Assembly: GCF_039134705.1 (NCBI RefSeq) | Contig: NZ_CP146256.1 | Location: 2,356,001 to 2,420,000, forward strand | Reading direction: 5' to 3' | DNA length: 64,000 bases | Origin: Kineothrix sp. IPX-CK | Lineage (GTDB): Bacteria; Bacillota; Clostridia; Lachnospirales; Lachnospiraceae | Part shown: positions 1-64,000 of the stretch, one piece after another | How the letters are laid out: every line of letters starts with the position of its first letter | Numbering within the stretch: the stretch's first letter is position 1 | Translations under genes and position numbers: made by a program | Notes under the pieces: generated by a model | What the model was told of the DNA's origin: nothing | Databases searched by the model: none | What the model saw: only the letters and a program-made list of their open reading frames with translations

Positions 1-189
1 GAAGTGTTGCTGGCACTGTCGGACAAGCCTTATGTGACGGAAAACACTTTGATCGTTGTGGAAGCAACGTTGGAAACAGATTTTTCATATTTGAACAGTT
101 TGGAAGATTTTGGATTAAAGATTTGGAAAACGAAAAATTATAAAACGAATAAACACGTATTTATAATAAAAGAAGGGACAAATAAATGA
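1..189 (+). CDS. rsmD: 16S rRNA (guanine966-N2)-methyltransferase RsmD, C-terminal part
   Basis: Partial: the frame is open from the first base and ends in a stop that overlaps the next ATG (ATGA). The last 62 residues contain a hydrophobic strand (LIVVEA) followed by a K-rich turn and a final IIKEG strand, as in the C-terminal Rossmann half of RsmD, which methylates G966 of 16S rRNA. The catalytic part lies outside the window, so the call rests mainly on the tail and on the coupling to coaD, a neighbourhood shared with Bacillus (ylbH-coaD-ylbJ). Reasonably sure. Confidence 0.75.
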
Positions 190-677
190 AATCTGCGATA
201 TATCCGGGAAGCTTTGACCCGGTGACCTTCGGACATCTGGATGTAATAAAGCGTACGGCGAATATTTTTGACGAATTAACGGTAAGTGTGTTGGATAATC
301 ACTTAAAGACTCCGTTGTTTTCTGTGGAAGAACGTGTTAAGATATTACAGGAAGCGACGAAGGACATCCCTAATATAAAGATAGATTCTTTTAGTGGTTT
401 GCTGATCGATTATGCGAAGAAAAAAGGTGTACATGTAGCGGTAAGAGGACTTCGTGCCATCACCGATTTTGAATATGAGTTACAGATTGCCCAGACGAAC
501 CATAAACTTTCAGGGGGCCAGTTGGATACAATGTTTTTGACCACCAGTCTGGAATATGCTTACTTAAGCTCCAGCAGTGTAAAGGAAATTGCCAGCTTCA
601 ACGGAGATATATCCATGTGTGTGCCGGAATTCATCGCTAAGCTTGTCTATGCAAAATATGGATTTATAAGAGAATAA
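186..677 (+). CDS. coaD: Phosphopantetheine adenylyltransferase
   Basis: Fourth step of coenzyme A synthesis: transfers AMP from ATP to 4'-phosphopantetheine to give dephospho-CoA, in the cytoplasm. Sequence shows the nucleotidyltransferase start [11 protein letters not shown] (TFGH at residues 14-17), the [12 protein letters not shown] substrate loop and the SSSSVKEIA motif. Length 163 aa is normal for the family. It starts inside the stop of rsmD and is probably translationally coupled to it. Confidence 0.97.
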
Positions 678-716
678 AATTGTCATGCGCGGCTGACCGC
701 AATAGGAGATTTGTAT

Positions 717-1328
717 ATGAGCAGTAGAATCGAACAATTGATAGACGAGATAGAGGAATATATTGACAGTTGTAAATATCAACCTTTATCCAATACGAAA
801 ATAATTGTAAACAAAGAGGAAATTGACGAATTGCTCAGAGAGCTTCGCATGAAAACTCCCGATGAAATCAAGCGCTATCAGAAAATCATAAGCAACAAGG
901 AAGCCATTTTGAACGATGCACGTTCCAAAGCGGAGGCCCTGATTAACGAAGCCACAATGCATACTAACGAACTTATTAATGAGCACGAAATTATGCAGCA
1001 GGCATATGCGCAGGCTAATGAGGTGGTTACGCTGGCGTCACATCAGGCGCAGGAGATTTTGGACAATGCTACAATAGAAGCCAACAACATTCGGTCCGCG
1101 GTAATGCAGTATGCGGATGAGATGTTAGCGAATCTTGAGAACTTAATCGCACAGACAGCCAACATGACTACCGCACATTATGAGAGTTTTGTCAATAACC
1201 TAAACAGTTATGCTGAAATCGTGAGGGCGAACAGAGCGGAGTTAAATCCTCAGGAAGAGGATGATTTATTGAAGGAAGGTGTAGGAGATGCCGAAGCGGA
1301 ATCTCTGAATCTCGATTTGCTGAAGTGA
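717..1328 (+). CDS. Coiled-coil protein, DivIVA/ATPase-E-like, function unknown
   Basis: 203 aa, almost wholly helical with long charged heptads. Residues about 45-130 (IKRYQKIISNKEAILNDARS, then repeated AxxxxxEA patterns) resemble the V-ATPase subunit E/DivIVA-type coiled coils found beside coaD in many Lachnospiraceae. No signal peptide, membrane segment or catalytic motif is visible. The ATG at 717 is preferred over the TTG at 711 because AGGAG at 704-708 is better spaced. It follows coaD by 39 bp in the same direction and ends at a terminator, so it is probably cotranscribed with coaD. A scaffold or division role is only a guess. Confidence 0.7.
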   Translation: MSSRIEQLIDEIEEYIDSCKYQPLSNTKIIVNKEEIDELLRELRMKTPDEIKRYQKIISNKEAILNDARSKAEALINEATMHTNELINEHEIMQQAYAQANEVVTLASHQAQEILDNATIEANNIRSAVMQYADEMLANLENLIAQTANMTTAHYESFVNNLNSYAEIVRANRAELNPQEEDDLLKEGVGDAEAESLNLDLLK

Positions 1329-1345
1329 AAACAACGATCTATTTG

Positions 1346-1378
1346 AACCGGCTTCGCCTTTGACGGAGCCGGTTTTAT
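1346..1378 (+). terminator. Rho-independent terminator after the coaD operon
   Basis: AACCGGCTTCG (1346-1356) pairs with CGGAGCCGGTT (1364-1374) with one G-T wobble around a 7-nt loop, followed by TTTTATAT-type sequence. Confidence 0.75.
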
Positions 1379-1411
1379 ATATGGAGGAAACGGTAAGAAA
1401 CGAGGAGGGTT

Positions 1412-2764
1412 ATGAGAAAGACAGCGGTATATGTTTTAGCGGGAATTTTGATGTTCTTTGGCGGAAGCCTGAATGTCCACGGCGCACAGCTGGGCCAGCA
1501 GGATACGGAAACTGCACAATCGGCTGAGATCGCGCAGGAGGAGGCGCCTCCTATTGTAGTAGTGCTGGATCCAGGGCACGGCGGAGAGAATCTGGGAGCA
1601 GAATACGAGGCGTATACAGAAAAGTATATGACCATGACGGTGGCGAAGTCCATGAAGGCAGAGCTTGAAAAATATGAAGGAATCACTGTTTATCTGACGA
1701 GAGAAGGGGATAAAGATATGACCCTCGAAGAGAGGGTAGACTTTGCCAAGTCCGTGAATGCAGATTTTTTATTCTGCCTGCATTTCAATATGTCTGTGAA
1801 ACACGATCTGTTCGGAGCGGAGGTGTGGATTTCCGCATTCGATAATGAATATCAAAAGGGCTATACATTCGCCAGTGCAGAAATGGATATGTTGACGGAA
1901 CTGGGACTTTATTCCAGAGGAATTAAGACGAAATTAAACGACGAAGGTTCGGATTATTATGGGATTCTTCGCCACGCTACGGAAAATGACCTTCCGGCGG
2001 CGCTCATTGAACACTGCCATCTGGATCAGGAAAACGATAAAGAATTTTATAACTCTCAGGAGAAGCTGGAGAAGTTCGGTATTTTAGACGCTACTGCAGT
2101 AGCTAGATATTATGGACTGAAATCGGATATCCTTGGCGTAGACTACAGCAGTTATCAAAATGTAGAGATACCCGTTCCTGCCTCTCCCGTAAAGCCGGAC
2201 GATACAAAACCGGATATCTGCATCATCGATGTGAAGGATGTGAACGAGGAGAACGGTGACGTTACCGTAAGCCTCTCGGCACAAGATTATGACAGCTATA
2301 TGCTCTATTATTCCTATAGCTATGACGGAGGATTGACCTTTTCCGATTTGCAGAAGTGGGAAGAGGGAGAGGATACCATAAGCTTTACTATGAACGTGCC
2401 TTCCGGCACGCTTCCTGAAATCGTGGTGAATGCGTATAATGGCTTCGACAAGTTCACCGAGAGCAACCATATACACCTTTCTTCCTTAATTTATGGCGAA
2501 CCTGAAACGGAAGAAGCCGTAGAGGCGAGCAATATGAATGCAGGCTCATCCGCAGGCGAAGAGGAGCTCGGCTCTATAGAAGCGCCGGAAGAACAGCAGG
2601 ATAACAACTTGAAGGAAAAGGCTCCGAAGGAAGAAAAAGAAATAACAGTAATCTATTTCCTTCAAGTGATCTTGATCTGTATTGCCATTTTATTCGTGCT
2701 CTTTTCCTTTGCCATGATTTTGATTTCCGCACGCTCAAAGAAGAAAAGAAGACGGAGAAAATAA
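1412..2764 (+). CDS. N-acetylmuramoyl-L-alanine amidase, exported and membrane-anchored
   Basis: Predicted zinc amidase that cuts the muramic acid-alanine bond of peptidoglycan outside the membrane. Residues 1-24 form a signal peptide ending near VHGA. The Amidase_3 domain starts at VVLDPGHGG (zinc His at residue 57), continues through LTREGDKDMTLEERV and LHFNMS, and closes with ALIEHCHLDQ carrying the late Glu. Residues about 260-360 look like an Ig/fibronectin-type sandwich; a Glu-rich linker then leads to a C-terminal membrane helix and a KKKRRRRK cytoplasmic tail. GAGGAGGG precedes the ATG. The C-terminal anchor, with the enzyme held outside, is less usual than a free amidase. Its end overlaps the convergent ylbJ by 30 bp. 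Confidence 0.88.
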   Translation: MRKTAVYVLAGILMFFGGSLNVHGAQLGQQDTETAQSAEIAQEEAPPIVVVLDPGHGGENLGAEYEAYTEKYMTMTVAKSMKAELEKYEGITVYLTREGDKDMTLEERVDFAKSVNADFLFCLHFNMSVKHDLFGAEVWISAFDNEYQKGYTFASAEMDMLTELGLYSRGIKTKLNDEGSDYYGILRHATENDLPAALIEHCHLDQENDKEFYNSQEKLEKFGILDATAVARYYGLKSDILGVDYSSYQNVEIPVPASPVKPDDTKPDICIIDVKDVNEENGDVTVSLSAQDYDSYMLYYSYSYDGGLTFSDLQKWEEGEDTISFTMNVPSGTLPEIVVNAYNGFDKFTESNHIHLSSLIYGEPETEEAVEASNMNAGSSAGEEELGSIEAPEEQQDNNLKEKAPKEEKEITVIYFLQVILICIAILFVLFSFAMILISARSKKKRRRRK

Positions 2765-3709
2765 AAACCACATTCCGTAGTACACCGCTGTAATAGCACT
2801 CAGCGCCAGCTTATGCAAAATATAGCTTTTTAAAGACAGCCCAGTATCCTTAATCATGCTGTAAGTCTGGGCGATGCAGGAAAAGCCTCCGAAGGGCAGA
2901 ATGAGCAGGATGACCAGAGGCGCAGAACTTCCCATACGGCTTATTCCACTTGTGATTTCCAGCAGACAGTTTATAAGTGCACAGAGATGTATACCGAACA
3001 AGTATTTGTTATACAGAAAAAACTGTGGAATTAGATTTAACAGGTTGAACAGGACCATATATCCTCCCAGCTTTGAGATGCCGTACAGGCCGGACATGAT
3101 GGAATCGTCCAGCGCGTCCAAAAGAGTGTCCGTTTGCTTTGTTTCAGCAGCGGACAGCATCATCGGTGCCCGCTTCCCTACAGGATTCATGTTTTTATAG
3201 AGGGTATACCTTAACAGGATACCATATAAAAAAGGAAGTCCATACATCCCAAGTACATAGGGAACCCTTTTTTGCAGGCCGAGAACAGGAAGTACGAAGC
3301 TCATAAAATAGATGGGGCCGATATTGTTGCAAAAAGCCAGCAGAAACTGGGCTTCTTCTTGCGACAGCTTACCTCTGGAAAGCAAATCAGCGATAACCTT
3401 CGCTCCCATGGGAAAGCCACATAAGAAGCCGATGACCAGCGTATAAATACCGTTAGGGCTGATGGACAGCAATGGCTTAAGAATAGGGGTTAACACACGC
3501 ACGAAACTTTCCGTCAGATTCAAGCGGATCATAATTCCTGTCAAAATCATAAACGGCAGGAGTGTAGGTATCATTCTGTTGAACCATAGCTGCAAGCCGA
3601 TAAAGGAGTAGGAAAGACTTTCCGCAGGAAAAGTCAAAAGTAATAGCGTTAAAAAAAAGAAAAAAACTGTGAGCAAAAAAGTTTTTAGATTTTTCTTCAA
3701 AAATATCAC
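2735..3709 (-). CDS. ylbJ: YlbJ-type sporulation membrane protein (nucleoside-recognition/Gate domain)
   Basis: 324 aa, about eight membrane helices, with the Gate-domain signature: an N-terminal helix, RMIPTLLPFMILTG, GFLCGFPMGAK and the SRGKLSQEEAQFLLAFCNN stretch typical of YlbJ. YlbJ is needed for spore formation in Bacillus and is sigma-E controlled there; the transported substrate is not known. Position near rsmD-coaD matches the Bacillus ylbH-coaD-ylbJ order, although here it is on the opposite strand. The frame opens with GTG and lacks a clear ribosome-binding site, so the start is uncertain. Confidence 0.82.
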   Translation of the reverse strand: MIFLKKNLKTFLLTVFFFFLTLLLLTFPAESLSYSFIGLQLWFNRMIPTLLPFMILTGIMIRLNLTESFVRVLTPILKPLLSISPNGIYTLVIGFLCGFPMGAKVIADLLSRGKLSQEEAQFLLAFCNNIGPIYFMSFVLPVLGLQKRVPYVLGMYGLPFLYGILLRYTLYKNMNPVGKRAPMMLSAAETKQTDTLLDALDDSIMSGLYGISKLGGYMVLFNLLNLIPQFFLYNKYLFGIHLCALINCLLEITSGISRMGSSAPLVILLILPFGGFSCIAQTYSMIKDTGLSLKSYILHKLALSAITAVYYGMWFLFSPSSFLL

Positions 3710-3784
3710 CGCAGATCGAAAATGAAGTATATTACAGTTATATGTGCGGGTACAGGAAATAAGAATGGAAGAAAGGCTGAGGGA

Positions 3785-4504
3785 ATGTTGCGTTTGGATA
3801 AATTTTTGTGCGAAATGAATATCGGCAGCCGAAGTCAGGTGAAGCTTTATTTAAAGCAGGGCTTAGTGACGGTAAACGGCGAGATCATAACCAAACCCGA
3901 AACGAAGGTGGATGAGAATAAAGATGAGGTTGCTTTTAAGGGAGCATCCTGCCGCTACAGAAGGTATGTATATTATATGCTGAATAAGCCGCAGGACATA
4001 GTATCCGCCACTAAAGATAACTTAAACGTCACGGTAACGGAACTTTTGAAGGATACCGGCTATATGGATTTATTTCCGGTAGGACGGCTGGACAAGGATA
4101 CGGAAGGTCTTTTGCTCATGACCAATGACGGGGCGCTGGCTCACGATCTGCTTTCTCCTAAAAAACATGTGAAAAAGGTTTACTTTGCAAGGTTGGAGCG
4201 AGCCCTTACGGAGGAGGACGTACGTCTGCTGGAACAGGGGGTGGACATCGGAGAAGAGAAATATACGCTTCCCGCCCGGGTGGAGATTTTGCCTGATCAA
4301 TGTATTCATCTGACGATTACAGAAGGAAAATTCCATCAGGTAAAGCGTATGCTGAATGCGGTGGGCAACAACGTCTTGTATTTAAAGAGGGTCGTTATGG
4401 GAAGCCTGAGGTTAGACGAAGGATTAAGGCCGGGAGAATATCGGGAATTGACAACGGAAGAAATACAATGCCTGAAGCAAAAAGGTTGCGGAGAAAAAGG
4501 ATGA
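3785..4504 (+). CDS. RsuA/RluB-family pseudouridine synthase
   Basis: Modifies a specific uridine in 16S or 23S rRNA. An N-terminal S4 RNA-binding domain (LRLDKFLCEMNIGSRSQVK) is followed by the catalytic core with GRLDKDTEGLLLMTNDG, whose Asp is the nucleophile, and by EGKFHQVKRMLNAVG. 239 aa is standard. The ATG at 3785 is chosen because family proteins begin at the MLRLDKFL segment; an in-frame ATG at 3722 would add 21 unrelated residues. RsuA and RluB/RluE specificity cannot be told apart from sequence alone. Confidence 0.93.
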   Translation: MLRLDKFLCEMNIGSRSQVKLYLKQGLVTVNGEIITKPETKVDENKDEVAFKGASCRYRRYVYYMLNKPQDIVSATKDNLNVTVTELLKDTGYMDLFPVGRLDKDTEGLLLMTNDGALAHDLLSPKKHVKKVYFARLERALTEEDVRLLEQGVDIGEEKYTLPARVEILPDQCIHLTITEGKFHQVKRMLNAVGNNVLYLKRVVMGSLRLDEGLRPGEYRELTTEEIQCLKQKGCGEKG

Positions 4505-6000
4505 AATATGTAAAAAAACTGCTATATTTATTTCTAGGAATACTTTCTCTTTTAAACTTAATCATAATTATAAGTGCGTTTAATCCGGATTTTTCGGATA
4601 GGCTCTCGGATTTTTTGTATTCTCATGACATTTTACCTCAGGAAACCCTCCAGGAGGAAATAGAAGTCCCTAAGGAACTGTCGGTATCGGATGCTGCGGG
4701 AGATACGCATGCTTATACTTCTGATGAACTACTAAGTGATATTTCGGAAATCGGAAAAGATGATTTGCCGGAAGACGGCTCCTACATTCCTCCGGAAAAA
4801 TCTGTAGTAGAAGTTCCGGAAGAGGTTGCTGATAAAAGCGGATATGTTCCCGTTCAGGATACAAACGAGCAGGTTGATGATAACGAAGCGCAGGATTTAG
4901 AGAACCAGCTTGCTTATGGTGAAACCGGCGACGGCCTGACCTTCAATACGGAACTTTATCCTTATTATGGTATGCTGGACGCGCCGCTGCAAAAGCTCTA
5001 CCGTCAGATATATGCCAACGCAATGGCTTTAAACGGAATATTCACTCCGGTAGAGAAGGTAGGGATACAACAGCTTAGGAACGTTTTTATGGCAGTGTTC
5101 AATGACCATCCTGAAATTTTCTGGATGGACTCTGCGTACCGGGGCAGGTTTTCGGCAGGAGGCATCTGTATGCAAATCGTTCTGCAGTTTAACCAGACCG
5201 CAGATAACCTATCGGCATCTAAAGCCGAGTTCGAAGAAGCTGCCGAGGAAATTTTAAGCGGTGCACGAAATATGGGGAGCGACTATGAAAAAGAGGTATA
5301 TGTTCACGATGCCTTACTGGACAGGATTCAGTATAATATGGCCGCGCCTCTTAATCAGACAGCCTACAGTGCATTAGTAAACGAACAAACGGTATGTGCG
5401 GGTTATGCACGGGCTTTTCAGTATTTAATGGAGCAGCTTGGGGTACCTTGTTATTATTGTACGGGCTATGCCGGCCAAAATCACGCTTGGAATATCATCA
5501 AGCTGGATGGGGAGTTCTATAACGTGGATTCCACCTGGAACGATACGGATCCTAATACTTATGATTATTTCAATAAAACAGACGGATATTTTGCTGTCAC
5601 TCACGTCAGGGAGGACTTATCAGTGTATTTGCCCGCTTGTAACGGACAAAAGTACCAAGCGCAGGAAAACGAAGCGCAGAGCGCATCGGACAGCAGGAGG
5701 AGTCTGGATGATATCGGATTTTCCTCAGATGCAGTGCTTACCGGTCTGGAGGATTATTATCAGAACTGCTATAACAATATTATGCAAAGCGGCGGTTCCG
5801 TTCAGTTCCAGAACGTAGTGGACAGCGCCGATTTATGGCAGCAATGCTATGACGCTTATAACAGCGGGGTATATGCCGATGCTTATATGAACCAAGTTCT
5901 ATCGGAGCTGAATGCGTCCTCCTGCCAAGTGGATGTCCAGGCGGAAGAGCTTTCAGGCGGGAAAGTACTGCTGACCCATAATATAACGGTGAATTATTAA
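4501..6000 (+). CDS. Membrane-anchored transglutaminase-like protein
   Basis: 499 aa. An N-terminal membrane helix (residues about 7-25) and a long acidic linker place the rest outside the cell. The transglutaminase/cysteine-protease fold is centred on VCAGYA (Cys299), NHAWN (His328) and VDSTWND (Asp343), an intact catalytic triad. Such domains cut or cross-link peptides, often in the cell wall; the substrate is unknown. The ATG lies within the stop of the pseudouridine synthase gene and follows GGAGAAAAAGG, so the two are coupled. A longer upstream frame exists but lacks family support. Confidence 0.85.
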   Translation: MKYVKKLLYLFLGILSLLNLIIIISAFNPDFSDRLSDFLYSHDILPQETLQEEIEVPKELSVSDAAGDTHAYTSDELLSDISEIGKDDLPEDGSYIPPEKSVVEVPEEVADKSGYVPVQDTNEQVDDNEAQDLENQLAYGETGDGLTFNTELYPYYGMLDAPLQKLYRQIYANAMALNGIFTPVEKVGIQQLRNVFMAVFNDHPEIFWMDSAYRGRFSAGGICMQIVLQFNQTADNLSASKAEFEEAAEEILSGARNMGSDYEKEVYVHDALLDRIQYNMAAPLNQTAYSALVNEQTVCAGYARAFQYLMEQLGVPCYYCTGYAGQNHAWNIIKLDGEFYNVDSTWNDTDPNTYDYFNKTDGYFAVTHVREDLSVYLPACNGQKYQAQENEAQSASDSRRSLDDIGFSSDAVLTGLEDYYQNCYNNIMQSGGSVQFQNVVDSADLWQQCYDAYNSGVYADAYMNQVLSELNASSCQVDVQAEELSGGKVLLTHNITVNY

Positions 6001-6124
6001 TGTTTGCTCTATAGGGACATACGTGATATGATTAATTGAATTGTCCCGGAAGATAAGATAATGCATCATAAATTAAGGCGCAGACAAAAGAAATAAAGGG
6101 GAAAAAGAAGAAGCAGGAGACAGC

Positions 6125-7759
6125 ATGGGAACAAGAAACATTTTGAAAAACAAGTATTATCTTTATATGACGGAATTCTTTGCGGGAACGGCAGTAATGG
6201 CAGTAGAGCTGGGCGCCAGCAGGCTGTTAGCGCCTTATTTCAGTTCTTCCCAGATCGTATGGACAATTATCATAGGCACTATTATGATCGCCATGGCTTT
6301 AGGAAATATATGGGGAGGCCGGAGTGCAGATAGGAATCCGGATCCGGACAAGCTGTATATGAGATTAATTATTGCCGCTATTTGGATTGCAGCGATTCCT
6401 CTTGTTGGCAAATATATTATACTGGGAATATCTGCGGTGCTGGTATTTACGGTCAATAATAACTTTTTGATTCTGGCGGGCTTCATTGCCTGTATGGTCA
6501 TATTCGTTTTTCCGCTTTTTTTACTCGGAACGGTAACGCCGTCACTAGTGAAATATACGGTGGAGAGCTTGGATGACAGCGGCAAGACTGTAGGAACCTT
6601 AGGCGCCTTCAACACTATCGGAAGTATTATCGGAACCTTCATGCCAACCTTTGTCACCATTCCGGCGGTTGGAACCTCCATTACCTTTTTGATTTTCTCG
6701 GGTATCCTGCTTGTTCTCGGACTGGTATATTTCTTTAGCAAGAAGAAAAAAGGGAAGGCCTGTGCTGCAGCAACTGTGCTTTTTGTACTATGCGGCATCT
6801 TCGGGAACTCGGACAGTTTCGCCTTTTGGGAAAAGAATCTGGTTTACGAGGGGGAATCCATTTACAACTATTTGCAGGTGAAGGAAACCGATGACAGTGT
6901 TATCCTTTCCACGAACGTATTATTCGGGGTGCAGTCGATCATGAAAAAAGACGACTCCCTCACCGGGATGTATTACGATTATGCTCTTGCCGCACCCGTC
7001 ATGGCAGGCATTGCCGAGCGCGGAGAAGGGGATATACTTATTCTTGGGATGGGTACGGGAACATATGCCAAACAGTGTATGAAGTATTTTGATAACATAA
7101 ACGTGGAAGGTGTGGAAATCGACCAAAAGATTACGGATTTGGCGAGAGAATATTTTGAATTGCCCGATGCGGTCAACGTGACGACTTACGACGGCCGCGC
7201 TTACCTTCAAGCAATAGACGATAAATATGATGTCATCATGGTAGACGCCTATCAGGATATTACGATTCCCTTCCAGATGTCTTCCATAGAGTTTTTTACT
7301 ATGGTAAAGGAGCATTTAAAGGATAACGGAGTGATGGTGGTAAATATGAATATGCATTCTGAAGAAAAAGGTAATATTAATGATTATCTTTCGGATACTA
7401 TCGCGAACGTCTTCCCCCATGTATTCACGGTAAATGTTAAGGGTGCTACTAACAGAGAGCTTTTTGCCACATTAAATGAGGATGCGGCGGAGTATTTGAA
7501 AATGAGTGCCGATGTAAATTCTGAACATAATAAAGACTATGTCGCTGAAATTAACAACGAAGAGCTGGCGGCTATGATAAGGATTGTAGACGCAGGACTT
7601 ACGGCTTATGAAAAGGGAGAATATCTTCTGACCGACGATAAGGCTCCGGTGGAGCTGCTTGGAATGAGCGTAATCGATGGATTGATTCGGGATGAAATCG
7701 GCTATTATAAGGAAATTTTTAAAGAGCAGGGCATTTCCGGTCTGTTGAACCAAATGTAG
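6125..7759 (+). CDS. Fused membrane/spermidine-synthase-like methyltransferase-fold protein
   Basis: 544 aa. The first ~220 residues carry about six to seven membrane helices starting with FFAGTAVMAVELGASRLLAPYF, the usual opening of this fused family. The rest is a spermidine synthase-type Rossmann domain: ILGMGTGTYAKQ, GVEIDQ and IMVDAYQD stand in for the aminopropyl-donor pocket. These fused proteins are rarely characterised; whether it makes polyamines is not known. A good AGGAGA site precedes the ATG. It is separated by 124 bp from the transglutaminase gene. Confidence 0.8.
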   Translation: MGTRNILKNKYYLYMTEFFAGTAVMAVELGASRLLAPYFSSSQIVWTIIIGTIMIAMALGNIWGGRSADRNPDPDKLYMRLIIAAIWIAAIPLVGKYIILGISAVLVFTVNNNFLILAGFIACMVIFVFPLFLLGTVTPSLVKYTVESLDDSGKTVGTLGAFNTIGSIIGTFMPTFVTIPAVGTSITFLIFSGILLVLGLVYFFSKKKKGKACAAATVLFVLCGIFGNSDSFAFWEKNLVYEGESIYNYLQVKETDDSVILSTNVLFGVQSIMKKDDSLTGMYYDYALAAPVMAGIAERGEGDILILGMGTGTYAKQCMKYFDNINVEGVEIDQKITDLAREYFELPDAVNVTTYDGRAYLQAIDDKYDVIMVDAYQDITIPFQMSSIEFFTMVKEHLKDNGVMVVNMNMHSEEKGNINDYLSDTIANVFPHVFTVNVKGATNRELFATLNEDAAEYLKMSADVNSEHNKDYVAEINNEELAAMIRIVDAGLTAYEKGEYLLTDDKAPVELLGMSVIDGLIRDEIGYYKEIFKEQGISGLLNQM

Positions 7760-7806
7760 CTTATAGATATTGAGAATTATTTTCTGTAAAAATATTTCGT
7801 ACCATC

Positions 7807-7835
7807 TTGTAATTTTTTAAAGTAGTTGTTATAAT
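7807..7835 (+). promoter_or_regulatory. Promoter of enolase
   Basis: TTGTAA (7807-7812), 17-bp spacer, TATAAT (7830-7835): sigma-A type, about 145 bp upstream of the eno start, implying a long 5' leader. Confidence 0.75.
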
Positions 7836-7842
7836 AGTGTAA

Positions 7843-9265
<1,423 letters not shown>

Positions 9266-9286
9266 CTTATAATTTTCAGGACACGA

Positions 9287-9318
9287 AAATCCGCACCCGT
9301 TTAAGCGAGTGCGGATTT
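9287..9318 (+). terminator. Terminator after eno, possibly shared with the convergent regulator gene
   Basis: AAATCCGCAC (9287-9296) and GTGCGGATTT (9309-9318) form a 10-bp stem. The A/T flanks suit termination in both directions, and the regulator gene on the minus strand ends 61 bp away. Confidence 0.8.
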
Positions 9319-9378
9319 CTTATGGCCTTTATTTTGTTTTATGTTCCTATATGACTTTATGTGGTTCGTATGCTGCGG

Positions 9379-9738
9379 TTATTTAATATACTTCTTGATT
9401 GCCTCAAAACTTTCCGCACTGATAACATGCTCGATGCGACAGGCGTCGTCGGCAGCGGTCTTTTTATCCACACCAAGCTTCACCAGCCAGGAGGAGAGCA
9501 GCTCGTGGCGTTCATATATTATATCGGCGATTTCCCGGCCCGCTGTGGTAAGCCGGATGAATCCTTCCTTGGATACGGTTATATATTCTTTTTCACGCAG
9601 GTTTTTCATCGCCACACTGACGCTGGACTTCTTGAACCCCAGTTCCTCGGCGACGTCCACGGAACGTACTACTGGATGGGATTTGCTCAATATTAAAATA
9701 GTTTCTAAATAGTTTTCTGCTGATTCGTTTATATGCAT
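9379..9738 (-). CDS. DtxR/MntR-family metal-dependent repressor
   Basis: 119 aa: an N-terminal winged helix (HINESAENYLETIL, then SVDVAEELGFKKSSVSVAMK) and a dimerisation/metal helix with ERHELLSSWL and ACRIEHVIS, whose Glu and His residues are the usual metal ligands. There is no C-terminal SH3 domain, as in other short clostridial members. GAGG stands 8 nt before the ATG at 9738; the frame extends to 9768 but without a ribosome-binding site. It is divergent from the feo genes and is the likely reader of the TTAG/CTAA dyads there. Fe2+ is the likely co-repressor by context; Mn2+ is possible. Confidence 0.85.
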   Translation of the reverse strand: MHINESAENYLETILILSKSHPVVRSVDVAEELGFKKSSVSVAMKNLREKEYITVSKEGFIRLTTAGREIADIIYERHELLSSWLVKLGVDKKTAADDACRIEHVISAESFEAIKKYIK

Positions 9739-9817
9739 AATTTTTACCTCAATTTTGATAAGATTCAATGAAAAAAGATGAAAATAAAATATCGGGCCCC
9801 CCTGTCAAATTGCTATT

Positions 9818-9846
9818 ATTATAGCATATGTTACCAAAAACAGCAA
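9818..9846 (-). promoter_or_regulatory. Promoter of the DtxR-type regulator
   Basis: On the minus strand: TTGCTG (9846-9841), 17-bp spacer, TATAAT (9823-9818). The palindrome GCTATTATTATAGC (9812-9825) covers the -10 box. Confidence 0.55.
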
Positions 9847-9871
9847 ATTATAAAAAGTGTTTATAAAAATC

Positions 9872-9900
9872 TTGACAATCATTTTAAGTTAGAATATACT
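9872..9900 (+). promoter_or_regulatory. feo operon promoter
   Basis: TTGACA (9872-9877), 17-bp spacer, TATACT (9895-9900); close to consensus, 71 bp upstream of the first feoA. Confidence 0.85.
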
Positions 9901-9904
9901 AACT
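9887..9904 (+). promoter_or_regulatory. Candidate DtxR-type operator on the feo -10 box
   Basis: AGTTAGAATATACTAACT is a perfect 18-bp dyad spanning the -10 hexamer. Its TTAG...CTAA halves resemble IdeR/DtxR sites, and the adjacent divergent gene codes for such a repressor. Binding is inferred. Confidence 0.65.
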
Positions 9905-9970
9905 ATGAAAGAACGTAATGAAAATAATTATCAAAATCACTTAAAGTACAACGAGAAAGAAGGATGAGCG

Positions 9971-10183
9971 ATGCCCTTAACAATGGTAAAAGCAGGAGAA
10001 CCTAATGTAATACGTAAAATCGGCGGCAAGGAAGAAACTCGGAGATTTTTAGAAAACCTCGGCTTTGTAACGGGCGGCATAGTTACCGTAGTATCTGAAA
10101 TCGGCGGCAATATGATAGTCAATGTGAAGGATTCCAGAGTTGCTATCGGCAAAGATATGGCGATTAAAATTATGGTAAATTAA
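9971..10183 (+). CDS. feoA: FeoA domain protein (first copy)
   Basis: 70 aa SH3-like FeoA protein that assists FeoB in Fe2+ uptake at the cytoplasmic face. Pattern MPLTMVKAGE...RKIGGKEETRRFLENLGFVTG...VSEIGGNMIVNVKDSRVAI matches the family. AGAAGGATGAG precedes the ATG. It lies 35 bp ahead of a second feoA, giving the double-FeoA arrangement common in clostridia. Confidence 0.92.
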   Translation: MPLTMVKAGEPNVIRKIGGKEETRRFLENLGFVTGGIVTVVSEIGGNMIVNVKDSRVAIGKDMAIKIMVN

Positions 10184-10218
10184 GATATCATAATAATAGG
10201 ATGGGAGAAGGAGAAACG

Positions 10219-10440
10219 ATGAAGACATTAAAGGATGTTTCGTGCGGCGAAACGGTAAAAGTGATGAAGCTGACGGGAGAAGGCCCCGTAAAGAGGCGTA
10301 TCATGGATATGGGAATCACGAAGGGCGTGGATATTTTCGTAAGAAAAGTAGCTCCCCTTGGAGACCCTGTAGAGGTTATGGTGAGAGGCTATGAATTATC
10401 CTTGCGTAAGGCTGATGCCGAGATGATTTCGGTGGAATAA
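10219..10440 (+). CDS. feoA: FeoA domain protein (second copy)
   Basis: 73 aa, with MKTLKDVSCGETVKVMKLTG, RRIMDMGITKGVDIFVRK and APLGDPVEVMVRGYELSLRK, the canonical FeoA layout. It is more typical than the first copy. The ATG at 10219 follows GGGAGAAGGAG; the in-frame ATG at 10201 has no site. The two FeoA proteins may form a hetero-assembly with FeoB. Confidence 0.94.
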   Translation: MKTLKDVSCGETVKVMKLTGEGPVKRRIMDMGITKGVDIFVRKVAPLGDPVEVMVRGYELSLRKADAEMISVE

Positions 10441-10446
10441 ATTTTT

Positions 10447-10460
10447 ACTAACAGGTTAGT
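10447..10460 (+). promoter_or_regulatory. Second TTAG/CTAA-type dyad, before feoB
   Basis: ACTAAC-AG-GTTAGT is a perfect inverted repeat in the 92-bp gap between feoA and feoB, built from the same half-site bases as the feo promoter operator but in the opposite order. It could be a weaker regulator site or an mRNA hairpin. Confidence 0.45.
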
Positions 10461-10532
10461 GGTGACTAATGAGAGGTAGAAATATTAAACGAAACGAATA
10501 ATGATTTGCTGTAAAGCAGAAAGAGGAAGAAT

Positions 10533-12716
10533 ATGTCTATTAAGATTGCGTTAGCAGGTAATCCAAACTGCGGTAAAACCACATTATTTAATGCGCTGAC
10601 CGGTTCCAATCAATTCGTAGGAAACTGGCCGGGTGTTACGGTAGAGAAAAAGGAAGGAAAACTGAAAGGGCATAAGGATGTTATCATTATGGACCTTCCC
10701 GGTATCTATTCTCTTTCTCCCTATACTTTGGAAGAGGTAGTTGCAAGAAATTATCTGATCGGAGAAAGACCGGATGCAATTCTCAATATTGTAGACGGAA
10801 CAAATATTGAAAGAAACCTGTATTTGTCCACACAGCTTATGGAATTGGGGATTCCCGTAATCATGGCCGTAAATATGATGGATATCGTAGAGAAAAACGG
10901 CGATAGAATACATATAGATAAGCTGAGCAAGAGTCTTGGCTGCGATGTGGTAGAGATTTCCGCATTAAAGGGAACCGGCATCGAAAAAGCGGCGCAGAAG
11001 GCTGTGACTGTTGCGAACCAGAAGAATATTGCTATACCCGTACACAAATTTGCACCAGAGGTGGAAACCGTTCTGGAAGCTATAGAGCAGAAGCTGGGGA
11101 GTGATATTCCAAAAGAGCAAAAGCGTTTCTTCGCTATAAAATTATTGGAAAAAGATGATAAAATACGGAGCCAAATGAATCTGGTACCTGATGTATCAAA
11201 GGAAATCGAGCAAATCGAGAAGATACTTGACGACGACACGGAAAGTATCATCACCAATGAAAGATATGTTTATATTTCATCCATCATCGGAGAGTGCTAT
11301 ACGAAGGGCAGAAAGGACAGCCTGACGATTTCTGATAAAATTGACAGGATTGTGACGAATCGTATCCTTGCCCTGCCTATTTTTGCTGTGGTAATGTTTA
11401 TTGTTTATTATGTGTCCGTTACTACGGTAGGAACATGGGCCACCGATTGGGCGAATGACGGATTATTCGGCGAAGGTTGGAGCTTATTCGGCTTGGAAGT
11501 CCCCGGAATCCCTGTACTTGTTGACTCTGCACTAACAGCGATAGGATGTGCGGATTGGCTTCAGGGACTGATTCTAGACGGAATCGTAGCCGGTGTGGGT
11601 GCCGTACTCGGCTTTGTACCTCAGATGTTAGTGCTGTTTATCTTTCTTGCCTTTTTGGAAGCTTGCGGATATATGGCGCGAGTCGCTTTTATCATGGATA
11701 GAATTTTCCGCAAATTCGGACTTTCCGGCAAGTCTTTCATACCTATGCTCATCGGAACCGGCTGCGGCGTTCCGGGCGTTATGGCGTCCCGTACGATAGA
11801 AAACGACCGTGACAGAAAAATGACTATAATGACCACGACATTCATTCCCTGTGGTGCGAAGCTTCCTATTATTGCCTTGATTGCAGGTGCTTTGTTTCAG
11901 GGGGCATGGTGGGTGGCTCCCAGCGCTTACTTTGTAGGTATTGCTGCGATTATCTGCTCCGGCATCATCCTTAAGAAAACCAAAATGTTCGCAGGAGATC
12001 CTGCCCCTTTCGTTATGGAGCTTCCTGCTTATCATATGCCTACGGTAGGAAATGTACTTAGAAGCATGTGGGAGAGAGGCTGGTCTTTTATCAAAAAAGC
12101 CGGAACGATCATACTTTTATCTACTATCGTAGTATGGTTTACGACCTTCTTTGGCTGGGTAGACGGACAATTTAGAATGCTTGAGGACTTGGAAATAGAC
12201 CATAGTATCCTGGCAAGCATCGGAAATGCCATTAGCTGGATATTCATTCCTCTTGGTTGGGGTGACTGGAAATCTACAGTTGCAGCGATTACAGGTCTGG
12301 TCGCAAAAGAAAATGTAGTAGGAACCTTTGGTATTCTGTTCGGCTTTGCGGAAGTGGCTGAAGATGGTACGGAAATCTGGGGGACTCTGGCAGGCAGCAT
12401 GACGGCAGTAGCCGCATATTCCTTCCTCGTGTTCAACCTTTTGTGCGCACCTTGCTTTGCAGCTATGGGAGCTATCAAGAGAGAAATGAACAATACGAAA
12501 TGGTTCTGGTTCGCCATCGGATATCAGACTTCCCTGGCGTATGTAGTAGCTATGTGTGTTTACCAATTTGGTACGCTTTTAACCACTGGTACTTTCGGTA
12601 TATTAACAGTTGTTGCCTTACTGTTCTTCATAGGGTTTATTTATCTGCTGTTCAGGCCTTATAAGGAAAGCAGCTCCCTTAAATTGAATACGAAGAACTT
12701 AGCTCAGGCAAAATAA
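10533..12716 (+). CDS. feoB: Ferrous iron transporter B
   Basis: 727 aa membrane Fe2+ importer. N-terminal G domain: GNPNCGKT (residues 9-16), the GNWPGVTVEKK switch, DLPG (54-57) and NMMD (114-117). A helical guanine-dissociation-inhibitor region follows, then about eight to ten membrane helices with the Gate motifs GFVPQMLVLFIFLAFLE and LIGTGCGVPG, which holds the conserved Cys. GTP hydrolysis gates or drives Fe2+ entry. Member of the feo operon, preceded by AGAGGAAGA. Confidence 0.98.
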   Translation: MSIKIALAGNPNCGKTTLFNALTGSNQFVGNWPGVTVEKKEGKLKGHKDVIIMDLPGIYSLSPYTLEEVVARNYLIGERPDAILNIVDGTNIERNLYLSTQLMELGIPVIMAVNMMDIVEKNGDRIHIDKLSKSLGCDVVEISALKGTGIEKAAQKAVTVANQKNIAIPVHKFAPEVETVLEAIEQKLGSDIPKEQKRFFAIKLLEKDDKIRSQMNLVPDVSKEIEQIEKILDDDTESIITNERYVYISSIIGECYTKGRKDSLTISDKIDRIVTNRILALPIFAVVMFIVYYVSVTTVGTWATDWANDGLFGEGWSLFGLEVPGIPVLVDSALTAIGCADWLQGLILDGIVAGVGAVLGFVPQMLVLFIFLAFLEACGYMARVAFIMDRIFRKFGLSGKSFIPMLIGTGCGVPGVMASRTIENDRDRKMTIMTTTFIPCGAKLPIIALIAGALFQGAWWVAPSAYFVGIAAIICSGIILKKTKMFAGDPAPFVMELPAYHMPTVGNVLRSMWERGWSFIKKAGTIILLSTIVVWFTTFFGWVDGQFRMLEDLEIDHSILASIGNAISWIFIPLGWGDWKSTVAAITGLVAKENVVGTFGILFGFAEVAEDGTEIWGTLAGSMTAVAAYSFLVFNLLCAPCFAAMGAIKREMNNTKWFWFAIGYQTSLAYVVAMCVYQFGTLLTTGTFGILTVVALLFFIGFIYLLFRPYKESSSLKLNTKNLAQAK

Positions 12717-12781
12717 AACCTATTCACAAAATTTGTACCTACGTTTGAGGTTCAGATTTATAGAAAGGAAGTGTTCTATAT

Positions 12782-12922
12782 ATGGGAACAATTATTGTAG
12801 GCGCGATTGTGCTCGGCTTGGCGGCCATCGCCATAGGGAGCATGATACGCGATAAAAAGAACGGCAAATCAATACAATGCGGTGCGGACTGTAAACATTG
12901 CGGAGGCCATTGCGGGCAGTAA
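12782..12922 (+). CDS. FeoB-associated Cys-rich membrane peptide
   Basis: 46 aa. One membrane helix (GTIIVGAIVLGLAAIAIGS), a short basic stretch, then CGADCKHCGGHCGQ at the C-terminus with four Cys and two His. This is the build of the FeoB-associated Cys-rich family (often named FeoC-like or Virus-attachment p12-like in databases). It follows feoB by 65 bp with an AAAGGAAG site. A metal-handling role at the inner face is likely by context but unproved. Confidence 0.88.
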   Translation: MGTIIVGAIVLGLAAIAIGSMIRDKKNGKSIQCGADCKHCGGHCGQ

Positions 12923-12938
12923 AGATGGAGGTACGTAA

Positions 12939-13427
12939 GTGACAGTTGACAGAAACAATCCTGAAAAAAGAAAAATCCCTGATTCCAGAAGCTATCATAG
13001 GACGCGGATGCAACGTGAGATGATTATTGACAGCCTGCGGGAAAGAGGATGCAGAATTACAAAACAACGACTTACTTTAATCGATATTATTTTGGAAAAC
13101 GAGTGCTCAAGCTGCAAGGATATTTTCTACAAGGCGGCAAAAATCGATAACCAGATAGGTACTGCTACCGTTTATCGGATGGTAAATATCCTGGAAGAAA
13201 TCGGAGCGATCAGCCGGAAGAATATGTACAGGGTATCATATTCGGAGCATTGCTCCATGGAGGATGCCTGCGTAGTGGTGTTAGAAGACGATACGACCTA
13301 CCATCTTTCAGCGAAAAAATGGAACTCGGTCATTCAGGCAGGACTTATTACCTGCGGTTATATGACAAACCAGAAAATTAAATCTATTACTGTAAAACCT
13401 TGTGAATGCGAAAAAGCGGAATGTTAA
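12939..13427 (+). CDS. Fur-family transcriptional regulator
   Basis: 162 aa; starts with GTG, with GGAGG 7 nt upstream. The winged helix is at residues about 22-90 (GCRITKQRLTLIDIILENE, TATVYRMVNILEEIGAI). The dimerisation domain is divergent: it lacks the usual HHHHHxxC stretch, keeps EHCSMEDACVVVLEDD, and ends in a Cys-rich CECEKAEC tail. Fur, Zur or PerR specificity cannot be set; linkage to feo favours iron. The gene ends in a terminator stem. Confidence 0.85.
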   Translation: MTVDRNNPEKRKIPDSRSYHRTRMQREMIIDSLRERGCRITKQRLTLIDIILENECSSCKDIFYKAAKIDNQIGTATVYRMVNILEEIGAISRKNMYRVSYSEHCSMEDACVVVLEDDTTYHLSAKKWNSVIQAGLITCGYMTNQKIKSITVKPCECEKAEC

Positions 13428-13442
13428 TTCATTCCGTTTTTT
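13417..13442 (+). terminator. Terminator after the feo/fur operon
   Basis: CGGAATG (13417-13423) and CATTCCG (13430-13436) flank a 6-nt loop that includes the stop codon, followed by six T. Confidence 0.8.
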
Positions 13443-13775
13443 CTATAATAAGATTTTGTTCTGAAAAAAATCGTAGGACAGGATATGCTATAGGATATCA
13501 AATGAAGTATTTACACATATCTTACAAATGGGATATCAAAAAAGAAAGATAAATCATATACTTATACGGTTTACAAATGTGCCTGAATGTCGAAAAAGGT
13601 AGAATAGACAAATTTGGTGTTAAAAATTTGCTAATTTTAATTTATATTGTTGATTTTATCTTTTTTCAAGGTTATAATTTATCGCGTTGGCAATGAGATA
13701 AGGATGAGATTTTCCTTACCGCTTAATTGCAGTCATCATAGTTAAAAAAAATTAGGTAAGGCGAGGTCGAAAAGT
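13443..13775 (+). promoter_or_regulatory. Gene-free region with promoter and leader of the Ca2+/H+ exchanger
   Basis: 333 bp without a credible frame. The first 200 bp are AT-rich and show only a repeated GGATATCAAA. A promoter follows: TTGATT (13650-13655), 17-bp spacer, TATAAT (13673-13678). The resulting ~90-nt leader contains CCTTACC (13714-13720) complementary to GGTAAGG (13755-13761), with TTAATT/AATT extending the stem across a bulge. The right arm abuts GGCGAGG, the Shine-Dalgarno sequence, so folding could limit translation. It does not match the yybP-ykoY Mn2+ riboswitch as far as can be judged by eye. Confidence 0.6.
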
Positions 13776-14822
13776 ATGAAGTATCTAAGATTTTTGTTAA
13801 TCTGCGTTCCGTTGTCCTTTATAGGATATTTTATGAACTGGAGCGCAACAGTTATGTTCATTTTAACTTGTATTTCCATTATTCCTTTAGCGGGCTATTT
13901 GGGAAATGCTACCGAGTCAATCGCGGTTTATACAGGTCCTAAGGCCGGCGGTTTTTTAAATGCAACCTTCGGTAATGCCACAGAGCTTATCATCAGTTTC
14001 TTTTCAATCCGTGCAGGATTGTATGAAGTGGTAAAGGCTACTTTGGCAGGCTCCGTATTGGGAAACATATTGTTGGTTTTGGGCTGCAGCATCTTAGCCG
14101 GCGGACTTAAACACAAGGTATTGAAATACGATGCGAAGGTAGGTCGTTCTACGGCGACCATGTTGCTTTTTGCAGTGGTAGCGCTTGCTATGCCGGCGGT
14201 TTTTATGTCGGATCTATCCGAGAACATCATCGTTTCCAAGTATGAGAACTTTAGTATTATTACAAGTGTCATCATGCTTTGCACCTATGTAGTAGGAGTT
14301 GTATACTCCTTTAAAGGCCAGAATGACCTATATGAGGGTATGGAAGAGGATGAAGAGGCGGAGTGGAGTCTTCCGATCAGTATTACCGTTCTTGCAATAG
14401 CTACTATTTTAATTGCAATCGAATCCGAACTCCTGGTTTCCAGCATCGAGCCGATGACGGCGGCAGTCGGTATTTCAGAGATGTTTGTCGGAATTATCCT
14501 GATTCCTATCGTAGGTAATGCGGCAGAGCACAGTACCGCAATCATCATGGCATTGAAGAACAAAATGGATATTTCTATAGAAATTGCAGTAGGCTCCAGT
14601 TTGCAGATAGTTTTGTTCGTAATTCCGATTTCCGTAATCATGAGCCTTTTCATAGCGGATACACCGATGAGCATTATCTTTAAGATAGAAGAAATCTTCT
14701 TGTTTGCAGCCAGCGTATTTATCGTAAATCATATTGTAAAGGCTGGAAGAACAGACTGGATGGAGGGCTTGAAGCTCATATCCGTTTACATCATCGCAGC
14801 GGTCGGTTTCTTTATTCTATAA
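13776..14822 (+). CDS. Ca2+/H+ (cation/proton) exchanger, CaCA superfamily
   Basis: 348 aa with about 11 membrane helices in two inverted halves. The two alpha-repeat signatures GNATE(S/L) (twice near residues 47 and 67) and VGNAAEHSTAI carry the Glu/Asn ion ligands. Exports Ca2+, or other divalent ions, in exchange for H+. Closest in form to CAX-type exchangers. The acidic loop EGMEEDEEAEW in the middle is typical. Single gene with its own leader and terminator. Confidence 0.9.
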   Translation: MKYLRFLLICVPLSFIGYFMNWSATVMFILTCISIIPLAGYLGNATESIAVYTGPKAGGFLNATFGNATELIISFFSIRAGLYEVVKATLAGSVLGNILLVLGCSILAGGLKHKVLKYDAKVGRSTATMLLFAVVALAMPAVFMSDLSENIIVSKYENFSIITSVIMLCTYVVGVVYSFKGQNDLYEGMEEDEEAEWSLPISITVLAIATILIAIESELLVSSIEPMTAAVGISEMFVGIILIPIVGNAAEHSTAIIMALKNKMDISIEIAVGSSLQIVLFVIPISVIMSLFIADTPMSIIFKIEEIFLFAASVFIVNHIVKAGRTDWMEGLKLISVYIIAAVGFFIL

Positions 14823-14845
14823 ATCATAAACTTTTGAAGTGGCTT

Positions 14846-14872
14846 GGGCGGGGTTAATTCCCCGCCCTTTTT
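14846..14872 (+). terminator. Terminator after the exchanger gene
   Basis: GGGCGGGG (14846-14853), TTAATT loop, CCCCGCCC (14860-14867), then five T. Confidence 0.92.
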
Positions 14873-14926
14873 ATTATTTATTGCCAGGATCCATAGCAGC
14901 AATCAGCAAAAGTATCACGTGCGCAT

Positions 14927-14955
14927 TTGCCTGAGATATGGTATGATATTATGAT
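14927..14955 (+). promoter_or_regulatory. Promoter of the HAD hydrolase gene
   Basis: TTGCCT (14927-14932), 17-bp spacer, TATGAT (14950-14955). Confidence 0.55.
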
Positions 14956-15031
14956 AAATAAATGGATGAATTCAGTCTTTAATTTGTAAGAACATATTTG
15001 AAGAAGAGCGCGGTTGTAAAGGAAAGGAAGT

Positions 15032-15688
15032 ATGATGTTAAAGGATATAGATGCGGTTATTTTCGACTTGGACGGTTCACTGGTGGACTCCATGTGGATA
15101 TGGGAGCAGATTGATATCGAGTATTTGGGACGATTTGGAATAGCACTTCCCGATAACCTGCAATATGAAATAGAAGGAAAGAGCTTTAGTGAAACCGCTT
15201 ATTTTTTCAAGGAGCGTTTTCAAATTCCTGATCCGGTTCAAAAAATAAAAGATGACTGGAATGAAATGGCATGGAATAAATATAGCTGCGAGGTTCCTCT
15301 GAAAGACGGTGCGGATTCCTTTCTGTCCTATTGTAAGGCCAATAATATTAAATTAGGAATAGCAACCAGCAATTCCAGAGAGCTGGCTATGAACGTAGCC
15401 GCCGTACACGGGTTGGAGAACTACTTCGACTGCATTATGACCGGTTGTGACGTAGAAAAAGGAAAGCCTGCCCCCGATATTTATCTGGCAGTAGCGGACG
15501 CTCTTAAGGTGGATCCTTCTCGTTGCCTCGTATTCGAGGACATTATTCCGGGAATCTTGGCGGGTAAAGCGGCAGGAATGAAGGTATGCGCCGTAGAGGA
15601 TACCTACTCCGAAGGGATAAGGGCGGAGAAAAAAGAGCTGGCTGATTATTATATTGAAGACTATACGAATCTTACCTCCTTTTATTAA
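15032..15688 (+). CDS. HAD-superfamily hydrolase, subfamily IA (beta-phosphoglucomutase-like)
   Basis: 218 aa. Motif I IFDLDGSLVDS (nucleophile Asp and acid/base Asp), motif II ATSNS, motif III KGKPAPD and motif IV FEDIIPGI are all intact, with an alpha-helical cap between motifs I and II. Such enzymes remove phosphate from sugars or nucleotides or act as phosphomutases; the substrate is not readable. AAAGGAAG precedes tandem ATG codons; the first is used. Confidence 0.88.
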   Translation: MMLKDIDAVIFDLDGSLVDSMWIWEQIDIEYLGRFGIALPDNLQYEIEGKSFSETAYFFKERFQIPDPVQKIKDDWNEMAWNKYSCEVPLKDGADSFLSYCKANNIKLGIATSNSRELAMNVAAVHGLENYFDCIMTGCDVEKGKPAPDIYLAVADALKVDPSRCLVFEDIIPGILAGKAAGMKVCAVEDTYSEGIRAEKKELADYYIEDYTNLTSFY

Positions 15689-15830
15689 AGGCTTCAGGAT
15701 AGATGTTTAGCCTGCAAATAAAAAGTCAATAGGAAATTGAAGAATTTGTGAAATAATTTATATGCAGGATTTTAAGCATCACAAATAGACCACCGCTATA
15801 CGCTGGTCTAAAAAGGAAAGAGTGTGATAA

Positions 15831-17042
15831 TTATTGTGGGAGAGATGCTAAATATTCTTTTACTCTTCCATAGTAGATGCGCAGGAACTTATTGGCACCT
15901 GCTGTCATGTACACATAGTAAGGCTTGCCCTGAGCACGTTTCTTGTCCAGAAATCGATAGACAGCATCATCCTGTGGTCTGGTTTTTATCAGAACGTCCA
16001 TGACTTGAAATAGGGTTTTGCGCAAGGTCGAGGAACCACGTTTTGAAGTTGGTACACTTTTTTGCTCATAAGTACCAGATTCATTCACACCGGGATCAAC
16101 GCCCGCAAAAGCAGTAATGGAGCCCTTGTGAGTAAAACGTGTGATATCGCCGATTTCGGCCATCAGTTGTGGGCCAAGTGACGGACCAATGCCGCACATA
16201 GCCATAACAATGGGATATTCCGGCAGTTTAGAAGCGGTTTCGTTCATCAGAGCGCGAAGTTCCTCTACCGTTTTAGAAGCGGTATTTAATTGCTCTATAG
16301 CTTGCTTAACAATAAGTTTGGTTAAATCATCTTTTGGATGTACAGGAACAAGTTCCTTGGCTGCCCCATAGATTTCTTCCGCTTTTGTCTTACTGAAGTT
16401 ATACTTTTTACGTTTACACCATTTTTGATAATGGTCGATAAAAGCGTTTAATGACAGCTTACGAACACAGTCCGCATGCCAGTATGTAGTGGCGAAATCA
16501 ACCCACTTCTGGCTTCCATCATCACGGGCAGGGCTGTCAAAGTAAGTATTAACACCAGGATAGGTCTGGTCAAGGATGCCGATCAGGTTGTTCTTCATAG
16601 CAGTTTTGTGCTTCATGTAGAAGCCGAACTGGCGGTTCATCGTTTTAAGTTGATTTCTTATTTCATCCATAAAACTATACTGTTTCAAATCAGTCCAACT
16701 GTCAAGAGCATAACGGGCAATTTTAACCGCATCCGCCTTATCAGACTTGACTTTGCGCAAAGAATTATCACCAAAATCTTTAATGAGCTTGGGATTCACA
16801 GCGCTTACAAACAGATTAGCATGGGAAAGCTCACGAGCCAATGGTTCGTAATAACGGCCAGTGTGCTCCATAACAATACGGGAATCACCATCAATGGATT
16901 TAATCTGTTCAATCAAGGAACGGATTTCATCAGAGGTGTGGCGGATTTCAAAGGGTGAGTAGATTATCTCACCATAAGGGCGTAGAATGGCAATCATGCT
17001 CTTGCCCTTGGAAACATCAATACCTACTGCGTTCATGTTCAT
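15831..17042 (-). CDS. IS110-family transposase (DEDD recombinase)
   Basis: 403 aa, intact. The RuvC-like DEDD domain shows GIDVSK (Asp9), MEHTGRYYE (Glu59) and KSDKADAVKIA (Asp101/Asp104). The C-terminal Transposase_20 part has MCGIGPSLGPQLMAEIGD, FAGVDPGVNESG and SKRGSSTLRK with the conserved Ser. Members cut and rejoin DNA through a circular intermediate, guided by an element-encoded bridge RNA. No frameshift or stop, so possibly active. Confidence 0.96.
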   Translation of the reverse strand: MNMNAVGIDVSKGKSMIAILRPYGEIIYSPFEIRHTSDEIRSLIEQIKSIDGDSRIVMEHTGRYYEPLARELSHANLFVSAVNPKLIKDFGDNSLRKVKSDKADAVKIARYALDSWTDLKQYSFMDEIRNQLKTMNRQFGFYMKHKTAMKNNLIGILDQTYPGVNTYFDSPARDDGSQKWVDFATTYWHADCVRKLSLNAFIDHYQKWCKRKKYNFSKTKAEEIYGAAKELVPVHPKDDLTKLIVKQAIEQLNTASKTVEELRALMNETASKLPEYPIVMAMCGIGPSLGPQLMAEIGDITRFTHKGSITAFAGVDPGVNESGTYEQKSVPTSKRGSSTLRKTLFQVMDVLIKTRPQDDAVYRFLDKKRAQGKPYYVYMTAGANKFLRIYYGRVKEYLASLPQ

Positions 17043-17225
17043 AAATATGTCACTCCTTAAGATAATTGCAATGGATAGATACCAGTTTTACTCATTACCT
17101 ATTCAATCTACTGTGGTGTGACACGAACGTGCCTGAGGCAGTTCAACCTGCATAAAACGAATGCTGCAAATGAGGAGCTGGCCATCAGTCTAAACAACGG
17201 ACGCGAAGTCCAAGAAAGGAAGCCG
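17043..17225 (-). ncRNA. Candidate bridge RNA region of the IS110 element
   Basis: Non-coding stretch immediately 5' of the transposase, where IS110-group bridge RNAs are made. The strand read with the transposase has small hairpins: GGAC/GTCC with loop TTCGC, and the CACG/CGTG and GCCT/AGGC stems. Target- and donor-binding loops were not resolved. Confidence 0.4.
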
Positions 17226-19307
17226 ATGTACCTATTGCTCCATCATTATAACAGCTTAAGCAACAAGATGGATAATTCCTTACTGGCTGTAAGGGATATT
17301 AACCATAAATATATTGTAGTAGATAGGAGAACGAACTTGACCAACGGATTTTTACCAATATCAAAAGAAGATTTAATAGAGCGGGGCATTGAACAATTGG
17401 ATTTCGTCTATGTGACGGGAGATGCTTATGTAGATCATCCTTCCTTCGGCCACGCTGTTATCGGCCGTATTTTGGAGGCTAACGGCTATTCCGTAGGCAT
17501 TATTGCCCAACCTGATTGGAAGGACAATAGAAGCATAACAGTACTTGGGAAGCCGAGGCTGGCTTACCTAATATCGGCAGGGAACATGGATTCTATGGTA
17601 AACCATTATTATGTATCTAAGAAACGACGGCCTAATGATGCCTATACTCCAGGCGGTGAGCCTTATAAAAGACCGGATCATGCCACTGCAGTATACGGCA
17701 ATCTGATTCGCAGAACTTATAAAGATGTCCCCATTATTATCGGCGGAATCGAAGCCAGCTTGAGAAGGCTGGCCCATTATGACTATTGGACGGATAGCTT
17801 TAAGCGCTCCGTTCTGCTAGATTCTCAGGCAGATTTGATTTCTTACGGTATGGGGGAACATTCCATCGTAGAAATCGCGGATGCCCTAAACAGCGGAATC
17901 GATATAAAGGACATTACCTTTATTCAGGGAACGGTATATAAAACAAAGGATATATCAGGAGTTTACGATGGAATAGAGCTTCCATCCTACGAGTCCATGA
18001 AAGCGGACAAGAAGAAATATGCGGACAGCTTTGCCCTCCAATATGAGAATACTGACCCCTTTACGGGAAAGTTCTTAATAGAAGGATACCCAAACGGCAT
18101 ATATGTAGTGCAGAACCCTCCGGCAAAGCCTCTTACCAAGGAGGAGATGGACTACGTTTATGATTTGCCCTATCAAAGGACTTATCATCCATCTTACGAA
18201 GAAAAGGGCGGTGTGCCGGCAATTGCCGAGATAAAATTTTCCCTGATCAGCAATAGAGGCTGCTTTGGGGGCTGCAATTTCTGTGCGCTTACCTTTCATC
18301 AGGGGAGGACCGTTCAGGCGAGGAGCCATGAGTCCATAGTAAAGGAAGCACAGGAGCTTGCAAAGGAGCCCGATTTCAAGGGATACATCCATGATGTAGG
18401 CGGTCCGACCGCCAATTTCAGGCATCCTTCCTGCGAAAAGCAGCTCATACACGGTGTATGCAAGACAAAGCAATGCCTATTTCCTTCTCCCTGTAAGAAC
18501 CTTACGGTAGACCACAGCGATTATCTTGATCTTCTGCGGAATCTTCGAAAAATACCCGGTATGAAAAAGGTATTTATACGCTCCGGCATACGCTTCGATT
18601 ACCTGATGGCGGACAGCGACGATTCCTTTTTTACGGAATTGGTGGAGCATCATGTCAGCGGTCAGCTCAAGGTGGCTCCGGAGCATATTTCCGACGCAGT
18701 CTTAAGCAAGATGGGAAAACCGGAAAATGCAGTATACGAACGTTTTGTGAAGAAATACAACAAGATTAACGAACGGCTGGGGAAAAAACAGTTTCTAGTG
18801 CCCTATCTGATGTCCTCCCACCCGGGCTCTACGCTGAAAGAAGCGGTAGAGCTGGCGGAATACTTGAGAGATCTGGGATATATGCCCGAGCAGGTTCAGG
18901 ATTTCTATCCAACACCCTCTACCGTCTCTACCGTCATGTATTATACGGGCATCGACCCGCGCAACGGAAAAATTGTTTATGTTTGCAAGAATCCCCATGA
19001 AAAGGCGATGCAGAGGGCTTTGATTCAATACCGTAATCCGAAAAATTACGATCTCGTGAGAGAAGCATTACTTGCCGCCGGAAGAGAGGATTTGATCGGC
19101 TTCGATAAGAAATGCCTGATTCGCCCGAGACAGACGATGCAGGAAAAAGGAAACCTTTATTCACCGGCAGGTAAAAGCGGCGCATATAAACGTAAGAATA
19201 ACACCCTTAAGGGGCATGAAAAAAACAGTAATCCGAATCCGGGGAGTACTACAGCCAAAAACGTGAAGAAGAAATCAACGATCAGAAATGTTCACAAGAA
19301 AAAATAA
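17226..19307 (+). CDS. YgiQ-family radical SAM protein
   Basis: About 693 aa. Domain order: N-terminal UPF0313 region ([29 protein letters not shown]), radical SAM core with the iron-sulfur motif CFGGCNFC, then the extra Cys cluster [12 protein letters not shown] and a basic low-complexity tail rich in Lys and Asn. Function unknown although widespread. The start is doubtful: ATG 17226 has a good AAGAAAGGA site but adds residues not seen in the family; ATG 17268 ([10 protein letters not shown]) fits relatives better but lacks a ribosome-binding site. The IS110 insertion next door has probably replaced the native upstream sequence. Confidence 0.88.
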
Positions 19308-19355
19308 GAGAAGTGTATTTGTTAAGCGTTAATAACTAATAGAAGGGGTGTATTT

Positions 19356-20126
19356 ATGGGTAAAAAAAATATTGTAATTATTACGGGAGCATCTTCAGGA
19401 ATGGGACAGGAGTTCGCTATGCAGCTGGACGGAATCCTGCATAGTACGGACGAACTCTGGCTGATCGCGAGACGGAAGGATCGCCTTACGGAACTGGCTC
19501 GGCTGCTTGATATTCCCACAAAAATAATCCCCATGGACGTATCGGATAAAAACGATATGCGAGCTTTTAAGAAGATTCTGGAAATTGAGGATGTTACAGT
19601 CAGAATGCTCATTAACAGCGCAGGTTTCGGTTTGCTGGGCCCCTTTGAAGCGTTGGATATTGACGAGCAGCTGGCGATGCTGTCCGTGAACTGTGAAGCG
19701 CTAACGGAGCTGACATACTATTGTATCCCATATATGAGAAAGAACAGCCGAATTATCCAAATGGCATCAAGTGCCGGATTCCTTCCTCAAAAGAATTTTG
19801 CTATTTATGCAGCCAGCAAAGCTTATGTCCTTAGTTTTTCCAGAGCCCTCAGAGAGGAGCTGAAGTATAAAAAAATATGGGTTACGGCAGTATGCCCGGG
19901 ACCGGTGGAAACGGAATTTTTTGATATTGCTGAAAAATCAGGTTCTACACTGGCTATTAAAAAATGGACAATGGTCAGCTCGCAGAAGGTTGTAAAAAAG
20001 GCGCTTTTAGATTCCTATGACAAAAAAGCGCTGTCCGTATGCAGCTTTCCTATAAAGACATTTCACGCCCTTTCAAAAATAATGCCTCATTCATGGCTGT
20101 TAGGGATAACGAATCTGCTAAAGTAA
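19356..20126 (+). CDS. Short-chain dehydrogenase/reductase
   Basis: 256 aa NAD(P)-dependent oxidoreductase. Cofactor motif TGASSGMGQ, NSAG, the catalytic Ser in ASSAGF and YAASK are present, followed by CPGPVETEF. This matches classical SDRs of the DltE/YqjQ type; the substrate is unknown. The start follows AGAAGGGGTG. It sits between ygiQ-like and rluA-like genes in the same direction. Confidence 0.9.
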   Translation: MGKKNIVIITGASSGMGQEFAMQLDGILHSTDELWLIARRKDRLTELARLLDIPTKIIPMDVSDKNDMRAFKKILEIEDVTVRMLINSAGFGLLGPFEALDIDEQLAMLSVNCEALTELTYYCIPYMRKNSRIIQMASSAGFLPQKNFAIYAASKAYVLSFSRALREELKYKKIWVTAVCPGPVETEFFDIAEKSGSTLAIKKWTMVSSQKVVKKALLDSYDKKALSVCSFPIKTFHALSKIMPHSWLLGITNLLK

Positions 20127-20200
20127 TTCCATGCTTAAATAAACAGAATTAAGACTGATTTAGCATAGACGTTCAATATTAAGATACATGGAGTATAGTT

Positions 20201-21217
20201 ATGAAGCAGGTATTAATAAAGGAAAACGAGGCCGGGCAACGTCTTGATAAATATTTGCATAAATATCTGAAGGAAGCGCAAGGAAGCTTTATTTATAAAA
20301 TGCTGCGTAAGAAAAATATTATTTTAAACGGCAAAAAGGCATCCGGAGGCGAGAAACTGGAAATTGGCGACGAAATCCGTTTCTTCCTCTCGGAGGAAAC
20401 CTTAAATAAGATGTCAGGAATTCCTTCGCAGCTCTCAGAAGAGCTCTCTGATAAGGAAGTGGCGGAATATAAAGCAGCATACGATAAATACAAGGAGCTT
20501 GAAATTATTTATGACAATCACCATATACTGATTGTCAATAAGCCGGAGGGAATACTGACCCAGAAAGCCGCGGCGGTCGATTTATCCTTAAACGAATGGT
20601 TCATCGGATATATGCTTCATCACGGACAACTTAGGAGGGAGGAACTTCGTACCTTTAAACCCTCAGTATGCAATCGTTTGGATCGTAATACCAGCGGCAT
20701 GGTAATCTGCGGGAAGACGCTTCCCGGAAGCCAGAAGATGAGTGAGCTGTTAAAGAACAGGGACCTGCATAAATTTTATAGACTTTACGTAAAGGGGAAA
20801 GTAACGGAGCCTTCTCTTATCGAAGGCTATTTGGTCAAGGATGAGAAGCGAAATACGGTAAGAATAAGTCCCAGTCCCGTTCAGGATAAATCTTCTTATA
20901 TTAAAACGAAATATGAACCCCTTAAGATTTTCGAGGATAAGACCCTGTTAGAGGTAGAACTGATTACAGGGAAAACCCATCAGATCAGAGCTCATCTTGC
21001 CAGTGTAGGACATCCTCTTTTGGGGGATTATAAATATGGAGACAAGAACTTCAACGACAGTTATAAGAAAAAATATAAGATTAAGAGCCAGCTCCTCCAC
21101 GCATATCGTCTGGAATTCCCTGAGCTGGACGGAGAATTCAGCGAACTCAGCAAGCGGATATTTACAGCGAGAGCACCCCAAGTATTTTATACCTTGGAGG
21201 GGAATGGACATAAATAA
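20201..21217 (+). CDS. RluA-family 23S rRNA pseudouridine synthase
   Basis: 338 aa. N-terminal S4 domain (EAGQRLDKYLHKYLKEAQ), then the RluA core with VNKPEGILTQ, CNRLDRNTSGMVICGKT (catalytic Asp) and LITGKTHQIRAHLASVGHP. Converts uridines in 23S rRNA, RluC/RluD-like. The residues between the S4 domain and the core are longer than usual. Confidence 0.94.
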   Translation: MKQVLIKENEAGQRLDKYLHKYLKEAQGSFIYKMLRKKNIILNGKKASGGEKLEIGDEIRFFLSEETLNKMSGIPSQLSEELSDKEVAEYKAAYDKYKELEIIYDNHHILIVNKPEGILTQKAAAVDLSLNEWFIGYMLHHGQLRREELRTFKPSVCNRLDRNTSGMVICGKTLPGSQKMSELLKNRDLHKFYRLYVKGKVTEPSLIEGYLVKDEKRNTVRISPSPVQDKSSYIKTKYEPLKIFEDKTLLEVELITGKTHQIRAHLASVGHPLLGDYKYGDKNFNDSYKKKYKIKSQLLHAYRLEFPELDGEFSELSKRIFTARAPQVFYTLEGNGHK

Positions 21218-21248
21218 TAGATATGATGACTTTGGAGCATGAGTAGAG

Positions 21249-21782
21249 ATGGGAACATGGAATTCGAGAGGATTAAGAGGGTCTACTTTGGAGGACCTGA
21301 TCAACTTAACAAATGAAAGATACTTGGAAAGCGGGCTGGCGCTGATTCAGAAAATTCCGACCCCTATAACTCCTATAGCTATCGATAAGGAAAGCCGGCA
21401 TATTACGCTCGCTTATTTCGAGCAGAAGAGTACGGTGGATTATATCGGAGTAGTGCAGGGCATTCCCGTATGCTTCGACGCTAAGGAATGTGCGGCGGAT
21501 ACCTTCACGCTTCAGAACATACATGAGCATCAGGTGGAGTTTATGAAGCAGTTCGAGAAGCAGGGAGGCATCGCTTTTTTTATCATTTATTACACACATA
21601 AGGATCTTTACTATTACCTTCCCTATGAAATGCTGAACTTTTTCTGGGAAAGAGCGGTTTGCGGCGGAAGAAAGAGCTTCCGCTTCGAGGAGCTCAACCC
21701 CGAATATATACTTCCGAAAAAGAACGGCATCTTCGTACCTTATCTGGATATGCTTCAGAAGGATTTGGAGGATAGAGAGTAG
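21249..21782 (+). CDS. recU: Holliday junction resolvase RecU
   Basis: 177 aa. Cleaves four-way DNA junctions in recombinational repair and chromosome segregation of Firmicutes. Matches to RecU are RGSTLEDLINLTNERY, the metal site DYIGVVQG...CFDAKE (Asp and Glu-x-Lys) and NIHEHQVEFMKQF. Usually recU is paired with a penicillin-binding protein gene; here it follows an RluA-type gene by 31 bp. The ribosome-binding site is weak (GAGTAGAG). Confidence 0.88.
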   Translation: MGTWNSRGLRGSTLEDLINLTNERYLESGLALIQKIPTPITPIAIDKESRHITLAYFEQKSTVDYIGVVQGIPVCFDAKECAADTFTLQNIHEHQVEFMKQFEKQGGIAFFIIYYTHKDLYYYLPYEMLNFFWERAVCGGRKSFRFEELNPEYILPKKNGIFVPYLDMLQKDLEDRE

Positions 21783-21796
21783 AAATCATCATTTCA

Positions 21797-21825
21797 TTGA
21801 CAAGGCAATAGTTTTACGGTATACT
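21797..21825 (+). promoter_or_regulatory. Histidine operon promoter
   Basis: TTGACA (21797-21802), 17-bp spacer, TATACT (21820-21825). The leader to the hisZ ATG is only ~70 nt, too short for a T-box; no attenuator peptide rich in His is seen. Confidence 0.85.
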
Positions 21826-21898
21826 ACCAATAGTTTTGTATGCTACCTAATTACCACTTTAATTTGATAAAGCAAAATTGGAAAGGAAATGCCTGTTT

Positions 21899-23032
21899 AT
21901 GGACAAAAAGCTGTTACATACTCCGGAAGGGGTCAGGGACATATACGGAGAAGAATATGCGAAAAAACTGATGGTGGAAACATGGATTCTGGATAAGATA
22001 AGATGCTATGGCTACGAAGATATCCAGACGCCTACCTTCGAATTTTTTGATGTATTCTCCAAGGAGGTTGGTACCACGCCTTCCAGAGAACTATATAAGT
22101 TTTTCGATAAAGAAGGAGAGACTCTCGTTCTGCGTCCGGATTTCACTCCATCCATAGCGCGCTGTGCTGCGAAGTATTTTATGGATGAGAATGTGCCCAT
22201 TCGTTTTTGCTATGCAGGTAATACCTTTACAAATACGAACAGCCTGCAAGGCAAGCTTAAAGAGGTAACCCAGATGGGGGCGGAACTCATCGGAGACGCC
22301 TCAGTGGAAGCAGATGCAGAGTTGGCCGCCTTAATAATAGAGACCCTCTTAGATACGGGGATCCGTGATTTCCAACTAAGCATCGGAAATGTAGAATACT
22401 TCAAAGGAATCTGCATGGAAGCCGGATTGGATGAAGATACGGAGCTTGAGCTTAGGGAATACATTTCCGGCAAAAATTACTTTGGTGCGGAGGAGCTTTT
22501 GATAGACCGAAATATTAAGCCTGAATTTCGTGAAGTCCTTTTAAAGGTCACGGACTTGTTCGGCTCTATGGATGCGCTTGCGCAGGCGAAATCTTTTGTA
22601 CATAACAGCTGCTCCCTTTCAGCCGTTGAGCGCCTTGAGCGGCTGTATGAGGCCCTTTGCTTATACGGCGTGGAGAAATATGTCTCCTTTGATCTCGGCA
22701 TGCTCAGCAGATATAATTATTATACAGGAGTAATCTTCAAGGCATATACCTACGGAGTAGGAGACGCCATCGTGACAGGCGGGAGATACGATACCCTCCT
22801 TGGACGCTTCGGAAAAGAAGCGCCGGCTATCGGCTTTATGATCGTTATCGATGATTTGATGTCCGCTTTAAGCAGGCAGAATATAAGCGTCCATACTCCT
22901 CAAAGGGCCGAACTTATAGAATATACCTCCGAAAATTACAAGGAAGCGCTGAAAGCGGCCGGAAAACTTCGAAAAGAAGGGAAAAAGGCTGTCCTTTGTC
23001 CCCAGAAAACGAAAGAGGAGGTTGTGCTATGA
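21899..23032 (+). CDS. hisZ: ATP phosphoribosyltransferase regulatory subunit HisZ
   Basis: 377 aa paralogue of histidyl-tRNA synthetase that forms a complex with short HisG and carries histidine feedback control. The class II fold shows LLHTPEGVRDIYGEEY, LRPDFTPSIAR (motif 2) and TGGRYDTLLGRFG (motif 3 region), without the full tRNA-binding C-terminal domain. The ATG at 21899 with AAAGGAA upstream is preferred to the TTG at 21878. Ends in a 4-bp overlap with hisG. Confidence 0.95.
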   Translation: MDKKLLHTPEGVRDIYGEEYAKKLMVETWILDKIRCYGYEDIQTPTFEFFDVFSKEVGTTPSRELYKFFDKEGETLVLRPDFTPSIARCAAKYFMDENVPIRFCYAGNTFTNTNSLQGKLKEVTQMGAELIGDASVEADAELAALIIETLLDTGIRDFQLSIGNVEYFKGICMEAGLDEDTELELREYISGKNYFGAEELLIDRNIKPEFREVLLKVTDLFGSMDALAQAKSFVHNSCSLSAVERLERLYEALCLYGVEKYVSFDLGMLSRYNYYTGVIFKAYTYGVGDAIVTGGRYDTLLGRFGKEAPAIGFMIVIDDLMSALSRQNISVHTPQRAELIEYTSENYKEALKAAGKLRKEGKKAVLCPQKTKEEVVL

Positions 23033-23685
23033 GTAAAGAGGATAGATATTTGACCTTCGCTTTGGGGAAGGGCAGACTTGCAAATAAAACGTTAGAGCTG
23101 CTTGAAGAAATCGGAATTACCTGTGAGGAGATGAAGGACAAGAATTCGAGAAAGCTTGTTTTTGCCAACGAGGAGTTAAAGCTTCGCTTTTTTCTCTCCA
23201 AAGGACCGGATGTGCCCACTTATGTGGAGTACGGTGCTGCAGACATCGGTGTAGTTGGAAAAGATACCATCATGGAGGAAAACAGACGTGTTTACGAAGT
23301 TCTGGATCTGGGCTTTGGAAAGTGCCGGATGTGCGTATGCGGGCCGGCCGGCGCAAAAGAGCTTCTTCAGCATCACGAGAGAATCCGCGTAGCCAGTAAG
23401 TATCCGAATATTGCCAAGGACTATTTTTATAATAAAAAGCATCAGACCGTAGATATCATCAAGCTGAACGGCTCGGTGGAATTAGGCCCTATAGTGAAGC
23501 TGTCGGATGTCATCGTGGACATTGTAGAAACCGGATCCACGCTGGATGAGAACGGGCTTCAGGTTCTTGAGGAAATTTGTCCGCTTTCCGCAAGAATGAT
23601 TGTCAATCAGGTGAGCATGCAGATGGAGACAGAGCGGATCAAGAAGTTAATAAACGATTTGAAGGCATACATTTCGGCAGTTTAA
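23029..23685 (+). CDS. hisG: ATP phosphoribosyltransferase, short form HisG
   Basis: 218 aa. First committed step of histidine synthesis: ATP + PRPP to phosphoribosyl-ATP. FALGKGRLANKTLELL, DVPTYVEYGAADIGVVGKD and the PRPP loop DIVETGSTLDENGL are present. The short form lacks the C-terminal regulatory domain, in keeping with the HisZ partner encoded directly upstream. ATG within the hisZ stop; GAGGAGG upstream. Confidence 0.97.
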   Translation: MSKEDRYLTFALGKGRLANKTLELLEEIGITCEEMKDKNSRKLVFANEELKLRFFLSKGPDVPTYVEYGAADIGVVGKDTIMEENRRVYEVLDLGFGKCRMCVCGPAGAKELLQHHERIRVASKYPNIAKDYFYNKKHQTVDIIKLNGSVELGPIVKLSDVIVDIVETGSTLDENGLQVLEEICPLSARMIVNQVSMQMETERIKKLINDLKAYISAV

Positions 23686-23735
23686 ATCTGTTTCCGAGCG
23701 TTTATATGGTGAATCGAAAGGATGTGGTTATAGAC

Positions 23736-25028
23736 ATGAAAATTTTAAAGCTAACCTCTGAATCAAAAAAAGATTTATTGAATACATTGTTAAAGCGCAG
23801 TCCCAATAATTACGGACAGTTCGAATCGGCAGTCTCCGGCATTGTCTCAAGCGTTCGGGAAAGAGGAGACGAAGCAGTATTCGAATACACGAAACGCTTT
23901 GATAAATGTGAAATCGACGCTTCCAATATAAGAGTGACGAAAGAGGAGATTAAAGAAGCCTATCAGAAAGTGGATGAAAAGCTGGTGGAGGTAATGAAAA
24001 GGGCAGCGGACAACATTCGTGTTTTTCACGAGAAGCAGCTTCACAACAGCTGGATCGACATGAATGAGGATGGTACAATGCTCGGGCAGAAAATAACCCC
24101 CATCGAATTTTCCGGGGTATACGTGCCCGGCGGCAAGGCCGCTTATCCCTCCAGTGTACTGATGAACGTCATTCCTGCCAAGGTGGCGGGCGTTAAGAGA
24201 ATCATCATGACAACGCCTCCGGATGCAGAAGGTAAGGTATACGCCGGGACTTTGGTCGCGGCAGATATCGCAGGCGTGGATGAAATATATAAAGCAGGAG
24301 GAGCGCAGGCGATTGCAGCCATGGCCTTTGGTACCGACTCTATTCCCAAGGTGGATAAGATTACCGGCCCCGGTAATATTTATGTGGCTCTCGCCAAAAA
24401 AGCCTGCTTTGGCTATGTGAGCATAGACTCTATAGCAGGCCCCAGTGAAATTCTCATTATTGCGGATGAGACGGCGAATCCGCTCTATGTTGCCTCCGAT
24501 TTATTGTCGCAGGCGGAGCACGACGAAATGGCAAGCGCCATACTTATTACCACGAACGAAGCTCTGGCAAAGGAAGTATCTGCACAGGCTGACCGGTTGG
24601 CAGAGGAATTATCCAGAACGGAAATCATCAAAAAATCGCTGGATAATTACGGCTATATTCTTCTTGCGGATACCATGGAGGATGCCATCGGCGCGGCTAA
24701 CGAAATCGCTTCGGAACATTTGGAAATTTTAACGGCGAATCCCTACGAAATCATGACTAAAATAAATAATGCGGGAGCAATTTTCCTTGGAGAATATTCC
24801 TCCGAGCCTTTGGGAGATTATTATGCGGGGCCAAACCATATATTACCCACAAGCGGTACGGCAAAGTTTTTCTCACCTCTTAACGTAGACGACTTCACGA
24901 AGAAAACCAGTATCATTTCTTATTCGAAGGAAGCGCTTTCAAAGGTTCATGAGGATATCGAACTGTTTGCCGAAAGTGAGGGCTTGACTGCTCACGCGAA
25001 CTCGATTAAAGTAAGATTTGAACAATAA
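23736..25028 (+). CDS. hisD: Histidinol dehydrogenase
   Basis: 430 aa, the family length. Last two steps: NAD-dependent oxidation of L-histidinol to L-histidine. YVPGGKAAYPSSVLMNVIPA, GPSEILIIAD, SQAEHDEMA and PLGDYYAGPNHILPTSGTA contain the zinc and catalytic residues. The ATG at 23736 is chosen by homology and AAAGGA at 23717-23722; the frame is open from 23577. The stop overlaps hisB's frame. Confidence 0.97.
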   Translation: MKILKLTSESKKDLLNTLLKRSPNNYGQFESAVSGIVSSVRERGDEAVFEYTKRFDKCEIDASNIRVTKEEIKEAYQKVDEKLVEVMKRAADNIRVFHEKQLHNSWIDMNEDGTMLGQKITPIEFSGVYVPGGKAAYPSSVLMNVIPAKVAGVKRIIMTTPPDAEGKVYAGTLVAADIAGVDEIYKAGGAQAIAAMAFGTDSIPKVDKITGPGNIYVALAKKACFGYVSIDSIAGPSEILIIADETANPLYVASDLLSQAEHDEMASAILITTNEALAKEVSAQADRLAEELSRTEIIKKSLDNYGYILLADTMEDAIGAANEIASEHLEILTANPYEIMTKINNAGAIFLGEYSSEPLGDYYAGPNHILPTSGTAKFFSPLNVDDFTKKTSIISYSKEALSKVHEDIELFAESEGLTAHANSIKVRFEQ

Positions 25029-25057
25029 TGAAGAAAAAAGAAACGGGGGCGAATACT

Positions 25058-25645
25058 ATGGCAAGAAGCACGACGGTAGAACGTAAAACGAAAGAAACCG
25101 ATATTTCAGTCATCCTGAACCTCGATGGTACAGGAAAAGGCGAAATCCATACGGGAATCGGTTTTTTTGACCATATGCTTGAGGGTTTTTCGAAGCACGG
25201 TTTTTTTGATTTGAAAGTAAAGGTAACGGGAGATTTGAACGTAGACGGACACCACACCGTAGAAGACACCGGAATCGTTTTAGGGCAGGCGATAAAGAAT
25301 GCTCTGGGCGATAAGGTTGGAATCAAGCGCTACGGCTATTTTATCCTTCCTATGGACGACGCGCTGGCGCTTTGTTCTATTGACTTATGCGGTCGACCAT
25401 ACTTTGACTTCGACTGTACATTTACCGCTGAAATGGTTGGAGGGCTGGCCACAGAGCTGGTAAAAGAGTTTTTTTATGCAGTTTCTTATTCTGCCGGAAT
25501 GAATCTTCACATAAAAATGCTGTCGGGTGAGAATAATCATCATATGATAGAAGCGATGTTCAAATCCTTTGCCAAGGCCCTGGATGAGGCGGTAATGAAA
25601 GACGAAAGAATTACGGATGTACTGAGTACTAAGGGCAGTCTGTAG
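25058..25645 (+). CDS. hisB: Imidazoleglycerol-phosphate dehydratase
   Basis: 195 aa, monofunctional (no phosphatase domain). Dehydrates IGP to imidazole-acetol phosphate. Mn-binding motifs DHMLEGFSKHG, DGHHTVEDTG and ENNHHMIEA are intact. Family members begin at MARSTTVERKTKET (25058); an in-frame ATG at 25028 overlapping the hisD stop would add ten residues. Confidence 0.96.
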   Translation: MARSTTVERKTKETDISVILNLDGTGKGEIHTGIGFFDHMLEGFSKHGFFDLKVKVTGDLNVDGHHTVEDTGIVLGQAIKNALGDKVGIKRYGYFILPMDDALALCSIDLCGRPYFDFDCTFTAEMVGGLATELVKEFFYAVSYSAGMNLHIKMLSGENNHHMIEAMFKSFAKALDEAVMKDERITDVLSTKGSL

Positions 25646-25663
25646 TAAAAAAGGAGCATATAC

Positions 25664-26959
25664 ATGAGCGACAATTATAAAAAATTAGTTCCCTGCATTT
25701 ATTTATATAAAGGCAATGCGGTCAAAAATCTGTCTGATATTACGATTCTTGACACCAATCCGGTGAAGCTTGCCAAGTTTTATAGAGATAACAATGCGGA
25801 CGAGCTTTTGGTTTTCGATATGTCGAAGGGGGATGCAGAACATGACGAAGCTCTGGATATTATAAAGGAAATATGTCTGAATACGGAGATGCCGGTAACG
25901 GGAGCGGGCAATATCCACCGGATGGAGGATATTAAAAAGCTGCTTTATGCCGGTTGTAAGAAGGCAGCCTTAAATTATTCCAAGCCTGAAAATATTGAAA
26001 TCACGCAGGAAGTATCCTTAAAATTCGGCAAAGAAAAAATTGCTGCGTGCTTTATTGATACACAGGAACTTCTTCGAAACAAGGAAACCATCGAAAACTA
26101 TGTGGATGAGCTGATTCTTTTGAAGGAAAGCTCCATAAGGGAAAGTGTCCAAAAGTGGGATGGGACGACAAAAATTCTCGTATCCCTGCCTGAGGTTTCC
26201 TTGGATAAGCTGATCGAGATCCTTTCTGTGCCTTCAATATGCGGTATTACCGGCCATGCCATCAACGAGAATGCCAAGGAGCTTCCCGCGATCAAATCCC
26301 TCTGTCAAGGTAACGGGATTCGCGTGAATGTCTTAGAAGCAGCATTTCAGTGGTCTGATTTCAAGTTGAATTCTGACGGGCATATAACCGTTGTTGTTCA
26401 GGATTATAAGACCGATCAAATTCTTATGGTGGCTTATATGAATGAAGAAGCATATAACGCTACTGTTCATACCGGCAAGATGACCTATTACAGCCGCAGC
26501 AGGAACGAGTTGTGGGTAAAGGGTGATACAAGCGGTCATTACCAGTATGTCAAATCTCTGACTGCTGACTGCGATATGGACACGATTCTCGCAAAGGTTT
26601 CTCAAATCGGAGCGGCCTGTCATACCGGAAGTTATTCCTGTTTTTTCAATGAGATATTGAAGAAGGAATATAACGAAACCAATCCTCTTAAAGTGTTTGA
26701 AGCTGTTATGAACGTCATTATGGACAGAAAGGTTCACCCGAAGGAAGGTTCTTATACCAATTATCTGTTCGAGAAGGGAATCGACAAGATACTGAAGAAG
26801 CTGGGAGAAGAGGCCACAGAAATAGTCATAGCTTCCAAGAATCCCAATCCTAATGAAATCAAATATGAGATTTCAGATTTTCTCTACCATATGATGGTTC
26901 TGATGGCGGAAAAGGGAGTGACCTGGGAAGAAATTACAGAAGAGCTGGCAAAAAGGTAA
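25664..26959 (+). CDS. hisIE: HisIE with N-terminal degenerate HisA/HisF-like barrel
   Basis: 431 aa, three parts. Residues 1-225: a (beta-alpha)8 barrel like HisF (LVPCIYLYKG, NADELLVFDM, GNIHRMEDIKKLLYAG), but the catalytic Asp of the HisF PCLDV motif is Tyr13 and the phosphate loops are altered; the second Asp may persist as Asp132. Residues about 230-330: HisI cyclohydrolase with DCDMDTILAKV and CHTGSYSC zinc residues. Residues about 340-431: HisE pyrophosphohydrolase (KLGEEATEIVIASKN, EISDFLYHMMVL). The last two domains do steps 2 and 3; the first is unlikely to be a cyclase. AAGGAG precedes the ATG. Confidence 0.92.
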   Translation: MSDNYKKLVPCIYLYKGNAVKNLSDITILDTNPVKLAKFYRDNNADELLVFDMSKGDAEHDEALDIIKEICLNTEMPVTGAGNIHRMEDIKKLLYAGCKKAALNYSKPENIEITQEVSLKFGKEKIAACFIDTQELLRNKETIENYVDELILLKESSIRESVQKWDGTTKILVSLPEVSLDKLIEILSVPSICGITGHAINENAKELPAIKSLCQGNGIRVNVLEAAFQWSDFKLNSDGHITVVVQDYKTDQILMVAYMNEEAYNATVHTGKMTYYSRSRNELWVKGDTSGHYQYVKSLTADCDMDTILAKVSQIGAACHTGSYSCFFNEILKKEYNETNPLKVFEAVMNVIMDRKVHPKEGSYTNYLFEKGIDKILKKLGEEATEIVIASKNPNPNEIKYEISDFLYHMMVLMAEKGVTWEEITEELAKR

Positions 26960-26992
26960 TTTGAAAACAGTTAAAATTTATAATATAATCTA

Positions 26993-27036
26993 AAAATCTC
27001 CGGACTGATATGAGCATATCGGTTCGGAGATTTTTT
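26993..27036 (+). terminator. Terminator of the his operon
   Basis: AAAATCTCCG (26993-27002) pairs with CGGAGATTTT (27025-27034), extended by ACTGATATG/CATATCGGT with wobble, then a T run. Confidence 0.9.
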
Positions 27037-27108
27037 ATTCAACAACGAACAACACATTTTGAGAATTGCCCGTTGTTGAAATTTTATTTATATCTTTATT
27101 ACAAGCTT

Positions 27109-28527
27109 TTATATAATTGCAAGTATTACAAAGTTCAAAACGAACAGCGCCGTGCTCACCCAAAGGATCGGATGAATGCTTTTAGCCTCGCCGCGCAGAC
27201 ATTTTACGATACAATAGAAGATGAAGCCCGTTGCAATACCATAGGAAATGCTGTAGCATAAAGCCATGAAGATGCCAGCGAAGAACGCAGGAACCGCTTC
27301 GGCCAGATCATCCCATTTGATGCTTGCAAAAGAGGAAAGCATCATAACGCCGACCATAATGAGGGCAGGTGCAGTAGCCTGAGTGGGAACGATGCCGACA
27401 ACAGGAGCCAAGAAAATGCTGAGCAAGAACATGATTGCCGTTACGAGAGCGGTAAGACCTGTACGTCCTCCCGCACCGATGCCCGCTGCACTTTCCACAT
27501 AGGTGGTAGTGTTGGAGGTACCGAAAACTGCGCCGATAGAAGTAGCGATGGAGTCTGCGAACAATGCACGATCCATTTTGGACTTAAAGCCGCTGGAACT
27601 GTCCATTTCCGCCTGATCTTTCTCGCTGAAAATACCTGTACGGCGTCCCGTACCGATGAATGTTCCTATCGTATCAAAGGTATCAGAAAGGCTGAATGCG
27701 AAAATCGTCATGAGAACCAGCGGAAGCTTCGTGATATCCGAAAAAAGAGATAACATTCCTTCTGCACCGAAAGCAGCGCCAAAGGTTGTCCCAAGCTCTG
27801 AGAATGAAGTTCCAAGGTTGGAAGCGATGCCGACCTGGCCTAAATCTACGATTCCCATAACCACACCGATTATAGTGGAAAGAATGATACTTACAAAAAT
27901 AGCTCCCGGAACCTTCTTGATAACGAGTACTACCATTAAAATAAGTGAAATCAAGGAAAGGAGTATCGGAAGAGTATTGAAGGTTGCCAAAGCAGGAACG
28001 ATACTGGAGTCTGCAATGACCGTTCCGCTATCTAAAACGACATTTTTGCCAGGATCGGAGGTAAAGCTCAGCAATCCGGCATTTTTAATTCCTATGTAAG
28101 CGATGAAAATACCGATACCGCCGCCGATAGCGTGCTGAAGACTTACAGGAATTGCTTTAATGATAGATTTACGGATCTTGGTAACCGTAATGATAACATT
28201 AATGATACCGCAGATAAATACCATGGCGAGAGCTTGCTGCCATGTGAAGCCCAGACCGAAGCATACGGTATAGGTAAAGAATGCGTTAAGCCCCATTCCC
28301 GGTGCCTGCGCATAAGGAACGTTGGCGAAAAGCGCCATAACGAGAGTACCTGCAGCGGAAGCGAAGATGGTTGCGAGAAATACCGCGCCATAAGGAATGC
28401 CTGTTTGTGAAAGCATTGCCGGGTTGACGAACAGAATATACGCCATTGCAAAAAATGTAGTAAGTCCGGCCACAACTTCCGTAGGTACGTTGGTGTTGTT
28501 CTGTTTCAGTTTGAATAGTTTCTCCAT
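27109..28527 (-). CDS. NCS2-family purine permease (AzgA/PbuG type)
   Basis: 472 aa, about 13 membrane helices. Signatures: TEVVAGLTTFFAMAYILFVN, YAQAPGMGLNAFFTY, ISLQHAIGGGIGIFIAYIG-like segment and ESAAGIGAGGRTGLTA. Proton-linked uptake of guanine, hypoxanthine or adenine. GGAG lies 8 nt before the ATG. The 273-bp upstream region was checked for a purine riboswitch and none was recognised. Confidence 0.93.
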   Translation of the reverse strand: MEKLFKLKQNNTNVPTEVVAGLTTFFAMAYILFVNPAMLSQTGIPYGAVFLATIFASAAGTLVMALFANVPYAQAPGMGLNAFFTYTVCFGLGFTWQQALAMVFICGIINVIITVTKIRKSIIKAIPVSLQHAIGGGIGIFIAYIGIKNAGLLSFTSDPGKNVVLDSGTVIADSSIVPALATFNTLPILLSLISLILMVVLVIKKVPGAIFVSIILSTIIGVVMGIVDLGQVGIASNLGTSFSELGTTFGAAFGAEGMLSLFSDITKLPLVLMTIFAFSLSDTFDTIGTFIGTGRRTGIFSEKDQAEMDSSSGFKSKMDRALFADSIATSIGAVFGTSNTTTYVESAAGIGAGGRTGLTALVTAIMFLLSIFLAPVVGIVPTQATAPALIMVGVMMLSSFASIKWDDLAEAVPAFFAGIFMALCYSISYGIATGFIFYCIVKCLRGEAKSIHPILWVSTALFVLNFVILAII

Positions 28528-28691
28528 TGTTATTCTCCTTGCTTAAATTGTGTGTTTTCTTTGCAACAATATTCCAGCCTTTGGCATAGTTTATTGTTTG
28601 ACAGAATATATCGTATACGAATGCGAAAAGAAATGCAATCTTTTTGTTGAGATTTTTTTAAGATTTTTAATATATTTTTAAGATTTCAGAT

Positions 28692-28726
28692 AAAAAAGCA
28701 AAAAACCCGTTTTGTGAGTTTTTTGC
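28692..28726 (-). terminator. Terminator after the H-NOX chemoreceptor gene
   Basis: On the minus strand GCAAAAAAC (28726-28718) pairs with GTTTTTTGC (28706-28698), followed by TTTTTT. Confidence 0.85.
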
Positions 28727-28800
28727 TCCTTTGCATCTTATCATCGTTTGACAAGGTCAACACGGTCGGATAAGGGTAATCTTTTATAGATAAACTTTTC

Positions 28801-30594
28801 TTATATTTTATACTTCTTCAAATTTTCTTGGAATGCCTTGATCATGGAATCGAAGACAGAAATCTGTCTGGTCAGCTCGTTGATCTGATCCACATATATA
28901 GCTACATTAGAGCTTGCCTCTTCCGTAGAAGCAGAATTCTCCTCGGCAATGGCTGCAAGATTCTGAATGCTTTCGAACAGGGAAGAAATATGATCCGCCT
29001 CTTTTTTTAGATCGAGAGATGTCTCAATCATAAGACCTGAAACTCCTTTTAAGTTGTCATTGGAATGATTGGAGGTGGCCACCGCTTCCATAAGGGAGGT
29101 GTTCTCTGTCTCCAGAATGGCATACTGGGTATCGATGCCCACAACCACTTCACCTACGCTGGAAACAAAGTTGGTAAGATTATTGTTGATTTCCTCCACC
29201 GCGCTGTTGGTTTCTTCAGAAAGCTTGCGGACCTCCTCGGCAACAACGGTGAATCCTCTTCCGGCTTCTCCGGCTCTGGCTGCTTCGATAGAAGCGTTCA
29301 AAGCGAGAAGATTAATCTGCTTCGCGATACCGGAAACAATAGATACGATTTCCGTAATGTTAGCAGCGTTATTTTGGAGTTCATTGCTGTTATCCTTTAT
29401 CTTACCAAATTTATCCAATACCTGATTGATTTGTTCCGCAGTATTTTTTACGTTAAGGAAACTGTTTTCGATGCTGTTCACCGCATTTTCGATTTCAGAT
29501 TTATTCTTCTGGCTTTCGTCGGAGATACGAGTAATGTTGCCGATGCTTTCGTTCAATACGGAAACAACGTTCTCCGTATCCTCTGCCTGCGTCGTCGCCG
29601 CTACGGCAACCTCATCCAGAACATCGGTAATATCATTGGAGGTGGACTGCATGGTGGAAGCGATGCCGGAAAGCGAGTTATTGAAGGTGTACATCTCGTC
29701 CACGATAGCGTTGAATTCGATAAAATCCTTCTGAACCACAGCCTTTAAGTCGTTAATAATTTCCATGAGCTTTTCGTTCTCATCCATAGAATGGAGCTCT
29801 ACGTTTTCCGAAAATGTTCTGTCAGCCAAGTTATGAAGCTCCGATGCAATCAGCCTTGCAGGTCTGCCGGTAATATAAGAAGAAATCAGACAGATTACAC
29901 AGGTGGAAACTGCAAGTATTGCAGACTTTGCCGGGTCTCCAAAGAGCACGAAGCCGACAGCACCAATTAAAATCGTGTTGAGTAAAGCAAGCTTTTGAGA
30001 GCTTCGTTTCAAAAAACCGAGGGAGAGTATCTGATTAAAGCGGAAATTCTTTGTATACTGTATTTCCTTTTCGAAGGTCAGCTTCAAATGAATCTCGTCA
30101 GCAGACTTGTTTAGAATCTCTGTCTTAATATCTTCCTTGAAGTAGTTGGAAACGCCTTTTAACAAACCTACCAGATAGTCGCCCATTCCACGCTTGGAGC
30201 GATATATGAAAAGAGTTTCTCTGGAAGAGACAGGCTGCAGATCCAAAATAGGAGGAACAGCGCCCTTAAAGCGGCGCATAACGATAATATGTACGTCATT
30301 CATGGATTTTAAAAACTGATAAGCGCCTTCGTGCCGGAAGAAGCCGGGATAAATGCGGCTGAACGTCTTAATATTTTCCTCACCCATAAGACCCCATATT
30401 TCCTGATGATTTTTCCCAACACTGTTGCCAATCGTGTCTACGAGCCCAAGAGCAACATCATCGGCAACGTCTTCGATGGGAGTAAAAATATGGTCGGAGG
30501 ATAAGTGGTAGTGCTCTAATGCGCTGTTAACAACTTGATCGCCAAAGAGTTTGCGGCAGGATTCCATCCATGTAGAAACTACAGTACCTTTCAT
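28801..30594 (-). CDS. H-NOX haem sensor fused to a methyl-accepting chemoreceptor
   Basis: 597 aa. Residues 1-180 form an H-NOX gas-sensing domain: proximal haem ligand His102 (NDVHIIV), haem-propionate clamp Tyr131-x-Ser133-x-Arg135, Pro115, and distal residues Trp9, Asn74 and Tyr140 at the numbers known from the O2-binding Thermoanaerobacter protein. Two membrane helices (about 205-245) follow with a short loop between, then a long coiled coil and the MCP signalling hairpin tip ([20 protein letters not shown]). Such proteins signal O2 or NO to CheA. No cheA or flagellar gene is in the window. AAAGGAGAG precedes the ATG. Confidence 0.95.
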
Positions 30595-30814
30595 AATACA
30601 TCTCTCCTTTGTTATTTCTTCGTATTTCTTTCTATATTTAATAATTAAAAACGATCATGGTATTGCTGTATGATTTGAATTTATTTTACTATAGAAAGGA
30701 GAAAATATCAAAGAATATTTTGTTTAACCGACAGATGATTTAAGAAGATATTTCAGGCTCATAAATGAAGTGAATATTCCATATATTGTTACAAAGATTT
30801 TTGGGGAAAAATAT

Positions 30815-31630
30815 ATGCGGCTTAAACAATTGGTTCATAAGAAGGTAATCTTAGCGCTGCTATTTTTAATTTCAATGTTTTTTATCGGAAGAGCGCTCGG
30901 TTATGTGAAGGAGAAGGTAATACCGGCCTCGACAGGTTTTGCAGAATGTGAGAACTGGGGACTTGGCGGATATGGGGACGAGACACAGCCTACAGGAATA
31001 GCTTCCGCGGAGGAATTGAAGAAGTATGATACATACTTCGTAGGAGATAAGGGGGAAAAGGTTATTTATCTTACTTTTGACGCCGGGTATGAAAACGGGA
31101 ATACTGCACCTATTCTGGATGCGTTGAAAAAACATAACGCACCGGCTACTTTTTTTATCGTAGGCCACTATTTGGAGTCAGCTCCCGAACTGGTGAAGCG
31201 AATGGTAACCGAGGGGCATTGCGTCGGGAATCATACTTATCATCATCTGGATATGTCTAAGATCTCGGATATGGATTCCTTTCGGAAGGAAATGGATGGG
31301 GTTGCTGATTTGTTTCAGCAGATAACCGGGAAAGAGCTTAGTATGTATTACAGGCCACCGCAGGGAAAGTATAGCGTTGAAAATTTAAAGATGGCGAAGG
31401 AACTGGGGTATAAGACTTTTTTCTGGAGTCTGGCCTATGTAGACTGGTATCAGGATAAGCAGCCCACGAAGGAAGAAGCTTTTTCAAAACTGGTAGGGCG
31501 AATCCATCCGGGGGCTATCGTTCTGATGCATAGCACTTCACAGACGAACGGGGAGATTCTGGATGAGCTTCTGACGAAGTGGGAGGCGATGGGGTATACC
31601 TTTAAGCCTTTGTCGGATTTATACGAATAA
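30815..31630 (+). CDS. pdaA: Delta-lactam-type polysaccharide deacetylase (PdaA)
   Basis: 271 aa. N-terminal membrane anchor (residues 9-27), NodB deacetylase domain with LTFDAGYENG, HCVGNHTYHHLDM, YRPPQGKYS, SLAYVDW and VLMHSTS. PdaA deacetylates muramic acid during formation of the spore-cortex muramic delta-lactam, so it supports a sporulating host. The ATG at 30815 follows GGGG; a GTG at 30770 would extend it by 15 residues. Confidence 0.88.
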   Translation: MRLKQLVHKKVILALLFLISMFFIGRALGYVKEKVIPASTGFAECENWGLGGYGDETQPTGIASAEELKKYDTYFVGDKGEKVIYLTFDAGYENGNTAPILDALKKHNAPATFFIVGHYLESAPELVKRMVTEGHCVGNHTYHHLDMSKISDMDSFRKEMDGVADLFQQITGKELSMYYRPPQGKYSVENLKMAKELGYKTFFWSLAYVDWYQDKQPTKEEAFSKLVGRIHPGAIVLMHSTSQTNGEILDELLTKWEAMGYTFKPLSDLYE

Positions 31631-31648
31631 GAATAATTCGTTTTTTTT
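31624..31648 (+). terminator. Weak terminator at the pdaA stop
   Basis: CGAAT (31624-31628) and ATTCG (31636-31640) overlap the stop codon and lead into eight T. Confidence 0.5.
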
Positions 31649-31689
31649 CTGCATAGTCTTTGTTAAGTAACTGGTTAGGACGAAGCTGC

Positions 31690-32133
31690 ATGGGTAATAT
31701 TTCTAGCGATCAAAAACTACAATTAGTCCAGATGATACGCACAGAAAGCAAGGATAATAGAATGAGGATGAGGAGTAGGGAAAGGATGCTGTACGGAACG
31801 GATATGAAATATGAGCAGGAGGAACTGCCGCTGTATGCCAAAGGGTATTACGGCGATTATAAGGATAATAAGGATTATGAGCTTCAGGCTTTGGAAAATG
31901 GCAGGGAGAATGCGGTCCACACTTCCTTTTCCTCCTTCAGACTGCGGCTGGTTATCGCCGTCTTGCTTTTTGCGGGCTTTTTATTCCTAGACGCCGAGGA
32001 AGGGAACATCGCAGGCATTAGTACAAATCAGATGAAGGAAGAGATAAATAAGGATTTCGATACGGGGCTGGATGAAGTAGTATTTGATTTTGAACATAAT
32101 TTCCCTTATACTCTATTTAATGATGTGAAATAA
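31690..32133 (+). CDS. Small single-helix membrane protein, unknown
   Basis: 147 aa. N-terminal 85 residues are charged, with an Arg/Met-rich segment (RMRMRSRERMLYG) and an acidic Tyr-rich stretch; one membrane helix at about residues 94-111 (LRLVIAVLLFAGFLFLD); a short acidic tail ends the protein. No family recognised. The ATG at 31690 has AGGA 11 nt upstream. It runs in the same direction as the radical SAM gene that follows. Confidence 0.6.
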   Translation: MGNISSDQKLQLVQMIRTESKDNRMRMRSRERMLYGTDMKYEQEELPLYAKGYYGDYKDNKDYELQALENGRENAVHTSFSSFRLRLVIAVLLFAGFLFLDAEEGNIAGISTNQMKEEINKDFDTGLDEVVFDFEHNFPYTLFNDVK

Positions 32134-32138
32134 TATCA

Positions 32139-32178
32139 ATGAGTAGAGAACACTCATAATGAGTAAAGGACACTCATA
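32139..32178 (+). repeat. Tandem 20-bp repeat, each copy an inverted repeat
   Basis: Two adjoining copies (32139-32158 and 32159-32178) are identical at 18 of 20 positions; each begins ATGAGT and ends ACTCAT(A), so each is itself a dyad. They end 16 bp before the radical SAM start. Confidence 0.7.
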
Positions 32179-32194
32179 AAGAGATAGGAGTATT

Positions 32195-34066
32195 ATGAGC
32201 AAGCTTGCGTTAAAAGATGAAATACTGCTGCAGGTGGAGAAGCCGGCCCGCTATATCGGCAACGAAGTAAATGCGGTGGTAAAAGATAAGAATACGGTAT
32301 CCGTCCGTATGGCGATGTGCTTTCCGGATATATATGAAATCGGCATGTCGCATTTGGGAATCCAGATTTTGTACGATATGTTGAACAGCTTTGAGGACGT
32401 ATGGTGTGAAAGGGTTTATTCCCCATGGGTCGATTTGGATAAAATTATGAGGGAGGAACATATCCCTCTTTTTGCGTTGGAATCTCAGGAACCGGTAAAA
32501 AATATGGATTTTCTCGGAATCACTATTCAGTATGAGATGTGCTATACGAATATTTTGCAGATCCTCGACCTATCCCAGATCCCCCTTTCAGCAAAGGACA
32601 GGACCTTAGACCATCCCATCGTAATAGGAGGAGGACCCTGCACCTATAATCCCGAACCGATTGCTGAGTTTTTCGACATGTTTTATATCGGTGAAGGGGA
32701 GACCAGGTACCGGGAACTCATAGATTTATATAAAGATTCCAGAGAGAAGGGCGAAAGCCGTATAGAATTCTTGAGAAGGGCGGCCAGGCTTTCCGGTATT
32801 TATGTGCCGATGTTCTATGAAGTCGATTATAAAGAGGATGGTACGATTCTTGAAATGAAACCAACGGAGGAAGGAATACCCGAAACCGTGAAGAAGGAAA
32901 TCGAAATGGCGGTTTCCGATACCTTTTATCCGATGAAACCCGTAGTTCCTTTTATTAAGGCGACCCAGGACAGGGTGGTCTTAGAAATCCAACGGGGATG
33001 TATCAGGGGATGCCGATTCTGTCAGGCAGGACAACTTTACCGTCCGGTGCGGGAACGCGATGTGGACGTGCTGAAGGGCTACGCGGTAGAAATGTTAAAA
33101 AATACCGGACATGAAGAAATTTCATTAAGCTCTCTAAGCTCCAGCGATTATTCCAAGCTTCCCGAGCTGATCGATTTCCTCATCGAGGAGTGCGGAAAAA
33201 AATATATCAACATTTCCCTGCCGTCCCTTCGCATCGACGCTTTTTCTCTGGATGTGATGAGTAAGGTTCAGGATATAAGAAAGAGCAGCCTGACTTTTGC
33301 CCCTGAAGCAGGAAGTCAAAGGCTTAGAGACGTTATCAACAAGGGGTTGACCGAGGAAGTCATTCTGAAAGGATCAGCTTTGGCCTTCGAGGGAGGCTGG
33401 ACAAGAGTAAAGCTTTATTTCATGCTTGGACTTCCTACGGAAACAGAGGAAGATATAAGAGGCATTGCCGATCTATCCAACAAAATAGCCGCCACATTTT
33501 TCGAAATAGTTCCCAAAGAGGAGCGAAAAAATGGCAGGGTGCAGATCGTTACCAGCACCTCCTTTTTTATCCCCAAGCCCTTTACCCCCTTTCAGTGGGC
33601 GAGGATGTGTACTAAGGAGGAGTTCATTGAAAAGGCTTATCTTACCCGCAGTTCCATCAGGGAACAGCTCAATCAAAAGAGCATCAAATATAACTGGCAC
33701 GAAGCGGATGTAAGCGTTATGGAGGGGGTTTTTGCCAGAGGAGACAGAAAAATTGCTGCCGTCATCCGCAGGGCTTACGAAAAAGGCTGCCTCTTTGATT
33801 CGTGGAGCGAATATTTCCATAATGACGTGTGGATGGAGACCTTTAAGGAGTGTGGTATAAACATTGATTTTTATACTACGAGGGAACGTTCCTTCGATGA
33901 AGTATTTCCTTGGGATTTCATCGACTGCGGCGTAACCAAAAGCTTTCTGAAAAGAGAATGGGACAAGGCGGTGGAGGAAACGATATCGCCCAACTGCCGG
34001 ATGCAGTGTCTCGGATGCGGTGCTGCCGTATTCGGAGGAGGTGTGTGCTATGAAAGTAAGAATTAA
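32195..34066 (+). CDS. B12-binding/radical SAM protein, TIGR03960 family
   Basis: 623 aa. N-terminal cobalamin-type Rossmann domain (FPDIYEIGMSHLGIQ, GGGPCTYNPEPIAEFFD), then the radical SAM core with the CIRGCRFC iron-sulfur motif and EAGSQRLRDVINKG. The C-terminal Cys motif CRMQCLGCG ends the protein. Always found next to a TIGR03936/DUF2344 gene, as here, where the two overlap. A tRNA or rRNA modification role is suspected from linkage to the RNase E/G-like and L21/L27 genes, but the reaction is unknown. Confidence 0.9.
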   Translation: MSKLALKDEILLQVEKPARYIGNEVNAVVKDKNTVSVRMAMCFPDIYEIGMSHLGIQILYDMLNSFEDVWCERVYSPWVDLDKIMREEHIPLFALESQEPVKNMDFLGITIQYEMCYTNILQILDLSQIPLSAKDRTLDHPIVIGGGPCTYNPEPIAEFFDMFYIGEGETRYRELIDLYKDSREKGESRIEFLRRAARLSGIYVPMFYEVDYKEDGTILEMKPTEEGIPETVKKEIEMAVSDTFYPMKPVVPFIKATQDRVVLEIQRGCIRGCRFCQAGQLYRPVRERDVDVLKGYAVEMLKNTGHEEISLSSLSSSDYSKLPELIDFLIEECGKKYINISLPSLRIDAFSLDVMSKVQDIRKSSLTFAPEAGSQRLRDVINKGLTEEVILKGSALAFEGGWTRVKLYFMLGLPTETEEDIRGIADLSNKIAATFFEIVPKEERKNGRVQIVTSTSFFIPKPFTPFQWARMCTKEEFIEKAYLTRSSIREQLNQKSIKYNWHEADVSVMEGVFARGDRKIAAVIRRAYEKGCLFDSWSEYFHNDVWMETFKECGINIDFYTTRERSFDEVFPWDFIDCGVTKSFLKREWDKAVEETISPNCRMQCLGCGAAVFGGGVCYESKN

Positions 34067-34766
34067 ATTCGCCAAATCCGGCGTCATGCGTTTTATCGGC
34101 CATTTGGACGTGATGAGGTATTTCCAGAAGGCTATCCGCCGCGCGGGCATTGATGTTGCATATTCGGGTGGCTTCAGCCCTCATCAAATCATGTCCTTTG
34201 CGGCTCCCTTAGGAGTAGGCTTGACAAGCAATGGGGAATATATGGATATTGAAGTAGTTTCCTCTGCCTCTTCCGGGGAGCTTAAGGACAGCCTGAATAA
34301 AGCCATGGTCCCCGGAATGGAAATCATAAGCGTCACTAAGCTGCCCGACGACGCCATGAACGCCATGGCCAGCGTTGCTGCTGCGGAATATATCGTGAGA
34401 TTCAGAGAGGGGTATGAGCCCGATTTCGATTGGGAAGAGCAGGTGGAAGTATTTTATTCCAGAACATCCATCCCGGTTACAAAGAAAACGAAAAAGAGTG
34501 AAATAGAAATGGATATCAAGCCATCTATCTATGCCTTGGAAGCTGTTAAAGACAAAAACGGCCGAGGAGCCATACGTATGATGGTGGACGCCAGCAGCTC
34601 GGGCAATATCAAGCCCGGTCTGGTCATCGAAGCCTTTTTAACGGAAAACGGCGATACGCTTTCCGATTTCTCACTGGAAATAACGAGGGAGGATACCTTT
34701 ACAAATACAGGAACGGAAGATTGTCCGGCATTTATCCCATTGGACACGGTAGGTAAAGAATTTTAA
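34050..34766 (+). CDS. DUF2344 / TIGR03936 family protein
   Basis: 238 aa. Characteristic start MKVRIKFAKSGVMRFIGHLD, then AGIDVAYSGGFSPHQIMSFA and PLGVGLTSNGEYMDIE. In many bacteria this domain is fused to the C-terminus of the radical SAM partner encoded just upstream; here the two are separate and overlap by 17 bp, with GGAGGAGG inside the upstream gene. Function unknown; possibly binds the substrate RNA for the partner. Confidence 0.9.
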   Translation: MKVRIKFAKSGVMRFIGHLDVMRYFQKAIRRAGIDVAYSGGFSPHQIMSFAAPLGVGLTSNGEYMDIEVVSSASSGELKDSLNKAMVPGMEIISVTKLPDDAMNAMASVAAAEYIVRFREGYEPDFDWEEQVEVFYSRTSIPVTKKTKKSEIEMDIKPSIYALEAVKDKNGRGAIRMMVDASSSGNIKPGLVIEAFLTENGDTLSDFSLEITREDTFTNTGTEDCPAFIPLDTVGKEF

Positions 34767-35962
34767 TGAATGATAAGAAATATGTCATAATAAAAAGAAA
34801 CAATCAAATAATATCTCTGCTTTTTCATGGCAATCGTCTGCTTTCTGTGAATGCCGAGAAAGAAGAGGGCAGTTTTGTAGGCAATATATATGTGGCAAAG
34901 GTGAAAAACATATCCGCCAATATCAATGCGGCCTTTGTGGAATCAGAGCCGGGCTTACCCTGTTTTCTCGCCCTGAACGAAGCAAAAAGCCCCATCCTTA
35001 CCAATAGGCGTTACGATGGGAGGATTCTTGCCGGAGATGATATTGTGGTGCAGATAAACAAGGATGCGGTGAAGACAAAACAGCCTGTCGCCACATGCGC
35101 CCTTTCCTTAAGCGGAAAATACTGCGTCGTATCCATGGGAAAGCCGGGAATCGCATATTCCTCCAAGCTGTCGGCTAAGGCTAAAGCGAGAATCGGAGAG
35201 GCTCTGAAAGAAGAGTTTGCATTGCTTCCAAAAGGTATCGGAACTGTTGTCCGCACGAACGCTAAAGAGCTTGAGGATTATTCTCCCCTGCTGGAGGAAT
35301 GGAAGGACTTAACAGCGCAGCTTAAGGAGCTGGCGGAAATGTCCATTCATAGAACAAGCTATTCCCTGCTTTATAAAAAGCCTTCGGATTACCTCCTTCG
35401 GCTTCGGGATACCTATGCAGGGCAATACGAAGAAATCGTAACGGATGATAAGGACATTTATGAAGAGGTGACAGAATATTCCCGTCTGCATCCGGCCTTT
35501 CGTATATGTGGAGCAAGGCTATATAAGGACGAACTTCTCCCCCTTCACAAGCTGTACTCCGTGGACACTCGTTTAAAGGAGGCACTGGATAGGAAAGTAT
35601 GGCTTAAATCCGGCGGTTACCTTATCATCGAGCCTACCGAAGCCCTGACGGTAATCGACGTAAATACCGGAAAAGTGAGCACGAAAAAAGAGGATGAAGA
35701 AACCTTTTTTCGCATTAACATGGAAGCTGCCGGGGAAATAGCATTTCAACTCACCCTTCGAAACATATCGGGCATCGTCGTAGTCGACTTTATCAATATG
35801 CGAAAGCGGGAACATAGCGACAGGCTAATGGCACATTTCGGCGATTTGCTAAAAAAAGACCCGGTGAAGACCAGTCTAGTGGATATGACCGTTCTTGGGC
35901 TGGTGGAAATCACCCGTATGAAAATAAACAAACCTTTGAAGGAACAGCTTTCACAGCTTTAA
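34766..35962 (+). CDS. RNase E/G-family protein, short form
   Basis: 398 aa. An S1-like N-terminal part (GSFVGNIYVAKVKNI...AFVE) leads to the RNase H-like and DNase I-like catalytic region with DVNTGKVS and VVDFINM, both metal-binding Asp intact, and ends at LVEITRMK. The zinc-link CPxCxG segment and following small domain of E. coli RNase G (489 aa) are missing. Expected to cut single-stranded RNA 5' ends. Starts inside the stop of the DUF2344 gene. Confidence 0.88.
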   Translation: MNDKKYVIIKRNNQIISLLFHGNRLLSVNAEKEEGSFVGNIYVAKVKNISANINAAFVESEPGLPCFLALNEAKSPILTNRRYDGRILAGDDIVVQINKDAVKTKQPVATCALSLSGKYCVVSMGKPGIAYSSKLSAKAKARIGEALKEEFALLPKGIGTVVRTNAKELEDYSPLLEEWKDLTAQLKELAEMSIHRTSYSLLYKKPSDYLLRLRDTYAGQYEEIVTDDKDIYEEVTEYSRLHPAFRICGARLYKDELLPLHKLYSVDTRLKEALDRKVWLKSGGYLIIEPTEALTVIDVNTGKVSTKKEDEETFFRINMEAAGEIAFQLTLRNISGIVVVDFINMRKREHSDRLMAHFGDLLKKDPVKTSLVDMTVLGLVEITRMKINKPLKEQLSQL

Positions 35963-36010
35963 ATCAGGACCGAAACTGCAGCAAGTTCGGTATTAAGAGG
36001 AAGATAATAC

Positions 36011-36577
36011 ATGAAAATCATTAAAATGGAAAAAGTAAAAGACGGTAAATATTTAAAAAATTATGAGCTTACCTATCTCAACAAGGCCGGTCGCGAGAAA
36101 AAATACGAAATAGTCAGCCGCAAGGAATTAGGCAGTGTGGAGGACATAGGCAGCAACGTGAGCGGATTGTCCATCGTTGCCGTAAAGGAAGGAAAGCTTC
36201 TTTTATTGAAGGAATTCCGCATGGGTATCAACAAGAGCATTTATAATCTCTGTGCCGGAATGCTGGAGGACGGAGAAACTGTAGAGGAGTGCATCGCCAG
36301 AGAACTGTTTGAGGAAACCGGACTTGGCGTAAAGCGAATTATCAATATTCTTCCTGCCTCCTACGCTGCCGTAGCCATTTCGGATATGAAGACGCACATC
36401 GTATTCGTGGAAGCGCAAGGCAGGTTCGAGGATCACAGCTCGGATAACGAAATGATCGAAGCGGGCTTTTATACGAAGGCGGAGGTAGAACAACTTATGA
36501 AAACAGAGGAATTCAGCTCCAGAGCACAGGTTATTGCCTACTTTTTCACTAAAGTGCTAGATTTTTCAAATTTCTGA
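36011..36577 (+). CDS. NUDIX hydrolase (ADP-ribose pyrophosphatase-like)
   Basis: 188 aa. The Nudix box reads GMLEDGETVEECIARELFEE followed by TGL, with all Glu and Arg ligands present. Layout resembles ADP-ribose/ADP-sugar pyrophosphatases (long N-terminal strand region, box at about residue 82). Last gene of the run that starts at the radical SAM gene; GAGGAAG upstream. Confidence 0.9.
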   Translation: MKIIKMEKVKDGKYLKNYELTYLNKAGREKKYEIVSRKELGSVEDIGSNVSGLSIVAVKEGKLLLLKEFRMGINKSIYNLCAGMLEDGETVEECIARELFEETGLGVKRIINILPASYAAVAISDMKTHIVFVEAQGRFEDHSSDNEMIEAGFYTKAEVEQLMKTEEFSSRAQVIAYFFTKVLDFSNF

Positions 36578-36610
36578 CATTTTAAAAATGATTGATATTT
36601 TTAAAATGTC

Positions 36611-36639
36611 TTGACATCAGGAAAATGGAATGATAAACT
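36611..36639 (+). promoter_or_regulatory. Promoter of the rplU operon
   Basis: TTGACA (36611-36616), 17-bp spacer, TAAACT (36634-36639). Confidence 0.82.
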
Positions 36640-36644
36640 AACGA

Positions 36645-36726
36645 AGTATGCCGCATAGATAGGCTCAAAGTGTGTCCTTTTTTGAGGAGGCCGCCGACCC
36701 TAGCGAGTAAATTATTAGGAGGTGCA
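36645..36726 (+). ncRNA. Candidate ribosomal protein L21 leader
   Basis: The ~85-nt untranslated leader upstream of rplU contains CTCAAA/TTTGAG and TAGG/CCTA pairings around a GTGTGTCC loop and a GGCCGCCGACC segment. Firmicutes have an L21 autoregulatory leader at this very place. Assignment rests on position and foldability rather than on a covariance match. Confidence 0.55.
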
Positions 36727-36728
36727 AT

Positions 36729-37034
36729 ATGTACGCAATTATTGCCACAGGTGGAAAACAGTATAAGGTTTCCGAAGGTGACGTAATCAGAGTTGAGAAA
36801 CTCGATATGGAGCCGGGAAGTGCTGTAACATTTGATCAGGTTGTCGCTATCAGCGATAATGGGCTTAAGGTTGCCGGTGACGTAGCTAATTCCACCGTAA
36901 CTGCAACAGTAATGGAGCAGGGAAGAGGAAAGAAAGTTATCGTTTACAAGTATAAGAGAAAAACCGGTTATCATAAGAAAAATGGTCATAGACAAGCATA
37001 CACTCAGGTTAAGATCGATAAAATTAACGCGTAA
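36729..37034 (+). CDS. rplU: 50S ribosomal protein L21
   Basis: 101 aa; YAIIATGGKQYKVSEGDVI and the KYKRKTGYHKKNGHRQ rRNA-binding loop are typical. AGGAGG lies before the ATG. First gene of the operon. Confidence 0.98.
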   Translation: MYAIIATGGKQYKVSEGDVIRVEKLDMEPGSAVTFDQVVAISDNGLKVAGDVANSTVTATVMEQGRGKKVIVYKYKRKTGYHKKNGHRQAYTQVKIDKINA

Positions 37035-37040
37035 TGCTTT

Positions 37041-37370
37041 ATGACAACGGTTATTGTTAAAAAAAACGTAAATGGAGAATATAAGGGATTTACCTGCAAG
37101 GGACATTCTGACTTCGCAAGAAACGGCAAAGACATTGTATGTGCTGCTGTATCCATGCTGGTCATCAATACCATCAATTCGATGGAAGAGCTGGCTAAGG
37201 AGGATATGGATGTTTCTTCCGATGAAGAGTCAGGCTATATCGACTGCCTTTTTAAGGGAGGTTTGTCCGAAAAAGGAAAGCTCCTTATGGATTCCATGAT
37301 ACTTGGACTGTCGGACGTTGAAAAACGGTATGGCAAAAAGTATGTATCACTTAAATTCAAGGAGGTGTAA
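37041..37370 (+). CDS. ysxB: Ribosomal-processing cysteine protease Prp
   Basis: 109 aa. Removes the N-terminal extension of L27 in Firmicutes. Catalytic dyad His22 (in CKGHSDFA) and Cys34 (in DIVCAAVS) is present. It lies between rplU and rpmA as in other Firmicutes. The start has no strong ribosome-binding site and is probably coupled to rplU. Confidence 0.95.
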
Positions 37371-37374
37371 AACC

Positions 37375-37659
37375 ATGTTAAATATGAACCTTCAATTTTT
37401 CGCTCACAAAAAGGGTGTTGGTTCTACCAAGAACGGTAGAGATTCCGAATCCAAAAGACTTGGTGCGAAAAGAGCTGACGGACAATTCGTAAAAGCAGGA
37501 AATATTCTGTACAGACAGCGCGGAACTAAGATTCATCCCGGCGTAAACGTAGGTAGAGGCGGAGATGACACATTATTCGCATTAGTGGACGGTGTACTTA
37601 GATTTGAAAGAAAAGGAAGAGATAAAAAACAAGCTTCCGTATATCCTGTCGAAAAATAA
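37375..37659 (+). CDS. rpmA: 50S ribosomal protein L27 with Prp-cleaved leader
   Basis: 94 aa. The N-terminus [10 protein letters not shown] followed by [14 protein letters not shown] carries the LxFFA/HKKG site cut by Prp after Ala10; the mature end reaches the peptidyl transferase centre. CAAGGAGGTG precedes the ATG at 37375; the frame is open further upstream without homology. Confidence 0.98.
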
Positions 37660-37670
37660 CGAACGAATCG

Positions 37671-39010
<1,340 letters not shown>

Positions 39011-39027
39011 ATTAGGAGAAATTTATT

Positions 39028-39318
39028 ATGACAAGCAAACAAAGAAGCTATTTGAAAAGCCTTGCGAGCAATATCGACCCTATATTTCAAATCGGCAAGT
39101 CCGGCTTGTCGCCCGAGGTAACGGAGGCGGTAGCGGAAGCCTTCAATACGAGAGAGCTTATTAAGGTTGCCGTATTGAAAAACTGCATGGATGAACCGAA
39201 GTCACTTGCCGAGGTTCTTGCAGAACGTACCAAGTCTCAAGTGGTCCAGGTGATCGGCAAGAAAATAGTACTATATAAAGAAAGCAAAGAGCACAAAAAA
39301 ATTATTCTGCCTTCATGA
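39028..39318 (+). CDS. yhbY: CRM-domain RNA-binding protein YhbY
   Basis: 96 aa. TSKQRSYLKSLASNIDPIFQ, GKSGLSPEV and VVQVIGKKIVLYKES are the marks of the ribosome-associated YhbY/RNA-binding CRM family. Lies 17 bp after obgE with an AGGAG site. Confidence 0.95.
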   Translation: MTSKQRSYLKSLASNIDPIFQIGKSGLSPEVTEAVAEAFNTRELIKVAVLKNCMDEPKSLAEVLAERTKSQVVQVIGKKIVLYKESKEHKKIILPS

Positions 39319-39347
39319 CTTAACGTATGAAAGGAGATGCTGTTTTT

Positions 39348-39965
39348 ATGAAAAACCGCACAAAAAGAACCGGAATTATGGGGGGCACCTTCAATCCTAT
39401 CCATATAGGCCATCTATTGCTTGCCGAAACAGCAAAGGAAGAGCTCGGGCTTAACGAAGTACTCTTTATACCGAGCGGATGCTCTTATATGAAAGAAGAA
39501 ACGGATGTAGCGGATAAGCGGATGCGCCTTGATATGACAAGGCTTGCCATTGAGGACAACCCCTTCTTTAGGTTGTCTGCTATAGAGGTGGAGAGGGAAG
39601 GGAATACCTACACCTATGAAACCCTCCTTCTTTTACGGAAAGAGGAGCCGGATACCGAGTTTTATTTCATAGTGGGAGCGGACAGCCTGTTTCACATAGA
39701 AAACTGGAGAGAACCTCAGATCATTTTCGGAAGCTGCACGATACTTGCAGCAATACGGGATGATAAGGGCCGTCAGGAGCTTACGGAGCAAATCGAGTAC
39801 CTGACGAAGAAATATGCCGCCTGCATCCTTCCTCTTCCAATGAAGGAAATTCCCATTTCCTCTACCGATATTCGCTGCAGGAGGAAAGAAAAGCGCTCTG
39901 TCCGTTATCTGGTTCCTGATAAAGTGATTGCTTACATGGATGAGAATCGTTTATACTATAAATAA
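39348..39965 (+). CDS. nadD: Nicotinate-nucleotide adenylyltransferase
   Basis: 205 aa. NAD synthesis: NaMN + ATP to deamido-NAD. GIMGGTFNPIHIGHLLLAE and the ISSTDIRCR motif are intact. The ATG at 39348, with AAAGGAG upstream, is taken rather than ATG 39327, which contains that site inside the coding frame. Confidence 0.96.
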   Translation: MKNRTKRTGIMGGTFNPIHIGHLLLAETAKEELGLNEVLFIPSGCSYMKEETDVADKRMRLDMTRLAIEDNPFFRLSAIEVEREGNTYTYETLLLLRKEEPDTEFYFIVGADSLFHIENWREPQIIFGSCTILAAIRDDKGRQELTEQIEYLTKKYAACILPLPMKEIPISSTDIRCRRKEKRSVRYLVPDKVIAYMDENRLYYK

Positions 39966-40006
39966 AATAGAGGAAAATCCACCTAAGACAATGGAGGTTG
40001 AAATGG

Positions 40007-40621
40007 ATGCGATCTAAGTCTTCCAATATAAAGAAAATTCGAAGAGCCATGGAAAGAACCTTGGATGATAAGCGCTTCGAGCACACCTTAGGAGTCGCCT
40101 ATACGGCGGCGGCCTTAGCTATGCGCTACGACGCCGACATAATAAAGGCACAGACGGCTGGAATGCTTCACGACTGTGCAAAATGTTTAAGCAATGAAAA
40201 GAGACTGTCTATATGCGAAAAGCATAATATCAGTGTAAACGATATCGAGAGGAACAATCCTTTTTTGCTGCATGCGAAGGTAGGAAGCTATATCGCTATG
40301 CAGAAATATAATATTCGCGATACGGATACGATAAACGCCATTTTAAACCACACTACCGGACGGCCTGACATGTCTCTTTTGGAAAAGATTGTGTATGTAT
40401 CCGATTATATCGAGCCGGGCAGAAAGCAAGCTCCTAATCTGTCGGAAATCAGAAGGCTGGCATTTGTCGATTTGGACGAGGCGCTGCTTCGTATTTTGGG
40501 AGATACCCTCATTTATTTAAATACCATTGACGGAGAAATCGACCCGATGACACAGAAGACTTATGACTTTTATAAAAATCGGGCAGAAATGAATAAAAAG
40601 GAAGGAAATCTGAATGAATAA
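40007..40621 (+). CDS. yqeK: HD-domain diadenosine tetraphosphatase YqeK
   Basis: 204 aa. HD motif ligands in RFEHTLGVAYTAAA, MLHDCAK, LLHAKVG and YVSDYIEPGR. Symmetrical Ap4A hydrolase in Firmicutes. GGAGG (39993-39997) lies 9 nt before the ATG at 40007; the frame opens earlier with TTG 39998. Overlaps rsfS by 8 bp. Confidence 0.93.
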   Translation: MRSKSSNIKKIRRAMERTLDDKRFEHTLGVAYTAAALAMRYDADIIKAQTAGMLHDCAKCLSNEKRLSICEKHNISVNDIERNNPFLLHAKVGSYIAMQKYNIRDTDTINAILNHTTGRPDMSLLEKIVYVSDYIEPGRKQAPNLSEIRRLAFVDLDEALLRILGDTLIYLNTIDGEIDPMTQKTYDFYKNRAEMNKKEGNLNE

Positions 40622-40979
40622 AGAAGAATCCAAGAAAATGACAAAACTCGCCATCGAGGCGTTAGAGGATAAAAAAGCGGAAGATATCCGCGTCATCGAT
40701 ATCAGTGAGGTATCTATCATCGCCGATTATTTCATCATCGCGAGCGGTACAAACAGAAGCCAGATACAAGCTCTTTCCGACAACGTAGAGGAAAAGCTTA
40801 GCAGAGCAGGACTTAACCTTAAGCAAATAGAAGGATACGATACCGCTAACTGGGTACTGCTTGATTTCGGCGACATCATCGTGCATGTTTTCGATAAGGA
40901 AAACCGCCTTTTTTACGACTTAGAGCGTATTTGGCGCGATGGAAAGCGGATAAGCTTATCAGAAGTGACGGAAAGCTGA
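40614..40979 (+). CDS. rsfS: Ribosome silencing factor RsfS
   Basis: 121 aa. Binds L14 and blocks subunit joining under poor nutrition. DISEVSIIADYFIIASGTNRSQ, WVLLDFGDIIVHVF and YDLERIW match the family. Follows nadD-yqeK as in most Firmicutes. Confidence 0.96.
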   Translation: MNKEESKKMTKLAIEALEDKKAEDIRVIDISEVSIIADYFIIASGTNRSQIQALSDNVEEKLSRAGLNLKQIEGYDTANWVLLDFGDIIVHVFDKENRLFYDLERIWRDGKRISLSEVTES

Positions 40980-41005
40980 GAATTATAAATAAGGATTGAA
41001 CAACA

Positions 41006-42391
41006 ATGAAAAGATTCATAGGAGATAAAAAGTTTTACATGATGGTATTGGCAATCGCCATACCTATTATGATTCAGAACGGAATTACAAACTTTGTCAG
41101 TATGCTTGACAATATTATGGTCGGGCGAATAGGGACGGAACAAATGTCCGGCGTGGCAATAGTCAATCAGCTCATATTCGTATTCAATATCTGCATCTTC
41201 GGAGGCGTCTCCGGTGCAGGTATTTTTACGGCCCAATTTTTCGGAAGCGGCGATCATAAAGGGGTGCGGGATACCTTCCGCATAAAGATTCTGATCAGTT
41301 TAGGAATAACAGTTATAGGTCTTGCCGTATTTTCACTTTACGGTGAGCGCTTAATTGGTCTCTATCTGCATGAGACAAATGATTCCGGGGCCGTTAACGC
41401 CACGCTAATATATGCGAAGCAGTATTTGCGCATTATGATGTTGGAAATAGTGCCTTTCGCCTTCGTTCAGGCATATGCTTCCACTCTGCGCGAAACAGGA
41501 GAAACGGTTATTCCGATGAAAGCAGGTATTGCTGCAGTGTTTGTCAATCTCATTTTGAATTACATATTGATTTATGGTAAATTCGGGGCGCCTGCTCTGG
41601 GAGTGGAGGGCGCCGCAATCGCCACCACCATTGCACGCTTTGTGGAATTCGGAATCATTGCCGGTTGGACGTATAAGCACCGAGAAATGTACCAGTTTAT
41701 CAAGGGTGCATACCGAAGCTTCCATATACCTGCACAGCTTATAGGAAAAGTTGCTGTATTTGGAACGCCTCTTATGGTCAACGAGATTCTCTGGGCCAGC
41801 GGCCAGGCGATGCTTACTCAATGCTATTCGGTACGGGGGCTTTCCGTGGTAGCGGCATTTAATATTTCCTCTACCATATCCAATGTGTTCAATGTGGTAT
41901 TCATTGCCATGGGAAGTTCTGTAGGCATCATTGTCGGACAGTTGCTGGGGGCCGGCAAGATGGAAGAAGCGAAGGATACGGACAGAAAACTCATATTTTT
42001 CTCCGTAGTAAGTTGTGTGGGAATCGGTCTGCTCATGTCCCTTTTTGCACCATTTTTCCCTATGATATACAATACAACGACGGAAATACGCCAGCTTGCT
42101 ACCCGTTTTATCGTTGTCGCATCCTTGTGCATGCCCTTATACGCCTTTATGCATGCCACCTATTTCACCCTGCGCTCCGGAGGAAAAACATGGATCACTT
42201 TCTTTTTCGACAGCGTATACGTATGGGTAGTTAATATCCCCCTGGCTTTCGTGTTGACAAGGTATACCGGTCTCTATATCATAACGTTGTATCTTATCTG
42301 TCAGCTCGTCGACATTATCAAGTGCATCATCGGTTTTGTTCTTGTTAAAAAAGGGGTCTGGATGCAGAAGATAATCGAAGTTGAAAAATAA
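41006..42391 (+). CDS. MATE-family multidrug/metabolite exporter
   Basis: 461 aa, twelve membrane helices in two halves, with AIPIMIQNGITNFVSMLDNIMVGR-type start (residues about 15-38), LRETGETVIPMKAGI and YFTLRSGGKTW. Na+- or H+-driven efflux; substrate unknown. It begins 26 bp after rsfS, so it may be transcribed with that operon. Confidence 0.93.
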   Translation: MKRFIGDKKFYMMVLAIAIPIMIQNGITNFVSMLDNIMVGRIGTEQMSGVAIVNQLIFVFNICIFGGVSGAGIFTAQFFGSGDHKGVRDTFRIKILISLGITVIGLAVFSLYGERLIGLYLHETNDSGAVNATLIYAKQYLRIMMLEIVPFAFVQAYASTLRETGETVIPMKAGIAAVFVNLILNYILIYGKFGAPALGVEGAAIATTIARFVEFGIIAGWTYKHREMYQFIKGAYRSFHIPAQLIGKVAVFGTPLMVNEILWASGQAMLTQCYSVRGLSVVAAFNISSTISNVFNVVFIAMGSSVGIIVGQLLGAGKMEEAKDTDRKLIFFSVVSCVGIGLLMSLFAPFFPMIYNTTTEIRQLATRFIVVASLCMPLYAFMHATYFTLRSGGKTWITFFFDSVYVWVVNIPLAFVLTRYTGLYIITLYLICQLVDIIKCIIGFVLVKKGVWMQKIIEVEK

Positions 42392-42403
42392 AGCTCCATA
42401 TGT

Positions 42404-42439
42404 AAAACGGTGCTTCCCCAAAAAGAAGCACCGTTTTTT
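42404..42439 (+). terminator. Terminator after the MATE gene
   Basis: AAACGGTGCTTC (42405-42416) and GAAGCACCGTTT (42425-42436), then T run; it could also end the DUF378 transcript from the other strand. Confidence 0.9.
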
Positions 42440-42457
42440 CTAAGCAATTTTGCTGAT

Positions 42458-42670
42458 TTAATCTCTCCTTGTTCCTCCGACATACATATAAAAGGTAATG
42501 AGATATAAACCACAGATTCCGACCAAAGCATATATGATTCTTGATATCCAAGACATACTGCCGAATATAAGGGCAACTAAATCGAAATTGAAAAAACCGA
42601 TGAGCCCCCAGTTGATCGCTCCTATAATAACAATAGTCAAAGCGATGCAATCTAGTACTTTATTATTCAT
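42458..42670 (-). CDS. DUF378 small membrane protein
   Basis: 70 aa with two membrane helices: LDCIALTIVIIGAINWGLIG holds the INWGL motif of DUF378 (YuzA-like), then IIYALVGICGLYLITFY. Function unknown. GGAGG upstream supports the ATG at 42670; the frame starts at 42688. Confidence 0.85.
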   Translation of the reverse strand: MNNKVLDCIALTIVIIGAINWGLIGFFNFDLVALIFGSMSWISRIIYALVGICGLYLITFYMYVGGTRRD

Positions 42671-42797
42671 GATGAGACCTCCATTCAAGAATTTTTTTGT
42701 ATCGGTTTTATTTTCCCCATTCGCTTTTCTTTTATGTATATTAATGCAAACTTTTCCGCGTATTTTGTTTAATTTACATAAAATGTATAAAATAACA

Positions 42798-42826
42798 TTG
42801 ACAAAAATTTTTATTCAGAGTAAGAT
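42798..42826 (+). promoter_or_regulatory. Promoter of the liv operon
   Basis: TTGACA (42798-42803), 17-bp spacer, TAAGAT (42821-42826). Confidence 0.7.
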
Positions 42827-42841
42827 TATTCGAAAATGATA

Positions 42842-42855
42842 GTATACTAGTATAC
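42842..42855 (+). promoter_or_regulatory. Palindromic candidate operator before livJ
   Basis: GTATACTAGTATAC is a perfect 14-bp palindrome placed at about +10 from the liv promoter, 31 bp before the livJ ATG. No regulator gene adjoins it. Confidence 0.5.
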
Positions 42856-42886
42856 ATTCAAAAAATATTTTTGAGGAGGAAAAAAT

Positions 42887-44134
42887 ATGAAAAGGTTTAT
42901 GAGTATTGCAATGGCTTCGGCTATGGTTATGACTTTGCTTGCCGGTTGTGGAAGTACGGCATCGGAAGGTACGGATGCTGCGACGGATACGGATACGACA
43001 GCTGCTGAGAGTACGGAAGCGGCAGAAGAGAATACGACAGCTGCTGAGAGTACGGAAGAGAGCGCCTCAGGCGGTGTATTTAAAATCGGTGGAATTGGCC
43101 CCACCACAGGAGGAGCCGCCGTATACGGTATGGCTGTACAGAATGCGGCTCAGCTCGCAGTGGATGAAATAAATGCTGCCGGAGGTATAGGCGGCTATCA
43201 GATAGAATTCAAGTTCGAGGACGATGAGAATGATCCCGAGAAATCTGTAAATGCATATAATACACTGAAAGACTGGAATATGCAGATACTTATGGGAACG
43301 GTTACCAGCGGATGCTGCGTGGCTGTCGTTGAAAAGACCTCAGCCGACAATATGTTCCAGTTAACTCCTTCCGGATCTTCAATAGAAGCGATCAAGTATG
43401 ACAATGCGTTCCGCGTATGCTTCTCCGACCCGAACCAAGGTATGGCTTCCGCTAAATATATCGGCGAGAATGCGGTAGCGACAAAGGTTGCAGTTATCTA
43501 TGACAGCTCCGATATTTATTCTTCTGGAATTTATCAGAAATTCGTATCCGAAGCAGCAAGTCAGTCTTTTGAAATAGTTTCCGCAGAAGCTTTCACAGCG
43601 GACAGCAAGACTGATTTCTCCGTACAGCTTCAGAAAGCCAAGGACAGCGGAGCAGAGCTTGTATTCCTGCCCATATATTATACAGAAGCATCCTTGATTC
43701 TTTCCCAGGCTGCCTCGATGAATTATGCACCTACTTTCTTCGGCTGCGACGGCTTGGACGGCATCCTCGATGTTGAAAACTTCGATACTTCTCTGGCTGA
43801 GGGCGTTATGCTCCTTACACCTTTTGCGGCAGATGCTGAGGATGAGCTGACACAGAATTTCGTAGCAGCTTTCAAAGAAAAATTCGGGGATACCCCGAAC
43901 CAGTTCGCTGCAGATGCTTATGATGCAATTTATGCAATCAAGGCGGCGGCAGAAAAAGCAGGGCTCACTCCCGATATGGATGCGTCTGCAATATGCGACG
44001 CTATGAAAACGGCAATGACTCAGATTACTCTGGACGGTCTCACCGGCGTAGGCATGACATGGGATGCTTCCGGCGAGCCGAACAAGGCTCCCAAGGCTGT
44101 TAAGATTGAAAACGGCGTATACGTAGCGATGTAA
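42887..44134 (+). CDS. livJ: Branched-chain amino-acid ABC transporter, substrate-binding lipoprotein
   Basis: 415 aa. Lipoprotein signal with lipobox LLAGC (Cys at about residue 22), then a 35-residue Thr/Ala/Glu linker made of near-repeats (TTAAESTE twice), then a type I periplasmic-binding fold (GVFKIGGIGPTTGGAAVYG, NAAQLAVDEINAAGGIGG, DDENDPEKSVNAYN). Captures Leu/Ile/Val or a similar ligand outside the membrane. A strong terminator separates it from the permease genes, which usually lets the binding protein be made in excess. Confidence 0.94.
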   Translation: MKRFMSIAMASAMVMTLLAGCGSTASEGTDAATDTDTTAAESTEAAEENTTAAESTEESASGGVFKIGGIGPTTGGAAVYGMAVQNAAQLAVDEINAAGGIGGYQIEFKFEDDENDPEKSVNAYNTLKDWNMQILMGTVTSGCCVAVVEKTSADNMFQLTPSGSSIEAIKYDNAFRVCFSDPNQGMASAKYIGENAVATKVAVIYDSSDIYSSGIYQKFVSEAASQSFEIVSAEAFTADSKTDFSVQLQKAKDSGAELVFLPIYYTEASLILSQAASMNYAPTFFGCDGLDGILDVENFDTSLAEGVMLLTPFAADAEDELTQNFVAAFKEKFGDTPNQFAADAYDAIYAIKAAAEKAGLTPDMDASAICDAMKTAMTQITLDGLTGVGMTWDASGEPNKAPKAVKIENGVYVAM

Positions 44135-44147
44135 TAATGAAGTAGCC

Positions 44148-44199
44148 AAAGAGGGATACTATAAAGCGCAGCTAATGCGCTTTAGTATCCCTTTGTTTT
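44148..44199 (+). terminator. Long terminator/attenuator between livJ and livH
   Basis: GGGATACTATAAAGCGC (44153-44169) pairs with GCGCTTTAGTATCCC (44177-44191) with a 2-nt bulge, flanked by AAAG/CTTT and followed by a T-rich run. Confidence 0.88.
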
Positions 44200-44211
44200 T
44201 GTTTCATTTCC

Positions 44212-44240
44212 TTGCGCGCATGGACGATTAATGTTATAAT
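44212..44240 (+). promoter_or_regulatory. Possible internal promoter of livHMGF
   Basis: TTGCGC (44212-44217), 17-bp spacer, TATAAT (44235-44240), 40 bp before livH. Confidence 0.5.
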
Positions 44241-44280
44241 CTAATCTCACGGTGTATAAAAATACGAAGAGGTGTTTCTT

Positions 44281-45165
44281 ATGAGTTTTATTTCTTATTT
44301 AATCAACGGCATCAGTCTCGGCAGTGTATATGCGATTATTGCGCTTGGCTATACGATGGTTTACGGCATTGCAAAGATGCTTAATTTTGCCCATGGCGAT
44401 GTAATTATGGTGGGGGCTTTTACCGTATTTACCATAGTAAGTACCCTTAGCCTGCCGCCCGCTCTCGGCTTAGCAATTGCAATTATCGTTTGTACCGTAT
44501 TCGGTATAACGATTGAACGGGTTGCGTATAAACCGCTTCGTAATGCAGCTTCTCCCTTAGCTGTTCTGATTACAGCTATCGGCGTCAGCTACCTGCTCCA
44601 AAACTTGGCATTGATCATTTTCGGAGCCAATACTAAATCTTTTACTTCTATAGTTACTATCAGCCCGCTGAAATTAGCGGATGGCAATATGGTGATTTCA
44701 GGAGAAACAATTGTGACCATTGTGGTAGGAATCGTAGTTATGATTTTGCTTACCTTATTCATAAATAAGACGAAAGCGGGACAAGCGATGTTAGCCGTAT
44801 CCGAAGATAAAGGCGCAGCATCTCTAATGGGTATCAATGTGAACAAGACGATAGCGCTTACCTTCGCCATCGGCTCCGCGTTAGCCGCTGTAGCGGGTGT
44901 TCTCTTATGCTCCGCATATCCGTCTCTGACGCCCTATACAGGGGCAATGCCCGGTATTAAGGCGTTTGTTGCCGCAGTATTCGGAGGAATCGGCTCCGTT
45001 CCCGGCGCTATGATCGGCGGTATTTTATTAGGTATTATCGAGATTTTGGGAAAGGCTTATATTTCCTCTCAAATGGCGGACGCTATTGTTTTTGCAGTAT
45101 TGATCATCGTCCTTCTCGTAAAGCCTACCGGTATTTTAGGAAAGAAAATACAGGAGAAAGTGTAA
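44281..45165 (+). CDS. livH: Branched-chain amino-acid ABC permease LivH
   Basis: 294 aa, about eight membrane helices. Typical start LINGISLGSVYAIIALGYTM and FAHGDVIMVGAF, with the cytoplasmic coupling segment AVSEDKGAASLMGIN. AGAGGTG precedes the ATG at 44281; a GTG nine bases earlier is less likely. Confidence 0.95.
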   Translation: MSFISYLINGISLGSVYAIIALGYTMVYGIAKMLNFAHGDVIMVGAFTVFTIVSTLSLPPALGLAIAIIVCTVFGITIERVAYKPLRNAASPLAVLITAIGVSYLLQNLALIIFGANTKSFTSIVTISPLKLADGNMVISGETIVTIVVGIVVMILLTLFINKTKAGQAMLAVSEDKGAASLMGINVNKTIALTFAIGSALAAVAGVLLCSAYPSLTPYTGAMPGIKAFVAAVFGGIGSVPGAMIGGILLGIIEILGKAYISSQMADAIVFAVLIIVLLVKPTGILGKKIQEKV

Positions 45166-45174
45166 GGTGCTGCC

Positions 45175-46266
45175 ATGAATAAAATATCCAGGATACATCC
45201 TAAAAAATTAAACAAAATAACAAAAAATAATTTTATCACTTATGCAATAGTACTGGTGTTATATATTGTAGTTCAGCTATTATTAGTTACCGGCAATATA
45301 TCCAGTCTGATGGAAGGCCTTTTGGTTCCTCTTTGCATCTATGTGATGTTAGCTATATCCCTTAATTTAACTGTAGGCATTTTAGGTGAACTTAGCTTGG
45401 GACATGCCGGCTTCATGTGCGTAGGTGCCTTTGCCGGTGCATTTTTCTCGAAGTGTGTGGACGGCTCTATACCGGACGGAGTGCGTTTCATCATCGCTCT
45501 TTTTATCGGGGCTGTTGTGGCAGGTATCTTCGGCATCTTAATCGGTATCCCGGTTCTTAGGCTGAAGGGTGACTATCTGGCTATCGTTACTTTAGCCTTC
45601 GGAGAAATCATTAAGAACCTTGTAAATGTTATGTATATAGGAAGAGATAAGAATGGCTTTCATTTCTCCATGAAGGATTTTCTTTCCCTGAATATGGACG
45701 CGGAAGGAGAGATTATCGTAAACGGTGCGCAGGGTATTACCGGAACTCCCCACGATGCCAGCTTTACCGTAGGAGTTCTTCTGATATTCTTATCTTTGGT
45801 TATCATATTGAATCTGATTCATTCGAGAGACGGGCGGGCAATCATGTCCATCCGCGACAACCGCATTGCTGCTGAATCCATCGGAATCAATATTACAAAA
45901 TATAAATTGATGGCGTTTTCCATATCCGCGGCTATTGCAGGCGTTGCAGGGGCACTGTATGCCCACAATTTATCTACACTTACCGCACTTCCCAAGAATT
46001 TCGGCTACAATATGTCTATTATGATTCTTGTGTTCGTAGTACTTGGCGGCATCGGGAACATCAGAGGCTCTATCATTTCGGCAATCGTACTCACCTTATT
46101 GCCGGAGCTTTTAAGAGGCTTAAGTGATTATCGAATGCTCATTTACGCGATTGTATTGATCGCTATGATGTTATTTAACTGGAGTCCGAAAGCGATTGAA
46201 TGGAAAGAGCGCATGAGAGAGAAATATTTCCCTAAGAGGCTTTCCAAAGAAAAGGAGGTTAAATAG
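45175..46266 (+). CDS. livM: Branched-chain amino-acid ABC permease LivM
   Basis: 363 aa, about ten membrane helices; LNLTVGILGELSLGHAGFM, LRLKGDYLAIVTLAFGEI and SIRDNRIAAESIGIN are the LivM signatures. Partner of LivH in the membrane channel, 9 bp downstream of it. Confidence 0.95.
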   Translation: MNKISRIHPKKLNKITKNNFITYAIVLVLYIVVQLLLVTGNISSLMEGLLVPLCIYVMLAISLNLTVGILGELSLGHAGFMCVGAFAGAFFSKCVDGSIPDGVRFIIALFIGAVVAGIFGILIGIPVLRLKGDYLAIVTLAFGEIIKNLVNVMYIGRDKNGFHFSMKDFLSLNMDAEGEIIVNGAQGITGTPHDASFTVGVLLIFLSLVIILNLIHSRDGRAIMSIRDNRIAAESIGINITKYKLMAFSISAAIAGVAGALYAHNLSTLTALPKNFGYNMSIMILVFVVLGGIGNIRGSIISAIVLTLLPELLRGLSDYRMLIYAIVLIAMMLFNWSPKAIEWKERMREKYFPKRLSKEKEVK

Positions 46267-46268
46267 CC

Positions 46269-47027
46269 ATGGCATTACTGGAAATAAAAAATTTAACCAT
46301 TTCTTTTGGCGGACTGAGAGCGGTGGACGATTTTAATATCGAAGTAACGGAAGGGCAGTTATACGGTCTTATCGGGCCTAACGGCGCCGGAAAAACTACA
46401 GTATTCAATCTCCTGACAGGTGTATATAAACCCAATGAAGGGATTATCAAATTGGATGATAAAGATATCACAGGCTTAAAAACCATGGATATCAATAAGG
46501 CCGGCATCGCCAGAACATTTCAAAATATCCGGCTCTTTAAAGCGTTATCGGTATTGGATAACGTGAAAGCAGGACTTCATAACAATTATCATTATTCGGC
46601 AATAGAGGGAATTCTCAGGCTTCCTTCCTATTTCAGGGTGGAAAAAGAGATGAACGAGCGGGCTATGGAGCTTTTGAAGGTCTTCGACCTGGATAAGGAA
46701 GCCGATTATCTGGCTTCAAATCTCCCTTATGGAAAGCAGCGCAAATTAGAAATTGCCAGAGCGCTGGCAACGAATCCAAAGCTATTGCTTCTCGATGAGC
46801 CTGCGGCAGGTATGAACCCGAACGAAACCGGAGAGTTGATGGACACAATTCGTTTTGTAAGAGATGAATTCAAAATGACCATTTTATTGATAGAGCACGA
46901 TATGAAATTAGTTTCCGGTATTTGTGAAGAGCTTACGGTACTCAATTTCGGCCGCGTTCTTACACAAGGTAAAACAGGAACGGTGCTCAACGATCCTCAA
47001 GTAATTACAGCATATCTTGGAGAATAG
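46269..47027 (+). CDS. livG: Branched-chain amino-acid ABC ATPase LivG
   Basis: 252 aa. Walker A GPNGAGKTT, signature variant LPYGKQRKLEIARAL, Walker B LLLLDEPAAGMNP, switch His in IEHDM. AAGGAGG upstream, 2 bp after livM. Powers transport with LivF. Confidence 0.97.
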   Translation: MALLEIKNLTISFGGLRAVDDFNIEVTEGQLYGLIGPNGAGKTTVFNLLTGVYKPNEGIIKLDDKDITGLKTMDINKAGIARTFQNIRLFKALSVLDNVKAGLHNNYHYSAIEGILRLPSYFRVEKEMNERAMELLKVFDLDKEADYLASNLPYGKQRKLEIARALATNPKLLLLDEPAAGMNPNETGELMDTIRFVRDEFKMTILLIEHDMKLVSGICEELTVLNFGRVLTQGKTGTVLNDPQVITAYLGE

Positions 47028-47042
47028 GAGGAGATAGGTAAA

Positions 47043-47756
47043 ATGGCAATGCTTGAAATCAGGGATTTGGAAGTGTATTACGGCGTAATTCGAGCCATCA
47101 GAGGTATTTCCTTCGACGTAAACGAGGGCGAGGTCATCGCTTTGATCGGCGCCAACGGCGCGGGCAAGACGACTATCCTCCATACGATAACCGGGTTGCT
47201 TTCCCCAAAAGCAGGAAGCATTACCTTTGAAGGGCAGGATATAACGAAGGTTCCCGGATATAAAATCGTATCTATGGGAATGGCCCATGTGCCCGAAGGA
47301 AGACGAGTTTTCTCAGAGCTTACAGTGCTTCAGAATCTGAAAATGGGTGCTTATACGCGTAAAGATAAAAGCGAAATCGAAGAAACATTAAAGGCTGTTT
47401 ATAAAAGGTTTCCCCGCTTAGAGGAACGCCAGAATCAGGTTTCCGGTACACTCAGCGGCGGAGAGCAGCAGATGTTGGCTATGGGAAGAGCCCTTATGTC
47501 ACATCCCAAAATTATTCTTATGGATGAACCTTCCATGGGCCTATCGCCCATCTTTGTGAACGAGATTTTCGATATTATCAGAGAGGTAAGCGAGAGCGGT
47601 ACAACGGTTCTTTTGGTGGAGCAGAATGCGAAGAAGGCACTTTCCATCGCAGACCGTGCTTACGTGCTCGAAACGGGTGATATCGTTCTGGAGGGAAAAG
47701 CAAGCAATCTTTTAAACGATGATTCCATCAAAAAGGCTTATCTTGGCGAAGCGTAA
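47043..47756 (+). CDS. livF: Branched-chain amino-acid ABC ATPase LivF
   Basis: 237 aa. Walker A GANGAGKTT, signature LSGGEQQMLAMGRAL, Walker B ILMDEPSMGLSP, and VEQNAKKAL in place of the switch His, as usual in LivF. Forms a heterodimer with LivG. Confidence 0.97.
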   Translation: MAMLEIRDLEVYYGVIRAIRGISFDVNEGEVIALIGANGAGKTTILHTITGLLSPKAGSITFEGQDITKVPGYKIVSMGMAHVPEGRRVFSELTVLQNLKMGAYTRKDKSEIEETLKAVYKRFPRLEERQNQVSGTLSGGEQQMLAMGRALMSHPKIILMDEPSMGLSPIFVNEIFDIIREVSESGTTVLLVEQNAKKALSIADRAYVLETGDIVLEGKASNLLNDDSIKKAYLGEA

Positions 47757-47771
47757 ATTAGGAGGCAGGCT

Positions 47772-48413
47772 ATGAATAAATCACGCTGTAATTCGAAAGT
47801 GGTTATAACAATTGCAAGACAGTATGGGAGCGGCGGACGTACCATAGGGGAAATGCTGTCCAAAGATTTAAACGTCCACTATTACGACAGGGAACTGCTT
47901 AAGCTGGCATCAGAGGAAAGCGGCATAAACGAAAGACTTTTTGTCAATGCTGATGAAAAGATAAAAATGACCCACCTGCTAAAGATAGTCAAAAGTGTAT
48001 ATACGGGACAACTGATTCCTCCGGAAAGCGACGATTTTATCTCGGATAACAACTTATTTAATTATCAGGCAAAGATTATCAAGCAGCTTGCTGAGGATGA
48101 ATCCTGTGTCATTATCGGACGTTGCGCTGATTATGTGTTAAAAGACAACGATAACGTATTAAGCGTTTTTATCCACGCTCCAAAGGATTATTGTATGGAA
48201 CAGGCCGCTAAAAAAGTCAGTATGTCATCTAAGGAATTAGAAAAATACATAGCCAAAATAGATAAAAGCAGAGCAGAATATTATAAGTATTACACGGGAA
48301 GAGAGTGGACGGATGCCAGAAATTACGATTTATGTCTGGACAGTTCTAAACTAGGCTTCGACCGATGTGTGGAGGAAATAAAGTCGTATATCGATGTGAG
48401 GTTTCATGACTGA
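47772..48413 (+). CDS. Cytidylate kinase-like protein
   Basis: 213 aa. P-loop variant ARQYGSGGRTIGEMLSKDL followed by YYDRELLKLASEESG, the start of the cytidylate-kinase-like family (Pfam Cytidylate_kin2). IIGRCADYVL and a C-terminal SSKLGFDRC segment also fit. Phosphoryl acceptor unknown; not the housekeeping Cmk. Follows livF by 15 bp and is probably cotranscribed. Confidence 0.85.
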   Translation: MNKSRCNSKVVITIARQYGSGGRTIGEMLSKDLNVHYYDRELLKLASEESGINERLFVNADEKIKMTHLLKIVKSVYTGQLIPPESDDFISDNNLFNYQAKIIKQLAEDESCVIIGRCADYVLKDNDNVLSVFIHAPKDYCMEQAAKKVSMSSKELEKYIAKIDKSRAEYYKYYTGREWTDARNYDLCLDSSKLGFDRCVEEIKSYIDVRFHD

Positions 48414-48431
48414 TGAGGTCTCATGATTTAT

Positions 48432-48479
48432 AAATTAAAATGGGGTGGGATTAGAATAAATCTCTCCCCATTTTAATTT
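48432..48479 (+). terminator. Bidirectional terminator between convergent genes
   Basis: AAATTAAAATGGGG (48432-48445) and CCCCATTTTAATTT (48466-48479) form a perfect 14-bp stem with a 20-nt loop; A and T flanks serve both strands. It overlaps the acetyltransferase stop. Confidence 0.75.
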
Positions 48480-49245
48480 ATTTATTCAACCGGTCAATGA
48501 AGTCATTTTTCTTTGCGGTGATTTGTACCCATGTTGGCAGGAATCCGCTTCTTATTGCATTTTTAGCCGATTTTATATTTGACCATGCACAACAATAAAA
48601 GGGAACCTTTTTTCTATCGAGGATTTCAACTGCAAGGGTACTAGTAAGAGATGATGCTATGCCCTGATGTCTATACTCCGGCAGCACATCAACGCCTATT
48701 TGCCACATGGTATCGCAATCTGCCGAACATCCTGCAAGACCAACCAGTTTTTCATTCTCGAATGCCCCCACGGCTAATACATCCAGAGGCTTTCGATTCT
48801 CACAAAGTGCATTGCTCCATTCAGGTAAATAACAGTCGTCAAAATCCATTGGCTGCATGACTTTTAGTTGATATTTACACGCAAGTGGTTTAATAATACT
48901 TATATCCGGCAAAAAGTATTCTGCCATAAAACAAATATTTAAATCAAATGGTTTAAGCTTTTCGATCAAAACGAGCAGATTCGGCGTTTCAAAGCAATGT
49001 TCGGCAGGATATTTATCTATATAGTTTTTTACAATTTCAACCAGGCTCTCCGATACAGACGCGACGATATTATTTCCATATGAAGTCAAATCACAGTAAA
49101 AGGGCAGTTCTAAATATTTCCTGGCGGCGGCTTGTCTTCCGGAAATAACGACCTTATTTTCTGTACTAAGGAAATCATCAGTTTGACAATAGCTATCTAT
49201 CGCCGATTGCTGCATTGCAATTTGCAGGATTTCATGATTTGTCAT
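48478..49245 (-). CDS. GNAT-family N-acetyltransferase
   Basis: 255 aa. The C-terminal GNAT fold shows IGVDVLPEYRHQGIASSLTS (acetyl-CoA loop) and FYCCAWSNIKSAKNAIRSGF. The N-terminal ~120 residues are not a recognised domain. The ATG at 49245, with AAAGGAA upstream, is used; the frame extends to 49386 without support. Substrate unknown. Confidence 0.82.
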   Translation of the reverse strand: MTNHEILQIAMQQSAIDSYCQTDDFLSTENKVVISGRQAAARKYLELPFYCDLTSYGNNIVASVSESLVEIVKNYIDKYPAEHCFETPNLLVLIEKLKPFDLNICFMAEYFLPDISIIKPLACKYQLKVMQPMDFDDCYLPEWSNALCENRKPLDVLAVGAFENEKLVGLAGCSADCDTMWQIGVDVLPEYRHQGIASSLTSTLAVEILDRKKVPFYCCAWSNIKSAKNAIRSGFLPTWVQITAKKNDFIDRLNK

Positions 49246-49345
49246 AAATAGTTCCTTTCGGTTTAATGTTAAACCATTCGTTACTTTTCCATATCTATCG
49301 TACCACATTCTTAATTGATTTTCTATTGTATTCCAAGTCTTCTTA

Positions 49346-49397
49346 TAAAAACAAAGAACGCCTTGCGAAGGAACTGCCGTCTTCACAAAACGTTCTT
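49346..49397 (-). terminator. Likely terminator after lexA
   Basis: On the minus strand AAGAACG (49397-49391) pairs with CGTTCTT (49360-49354) around a folded loop, then TTGTTTTTA. Confidence 0.6.
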
Positions 49398-49414
49398 ATT
49401 TTACTGTCGGTTAT

Positions 49415-50032
49415 TTATTTCATTAAACGGAACACACCGAATACCTTACCTAAAATCTGACAATCATCCACAATAATAGGGTCCATAAAATCATTTTCCG
49501 GCTGTAAACGGATATGACCATTTTCCTTATAAAAGGTCTTAACAGTAGCAGAATCCTCTACAAGAGCCACGATCATCTCACCGTTTGAAGCGGAATTGCA
49601 GGAATTGACGAAAATCTGATCGCCATTGTAAATACCTACATTTATCATGGAATCTCCTTTTACCTTTAAGACGAACGATTCTCCGGAGGGTACGAGATCC
49701 GCCGGAACAGGAAAGTAGCTCTCAATATTTTCCTCTGCTAAAATCGGCTGTCCAGCCGCCACCTGACCGATAACCGGAAGGCTGACCATTTCTGTCCGAA
49801 CCATTTGAAAGCTGTCGTCACATATCTCGATCGCACGCGGCTTCGTAGGATCTCTTCTAATATATCCGTTTTTCTCCAAGGTTTCCAAGTGCGAGTGTAC
49901 CGATGAAGTGGATTTCAAGTTGACCGCTTCGCAAATCTCGCGAACAGCCGGAGGATAACCTCTAGTTAAAATGATTTCCTTTATATATTCTAAAATTTCT
50001 TTTTGTTTATTTGTAATCTTACCATACCCCAT
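49415..50032 (-). CDS. lexA: LexA repressor
   Basis: 205 aa. N-terminal winged helix ([37 protein letters not shown]), self-cleavage Ala-Gly in VAAGQP, catalytic Ser in GDSM and Lys in TVKTF. Represses the SOS regulon until RecA filaments trigger cleavage. GGGAGGT precedes the ATG. Divergent from a YneA-type gene. Confidence 0.97.
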
Positions 50033-50093
50033 ATTGGACCTCCCGTTTCTTCGAAATAGTATCTTTATCGATAAAATTTATTTTATTGGATTC

Positions 50094-50122
50094 AGTATAG
50101 CATAACAAAAGCAAAAAAGCAA
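50094..50122 (-). promoter_or_regulatory. lexA promoter
   Basis: Minus strand: TTGCTT (50122-50117), 17-bp spacer, TATACT (50099-50094). A LexA-like half-site pair at 50134-50145 lies just upstream. Confidence 0.65.
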
Positions 50123-50133
50123 ACATATATTCC

Positions 50134-50228
50134 AAATATTTGTTCGATTTATTTGTATAAAAAGCTTGACATCAGAATATTTGTTCGATATAATTCGCTT
50201 ATAGAACAAATATTCGAAACATTTGTTC
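50134..50228 (+). promoter_or_regulatory. Cluster of LexA-box-like sites
   Basis: Two sites have identical dyads in opposite orientation: GAATATTTGTTC (50175-50186) and GAACAAATATTC (50204-50215). Two weaker copies are AAATATTTGTTC (50134-50145) and AAACATTTGTTC (50217-50228). They resemble the Firmicute SOS consensus GAAC-N4-GTTC and sit in the gap between lexA and the LysM gene. Confidence 0.75.
50166..50194 (+). promoter_or_regulatory. Promoter of the YneA-type gene, LexA box in the spacer
   Basis: TTGACA (50166-50171), 17-bp spacer that contains a LexA-like dyad, TATAAT (50189-50194): perfect sigma-A hexamers that a bound LexA would block. Confidence 0.85.
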
Positions 50229-50338
50229 GTGTTTAATCCAATAGAAAGGGCTTTGCCCAGGGTATATATCCGACAGTTTGCATATAAAATGATAATTTTT
50301 AGCTCGGAATAAAAAGTGAGAAAGGAGCGTGGTTACAA

Positions 50339-50710
50339 ATGAGTAAAAGCGAAAGAAGAATTTTAAACAATAAATTGAGAAGGAAGCGCCAGAGGAGAAA
50401 GAATATATTTTTATTTGCAATGACATTTTTTCTTGTAGCAACTTTATCCTTTGGGGTCAACGCTTTTTTATCCAACGCAAAATCTAGCTCTGATGATATT
50501 GAATACAAATATTACAAAAGCATCATCATACAACGCGGCGATACGCTGATGTCCATCGCTTCCGAGAATATGGATGGCAATTATTCATCAGCAGAAAGCT
50601 ATGTGAATGAATTAATAAAGATAAATGGACTGAGAGATGATAAAATTGTTGCAGGAAATTATCTTATCATTCCTTATTATTCTTCGGAATTTATTAATGA
50701 CTCCCTATAA
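50339..50710 (+). CDS. yneA: TM-LysM protein, YneA-type SOS cell-division inhibitor
   Basis: 123 aa. A strongly basic cytoplasmic N-terminus, one membrane helix (residues about 22-43) and an extracellular LysM domain (SIIIQRGDTLMSIASENM to AGNYLIIPYY). In Bacillus yneA is divergent from lexA, SOS-induced, and delays septation through its TM and LysM parts. Same gene order and LexA-blocked promoter here support the assignment; sequence identity is low enough that the role stays inferred. AAAGGAG precedes the ATG. Confidence 0.68.
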   Translation: MSKSERRILNNKLRRKRQRRKNIFLFAMTFFLVATLSFGVNAFLSNAKSSSDDIEYKYYKSIIIQRGDTLMSIASENMDGNYSSAESYVNELIKINGLRDDKIVAGNYLIIPYYSSEFINDSL

Positions 50711-50813
50711 TATTCAGTAATCCTTTTTATATATGATTTCTTATAATATTTATAAGAAATTTAACATTATATAAGTTTTTGCATTAATATAAGTCTTACA
50801 AAAGATTTTATAG

Positions 50814-50847
50814 CCCGCCTATGGTTTCATTCTTAGGCGGGTTTTTT
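50814..50847 (+). terminator. Terminator after the YneA-type gene
   Basis: CCCGCCTA (50814-50821) and TAGGCGGG (50834-50841), then six T. Confidence 0.9.
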
Positions 50848-50868
50848 ACGCTTCATCCAGAAATGGAA

Positions 50869-50897
50869 TTGAAAAAAACATAGGCTTGTGCTATATT
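50869..50897 (+). promoter_or_regulatory. Promoter of the coiled-coil protein gene
   Basis: TTGAAA (50869-50874), 17-bp spacer, TATATT (50892-50897). Confidence 0.65.
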
Positions 50898-50980
50898 GCT
50901 TTTAATGAATTCAGATGTCATTTACCGTTTTCCGCCGAGCTGGCGACAAAAATTCAAACATATAGAAAGAAGGCACCATT

Positions 50981-51928
50981 ATGGCATATTATGATGAACA
51001 GTTACAACTTCTCCAACAGCAGACAATGCAGAAAAAGCGAAAGGAATCCAAACTGAAGGAATTATACACGCAGCATGAGGTGCTCAGTACTAGGGCCGAT
51101 GAGCTTCGAAAGAGTAAGTTAGACGCGCAGGCTGATGTTGAACATTTGGAAGGCCGCAGCTTAACAGCTTTTTTCTATGCTGTGATCGGAAAGAAAGATG
51201 AAAAATTGAATAAAGAGCGAGAGGAAGCTTATGCTGCCAGAGTGAAATATGATGTCATTGCGCGTGAGCTTTTTGCAGTGGAGGAAGATATTCGGCACAA
51301 CGAGACAGAGCTTATTCAGCTGCGTGGATGCGAACAGCAATATGAAAAAATGTTGAAAGATAAGGCGGATGCTATTAAGGCCATCGGGTCCCAAGAAGCT
51401 GTCAAGATCTTCCGGACGGAGGAACGCATTACTTATCTGGAGAATCAAATGAACGAAATCAAAGAGGCTTTAATTGCCGGTGAGACTGCACTCAGTATCA
51501 CAAACCGCATTCTCGCCAGCCTTGGCAGCGCTGAAGGCTGGGGGACATGGGATTTGCTAGGAGGCGGACTGCTTACGGATATGGCAAAGCATGGCCATCT
51601 GGATGAAGCTCAGAAACAGGTCGAATACCTGCAGGTACAGTTGCACCGTTTTAAGACAGAGCTGACTGACATAACGATTCACGCGGATATGCAGGTCAGC
51701 ATTGATAGCTTTTTATGCTTTGCAGACTATTTCTTTGACGGACTATTTGCAGATTGGGCGGTACTAGATAAAATAAAACAATCTCAAACACAGGTACAGA
51801 ATATTAAAAGTCAAATCGAAAGCGTATTGAATCGATTAACATCCATGTTCAATTCTGTTGCTAAAGAGCTTGAAGGTGAAAAAGCAGGACTGAATGATTT
51901 AATTATAAGAACGAATATGAAGAAGTGA
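50981..51928 (+). CDS. Long coiled-coil protein, unknown
   Basis: 315 aa, soluble, no signal peptide. Two long charged helical stretches (residues about 1-60 and 80-170) surround a hydrophobic turn (SLTAFFYAVIGKKDEK), and a Gly/Trp-rich centre (GSAEGWGTWDLLGGGLLTDM, then AKHG) precedes a second helical half. Resembles uncharacterised clostridial proteins of this build; no enzymatic motif. Single gene with own promoter and terminator. Confidence 0.65.
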   Translation: MAYYDEQLQLLQQQTMQKKRKESKLKELYTQHEVLSTRADELRKSKLDAQADVEHLEGRSLTAFFYAVIGKKDEKLNKEREEAYAARVKYDVIARELFAVEEDIRHNETELIQLRGCEQQYEKMLKDKADAIKAIGSQEAVKIFRTEERITYLENQMNEIKEALIAGETALSITNRILASLGSAEGWGTWDLLGGGLLTDMAKHGHLDEAQKQVEYLQVQLHRFKTELTDITIHADMQVSIDSFLCFADYFFDGLFADWAVLDKIKQSQTQVQNIKSQIESVLNRLTSMFNSVAKELEGEKAGLNDLIIRTNMKK

Positions 51929-51931
51929 AAA

Positions 51932-51966
51932 GAATCATGTCCTTATATTGGGCATGATTCTTTTTT
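51932..51966 (+). terminator. Terminator after the coiled-coil gene
   Basis: GAATCATG (51932-51939) and CATGATTC (51953-51960), stem extended inward by CC/GG, then six T. Confidence 0.88.
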
Positions 51967-52041
51967 ATAGGTTGAATTGTGGTCACATACAGAACACTTA
52001 TCACTCATACAAAAAATAGTATAGAAATCACAAAAACATCT

Positions 52042-52072
52042 TGCATGTGACGTAACGTAATGAATTATAATA
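52042..52072 (+). promoter_or_regulatory. MerR-type promoter with 19-bp spacer and central dyad
   Basis: TTGCAT (52042-52047), 19-bp spacer, TATAAT (52067-52072). ACGT-A-ACGT (52051-52059) lies near the spacer centre. The overlong spacer and central dyad are what MerR regulators need to activate transcription by DNA distortion. Confidence 0.7.
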
Positions 52073-52091
52073 TAAACAGGAGGTTCTAGAC

Positions 52092-52892
52092 ATGGAAAAA
52101 TATAAAGCGATACCGGAAGGATACATGACGGTCGGTGAGGTCGGAAGAAAAATGGGAGTTACTGTCCGCACCTTACAATACTATGACAAAGAAGGGCTGC
52201 TTTCACCATCTTCAGAGAGCGCAGGAGGCCGCAGGCTTTATACGGATAAGGATGTAATTAAACTCTATCAGATTCTGTCGCTGAAACATCTGGGATTTTC
52301 ATTGGATGATATAAAAAATCGTCTGATTACTCTTGATACTCCCGCTGATGTTGCGGATGCACTTACAGAACAAGCCGCCGGCATCCGTCAGAAAATGGAA
52401 GCACTGTCGGCTTCCCTCAAAGAAATCGAAACGCTGCAAGCGGAAGTACTGCAGATGCAATTTGTGGACTTTAAGAAATATGCTGATATTATCGTTAATC
52501 TGCAAATGAAAAATGAGTCCTACTGGCTTATCAAGCATTTCGATGATAAGACCCTTGACCATTTCCGCAACCGCTTCGATATGGATAGCGGCGCCGCGAT
52601 GATGGAGGCCTTCACTCGCCTGCAAAGCGAAGCAATACGACTTCAAAAAGACAGCATACCACCCGAAAGCGAGAAAGGCCAGGATCTCGCCAAAGAATTT
52701 TGGGAAATGCTTATAGACTTTACGGGCGGTGATATGAATATGTTGTCAAAACTTATGGAAACAGAAAGCATTAATGGTCCTGACAACGAATGGAATCAAA
52801 AACAAGCAATTGCCAGCTCATTTATCGAGCCGGCTTTAGGAGCCTATTTCACTGCATTAGGCTATAATCCGTTTGAGGAGAGTGTAAAATAA
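52092..52892 (+). CDS. MerR-family regulator with effector domain
   Basis: 266 aa. The MerR DNA-binding domain (residues about 11-80) has YMTVGEVGRKMGVTVRTLQ, YYDKEGLLSPS and GRRLYTDKDV. A helical linker follows, then a ~150-residue C-terminal part similar to TipAS-like drug-binding helices. Encoded first in the operon with an ABC exporter, so it probably activates that exporter, and itself, when it binds a drug or peptide. Confidence 0.9.
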   Translation: MEKYKAIPEGYMTVGEVGRKMGVTVRTLQYYDKEGLLSPSSESAGGRRLYTDKDVIKLYQILSLKHLGFSLDDIKNRLITLDTPADVADALTEQAAGIRQKMEALSASLKEIETLQAEVLQMQFVDFKKYADIIVNLQMKNESYWLIKHFDDKTLDHFRNRFDMDSGAAMMEAFTRLQSEAIRLQKDSIPPESEKGQDLAKEFWEMLIDFTGGDMNMLSKLMETESINGPDNEWNQKQAIASSFIEPALGAYFTALGYNPFEESVK

Positions 52893-53707
52893 TGAATTAT
52901 GCATTACAAATTGACAGGCTAAAGAAAAATTATGGTGATCATACGGTACTAAAAGGCTTAAATTTCAATGTAGAGAAAGGTGAAATTTTTGCATTGCTTG
53001 GAGTGAACGGCGCAGGCAAGACCACGGCCCTCGAATGTATTGAAGGCTTACGAAAATATGATGGCGGCAGTATCGTGGTGAATGGACGGAGGGGGATTCA
53101 ACTGCAATCGGCGTCTCTCCCTGATTATATTAGGCCGATGGAAGCTGTAAGGTTATTTGCAAAGTGGAATAAGACAAAAATAGATCACTCTATGCTCAGC
53201 ACCCTTGGGATTAACGAACTTGCGAAAACTCTGTACACAGATTTGTCAACGGGGCAAAAGCGGCGGTTGCACCTTGCCCTTGCCTTAATAGGCAATCCGG
53301 ATATTGTGTTCCTTGATGAACCTACTGCCGGACTCGATGTGGAAGGCAGAATATCGCTCCATGACCAAATCCGGAAATTGAAAAGTCAGGGAAAGACGAT
53401 TATTTTAGCAAGTCACGATATGGCGGAGGTAGAAAGCCTATGTGACCGCATCGCCATTCTGAATGACGGCAATATTGTTTTTTGGGGTACGGTTGCAGAA
53501 TTGACCTCAAAAGTAGGCAAACGTTATATTCTTCATATTAAGACCGAGCAGGGAGAAGAGAACTTTGAATCCGATAACATCGGGGATACCATGCTGACTT
53601 TGCTTGAAGATTTCAAGCAGCGGGGAATTGCCGTGACAGATATTAAAATAGACAGAGGAACGCTTGAACAGCATTTTATCAACATAGCAAGGGGGAAGAG
53701 CGAATGA
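52892..53707 (+). CDS. ABC exporter ATPase
   Basis: 271 aa. Walker A GVNGAGKTT, signature DLSTGQKRRLHLALAL (S-x-G-Q variant), Walker B IVFLDEPTAGLD, switch His in ASHDM. Drug/bacteriocin-export type (CcmA-like). Starts within the MerR stop (TAATG). Confidence 0.94.
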   Translation: MNYALQIDRLKKNYGDHTVLKGLNFNVEKGEIFALLGVNGAGKTTALECIEGLRKYDGGSIVVNGRRGIQLQSASLPDYIRPMEAVRLFAKWNKTKIDHSMLSTLGINELAKTLYTDLSTGQKRRLHLALALIGNPDIVFLDEPTAGLDVEGRISLHDQIRKLKSQGKTIILASHDMAEVESLCDRIAILNDGNIVFWGTVAELTSKVGKRYILHIKTEQGEENFESDNIGDTMLTLLEDFKQRGIAVTDIKIDRGTLEQHFINIARGKSE

Positions 53708-54420
53708 GTGCGTTTTTGTACGGAGTAACATTGCAATGGAAATTGGATATACGGAGTAAATCGTTGTTGATTACTTGTTATGTGGTTCCGCTTTTATTCT
53801 TCGCTGTTATGGGAGGGATATTCACATCCATAAACCCCGAGGCTAAGAATACGCTTATACAATCTATGACTGTGCTGGGCGTATCAACCGGCGCGCTGAT
53901 AGGCCTGCCGCCTTCCCTTGTAGAGATTTATGGAAGCGATATTAAGAAAGTATACAAGGCCAATGGGGTACCGTTGTATCTTGGCCTGATTTCGATGTTC
54001 TTATCAGCGTTTATCCATCTGTTAATCATGTGTGCTATCATATATATCGTGGCTCCCATTGCTTTTGACGCAGCACCACCGGCAAGCTTTCCGTTGTATT
54101 TTGGCTCACTGGCAGTTTTTATTGCGGCATCGTTAAGTATTGGATGTGTCTTAGGATTATCGGTAAAAAATCAATCAAAACTCACAATGATCTCACAAGT
54201 AATATTTCTGCCATCCATTATGTTGTCGGGGATTATGTTCCCTGTTGCTTTACTGCCTGGATTTTTTAAGATCGCGGGAAAAATATTTCCTGCGACTTGG
54301 GGATATGATATGATGGCGGACGATATTTTTCATTTTGGCAGCCTGTGGCCTTTGATAACTATCCTTTTAACCGCAGCTATACTATGCGTTCTTTTGTTGA
54401 AAAGGCTGCAAAAAACGTGA
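53704..54420 (+). CDS. ABC exporter permease (ABC-2 type)
   Basis: 238 aa, six membrane helices: N-terminal cytoplasmic stretch, LLITCYVVPLLFFAVMGGIF, and the VIFLPSIMLSGIMFP loop of ABC-2 permeases. Overlaps the ATPase gene by 4 bp; the pair presumably exports a hydrophobic drug or peptide. Confidence 0.9.
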   Translation: MSAFLYGVTLQWKLDIRSKSLLITCYVVPLLFFAVMGGIFTSINPEAKNTLIQSMTVLGVSTGALIGLPPSLVEIYGSDIKKVYKANGVPLYLGLISMFLSAFIHLLIMCAIIYIVAPIAFDAAPPASFPLYFGSLAVFIAASLSIGCVLGLSVKNQSKLTMISQVIFLPSIMLSGIMFPVALLPGFFKIAGKIFPATWGYDMMADDIFHFGSLWPLITILLTAAILCVLLLKRLQKT

Positions 54421-54426
54421 GAGTAC

Positions 54427-54477
54427 AAAAAAGCATAGGTTCACGGACTAATCATAGTCCAGAACCTACGCTTTTTT
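54427..54477 (+). terminator. Terminator of the MerR/ABC operon
   Basis: AAAAAGC-TAGGTTC pairs with GAACCTA-GCTTTTTT around an inner GGACTA/TAGTCC stem. Confidence 0.85.
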
Positions 54478-54494
54478 ATTTCACTTAAAATCAA

Positions 54495-54749
54495 TTAATC
54501 ACTTAATTGAACAATAGTTAAAGAGCGATTCAAATAGCCTAAAACAGGAAAATCTGTACTTATACTCACTCCTATTTCATCTCCTGCTGTCAGCGCGGCC
54601 TGGACGACAAATGTTGAACCGCTTCTATTAAATATCTTGAAAAAAGTAGTAGTATCTCCAAAAATCGGTGTACCATTGGCAGTAATAATAGCCTCCAGAT
54701 ATGGTTGATCTGTATCCGGATCAACAGTGGCTTCTGCATATAGATATCG
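54495..54749 (-). pseudogene. 5'-truncated fragment of a jelly-roll surface protein
   Basis: 84 open codons on the minus strand directly behind a stop and with no start codon. The peptide has ITANGTPIFGD, FFKIFNRSGSTFVVQAAL, TAGDEIGVSIS and ends NRSLTIVQLSD, the strand pattern of C1q/BclA-like C-terminal domains of clostridial collagen-like or spore-surface proteins. The stretch around it (54478-54790) holds nothing else. Family call is tentative. Confidence 0.45.
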
Positions 54750-54753
54750 TTAT

Positions 54754-54782
54754 TTGATATATTCCTGACCATATGATAAAAT
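54754..54782 (+). promoter_or_regulatory. Promoter of the DUF1697 gene
   Basis: TTGATA (54754-54759), 17-bp spacer, TAAAAT (54777-54782). Confidence 0.55.
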
Positions 54783-54840
54783 TAAATTAAAAATGTTTAA
54801 ATATTATTTATATGATAATAAGCTGAGAAAGGATAAACCT

Positions 54841-55386
54841 ATGCAAAAATATATTGCATTATTGCGCGGTATAAATGTTGGCGGCAAAAACAAAATATCA
54901 ATGCCGGAGCTGAAAATGATGTTTGAAGATAACGGATATAAGGATGTTGTTACCTATATCAATAGTGGAAATGTTATTTTTTCCAGTTATAATAATGATG
55001 AAGGTGAAATTAGAAAAAATTGTGAAGCGGCGATAGCGGATAAATTTAATTTAAATATAATTGTTACGATCATATCTGCGGAAGATATATCTGCCGCTCT
55101 GCGCCATGCACCAACTTGGTGGGATAATGATACACAATCAAAGCACAACGCAATTTTTGTGATACCACCTGCTACCGCGGCAGAAATAATAGAGCAGGTC
55201 GGCATCGCTAAACCGGAGTATGAGCAAGTTGGTTATTACGGACAAGTAATTTTCTGGTCTGCGCCAATTGATACATTCTCCAGAACGAGATGGTCAAAAA
55301 TTGTAGGCAAGCCTGCATATAATAGTATTACGATAAGAAATGCGAATACTGCTAAAAAATTATTACAGCTTTTGGAGAAGCAGTAA
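54841..55386 (+). CDS. DUF1697 protein
   Basis: 181 aa. Diagnostic start MQKYIALLRGINVGGKNKIS and YINSGNVIFSS, later SRTRWSKIVG and the final NTAKKLLQL. Widespread cytoplasmic family without known function. AAAGGA supports the ATG at 54841; the frame opens at 54793. Confidence 0.92.
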   Translation: MQKYIALLRGINVGGKNKISMPELKMMFEDNGYKDVVTYINSGNVIFSSYNNDEGEIRKNCEAAIADKFNLNIIVTIISAEDISAALRHAPTWWDNDTQSKHNAIFVIPPATAAEIIEQVGIAKPEYEQVGYYGQVIFWSAPIDTFSRTRWSKIVGKPAYNSITIRNANTAKKLLQLLEKQ

Positions 55387-55398
55387 GAAGGAGATAAA

Positions 55399-55917
55399 AT
55401 GAGCGGATTTCTACTTTTAATTCCACTTGTGCTGATAAGATACGGGCTCTTATGGTCGTCAAATAAAGAATCGTTAAAACGTGCCGCCTTTTTTCCGCCT
55501 CTGATCGGAAAAGAGAAGACTGCTTTCTGGTTTTATCAAATTTCAACCATATTTTTATTCCTATATTTGTGTTTCCTCAGGATAAATATCGATTCAATAT
55601 GGTTTTATTCCGGTTCAGTCGTATATAGTTTCGGAATCTTATTGTGCATCGTGTCCATATTAAATTTTGCAAAGCCTGCAAAGAATGGAATAAATCTAAA
55701 AGGGCTTTATCGTGTTTCCCGCAATCCCATATATGTGTCATATTTTATTTATTTCTTAGGTTGTGTTTTACTTACGCAATCGCTCATCCTGTTTGCGTTA
55801 GTAATCATTTTTCAGATATCGGCGCATTGGATTATTCTTTCCGAAGAAAGATGGTGCGTTAAAGAATTTGGAGAAGAGTACATAAATTATATGGAAAAAG
55901 TGAGGCGTTATATTTAA
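55399..55917 (+). CDS. Isoprenylcysteine/phospholipid-type membrane methyltransferase
   Basis: 172 aa, four to five membrane helices. The C-terminal motif KGLYRVSRNPIYVSYFIYF, the ILSEERW Glu pair and FGEEYINYMEKVRRY are those of the ICMT/PEMT methyltransferase family, which uses S-adenosylmethionine at the membrane. Substrate in bacteria unknown. AAGGAG upstream, 12 bp after the DUF1697 gene. Confidence 0.85.
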   Translation: MSGFLLLIPLVLIRYGLLWSSNKESLKRAAFFPPLIGKEKTAFWFYQISTIFLFLYLCFLRINIDSIWFYSGSVVYSFGILLCIVSILNFAKPAKNGINLKGLYRVSRNPIYVSYFIYFLGCVLLTQSLILFALVIIFQISAHWIILSEERWCVKEFGEEYINYMEKVRRYI

Positions 55918-55969
55918 GATAAGGATGTAGATCGGGAAAGAAGAGTTTAATTTCCAAGATAGGAATATC

Positions 55970-56797
55970 ATGACAAATAATATACTTGATAACAAATATT
56001 CAAATATGATGACAGCCTTAAAAATTGATTGTAAGGAATGCAAAGGCCTGTGTTGTGTCGCTTTATATTGTATGAAGACAGATGGTTTTCCTATGGACAA
56101 AGAAGCCGGAAAACCATGCAGGCACTTGGCGTCAGATTTTCGCTGCGAAATACATTCCAAACTAGGCGATCAAAATTATAAAGGCTGTTTGGCTTATGAT
56201 TGCTTTGGTGCAGGACAGAAAACAACTAAGATTTGTTATCCGGACACATGGAAAACCGACACCCGGCAGGCAAACAGAATCTTTAATGTATTTGAGCTTG
56301 TATTTCAGTTGCACCAGATGCTGTGGTATCTTATGGAAGCATTTACTTTGACTTCAGATAAGAATTTAAAAGCGACGATAGACGCACTTATTATTGAGAA
56401 TGAACAAATGCTCAGTGCTTCATTAGATGACCTCCCGGAACTGAACGTCACTAAATATAGGACGAAAGTGAATGATGTTTTGAAACAAATAACTGCCTTA
56501 GTTTTGGGCAACTCTTCCAAAGGAAAGCACCGTACAGAATATTTGGGACAGGATTTTAAAAGAGCGAATCTTGATAAAAGAGATTTCAGCATGTCACTGA
56601 TGATTGCAGCGAACCTTGAGGAGTGCAGTTTAAAGAAGACTAATTTTTTAGGCACGGATATGCGTGATGCAAATTTGAAAAATACCGATTTGAGTGAGAG
56701 TATCTTTTTAACACAAATGCAGATAAATTCCACAAAGGGGAATTTAAACACAAAGATCCCATCATATCTGTCTCGTCCGGCAACTTGGAAAAAATAA
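55970..56797 (+). CDS. Cys-rich N-terminus plus pentapeptide-repeat protein
   Basis: 275 aa. Residues 20-80 hold ten Cys in CKECKGLCC, CMK, CRHL, CEIHSKLG and KGCLAYDCFGAGQ, which suggests a metal or iron-sulfur cluster. A helical middle follows. Residues about 190-250 are pentapeptide repeats (ANLDKRDFS, ANLEECSLKKTNF, ANLKNTDLSES) forming a short right-handed beta helix. Role unknown; no similarity to the gyrase-protecting Qnr type beyond the repeat. Confidence 0.8.
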   Translation: MTNNILDNKYSNMMTALKIDCKECKGLCCVALYCMKTDGFPMDKEAGKPCRHLASDFRCEIHSKLGDQNYKGCLAYDCFGAGQKTTKICYPDTWKTDTRQANRIFNVFELVFQLHQMLWYLMEAFTLTSDKNLKATIDALIIENEQMLSASLDDLPELNVTKYRTKVNDVLKQITALVLGNSSKGKHRTEYLGQDFKRANLDKRDFSMSLMIAANLEECSLKKTNFLGTDMRDANLKNTDLSESIFLTQMQINSTKGNLNTKIPSYLSRPATWKK

Positions 56798-57000
56798 AAA
56801 ATTAAACACAAACATTTTTATCGGCTTTGTGCCGGAGGAATTATATATAAAAGCCAAAAAAGGAATTCGAGAGAAGATTGGGATAGCAGCGGTATATTGA
56901 GTGAATATTTTCCACAATATTTATTGACAAGAGCAATAAAGCTGTAATATTAACAAAGTTCTTATGAACACAAATATCAGAATAATATGGAGGTAGTTTC

Positions 57001-57488
57001 ATGCGCAGTGCAATAGAAAAAAGAGTTTCACGGAGAACATTTGAAAGCGAGCCGATTACAGATCCGGAAAAGGGGGAAATCGTTTCTCTTATTAGCGAAC
57101 TGAATCCTGTTGGGTTGGCGGTACTTTTGATAAGGAAGAATTAATTATTGATGACAACGAGGAATTAACCTGTGTTGTTTTAGTAGGCAAAGTGGCTGCA
57201 CCCTTATTAAAAGAAAAAATGATGCGGTCGATTTCACACCGAAAAATAAAGAACATAGAAGAAAGAATTATAAGCAATCAGCCTTTGCCTCAATGGGTAC
57301 AAGAAGGAATGAAAGCCGTATTACTTGCTCCAAGTGCTAAAAACACACAAAAAGTAACGTTTAAATATGAAAACAACATCTTAAGCGCGCAGATTGCGGA
57401 TGACTATTCAATGGACCTTATCGACTTAGGTATTGCAAAAAAACATTTCGAAATAGGTAACGGAGGTATTTTCTATCCTAAAAAATAA
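57001..57488 (+). pseudogene. TM-nitroreductase-type gene with internal deletion
   Basis: The start AIEKRVSRRTF (57001 onward, behind GGAGG) is in one frame and is lost at a stop at 57142-57144. The other end, in frame from about 57108, reads CWVGGTFDKEE, then VLLAPSAKNTQ and LIDLGIAKKHFE, the C-terminal half of TM nitroreductases. The middle ~100 residues are missing and the frames disagree at the junction (about 57100-57112), so the product cannot be made. Recent, because both ends are otherwise clean. Confidence 0.78.
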
Positions 57489-57508
57489 TCATAATATGAA
57501 ATTATGGT
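57478..57508 (-). terminator. Possible terminator after the recombinase gene
   Basis: CATAAT/ATTATG stem (57490-57506) followed on the minus strand by ATTATTTTTT. Confidence 0.4.
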
Positions 57509-58572
57509 TCCCGCAATTTGACGGCTTTTGCCGCCTTGCGCCTGCGCTCGTCCTCCAGCGCGGCATAATGCTTTCTCGTCGTATTGACGTCCTTATGGCC
57601 GAGAACATCAGCCACCAGATAAATATCTCCGGTTTCACGGTAAAGAGAGGTTCCATAGGTGCTTCGAAGCTTATGCGGAGTTATTTTCTTAAGTGTCGTC
57701 ACCGTGGACGCGTATTTTTTAACCAGATTTTCGACGGCGCGGACAGTGATTCTGCGGTTCTGCATGGATAGAAACAAAGCATTTTCATGACCGGAGAGGG
57801 GAATAGTGTGATGCCTTTGCTCCAAATAGCTTCTAAGTGACTCCTCCACCTCGTCCCCGAAATAAACGACCGTTTCATAACCGCCTTTGCGCCGGATTTT
57901 AATACCGTTATTTTTAAAATCAACGTCTTCCAAGTCGAGGCCTACGCACTCGGACACACGAATGCCCGTGCCGAGCAGGAGAGTGAGCAGGGCAGTGTCT
58001 CTAACCTTTGTTTTTTCGTGGTATTTCAATTGACTTTTGGTAAGCTTGGTGCCGTCCTCCACCTGATCCAGCAGCACCGCTACTTCGTCTGCATCAAGAC
58101 GTATGATTTCCTTTTCATGAAGCTTGGGCATAGGAACGAGAACTGCCGGATTATTTCTTATGAGCTCGGATTGATAGAAATAATTGTAAAAACTCCTTAA
58201 AGAAGCCAGTTTACGTGCCTTCCCGCGCTCCTCATTAGTGATTTCCTTATCGTCCTTTTGATAAAAGCTTATGTATTCCAGATATTCCTCTATATCTTCT
58301 CTGGTAATGTCATCCAGCATAGACAGCGGGAAGTCCTTGATTTCCATTTTTTTGCAATAGCTGTTATTTTCGTGCATATACTCGAAAAACACCCGCAAGT
58401 CATACGCGTATGCAAGCCGTGTCTTAGAGGAGGTATTGTTTTCGATTCCTCTGAAAAATTGTTTGCAGAAGGGTGGCAGCTCAGAAAGAACATTTCTCAT
58501 GCGAGTCGTATTCAGTTTATTCTGTTCATCGTGATAATTCTTTTTGCTTTCCATATTAATAAAATCGGCCAT
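57502..58572 (-). CDS. Tyrosine recombinase (XerC/XerD-like)
   Basis: 356 aa. N-terminal SAM-like core-binding domain (residues about 30-160), catalytic domain with Arg in GTGIRVSECVGL, His-x-x-Arg in HKLRSTYG, His in LGHKDVNTT and nucleophile Tyr in RKHYA. Could resolve chromosome dimers or be an integrase; it has no attL/attR visible. The ATG lies directly after AAAGG, so the real start may differ. Confidence 0.88.
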   Translation of the reverse strand: MADFINMESKKNYHDEQNKLNTTRMRNVLSELPPFCKQFFRGIENNTSSKTRLAYAYDLRVFFEYMHENNSYCKKMEIKDFPLSMLDDITREDIEEYLEYISFYQKDDKEITNEERGKARKLASLRSFYNYFYQSELIRNNPAVLVPMPKLHEKEIIRLDADEVAVLLDQVEDGTKLTKSQLKYHEKTKVRDTALLTLLLGTGIRVSECVGLDLEDVDFKNNGIKIRRKGGYETVVYFGDEVEESLRSYLEQRHHTIPLSGHENALFLSMQNRRITVRAVENLVKKYASTVTTLKKITPHKLRSTYGTSLYRETGDIYLVADVLGHKDVNTTRKHYAALEDERRRKAAKAVKLREP

Positions 58573-58692
58573 CCTTTCATATCTTAAGACCGTAATTTCA
58601 TGGTCTATGTTCCTTGCGGATTTAATAGTATTATATCATTTTTTTTTATAATTTCATCTAATTTACCTATTTTTTTAGATTTGGCGATACAA

Positions 58693-58767
58693 CATGCCGG
58701 ATTAATGGTATAATTATAATATCGATTTAACAAAAATTAATATGCCGAATTAATATCGTCGATATTA
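58693..58767 (+). promoter_or_regulatory. Promoter region of the AI-2E permease gene with repeats
   Basis: Extended -10 TGGTATAAT near 58707-58715. Direct repeats ATGCCGGATTAAT (58693-58705) and ATGCCGAATTAAT (58742-58754), and the palindrome TAATATCG-T-CGATATTA (58751-58767). Confidence 0.45.
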
Positions 58768-58810
58768 TGAAAAATTAGTACGGCTTAAGAAGGAGTAAAA
58801 ATAGAGATTC

Positions 58811-60142
58811 ATGAAATTTCGTATTGATAAAAAGTACTTTTATTGGGGGGTAACGGCATTTATCGTCATTGCTGCCGCGATTTGTTTCTATTATTTATTG
58901 TTCCATGGCGCAAATATCTCAATCGGTTTTCACACCGTTGCACGAATAGCAATGCCTGTCCTGGACGGCTTTCTTTTGGCATACTTATTGACCCCCGTTT
59001 TAAATGCGATAGAGAAAAAAATAATTATTCCTTTATGTATCAGAGGCAAAATTAATATAAATAAAAAGAACTCAAAAAGAATCAGAGGATTTTCCATTCT
59101 GATCACGGTGACTATAGTTACCGTGGTGTTATATGGATTTTTCGCAATGGTCATTCCGCAGTTAATAAGAAGTATCCAAAGCATTATTTTTCAGTTTCCT
59201 ATTTATATCAATAATCTTACCGTCTGGACGACCAAGCTTCTGGCCGATAATCCTGATATTGAAAAAGTAGTAACGGATTTATTCGACCAATATTCCGAGG
59301 AAATGACCAATTATTTGAACCATAATCTGATTCCTCAGATGAACGGGATTCTAAAAAGCATTTCTTTAAGCTTTTTGGGCTTTTTGATGCAACTTTGGAA
59401 TTTGATCATCGGCTTTATTATTTCCATATATATTCTGTACAGTAAGGAATTGTTTGCGGGACAAGCAAAGAAGATAGCCTATGCATTGTTCGAAACCAAG
59501 ACGGCCAACGCGGTAATTACCGACGTACGTTTTACCCACAAGACCTTCAGTGGATATATTGTCGGCAAGATTATCGATTCCGTTATGGTAGGTCTCGTAT
59601 GTTTTGCAGGAACGACCTTAATGGGAACACCATATTCCGTTTTAATAAGCGTAATTGTTGGAACTACGAATATTATTCCCTTTTTTGGACCCTATTTGGG
59701 GGCAATTCCCAGTGCGTTATTGATTTTAATGGTAAATCCTCTTCAATGCCTTTATTTCATCATATTCATCCTGATTCTTCAGCAAGTTGACGGAAATATA
59801 CTGGAGCCTAAAATTCTGGGGGATTCCACTGGCTTATCCGGTTTCTGGGTAATCTTTTCTATTACCTTATTCGGCGGAATGTTCGGAATCCTTGGCATGA
59901 TTGCCGGTGTGCCTATTTTCGCAATCATCTATGCAGGCATACGTTCTTTGATCAACCAGATGCTCCTCAAAAAGAAGATGCCGGTTAAAACCAATGATTA
60001 TATGGATGTCGGCTCGATCGAGGACGGCGTTTTCATTCCTTATGAACCGGAGAAGGGAACCTTTTCAAAATCCGGGCAGAATACAGACGAAGCTCAAACT
60101 GAGAAAAATGAACCTAAGGATGAAGTTGAGAAGGAAGATTAA
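58811..60142 (+). CDS. AI-2E transporter family permease (YhhT/PerM type)
   Basis: 443 aa, about eight membrane helices. [21 protein letters not shown]-like [24 protein letters not shown] (split by prediction) and [20 protein letters not shown] mark the family; members export AI-2 or act as Na+/H+ antiporters. A 60-residue acidic tail ends the protein. GGAG is 16 nt from the ATG, further than usual. Confidence 0.9.
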
Positions 60143-60144
60143 TC

Positions 60145-60591
60145 ATGCGTTTTATTGTGCAAAGAGTAAAAAAAGCAGAAGTAGAAGTAGAAAATACGGT
60201 AATCGGAAAAATAGAAGAGGGATTTCTCGTTTTTGTAGGCGTCAGCCAGGCGGATACGGAGGTGATCGCTGATAAGATGGTCAATAAACTGATTGGTTTA
60301 CGAATTTTTGAGGACGAGAATGGAAAGACCAATCTGGATATAAAAACGGTATACGGGGAATTGTTAATTATTTCACAATTTACATTATATGCAGATTGCA
60401 AAAAAGGGAACAGACCTTCCTTTATTCGTGCAGGTGCTCCTGACATGGCCAATTCATTATATGAATATGTTCTGAAAAAATGCCGGAAAGAAATTACCTG
60501 CGTGCAGTCAGGAGAATTCGGCGCTGACATGAAGGTTTCCCTCGTTAACGATGGGCCTTTTACCATAATATTAGATTCAGAAGAATTATAG
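60145..60591 (+). CDS. dtd: D-aminoacyl-tRNA deacylase
   Basis: 148 aa. Removes D-amino acids (and glycine) wrongly attached to tRNA. SQFTLYA and the Gly-cisPro type NDGPFTI motif are present. Two bases after the permease stop, with AAGGAAG upstream. Confidence 0.96.
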
Positions 60592-60623
60592 ATGACCGCA
60601 AATAATCATAAGGAGGTTTTAAT

Positions 60624-60857
60624 ATGATGTCGACAGCATTATTAATCGCAGGTATTGTTATCATAATGTATTTTCTCGTATATTCCAAAGGAACAAAACG
60701 TAATAGAAAAAAAATAGATGATCTCAATATTGGGGGTACGCATAGAACTTATAGAGAACACCGTGAGGCAATTGAAAAACGCCGTAAATCTTTGGAATAT
60801 AACAATTATGTAACCAAATATAACAGCACTGAAGATTTCCGCGAAAAAGACGAATAA
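60624..60857 (+). CDS. Small membrane protein, unknown
   Basis: 77 aa. One N-terminal helix (TALLIAGIVIIMYFLVYS) and a basic, then acidic cytoplasmic tail (RTYREHREAIEKRRKSLEYN). ATAAGGAGG is an ideal ribosome-binding site, so the gene is real although unrecognised. Last gene in the dtd operon. Confidence 0.7.
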   Translation: MMSTALLIAGIVIIMYFLVYSKGTKRNRKKIDDLNIGGTHRTYREHREAIEKRRKSLEYNNYVTKYNSTEDFREKDE

Positions 60858-60910
60858 CTATTCGTTAAACTTGTCTTTTGCGAATAGTTATTCGTCTGGT
60901 TCTTTTTAGT
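60849..60910 (+). terminator. Bidirectional terminator
   Basis: GACGAATAACTATTCG (60849-60864) pairs perfectly with CGAATAGTTATTCGTC (60881-60896), then TTCTTTTT. The convergent ArsA gene ends just beyond. Confidence 0.75.
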
Positions 60911-60917
60911 TAACTGT

Positions 60918-62078
60918 TTAAATAAGGAATAACTTTAATTTACCATCTTCATATTTGGCCGACTGTATTTCTTTGCTTTTTATACTGTCGGGTAATAAAA
61001 AACGCCGTCTTTCGTTTTTAATGCTTAAGATCAATTCTCCGCCCTTTTGATTTAAATCCATTTCCTGTTTATCAGCAAAAGGAAGATTAATTTCCATGCG
61101 GTAGCCTTCCTCACATTTATGAACCGTAAATATCTTTTCTTTAGCAAATACCGCGGTTGGCTCCTGATCCTGATACAGTATCCAGGCAACCTCTTCAAGC
61201 ACCGGCAAGGATCTGATTTCCTTCTGCTGCAGCTCCAGTCTGAAAATCGGAAGCTTATGAAAGCTTTCTTCTATCTCCGTAATCCCTTCCTCTTGAAGCT
61301 TTACCCAATGATTAAAATAACCTTCCAATGCCTTACCCGGATAGATCCGGTTTATAATGATTGCATCAACATTATAATTATACATATGAAGACAGGTATA
61401 ATTTCGTTTCGCCTCTTTAATTACAATTTTCTCCGGTGTCGTAACGATTCTCAGACTGACTATCTCCTTATTGCTCATAAGCTTCTGCAACGCTCCCAAT
61501 CGTGCTGTTAATGCGTCAATATCATCAAATACATCATCCTTTGGCATAGGTACTTTTGCTAATTTTTCAATCAGTGGTCCTCCTATTTTAGCTGCTTTGC
61601 GTTTCATCGGAAGCACCTTCTCTATAAAGCCTCCGAACATCTCCGGGAATTTAAGCAGGGAAAGTGTCTCACCGGTTGGTGCACAATCTACAATAAGAAC
61701 GTCGTAATCCCCCTTTTCATAGTAATCAAGTATCTTTAACAATGAAAATAATTCTTCCAGTCCGGGAAATACCAGCAATTCTTCCGCTTCCAGACCGCTC
61801 TGGGAGCGCGAGGTCAGAATCTGCTTTATATAGCTTTGCATATTCCCCCAGGCCTCTTCACTTTCTGCTACAGCATCTATCTCCATCGCATATAAATGAT
61901 CCGAAACCATAACCGGTTTATTGTTAAGTTTTTGCTCAAAGGAATCTCCAAGGCTATGCGCCTGATCCGTGCTCATAATCAATACTTTTTTACCGCTGCG
62001 TGCAATCTTGCAGGCGGTGGCAGCCGCAATGCTGGTTTTGCCAACGCCACCTTTACCGGTATATAATATTATTCTCAT
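60918..62078 (-). CDS. ArsA/Get3-type ATPase with HSP20-like tail (second copy)
   Basis: 386 aa. Deviant Walker A TGKGGVGKTS, switch I STDQAHSLGDSF, switch II DCAPTGETLSLLKFPE, and a C-terminal ~70-residue alpha-crystallin-like sandwich (GYRMEINLPFADKQEMDL, ILSIKNERRRFLLP). Arsenite- and tail-anchor-binding features of ArsA and Get3 (Cys triad, hydrophobic groove) are not seen. GGAGG supports the ATG at 62078. Last gene of the MarR-ArsA-small-ArsA set; no arsB or arsenite permease nearby. Confidence 0.88.
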   Translation of the reverse strand: MRIILYTGKGGVGKTSIAAATACKIARSGKKVLIMSTDQAHSLGDSFEQKLNNKPVMVSDHLYAMEIDAVAESEEAWGNMQSYIKQILTSRSQSGLEAEELLVFPGLEELFSLLKILDYYEKGDYDVLIVDCAPTGETLSLLKFPEMFGGFIEKVLPMKRKAAKIGGPLIEKLAKVPMPKDDVFDDIDALTARLGALQKLMSNKEIVSLRIVTTPEKIVIKEAKRNYTCLHMYNYNVDAIIINRIYPGKALEGYFNHWVKLQEEGITEIEESFHKLPIFRLELQQKEIRSLPVLEEVAWILYQDQEPTAVFAKEKIFTVHKCEEGYRMEINLPFADKQEMDLNQKGGELILSIKNERRRFLLPDSIKSKEIQSAKYEDGKLKLFLI

Positions 62079-62147
62079 AATGCCTCCATTTCTGCCGCAT
62101 GGCAGTTCAAATCTAATCATAAACAAAAAGTATGTTATATGCTTTTG

Positions 62148-62372
62148 TTAACTAATATCAACCTTTTGGACCTTGCCTTGGTCTGCTCCGCCGTTCTTTT
62201 CATCCTCCTTTTTACCCACAATGCATTCTGCTATACACTCCAGAAACATTGCTTTCATTTCCTTCTCAATTACTTCAACATGACCGCGTACGTTCGCTGG
62301 CAGGATAAGCATATAGGCTTCCTTTTCCAACTTTTTAGCTTCTTTCATTTTATCGATAAATTCTCTTTTCAT
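62148..62372 (-). CDS. Small helical protein between the two ArsA genes
   Basis: 74 aa, cytoplasmic, helical: MKREFIDKMKEAKKLEKEAY, then LPANVRGHVEVIEKEMK and AMFLECIAECIVGKK with two Cys, then a charged tail. GGAG lies 6 nt before the ATG. No family recognised. Fixed between the two ATPase genes and probably their partner. Confidence 0.7.
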   Translation of the reverse strand: MKREFIDKMKEAKKLEKEAYMLILPANVRGHVEVIEKEMKAMFLECIAECIVGKKEDEKNGGADQGKVQKVDIS

Positions 62373-62427
62373 ATGCTGCTCCTATCTGCGTGCCTGACAC
62401 ACCATAAAATTCCATAGCTTTATTATT

Positions 62428-63603
62428 TTAATCGACCTCTTTTACAAATCGGATATTTAATATCTGTTCTTCTGCTTTTGCTGATATAATGCGATAATTT
62501 CTCAGGGAGTTCGGTATCGGAATATTTCTTTTGAAATTACCGATCTTAATGATTAAGTCCGTTCCTGACTGGCGCAGGTCAATATCCTCCTTTTTAATAC
62601 AGGGGAGATATAAACTGAGACGGTATCCCTCTTCTGTTGCTTCGTACATTTCTCCCGGTTGATTCTTCCTGATTTCAAATAACTCGGGCTGGTCAAGAAC
62701 CTCCTCACATAACTGATCAATCGCCTCCAGACCGCATAAATCCGTATCATACCAGCGGATATAATAGACCGCCCGGTCGCTGAATACATTCTCAATTTCC
62801 TCAATATATTTCTTCTGAATGTCTAACCACTTATCAAAAAACGGATTACCGATATCACCTGGCAGAATGCGATTAATAAACACTCCATCCACATTAAAAT
62901 TATAGAGATTCATATACATATAATTGCGCTTTGTCTCCTCTACGACCATCTTTTCGGGAATGGTTACCAATCGTATCGAGGTCACATCGTCATCCTTTAA
63001 TAATTCCTGCAGTTGAATCAGCCTCACATATAGCCGCTCAATGTCACTCATCGCTGCCTTATCCGGCAGCTCTACCTCAAACATCTTTTTTGATATTGGG
63101 GAAAGAACCCGTATCGCCAGCTTGCCGACAGGGAAAAACTTCTCCATATACCAGGACATAAGCTCCGGAAACTTAAGCAAAGACAGTGTTTCTCCCGTAG
63201 GCGCACAGTCCACAATAATACGTTCATATTTGCCGCTTTCATAGATATCAAGTATTTTCAGCAGCGAGAACAGTTCTTCCATTCCCGGAAGCATAACAAC
63301 ATCCTCTTGCGCGCTGCCGTTCCTGTCCGGTGGTGCAATCATATTCATGAAGGCCGTCATGATATTCTTAAAATCATGCTCCATAACATAATTCGGATCA
63401 ATCTCCAGCACATCCAAATATTTGGATATCTCGCTCGTTTCCCTGCCAAAAGACATATCAAATAAATCGCTGAGATTATGGGCCATATCCGTACTGACAA
63501 GCAACGTCTTCTTATTCTCTTTCTCCGATTTTCTGGCATGAGCCGCTGCAACCGAAGTCTTTCCTACTCCGCCTTTTCCTGTAAAAATTAATATTCTGCT
63601 CAT
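62428..63603 (-). CDS. ArsA/Get3-type ATPase with HSP20-like tail (first copy)
   Basis: 391 aa, paralogue of the downstream ATPase. Walker A TGKGGVGKTS, switch I STDMAHNLSDLF, DCAPTGETLSLLKFPE, and the C-terminal HSP20-like part (GYRLSLYLPCIKKEDIDL). The two copies share motifs but diverge elsewhere, as expected for subunits of a heterodimer. The ATG at 63603 (MSRILIF) with GGAG 9 nt upstream is preferred over ATG 63612. Confidence 0.88.
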   Translation of the reverse strand: MSRILIFTGKGGVGKTSVAAAHARKSEKENKKTLLVSTDMAHNLSDLFDMSFGRETSEISKYLDVLEIDPNYVMEHDFKNIMTAFMNMIAPPDRNGSAQEDVVMLPGMEELFSLLKILDIYESGKYERIIVDCAPTGETLSLLKFPELMSWYMEKFFPVGKLAIRVLSPISKKMFEVELPDKAAMSDIERLYVRLIQLQELLKDDDVTSIRLVTIPEKMVVEETKRNYMYMNLYNFNVDGVFINRILPGDIGNPFFDKWLDIQKKYIEEIENVFSDRAVYYIRWYDTDLCGLEAIDQLCEEVLDQPELFEIRKNQPGEMYEATEEGYRLSLYLPCIKKEDIDLRQSGTDLIIKIGNFKRNIPIPNSLRNYRIISAKAEEQILNIRFVKEVD

Positions 63604-63694
63604 AGTAGTCATCTCCTTAATTCGGCCTCCGAATAGTTCTTCTTTCGAAGTATTTGTTATGATTTTAGCTGCCGAATATTACGACAGCTTTTTT
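63604..63694 (-). promoter_or_regulatory. Dyads between the MarR and ArsA genes
   Basis: On the minus strand AGCTGTCG-TAATATT-CGGCAGCT is an imperfect inverted repeat and TTCGG-AGG-CCGAA a perfect one, in the 91-bp gap ahead of the first ArsA gene. Either could be a MarR operator or mRNA stem. Confidence 0.45.
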
Positions 63695-64000
63695 CTAATC
63701 AATTTGTATTTTTCTGATTTTTGTTCTTTGCTCTGCTTTTTCCCTTTGCTTATATTCATCCATAAGTATATAAATTCCTTTGTCAATCATTTTAAATATT
63801 AACTGCACTTCCTCTGCCGTATAATTGTTAAGTATCACCTGTCCGTAATGCAGGAATTCTTTCATGATTCTTTGAATACATTCCTTCCCCTCGTTCGTTA
63901 AACGAATGGTCACAATTCTCTTATCCTCAGGACTTCTCTCCCGAACAACAATTCCCTTCTTTTCCATGCGGGTTACGATTCCTGTCGCAGTATTGAGCGG
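63695..64000 (-). CDS. MarR-family regulator, C-terminal part
   Basis: Partial: the N-terminus lies outside the window. 101 codons remain, reading in minus frame from the edge PLNTATGIVTR then MEKKGIVVRERSPEDKR, the recognition helix, wing and Asp-x-Arg of MarR winged helices, followed by the dimerisation helix. Immediately upstream of the ArsA set on the same strand, so its likely regulator. Confidence 0.88.
   Translation of the reverse strand, partial: PLNTATGIVTRMEKKGIVVRERSPEDKRIVTIRLTNEGKECIQRIMKEFLHYGQVILNNYTAEEVQLIFKMIDKGIYILMDEYKQREKAEQRTKIRKIQID

Follow-up and report, generated by a model that had tools for sequence, protein, structure and literature searches.

The Get3d ATPases (AtGet3d and NosGet3d; PDB 8elf, 8egk, and 3igf) are tied to photosynthesis, confined to photosynthetic bacteria and plants, and without a known partner, according to the paper that describes them, which calls the role of their alpha-crystallin domain unclear and new partners needed (PMC10248533). 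In the solved structure of Get3d, this domain lies against the dimer interface (PMC10248533), an arrangement in which some of the domain surface may be covered. In Mycobacterium, two diverged Get3-like ATPases, BagA and BagB (Rv3679 and Rv3680), interact with each other, according to the titles of PDB entry 6bs3 and of a paper cited in PMC10597346. Further, alpha-crystallin domains are the receptors for the [IV]x[IV] motif that small heat shock proteins and BAG3 carry on a flexible tail, and such IxI/IPV motifs, BAG3's among them, bind the beta4–beta8 groove (PMC6212398 and PMC6119766). The term IxI has no occurrence in the main text of the Get3d paper (PMC10248533).

Here, a window of 64,000 nucleotides from Kineothrix sp. 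IPX-CK (contig NZ_CP146256.1, positions 2,356,001 to 2,420,000) was analyzed, at the end of which the open reading frame list places four genes on a single strand, the minus strand, in the order MarR, ArsA-A(HSP20), a 74-aa protein, and ArsA-B(HSP20), confirming the layout given by the initial annotation. The MarR gene (63695..64000) crosses the window end, so that the C-terminal 101 of its 164 residues lie inside, and the entire gene occupies 7696–8190 of the locus sequence L009. ArsA-A (62428..63603) and ArsA-B (60918..62078; 386 aa) are each a Get3/ArsA ATPase with a C-terminal alpha-crystallin-like domain, and the 74-aa protein between them (62148..62372) comprises a helical N-terminal part, a variable linker, and a C-terminal tag. 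For ArsA-A, the second ATG is the likelier start, because the first ATG sits right on the Shine-Dalgarno sequence.

Recurrence of this cassette was evaluated in a class sample of 391 genomes, from which 18 loci of 18 genomes were chosen by an ArsA_HSP20 match at E ≤ 1e-7. MarR adjoined ArsA-HSP20 in 17 of these 18 further loci and a tagged small protein was present in 16, L152 entering the latter tally from a separate inspection of that locus; the four-gene order was whole in two genomes, G014 and G030. This recurrence excludes a chance arrangement, and absence of the small protein from most homologous loci was not seen. In most tabulated Firmicutes loci, the small protein lies directly 3′ of an ArsA gene. 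Three loci (L072, L075, and L114) carry both ATPases and lack both MarR and the small protein, so that neither is indispensable to the ATPase pair.

Both ATPases matched Pfam ArsA_ATPase (283 and 270 bits) and exceeded the curated cut-off of 135 for TIGR00345 (GET3/ArsA/TRC40) with 245.8 and 238.9 bits. Similar to Get3d, each ends in an alpha-crystallin domain, as the ArsA_HSP20 matches (PF17886; cut-off 22.5 bits) scored 76.8 bits in ArsA-B (60933..61109, minus strand) and 83.6 bits in ArsA-A (62446..62631, minus strand). The model of a close relative (L070) was predicted to have a Get3-plus-alpha-crystallin fold, its residues 2–387 aligning to 8egk, and the CxxC zinc motif was present in 0 of the 118 collected ArsA-HSP20 proteins, as in Get3d. 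Among solved structures, ArsA-B is closest in sequence to the archaeal Get3 3zq6, ahead of Get3d (3igf). In contrast to Get3d, the window ATPases occur in Clostridia, are duplicated, and are accompanied by MarR and a small protein; the photosynthetic confinement of Get3d is not shared either, since ArsA-HSP20 proteins are also distributed in Lachnospiraceae, Anoxybacillus, Actinomycetota, and archaea.

ArsA-A and ArsA-B share 38% identity, and in a quick tree of ArsA-HSP20 proteins alone, without Get3a-c or plant rows, the A and B types formed separate clades of 23 rows each (SH-aLRT 100 each), the pattern expected for a co-inherited pair. ArsA-A and ArsA-B may plausibly form a heterodimer. 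BagA/BagB are likewise two diverged Get3-like ATPases, from which the window pair differs by scoring far under the family cut-offs of 400 and 521 bits (NF053622 and NF053621; best scores 45 and 54), and the NosAFP family (NF050088) also was unmatched, at 138 and 144 bits against a cut-off of 325. To our knowledge, BagA/BagB have no small partner or tag. Two earlier expectations about the pair did not hold. Reciprocal loss of ATPase residues is absent, as P-loop, switch I, and switch II are all retained in both ATPases. The His-to-Glu change in switch II (DCAPTGET in both) had been taken as a distinguishing mark, and was ruled out as a special feature because Glu occupies that position in 84 of the 118 collected ArsA-HSP20 proteins.

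The small protein had no match in our Pfam and NCBIfam copies, consistent with its initial description as belonging to no known family, and a scan of the genome contigs with this single protein as query found no relative. A match from a separate search, in G088, covered 49 residues inside a 1208-aa frame and was regarded as a chance hit. No hydrophobic segment of membrane-anchor length was read from the alignment; the helices look amphipathic by eye. Conservation among homologues marks out the C-terminal tag, VQKVDIS (62151..62171, minus strand): K70 and I73 are invariant in 12 aligned small proteins, and among the matches listed for a tag-free query, 119 of 120 homologues kept the tag, 115 of them in its strict pattern. 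In other phyla, small proteins of PF27253, a family known here by accession alone, similarly lie beside ArsA-HSP20 genes and resemble the window protein in an LPE..H..[KR]E core and the tag, which was found in 120 of 120 matches listed for a query that itself contained it. Among the matches listed, none of the window-type homologues was assigned to PF27253, and hhalign of the two types gave a probability of 12.7% (E 0.0023). A Paenibacillus small protein ending in IPVED (L129) matched the PF27253 type at E 1.4e-6.

The tag is common to the ends of the small protein and of MarR, where it reads KIRKIQID (63698..63721, minus strand), with a shared form of roughly K-[IV]-x-[KN]-[IV]-x-I-[DE]. It matches the IxI/IPV form, in that a flexible tail carries [IV]x[IV]. 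This common tag, which the initial annotation had missed, is the best indication of what joins the components. All 34 MarRs linked to ArsA-HSP20 ended in [IV]x[IV], as did 24 of 705 background genes; none of the 20 other MarR_2 matches of this genome was tagged. The tags of 44 small-protein genes draw on each of the three Ile and four Val codons, and those of the 34 MarRs on each of the three Ile codons, indicating selection on the tag at the protein level.

Linked tagged ORFs were then counted per group under four patterns (strict, relaxed, charged, and basic, in that order). Firmicutes gave 24, 31, 29, and 25 of 39 loci, Actinomycetota 5, 5, 5, and 6 of 15, and each of the four patterns gave 4 of 12 in Chloroflexota, 6 of 10 in other groups, and 2 of 2 in archaea. 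Cyanobacteria, with 0, 2, 2, and 1 of 23 loci, were near chance, and the control gave 15, 26, 20, and 22 of 543. With the strict pattern and a 45-aa floor, the counts were 23/39 (Firmicutes), 5/15 (Actinomycetota), 6/10 (other), 4/12 (Chloroflexota), 2/2 (archaea), 0/23 (cyanobacteria), and 13/543 (control). Groups were assigned by hand with the help of record titles and the class sample, and one locus counted under other (L100) is actinobacterial. The matches in L072 and L075, among the 31 relaxed Firmicutes ones, look like chance ORFs and were left out of the curated list. At ArsA/Get3 loci judged by length to be without the HSP20 domain, a tagged small neighbour was found in 1 of 19, and this one was ArsC.

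AF2 was applied to two artificial composite chains, with stops read as Gly. Downstream of a linker below 50, residues 501–510, which contain the small-protein tag, had a mean pLDDT of 73 and formed a strand in the model; the MarR tag was modelled as strands 162–164 and 166–167 between stretches below 50. Confidence was low for the small-protein helices, with 10-residue means of 42–61. Based on these models and on analogy with the small heat shock proteins and BAG3, we propose that the tags of MarR and the small protein may dock in the groove of the ATPase alpha-crystallin domains; different from those systems, it is a transcription regulator and a small partner that carry the motif here, and the receptor domain belongs to an ATPase.

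The MarR C-terminal piece matched PF01047 with 32.6 bits (cut-off 24.6), and the full-length gene matched MarR_2 with 43.7 bits. An operator-like palindrome, AATACTTC-N7-GAACTATT, lies in the spacer between MarR and ArsA-A (63632..63654), and a second copy lies outside the window in the MarR promoter (genome 2420206-2420228), beside a promoter-like site TTGACA-N17-TAGAAT (genome 2420260-2420232, also outside). No other exact site occurs in the 4.72-Mb genome, where 11 further sites have one mismatch; as a control, the pattern read backwards gave 3 sites at up to one mismatch. With up to two mismatches allowed, the palindrome was found in 26 of 33 loci at each of the two positions, upstream of MarR and between MarR and ArsA, vs. 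about 0.5% of shuffled sequences; the shuffling was by letter and did not preserve dinucleotides. These palindromes and the linkage in 16 of 18 loci support the earlier view that MarR controls the cassette and that the small protein is a dedicated partner.

We consider it somewhat better than an even chance, from sequence and models, that the locus encodes a chaperone or targeting module that regulates itself and has a Get3d-type ATPase pair at its core. ArsA-A and ArsA-B would pair, and the tags of the small protein and MarR, each after a flexible linker, would dock the beta4–beta8 groove of the alpha-crystallin domains. The small protein would be a dedicated cofactor, acting as an adaptor or a client gate. 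MarR would be a repressor that binds the two sites differently according to whether free ATPase holds its tag, and when the ATPases are occupied, MarR would be released or displaced and the operon output would change, giving a load-sensing feedback. Points against this reading are the packing of the alpha-crystallin domain in Get3d, the artificial chains and low helix confidence of the models, the modest counts of linked tagged ORFs in Actinomycetota and Chloroflexota and the near-chance counts in cyanobacteria, the three loci with both ATPases and neither partner, and the closeness of ArsA-B to an archaeal Get3. Repressors of chaperone operons that are handled by that same chaperone are known in HrcA–GroE and HspR–DnaK, which differ in regulator family and chaperone; the window cassette has, in addition, the proposed docking tag. 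More broadly and more tentatively, Get3-fused alpha-crystallin domains of bacteria and archaea could be receptors that recruit a family of helical proteins of 60–130 aa by a C-terminal IxI tag, with the Firmicutes MarR, having acquired this tag as well, reading chaperone occupancy by competition for one groove.

Two other readings are each unlikely. In the first, the ATPases are a heterodimeric Get3-like targeting factor, the small protein is its dedicated client, which the alpha-crystallin domain recognizes in part through the tag, and MarR has the tag too only to sense free chaperone. The position of the small protein directly after ArsA and the amphipathic look of its helices agree with this, as do the hydrophobic chamber of Get3d and the transmembrane client that it bound in pull-downs (PMC10248533). 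Against it, the small protein lacks a hydrophobic stretch of membrane-anchor length, and one would not expect a client to turn up in several phyla as a non-membrane protein of about 70 residues. In the second, equally doubtful, the tag has another target, for instance the ATPase sheet edge or some other protein of the cell, or it marks MarR and the small protein alike for proteolysis. Protease signals are commonly C-terminal motifs, the AF2 output names no partner strand, and the HSP20 domains of the partner-less L072, L075, and L114 retain the beta8 hydrophobic residue (model position 370). Against this second reading, tagged small neighbours are far commoner after ArsA with the HSP20 domain than after ArsA judged to lack it, and the motif is the known groove ligand (PMC6212398 and PMC6119766). 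In addition, position 370 is Pro or Thr in the domains of cyanobacteria and Chlorobiaceae, which have no linked partner, although these represent one lineage.

The genome's ars operon, with ArsR, Acr3-like, ArsD, a 591-aa ArsA carrying DTAPTGHT, and ArsC (non-ArsA names from reading), is at 1,283–1,288 kb, about 1.1 Mb from the window locus at 2,417–2,420 kb; the locus is not an arsenic operon, and, as first reported, no arsenite pump gene (or ArsB, Acr3, or ArsD) was seen beside the cassette in the window and extended locus. A role in arsenic or metal resistance under MarR control, suggested by the ArsA annotation of both ATPases, is therefore rejected as highly improbable, given this separate operon, the lack of ArsB, Acr3, or ArsD neighbours, and scores of the single-domain chains far under the arsenical-pump ArsA cut-off (TIGR04291; 106 and 95 vs. 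650 bits).

Among the titles and abstract openings listed, a scope outside which preprints and most subscription papers fell, no description of the operon, the tag, or the small protein was found, nor of the self-sensing chaperone circuit that they suggest. The conserved, linked, and tagged small protein is a concrete candidate partner, and its tag a candidate binding motif, for the alpha-crystallin domain, so that the partner question for this domain becomes testable with peptides. If MarR truly carries a chaperone-docking tag, it would be a compact sensor of chaperone load, one for which the genome has just two exact operator-like sites.

On the minus strand, open-reading-frame reading of the window and its flank gave the order MarR, ArsA-A, a 74-aa protein and ArsA-B. 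By Pfam profile search, each ATPase combines an ArsA with an ArsA_HSP20 domain, and the small protein had no match in the Pfam and NCBIfam copies searched. The genome carried one further full-strength ArsA-type gene, a two-domain ArsA in an operon with ArsR, Acr3-like, ArsD and ArsC genes (3772–7696 of L010, a locus fetched from the same genome; genome 1,283–1,288 kb; names except ArsA by reading), and because this ArsA-bearing arsenic operon sits ~1.1 Mb away, the cassette locus is unlikely to serve in handling arsenic. Divergent from the MarR operon, a small ArsR-like regulator and two membrane-protein genes, all named by reading, were seen at 8478–10218 (+) of L009, the fetched stretch that contains the whole cassette MarR gene.

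The small protein comprises a helical part round a conserved LPE turn, a linker whose length and sequence vary, and a K-V-x-K-V-x-I-type end. MarR, too, has a variable linker followed by an end of this type: the window's MarR finishes in KIRKIQID, those of the relatives in KIRKIMIE and KVRKIPIS. Allowing up to two residues past this IxI-type tag, an [IV]x[IV] end was present in 34 of 34 MarRs encoded no more than 400 bp from ArsA-HSP20, vs. 24 of the 705 other genes with 100 aa or more (101 loci). Of the 20 other MarR_2 matches in the window's genome, not all of which are true MarRs, none had the tag end, and an extended MarR-tail pattern occurred in that genome only at the cassette MarR. When small-protein homologues were gathered with a tag-free query (164 matches), the tag was kept in 119 of the 120 listed with up to four residues beyond it, and in 115 with up to two. 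In other phyla, a 60–130-aa frame with the same end lay behind part of the ArsA-HSP20 genes; one such family had 869 relatives, and 120 of the 120 listed were tagged, using a query that contained the tag. At ArsA/Get3 loci judged by length to be without the HSP20 domain, a tagged neighbour was found in 1 of 19, being the ArsC of the arsenic operon described above. Further, 19 hand-picked genomes whose ArsA-HSP20 locus had no linked tagged small gene were searched. The small-protein family was encoded away from the fetched ArsA locus in three (one Caldilineales and two Caldilineaceae), all copies carrying a terminal [IV]x[IV] followed by 5, 3 and 1 residues, and no match was obtained in the other 16, including six cyanobacteria and one Chlorobiaceae genome. 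At the actinobacterial locus L130, a 149-aa ORF overlapping the ArsA end gave a weak, below-cut-off DUF5304 match (E 4.9e-5) and contained an internal EHIPVDD stretch; it may represent a further kind of tagged partner.

In small heat shock proteins, a C-terminal IxI/IPV motif binds the beta4–beta8 groove of the alpha-crystallin domain, and the IPV motifs of BAG3 occupy the same site (as stated in extracts of PMC6212398 and PMC6119766). Because such motifs bind this groove and AlphaFold ordered the tag in both composites run (read-through chains joining two operon proteins), the tag on MarR and the small protein points to the HSP20 domain as its putative dock. In the ArsA-A plus small protein composite of L070 (alignment of 53 rows, five of them composites), residues 501–510 had a mean pLDDT of 73 with a strand at 506–508, and pLDDT was below 50 over 391–433 and 481–499. 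In the MarR plus ArsA-A composite of L037 (43 rows, nine composites), strands at 162–164 and 166–167 lay between 156–159 and 169–210, both below 50. The output comprised confidence values and strands, from which the strand pairing with the tag could not be read. In a comparison of HSP20 domains made after the fact, beta8 model residue 370 was hydrophobic in 17 of 17 A rows, 16 of 16 B rows and, among 23 rows from single-ATPase loci with a partner, 87%. It was Pro or Thr in the 24 cyanobacterial and Chlorobiaceae rows; these photosynthetic rows all lack a linked partner and are one lineage. However, the six partner-less rows of loci L072, L075 and L114 were still hydrophobic there.

ArsA-HSP20 genes of the cassette type were found in 3 of 61 genomes searched, counting the window's own, and the full four-gene order was kept in both others (G014 and G030). 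The remaining matches (E 7e-6 to 8e-4) lay in frames of 62–238 aa, mostly of small-heat-shock-protein size. In a class sample, ArsA_HSP20 was matched at E ≤ 1e-7 in 19 of 391 genomes; at the 18 loci left after omitting the window's own, MarR adjoined in 17 cases and the small protein was present in 16, the exceptions being a truncated copy at L156 and L161, which had neither MarR nor small protein. A second scan yielded 490 relatives and kept the best 80; these 80 named loci are thus chosen by similarity. Two cassette forms were recognized, MarR-ArsA-small and MarR-A-small-B. MarR adjoined in 34 of 41 tabulated loci (39 Firmicutes, Eggerthella and Micropruina). Among the seven without it, L069, L082 and L105 start near a contig edge, L161 has a single ATPase, and L072 (6001–8372), L075 (5884–8443) and L114 (6001–8431) have two adjacent HSP20-bearing ATPases with neither MarR nor small protein, which looks like joint loss. 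By a curated list, an intact tagged small gene was present in 27 of the 34 MarR-bearing loci. The small gene was tagged and contained an ambiguous base at L152, was a 42-aa frame ending NVPVD at L076, was truncated at L156, seemingly frame-shifted at L074 and at a contig edge at L085; none was found at L067, where MarR is present. In Paenibacillus (L129) it lay ~1.2 kb downstream of ArsA (8396–8641) and ended IPVED, in which the groove motif takes its IPV form. A few kb from the window's cassette, a frame resembling a XerC/D-type tyrosine recombinase by reading was seen at 57502–58572 (−), and could bear on the patchy spread of the cassette.

In a quick tree built without bootstrap, the A and the B proteins separated into a clade each, of 23 rows and with SH-aLRT 100 in either case, which fits a single old duplication followed by joint inheritance. 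The Eggerthella and Micropruina rows had long branches, and the cassette was perhaps transferred to these two.

A 23-bp palindrome, AATANTTC-N7-GAANTATT, was found with up to two mismatches both upstream of MarR and in the MarR-ArsA spacer, at each position in 26 of 33 loci, vs. chance levels of ~0.6% and ~0.5%, respectively, of 660 letter shuffles each. The window's genome had exactly two exact sites, both at the cassette; one mismatch added 11 places, whereas the reversed pattern, with one mismatch or none, occurred at 3. A promoter-like TTGACA-N17-TAGAAT was exact in 14 of 33 loci, and in the copy belonging to the window's cassette one palindrome half-site lies inside the spacer of this promoter-like element. 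By eye, a hairpin was seen between MarR and the second palindrome in the spacers of L036, L148, L150, L158 and L070; therefore, MarR and the ATPases may differ in transcription level. A scan flagged no terminator on the cassette strand in the window's own MarR-ArsA spacer.

Alongside the parts and their order, the tag, the operator-like sites and the fold of a relative, all of them shown, a working of the cassette may be proposed. A and B would form a Get3d-like dimer whose HSP20 domains grip the small protein by its tag, MarR would vie for the same HSP20 sites, and the occupancy of these sites would alter the hold of MarR on its two palindrome sites. Such docking would be akin to that of BAG3 on small heat shock proteins and, with membership claimed in neither case, the regulatory logic of the cassette would resemble that of chaperone-controlled repressors.
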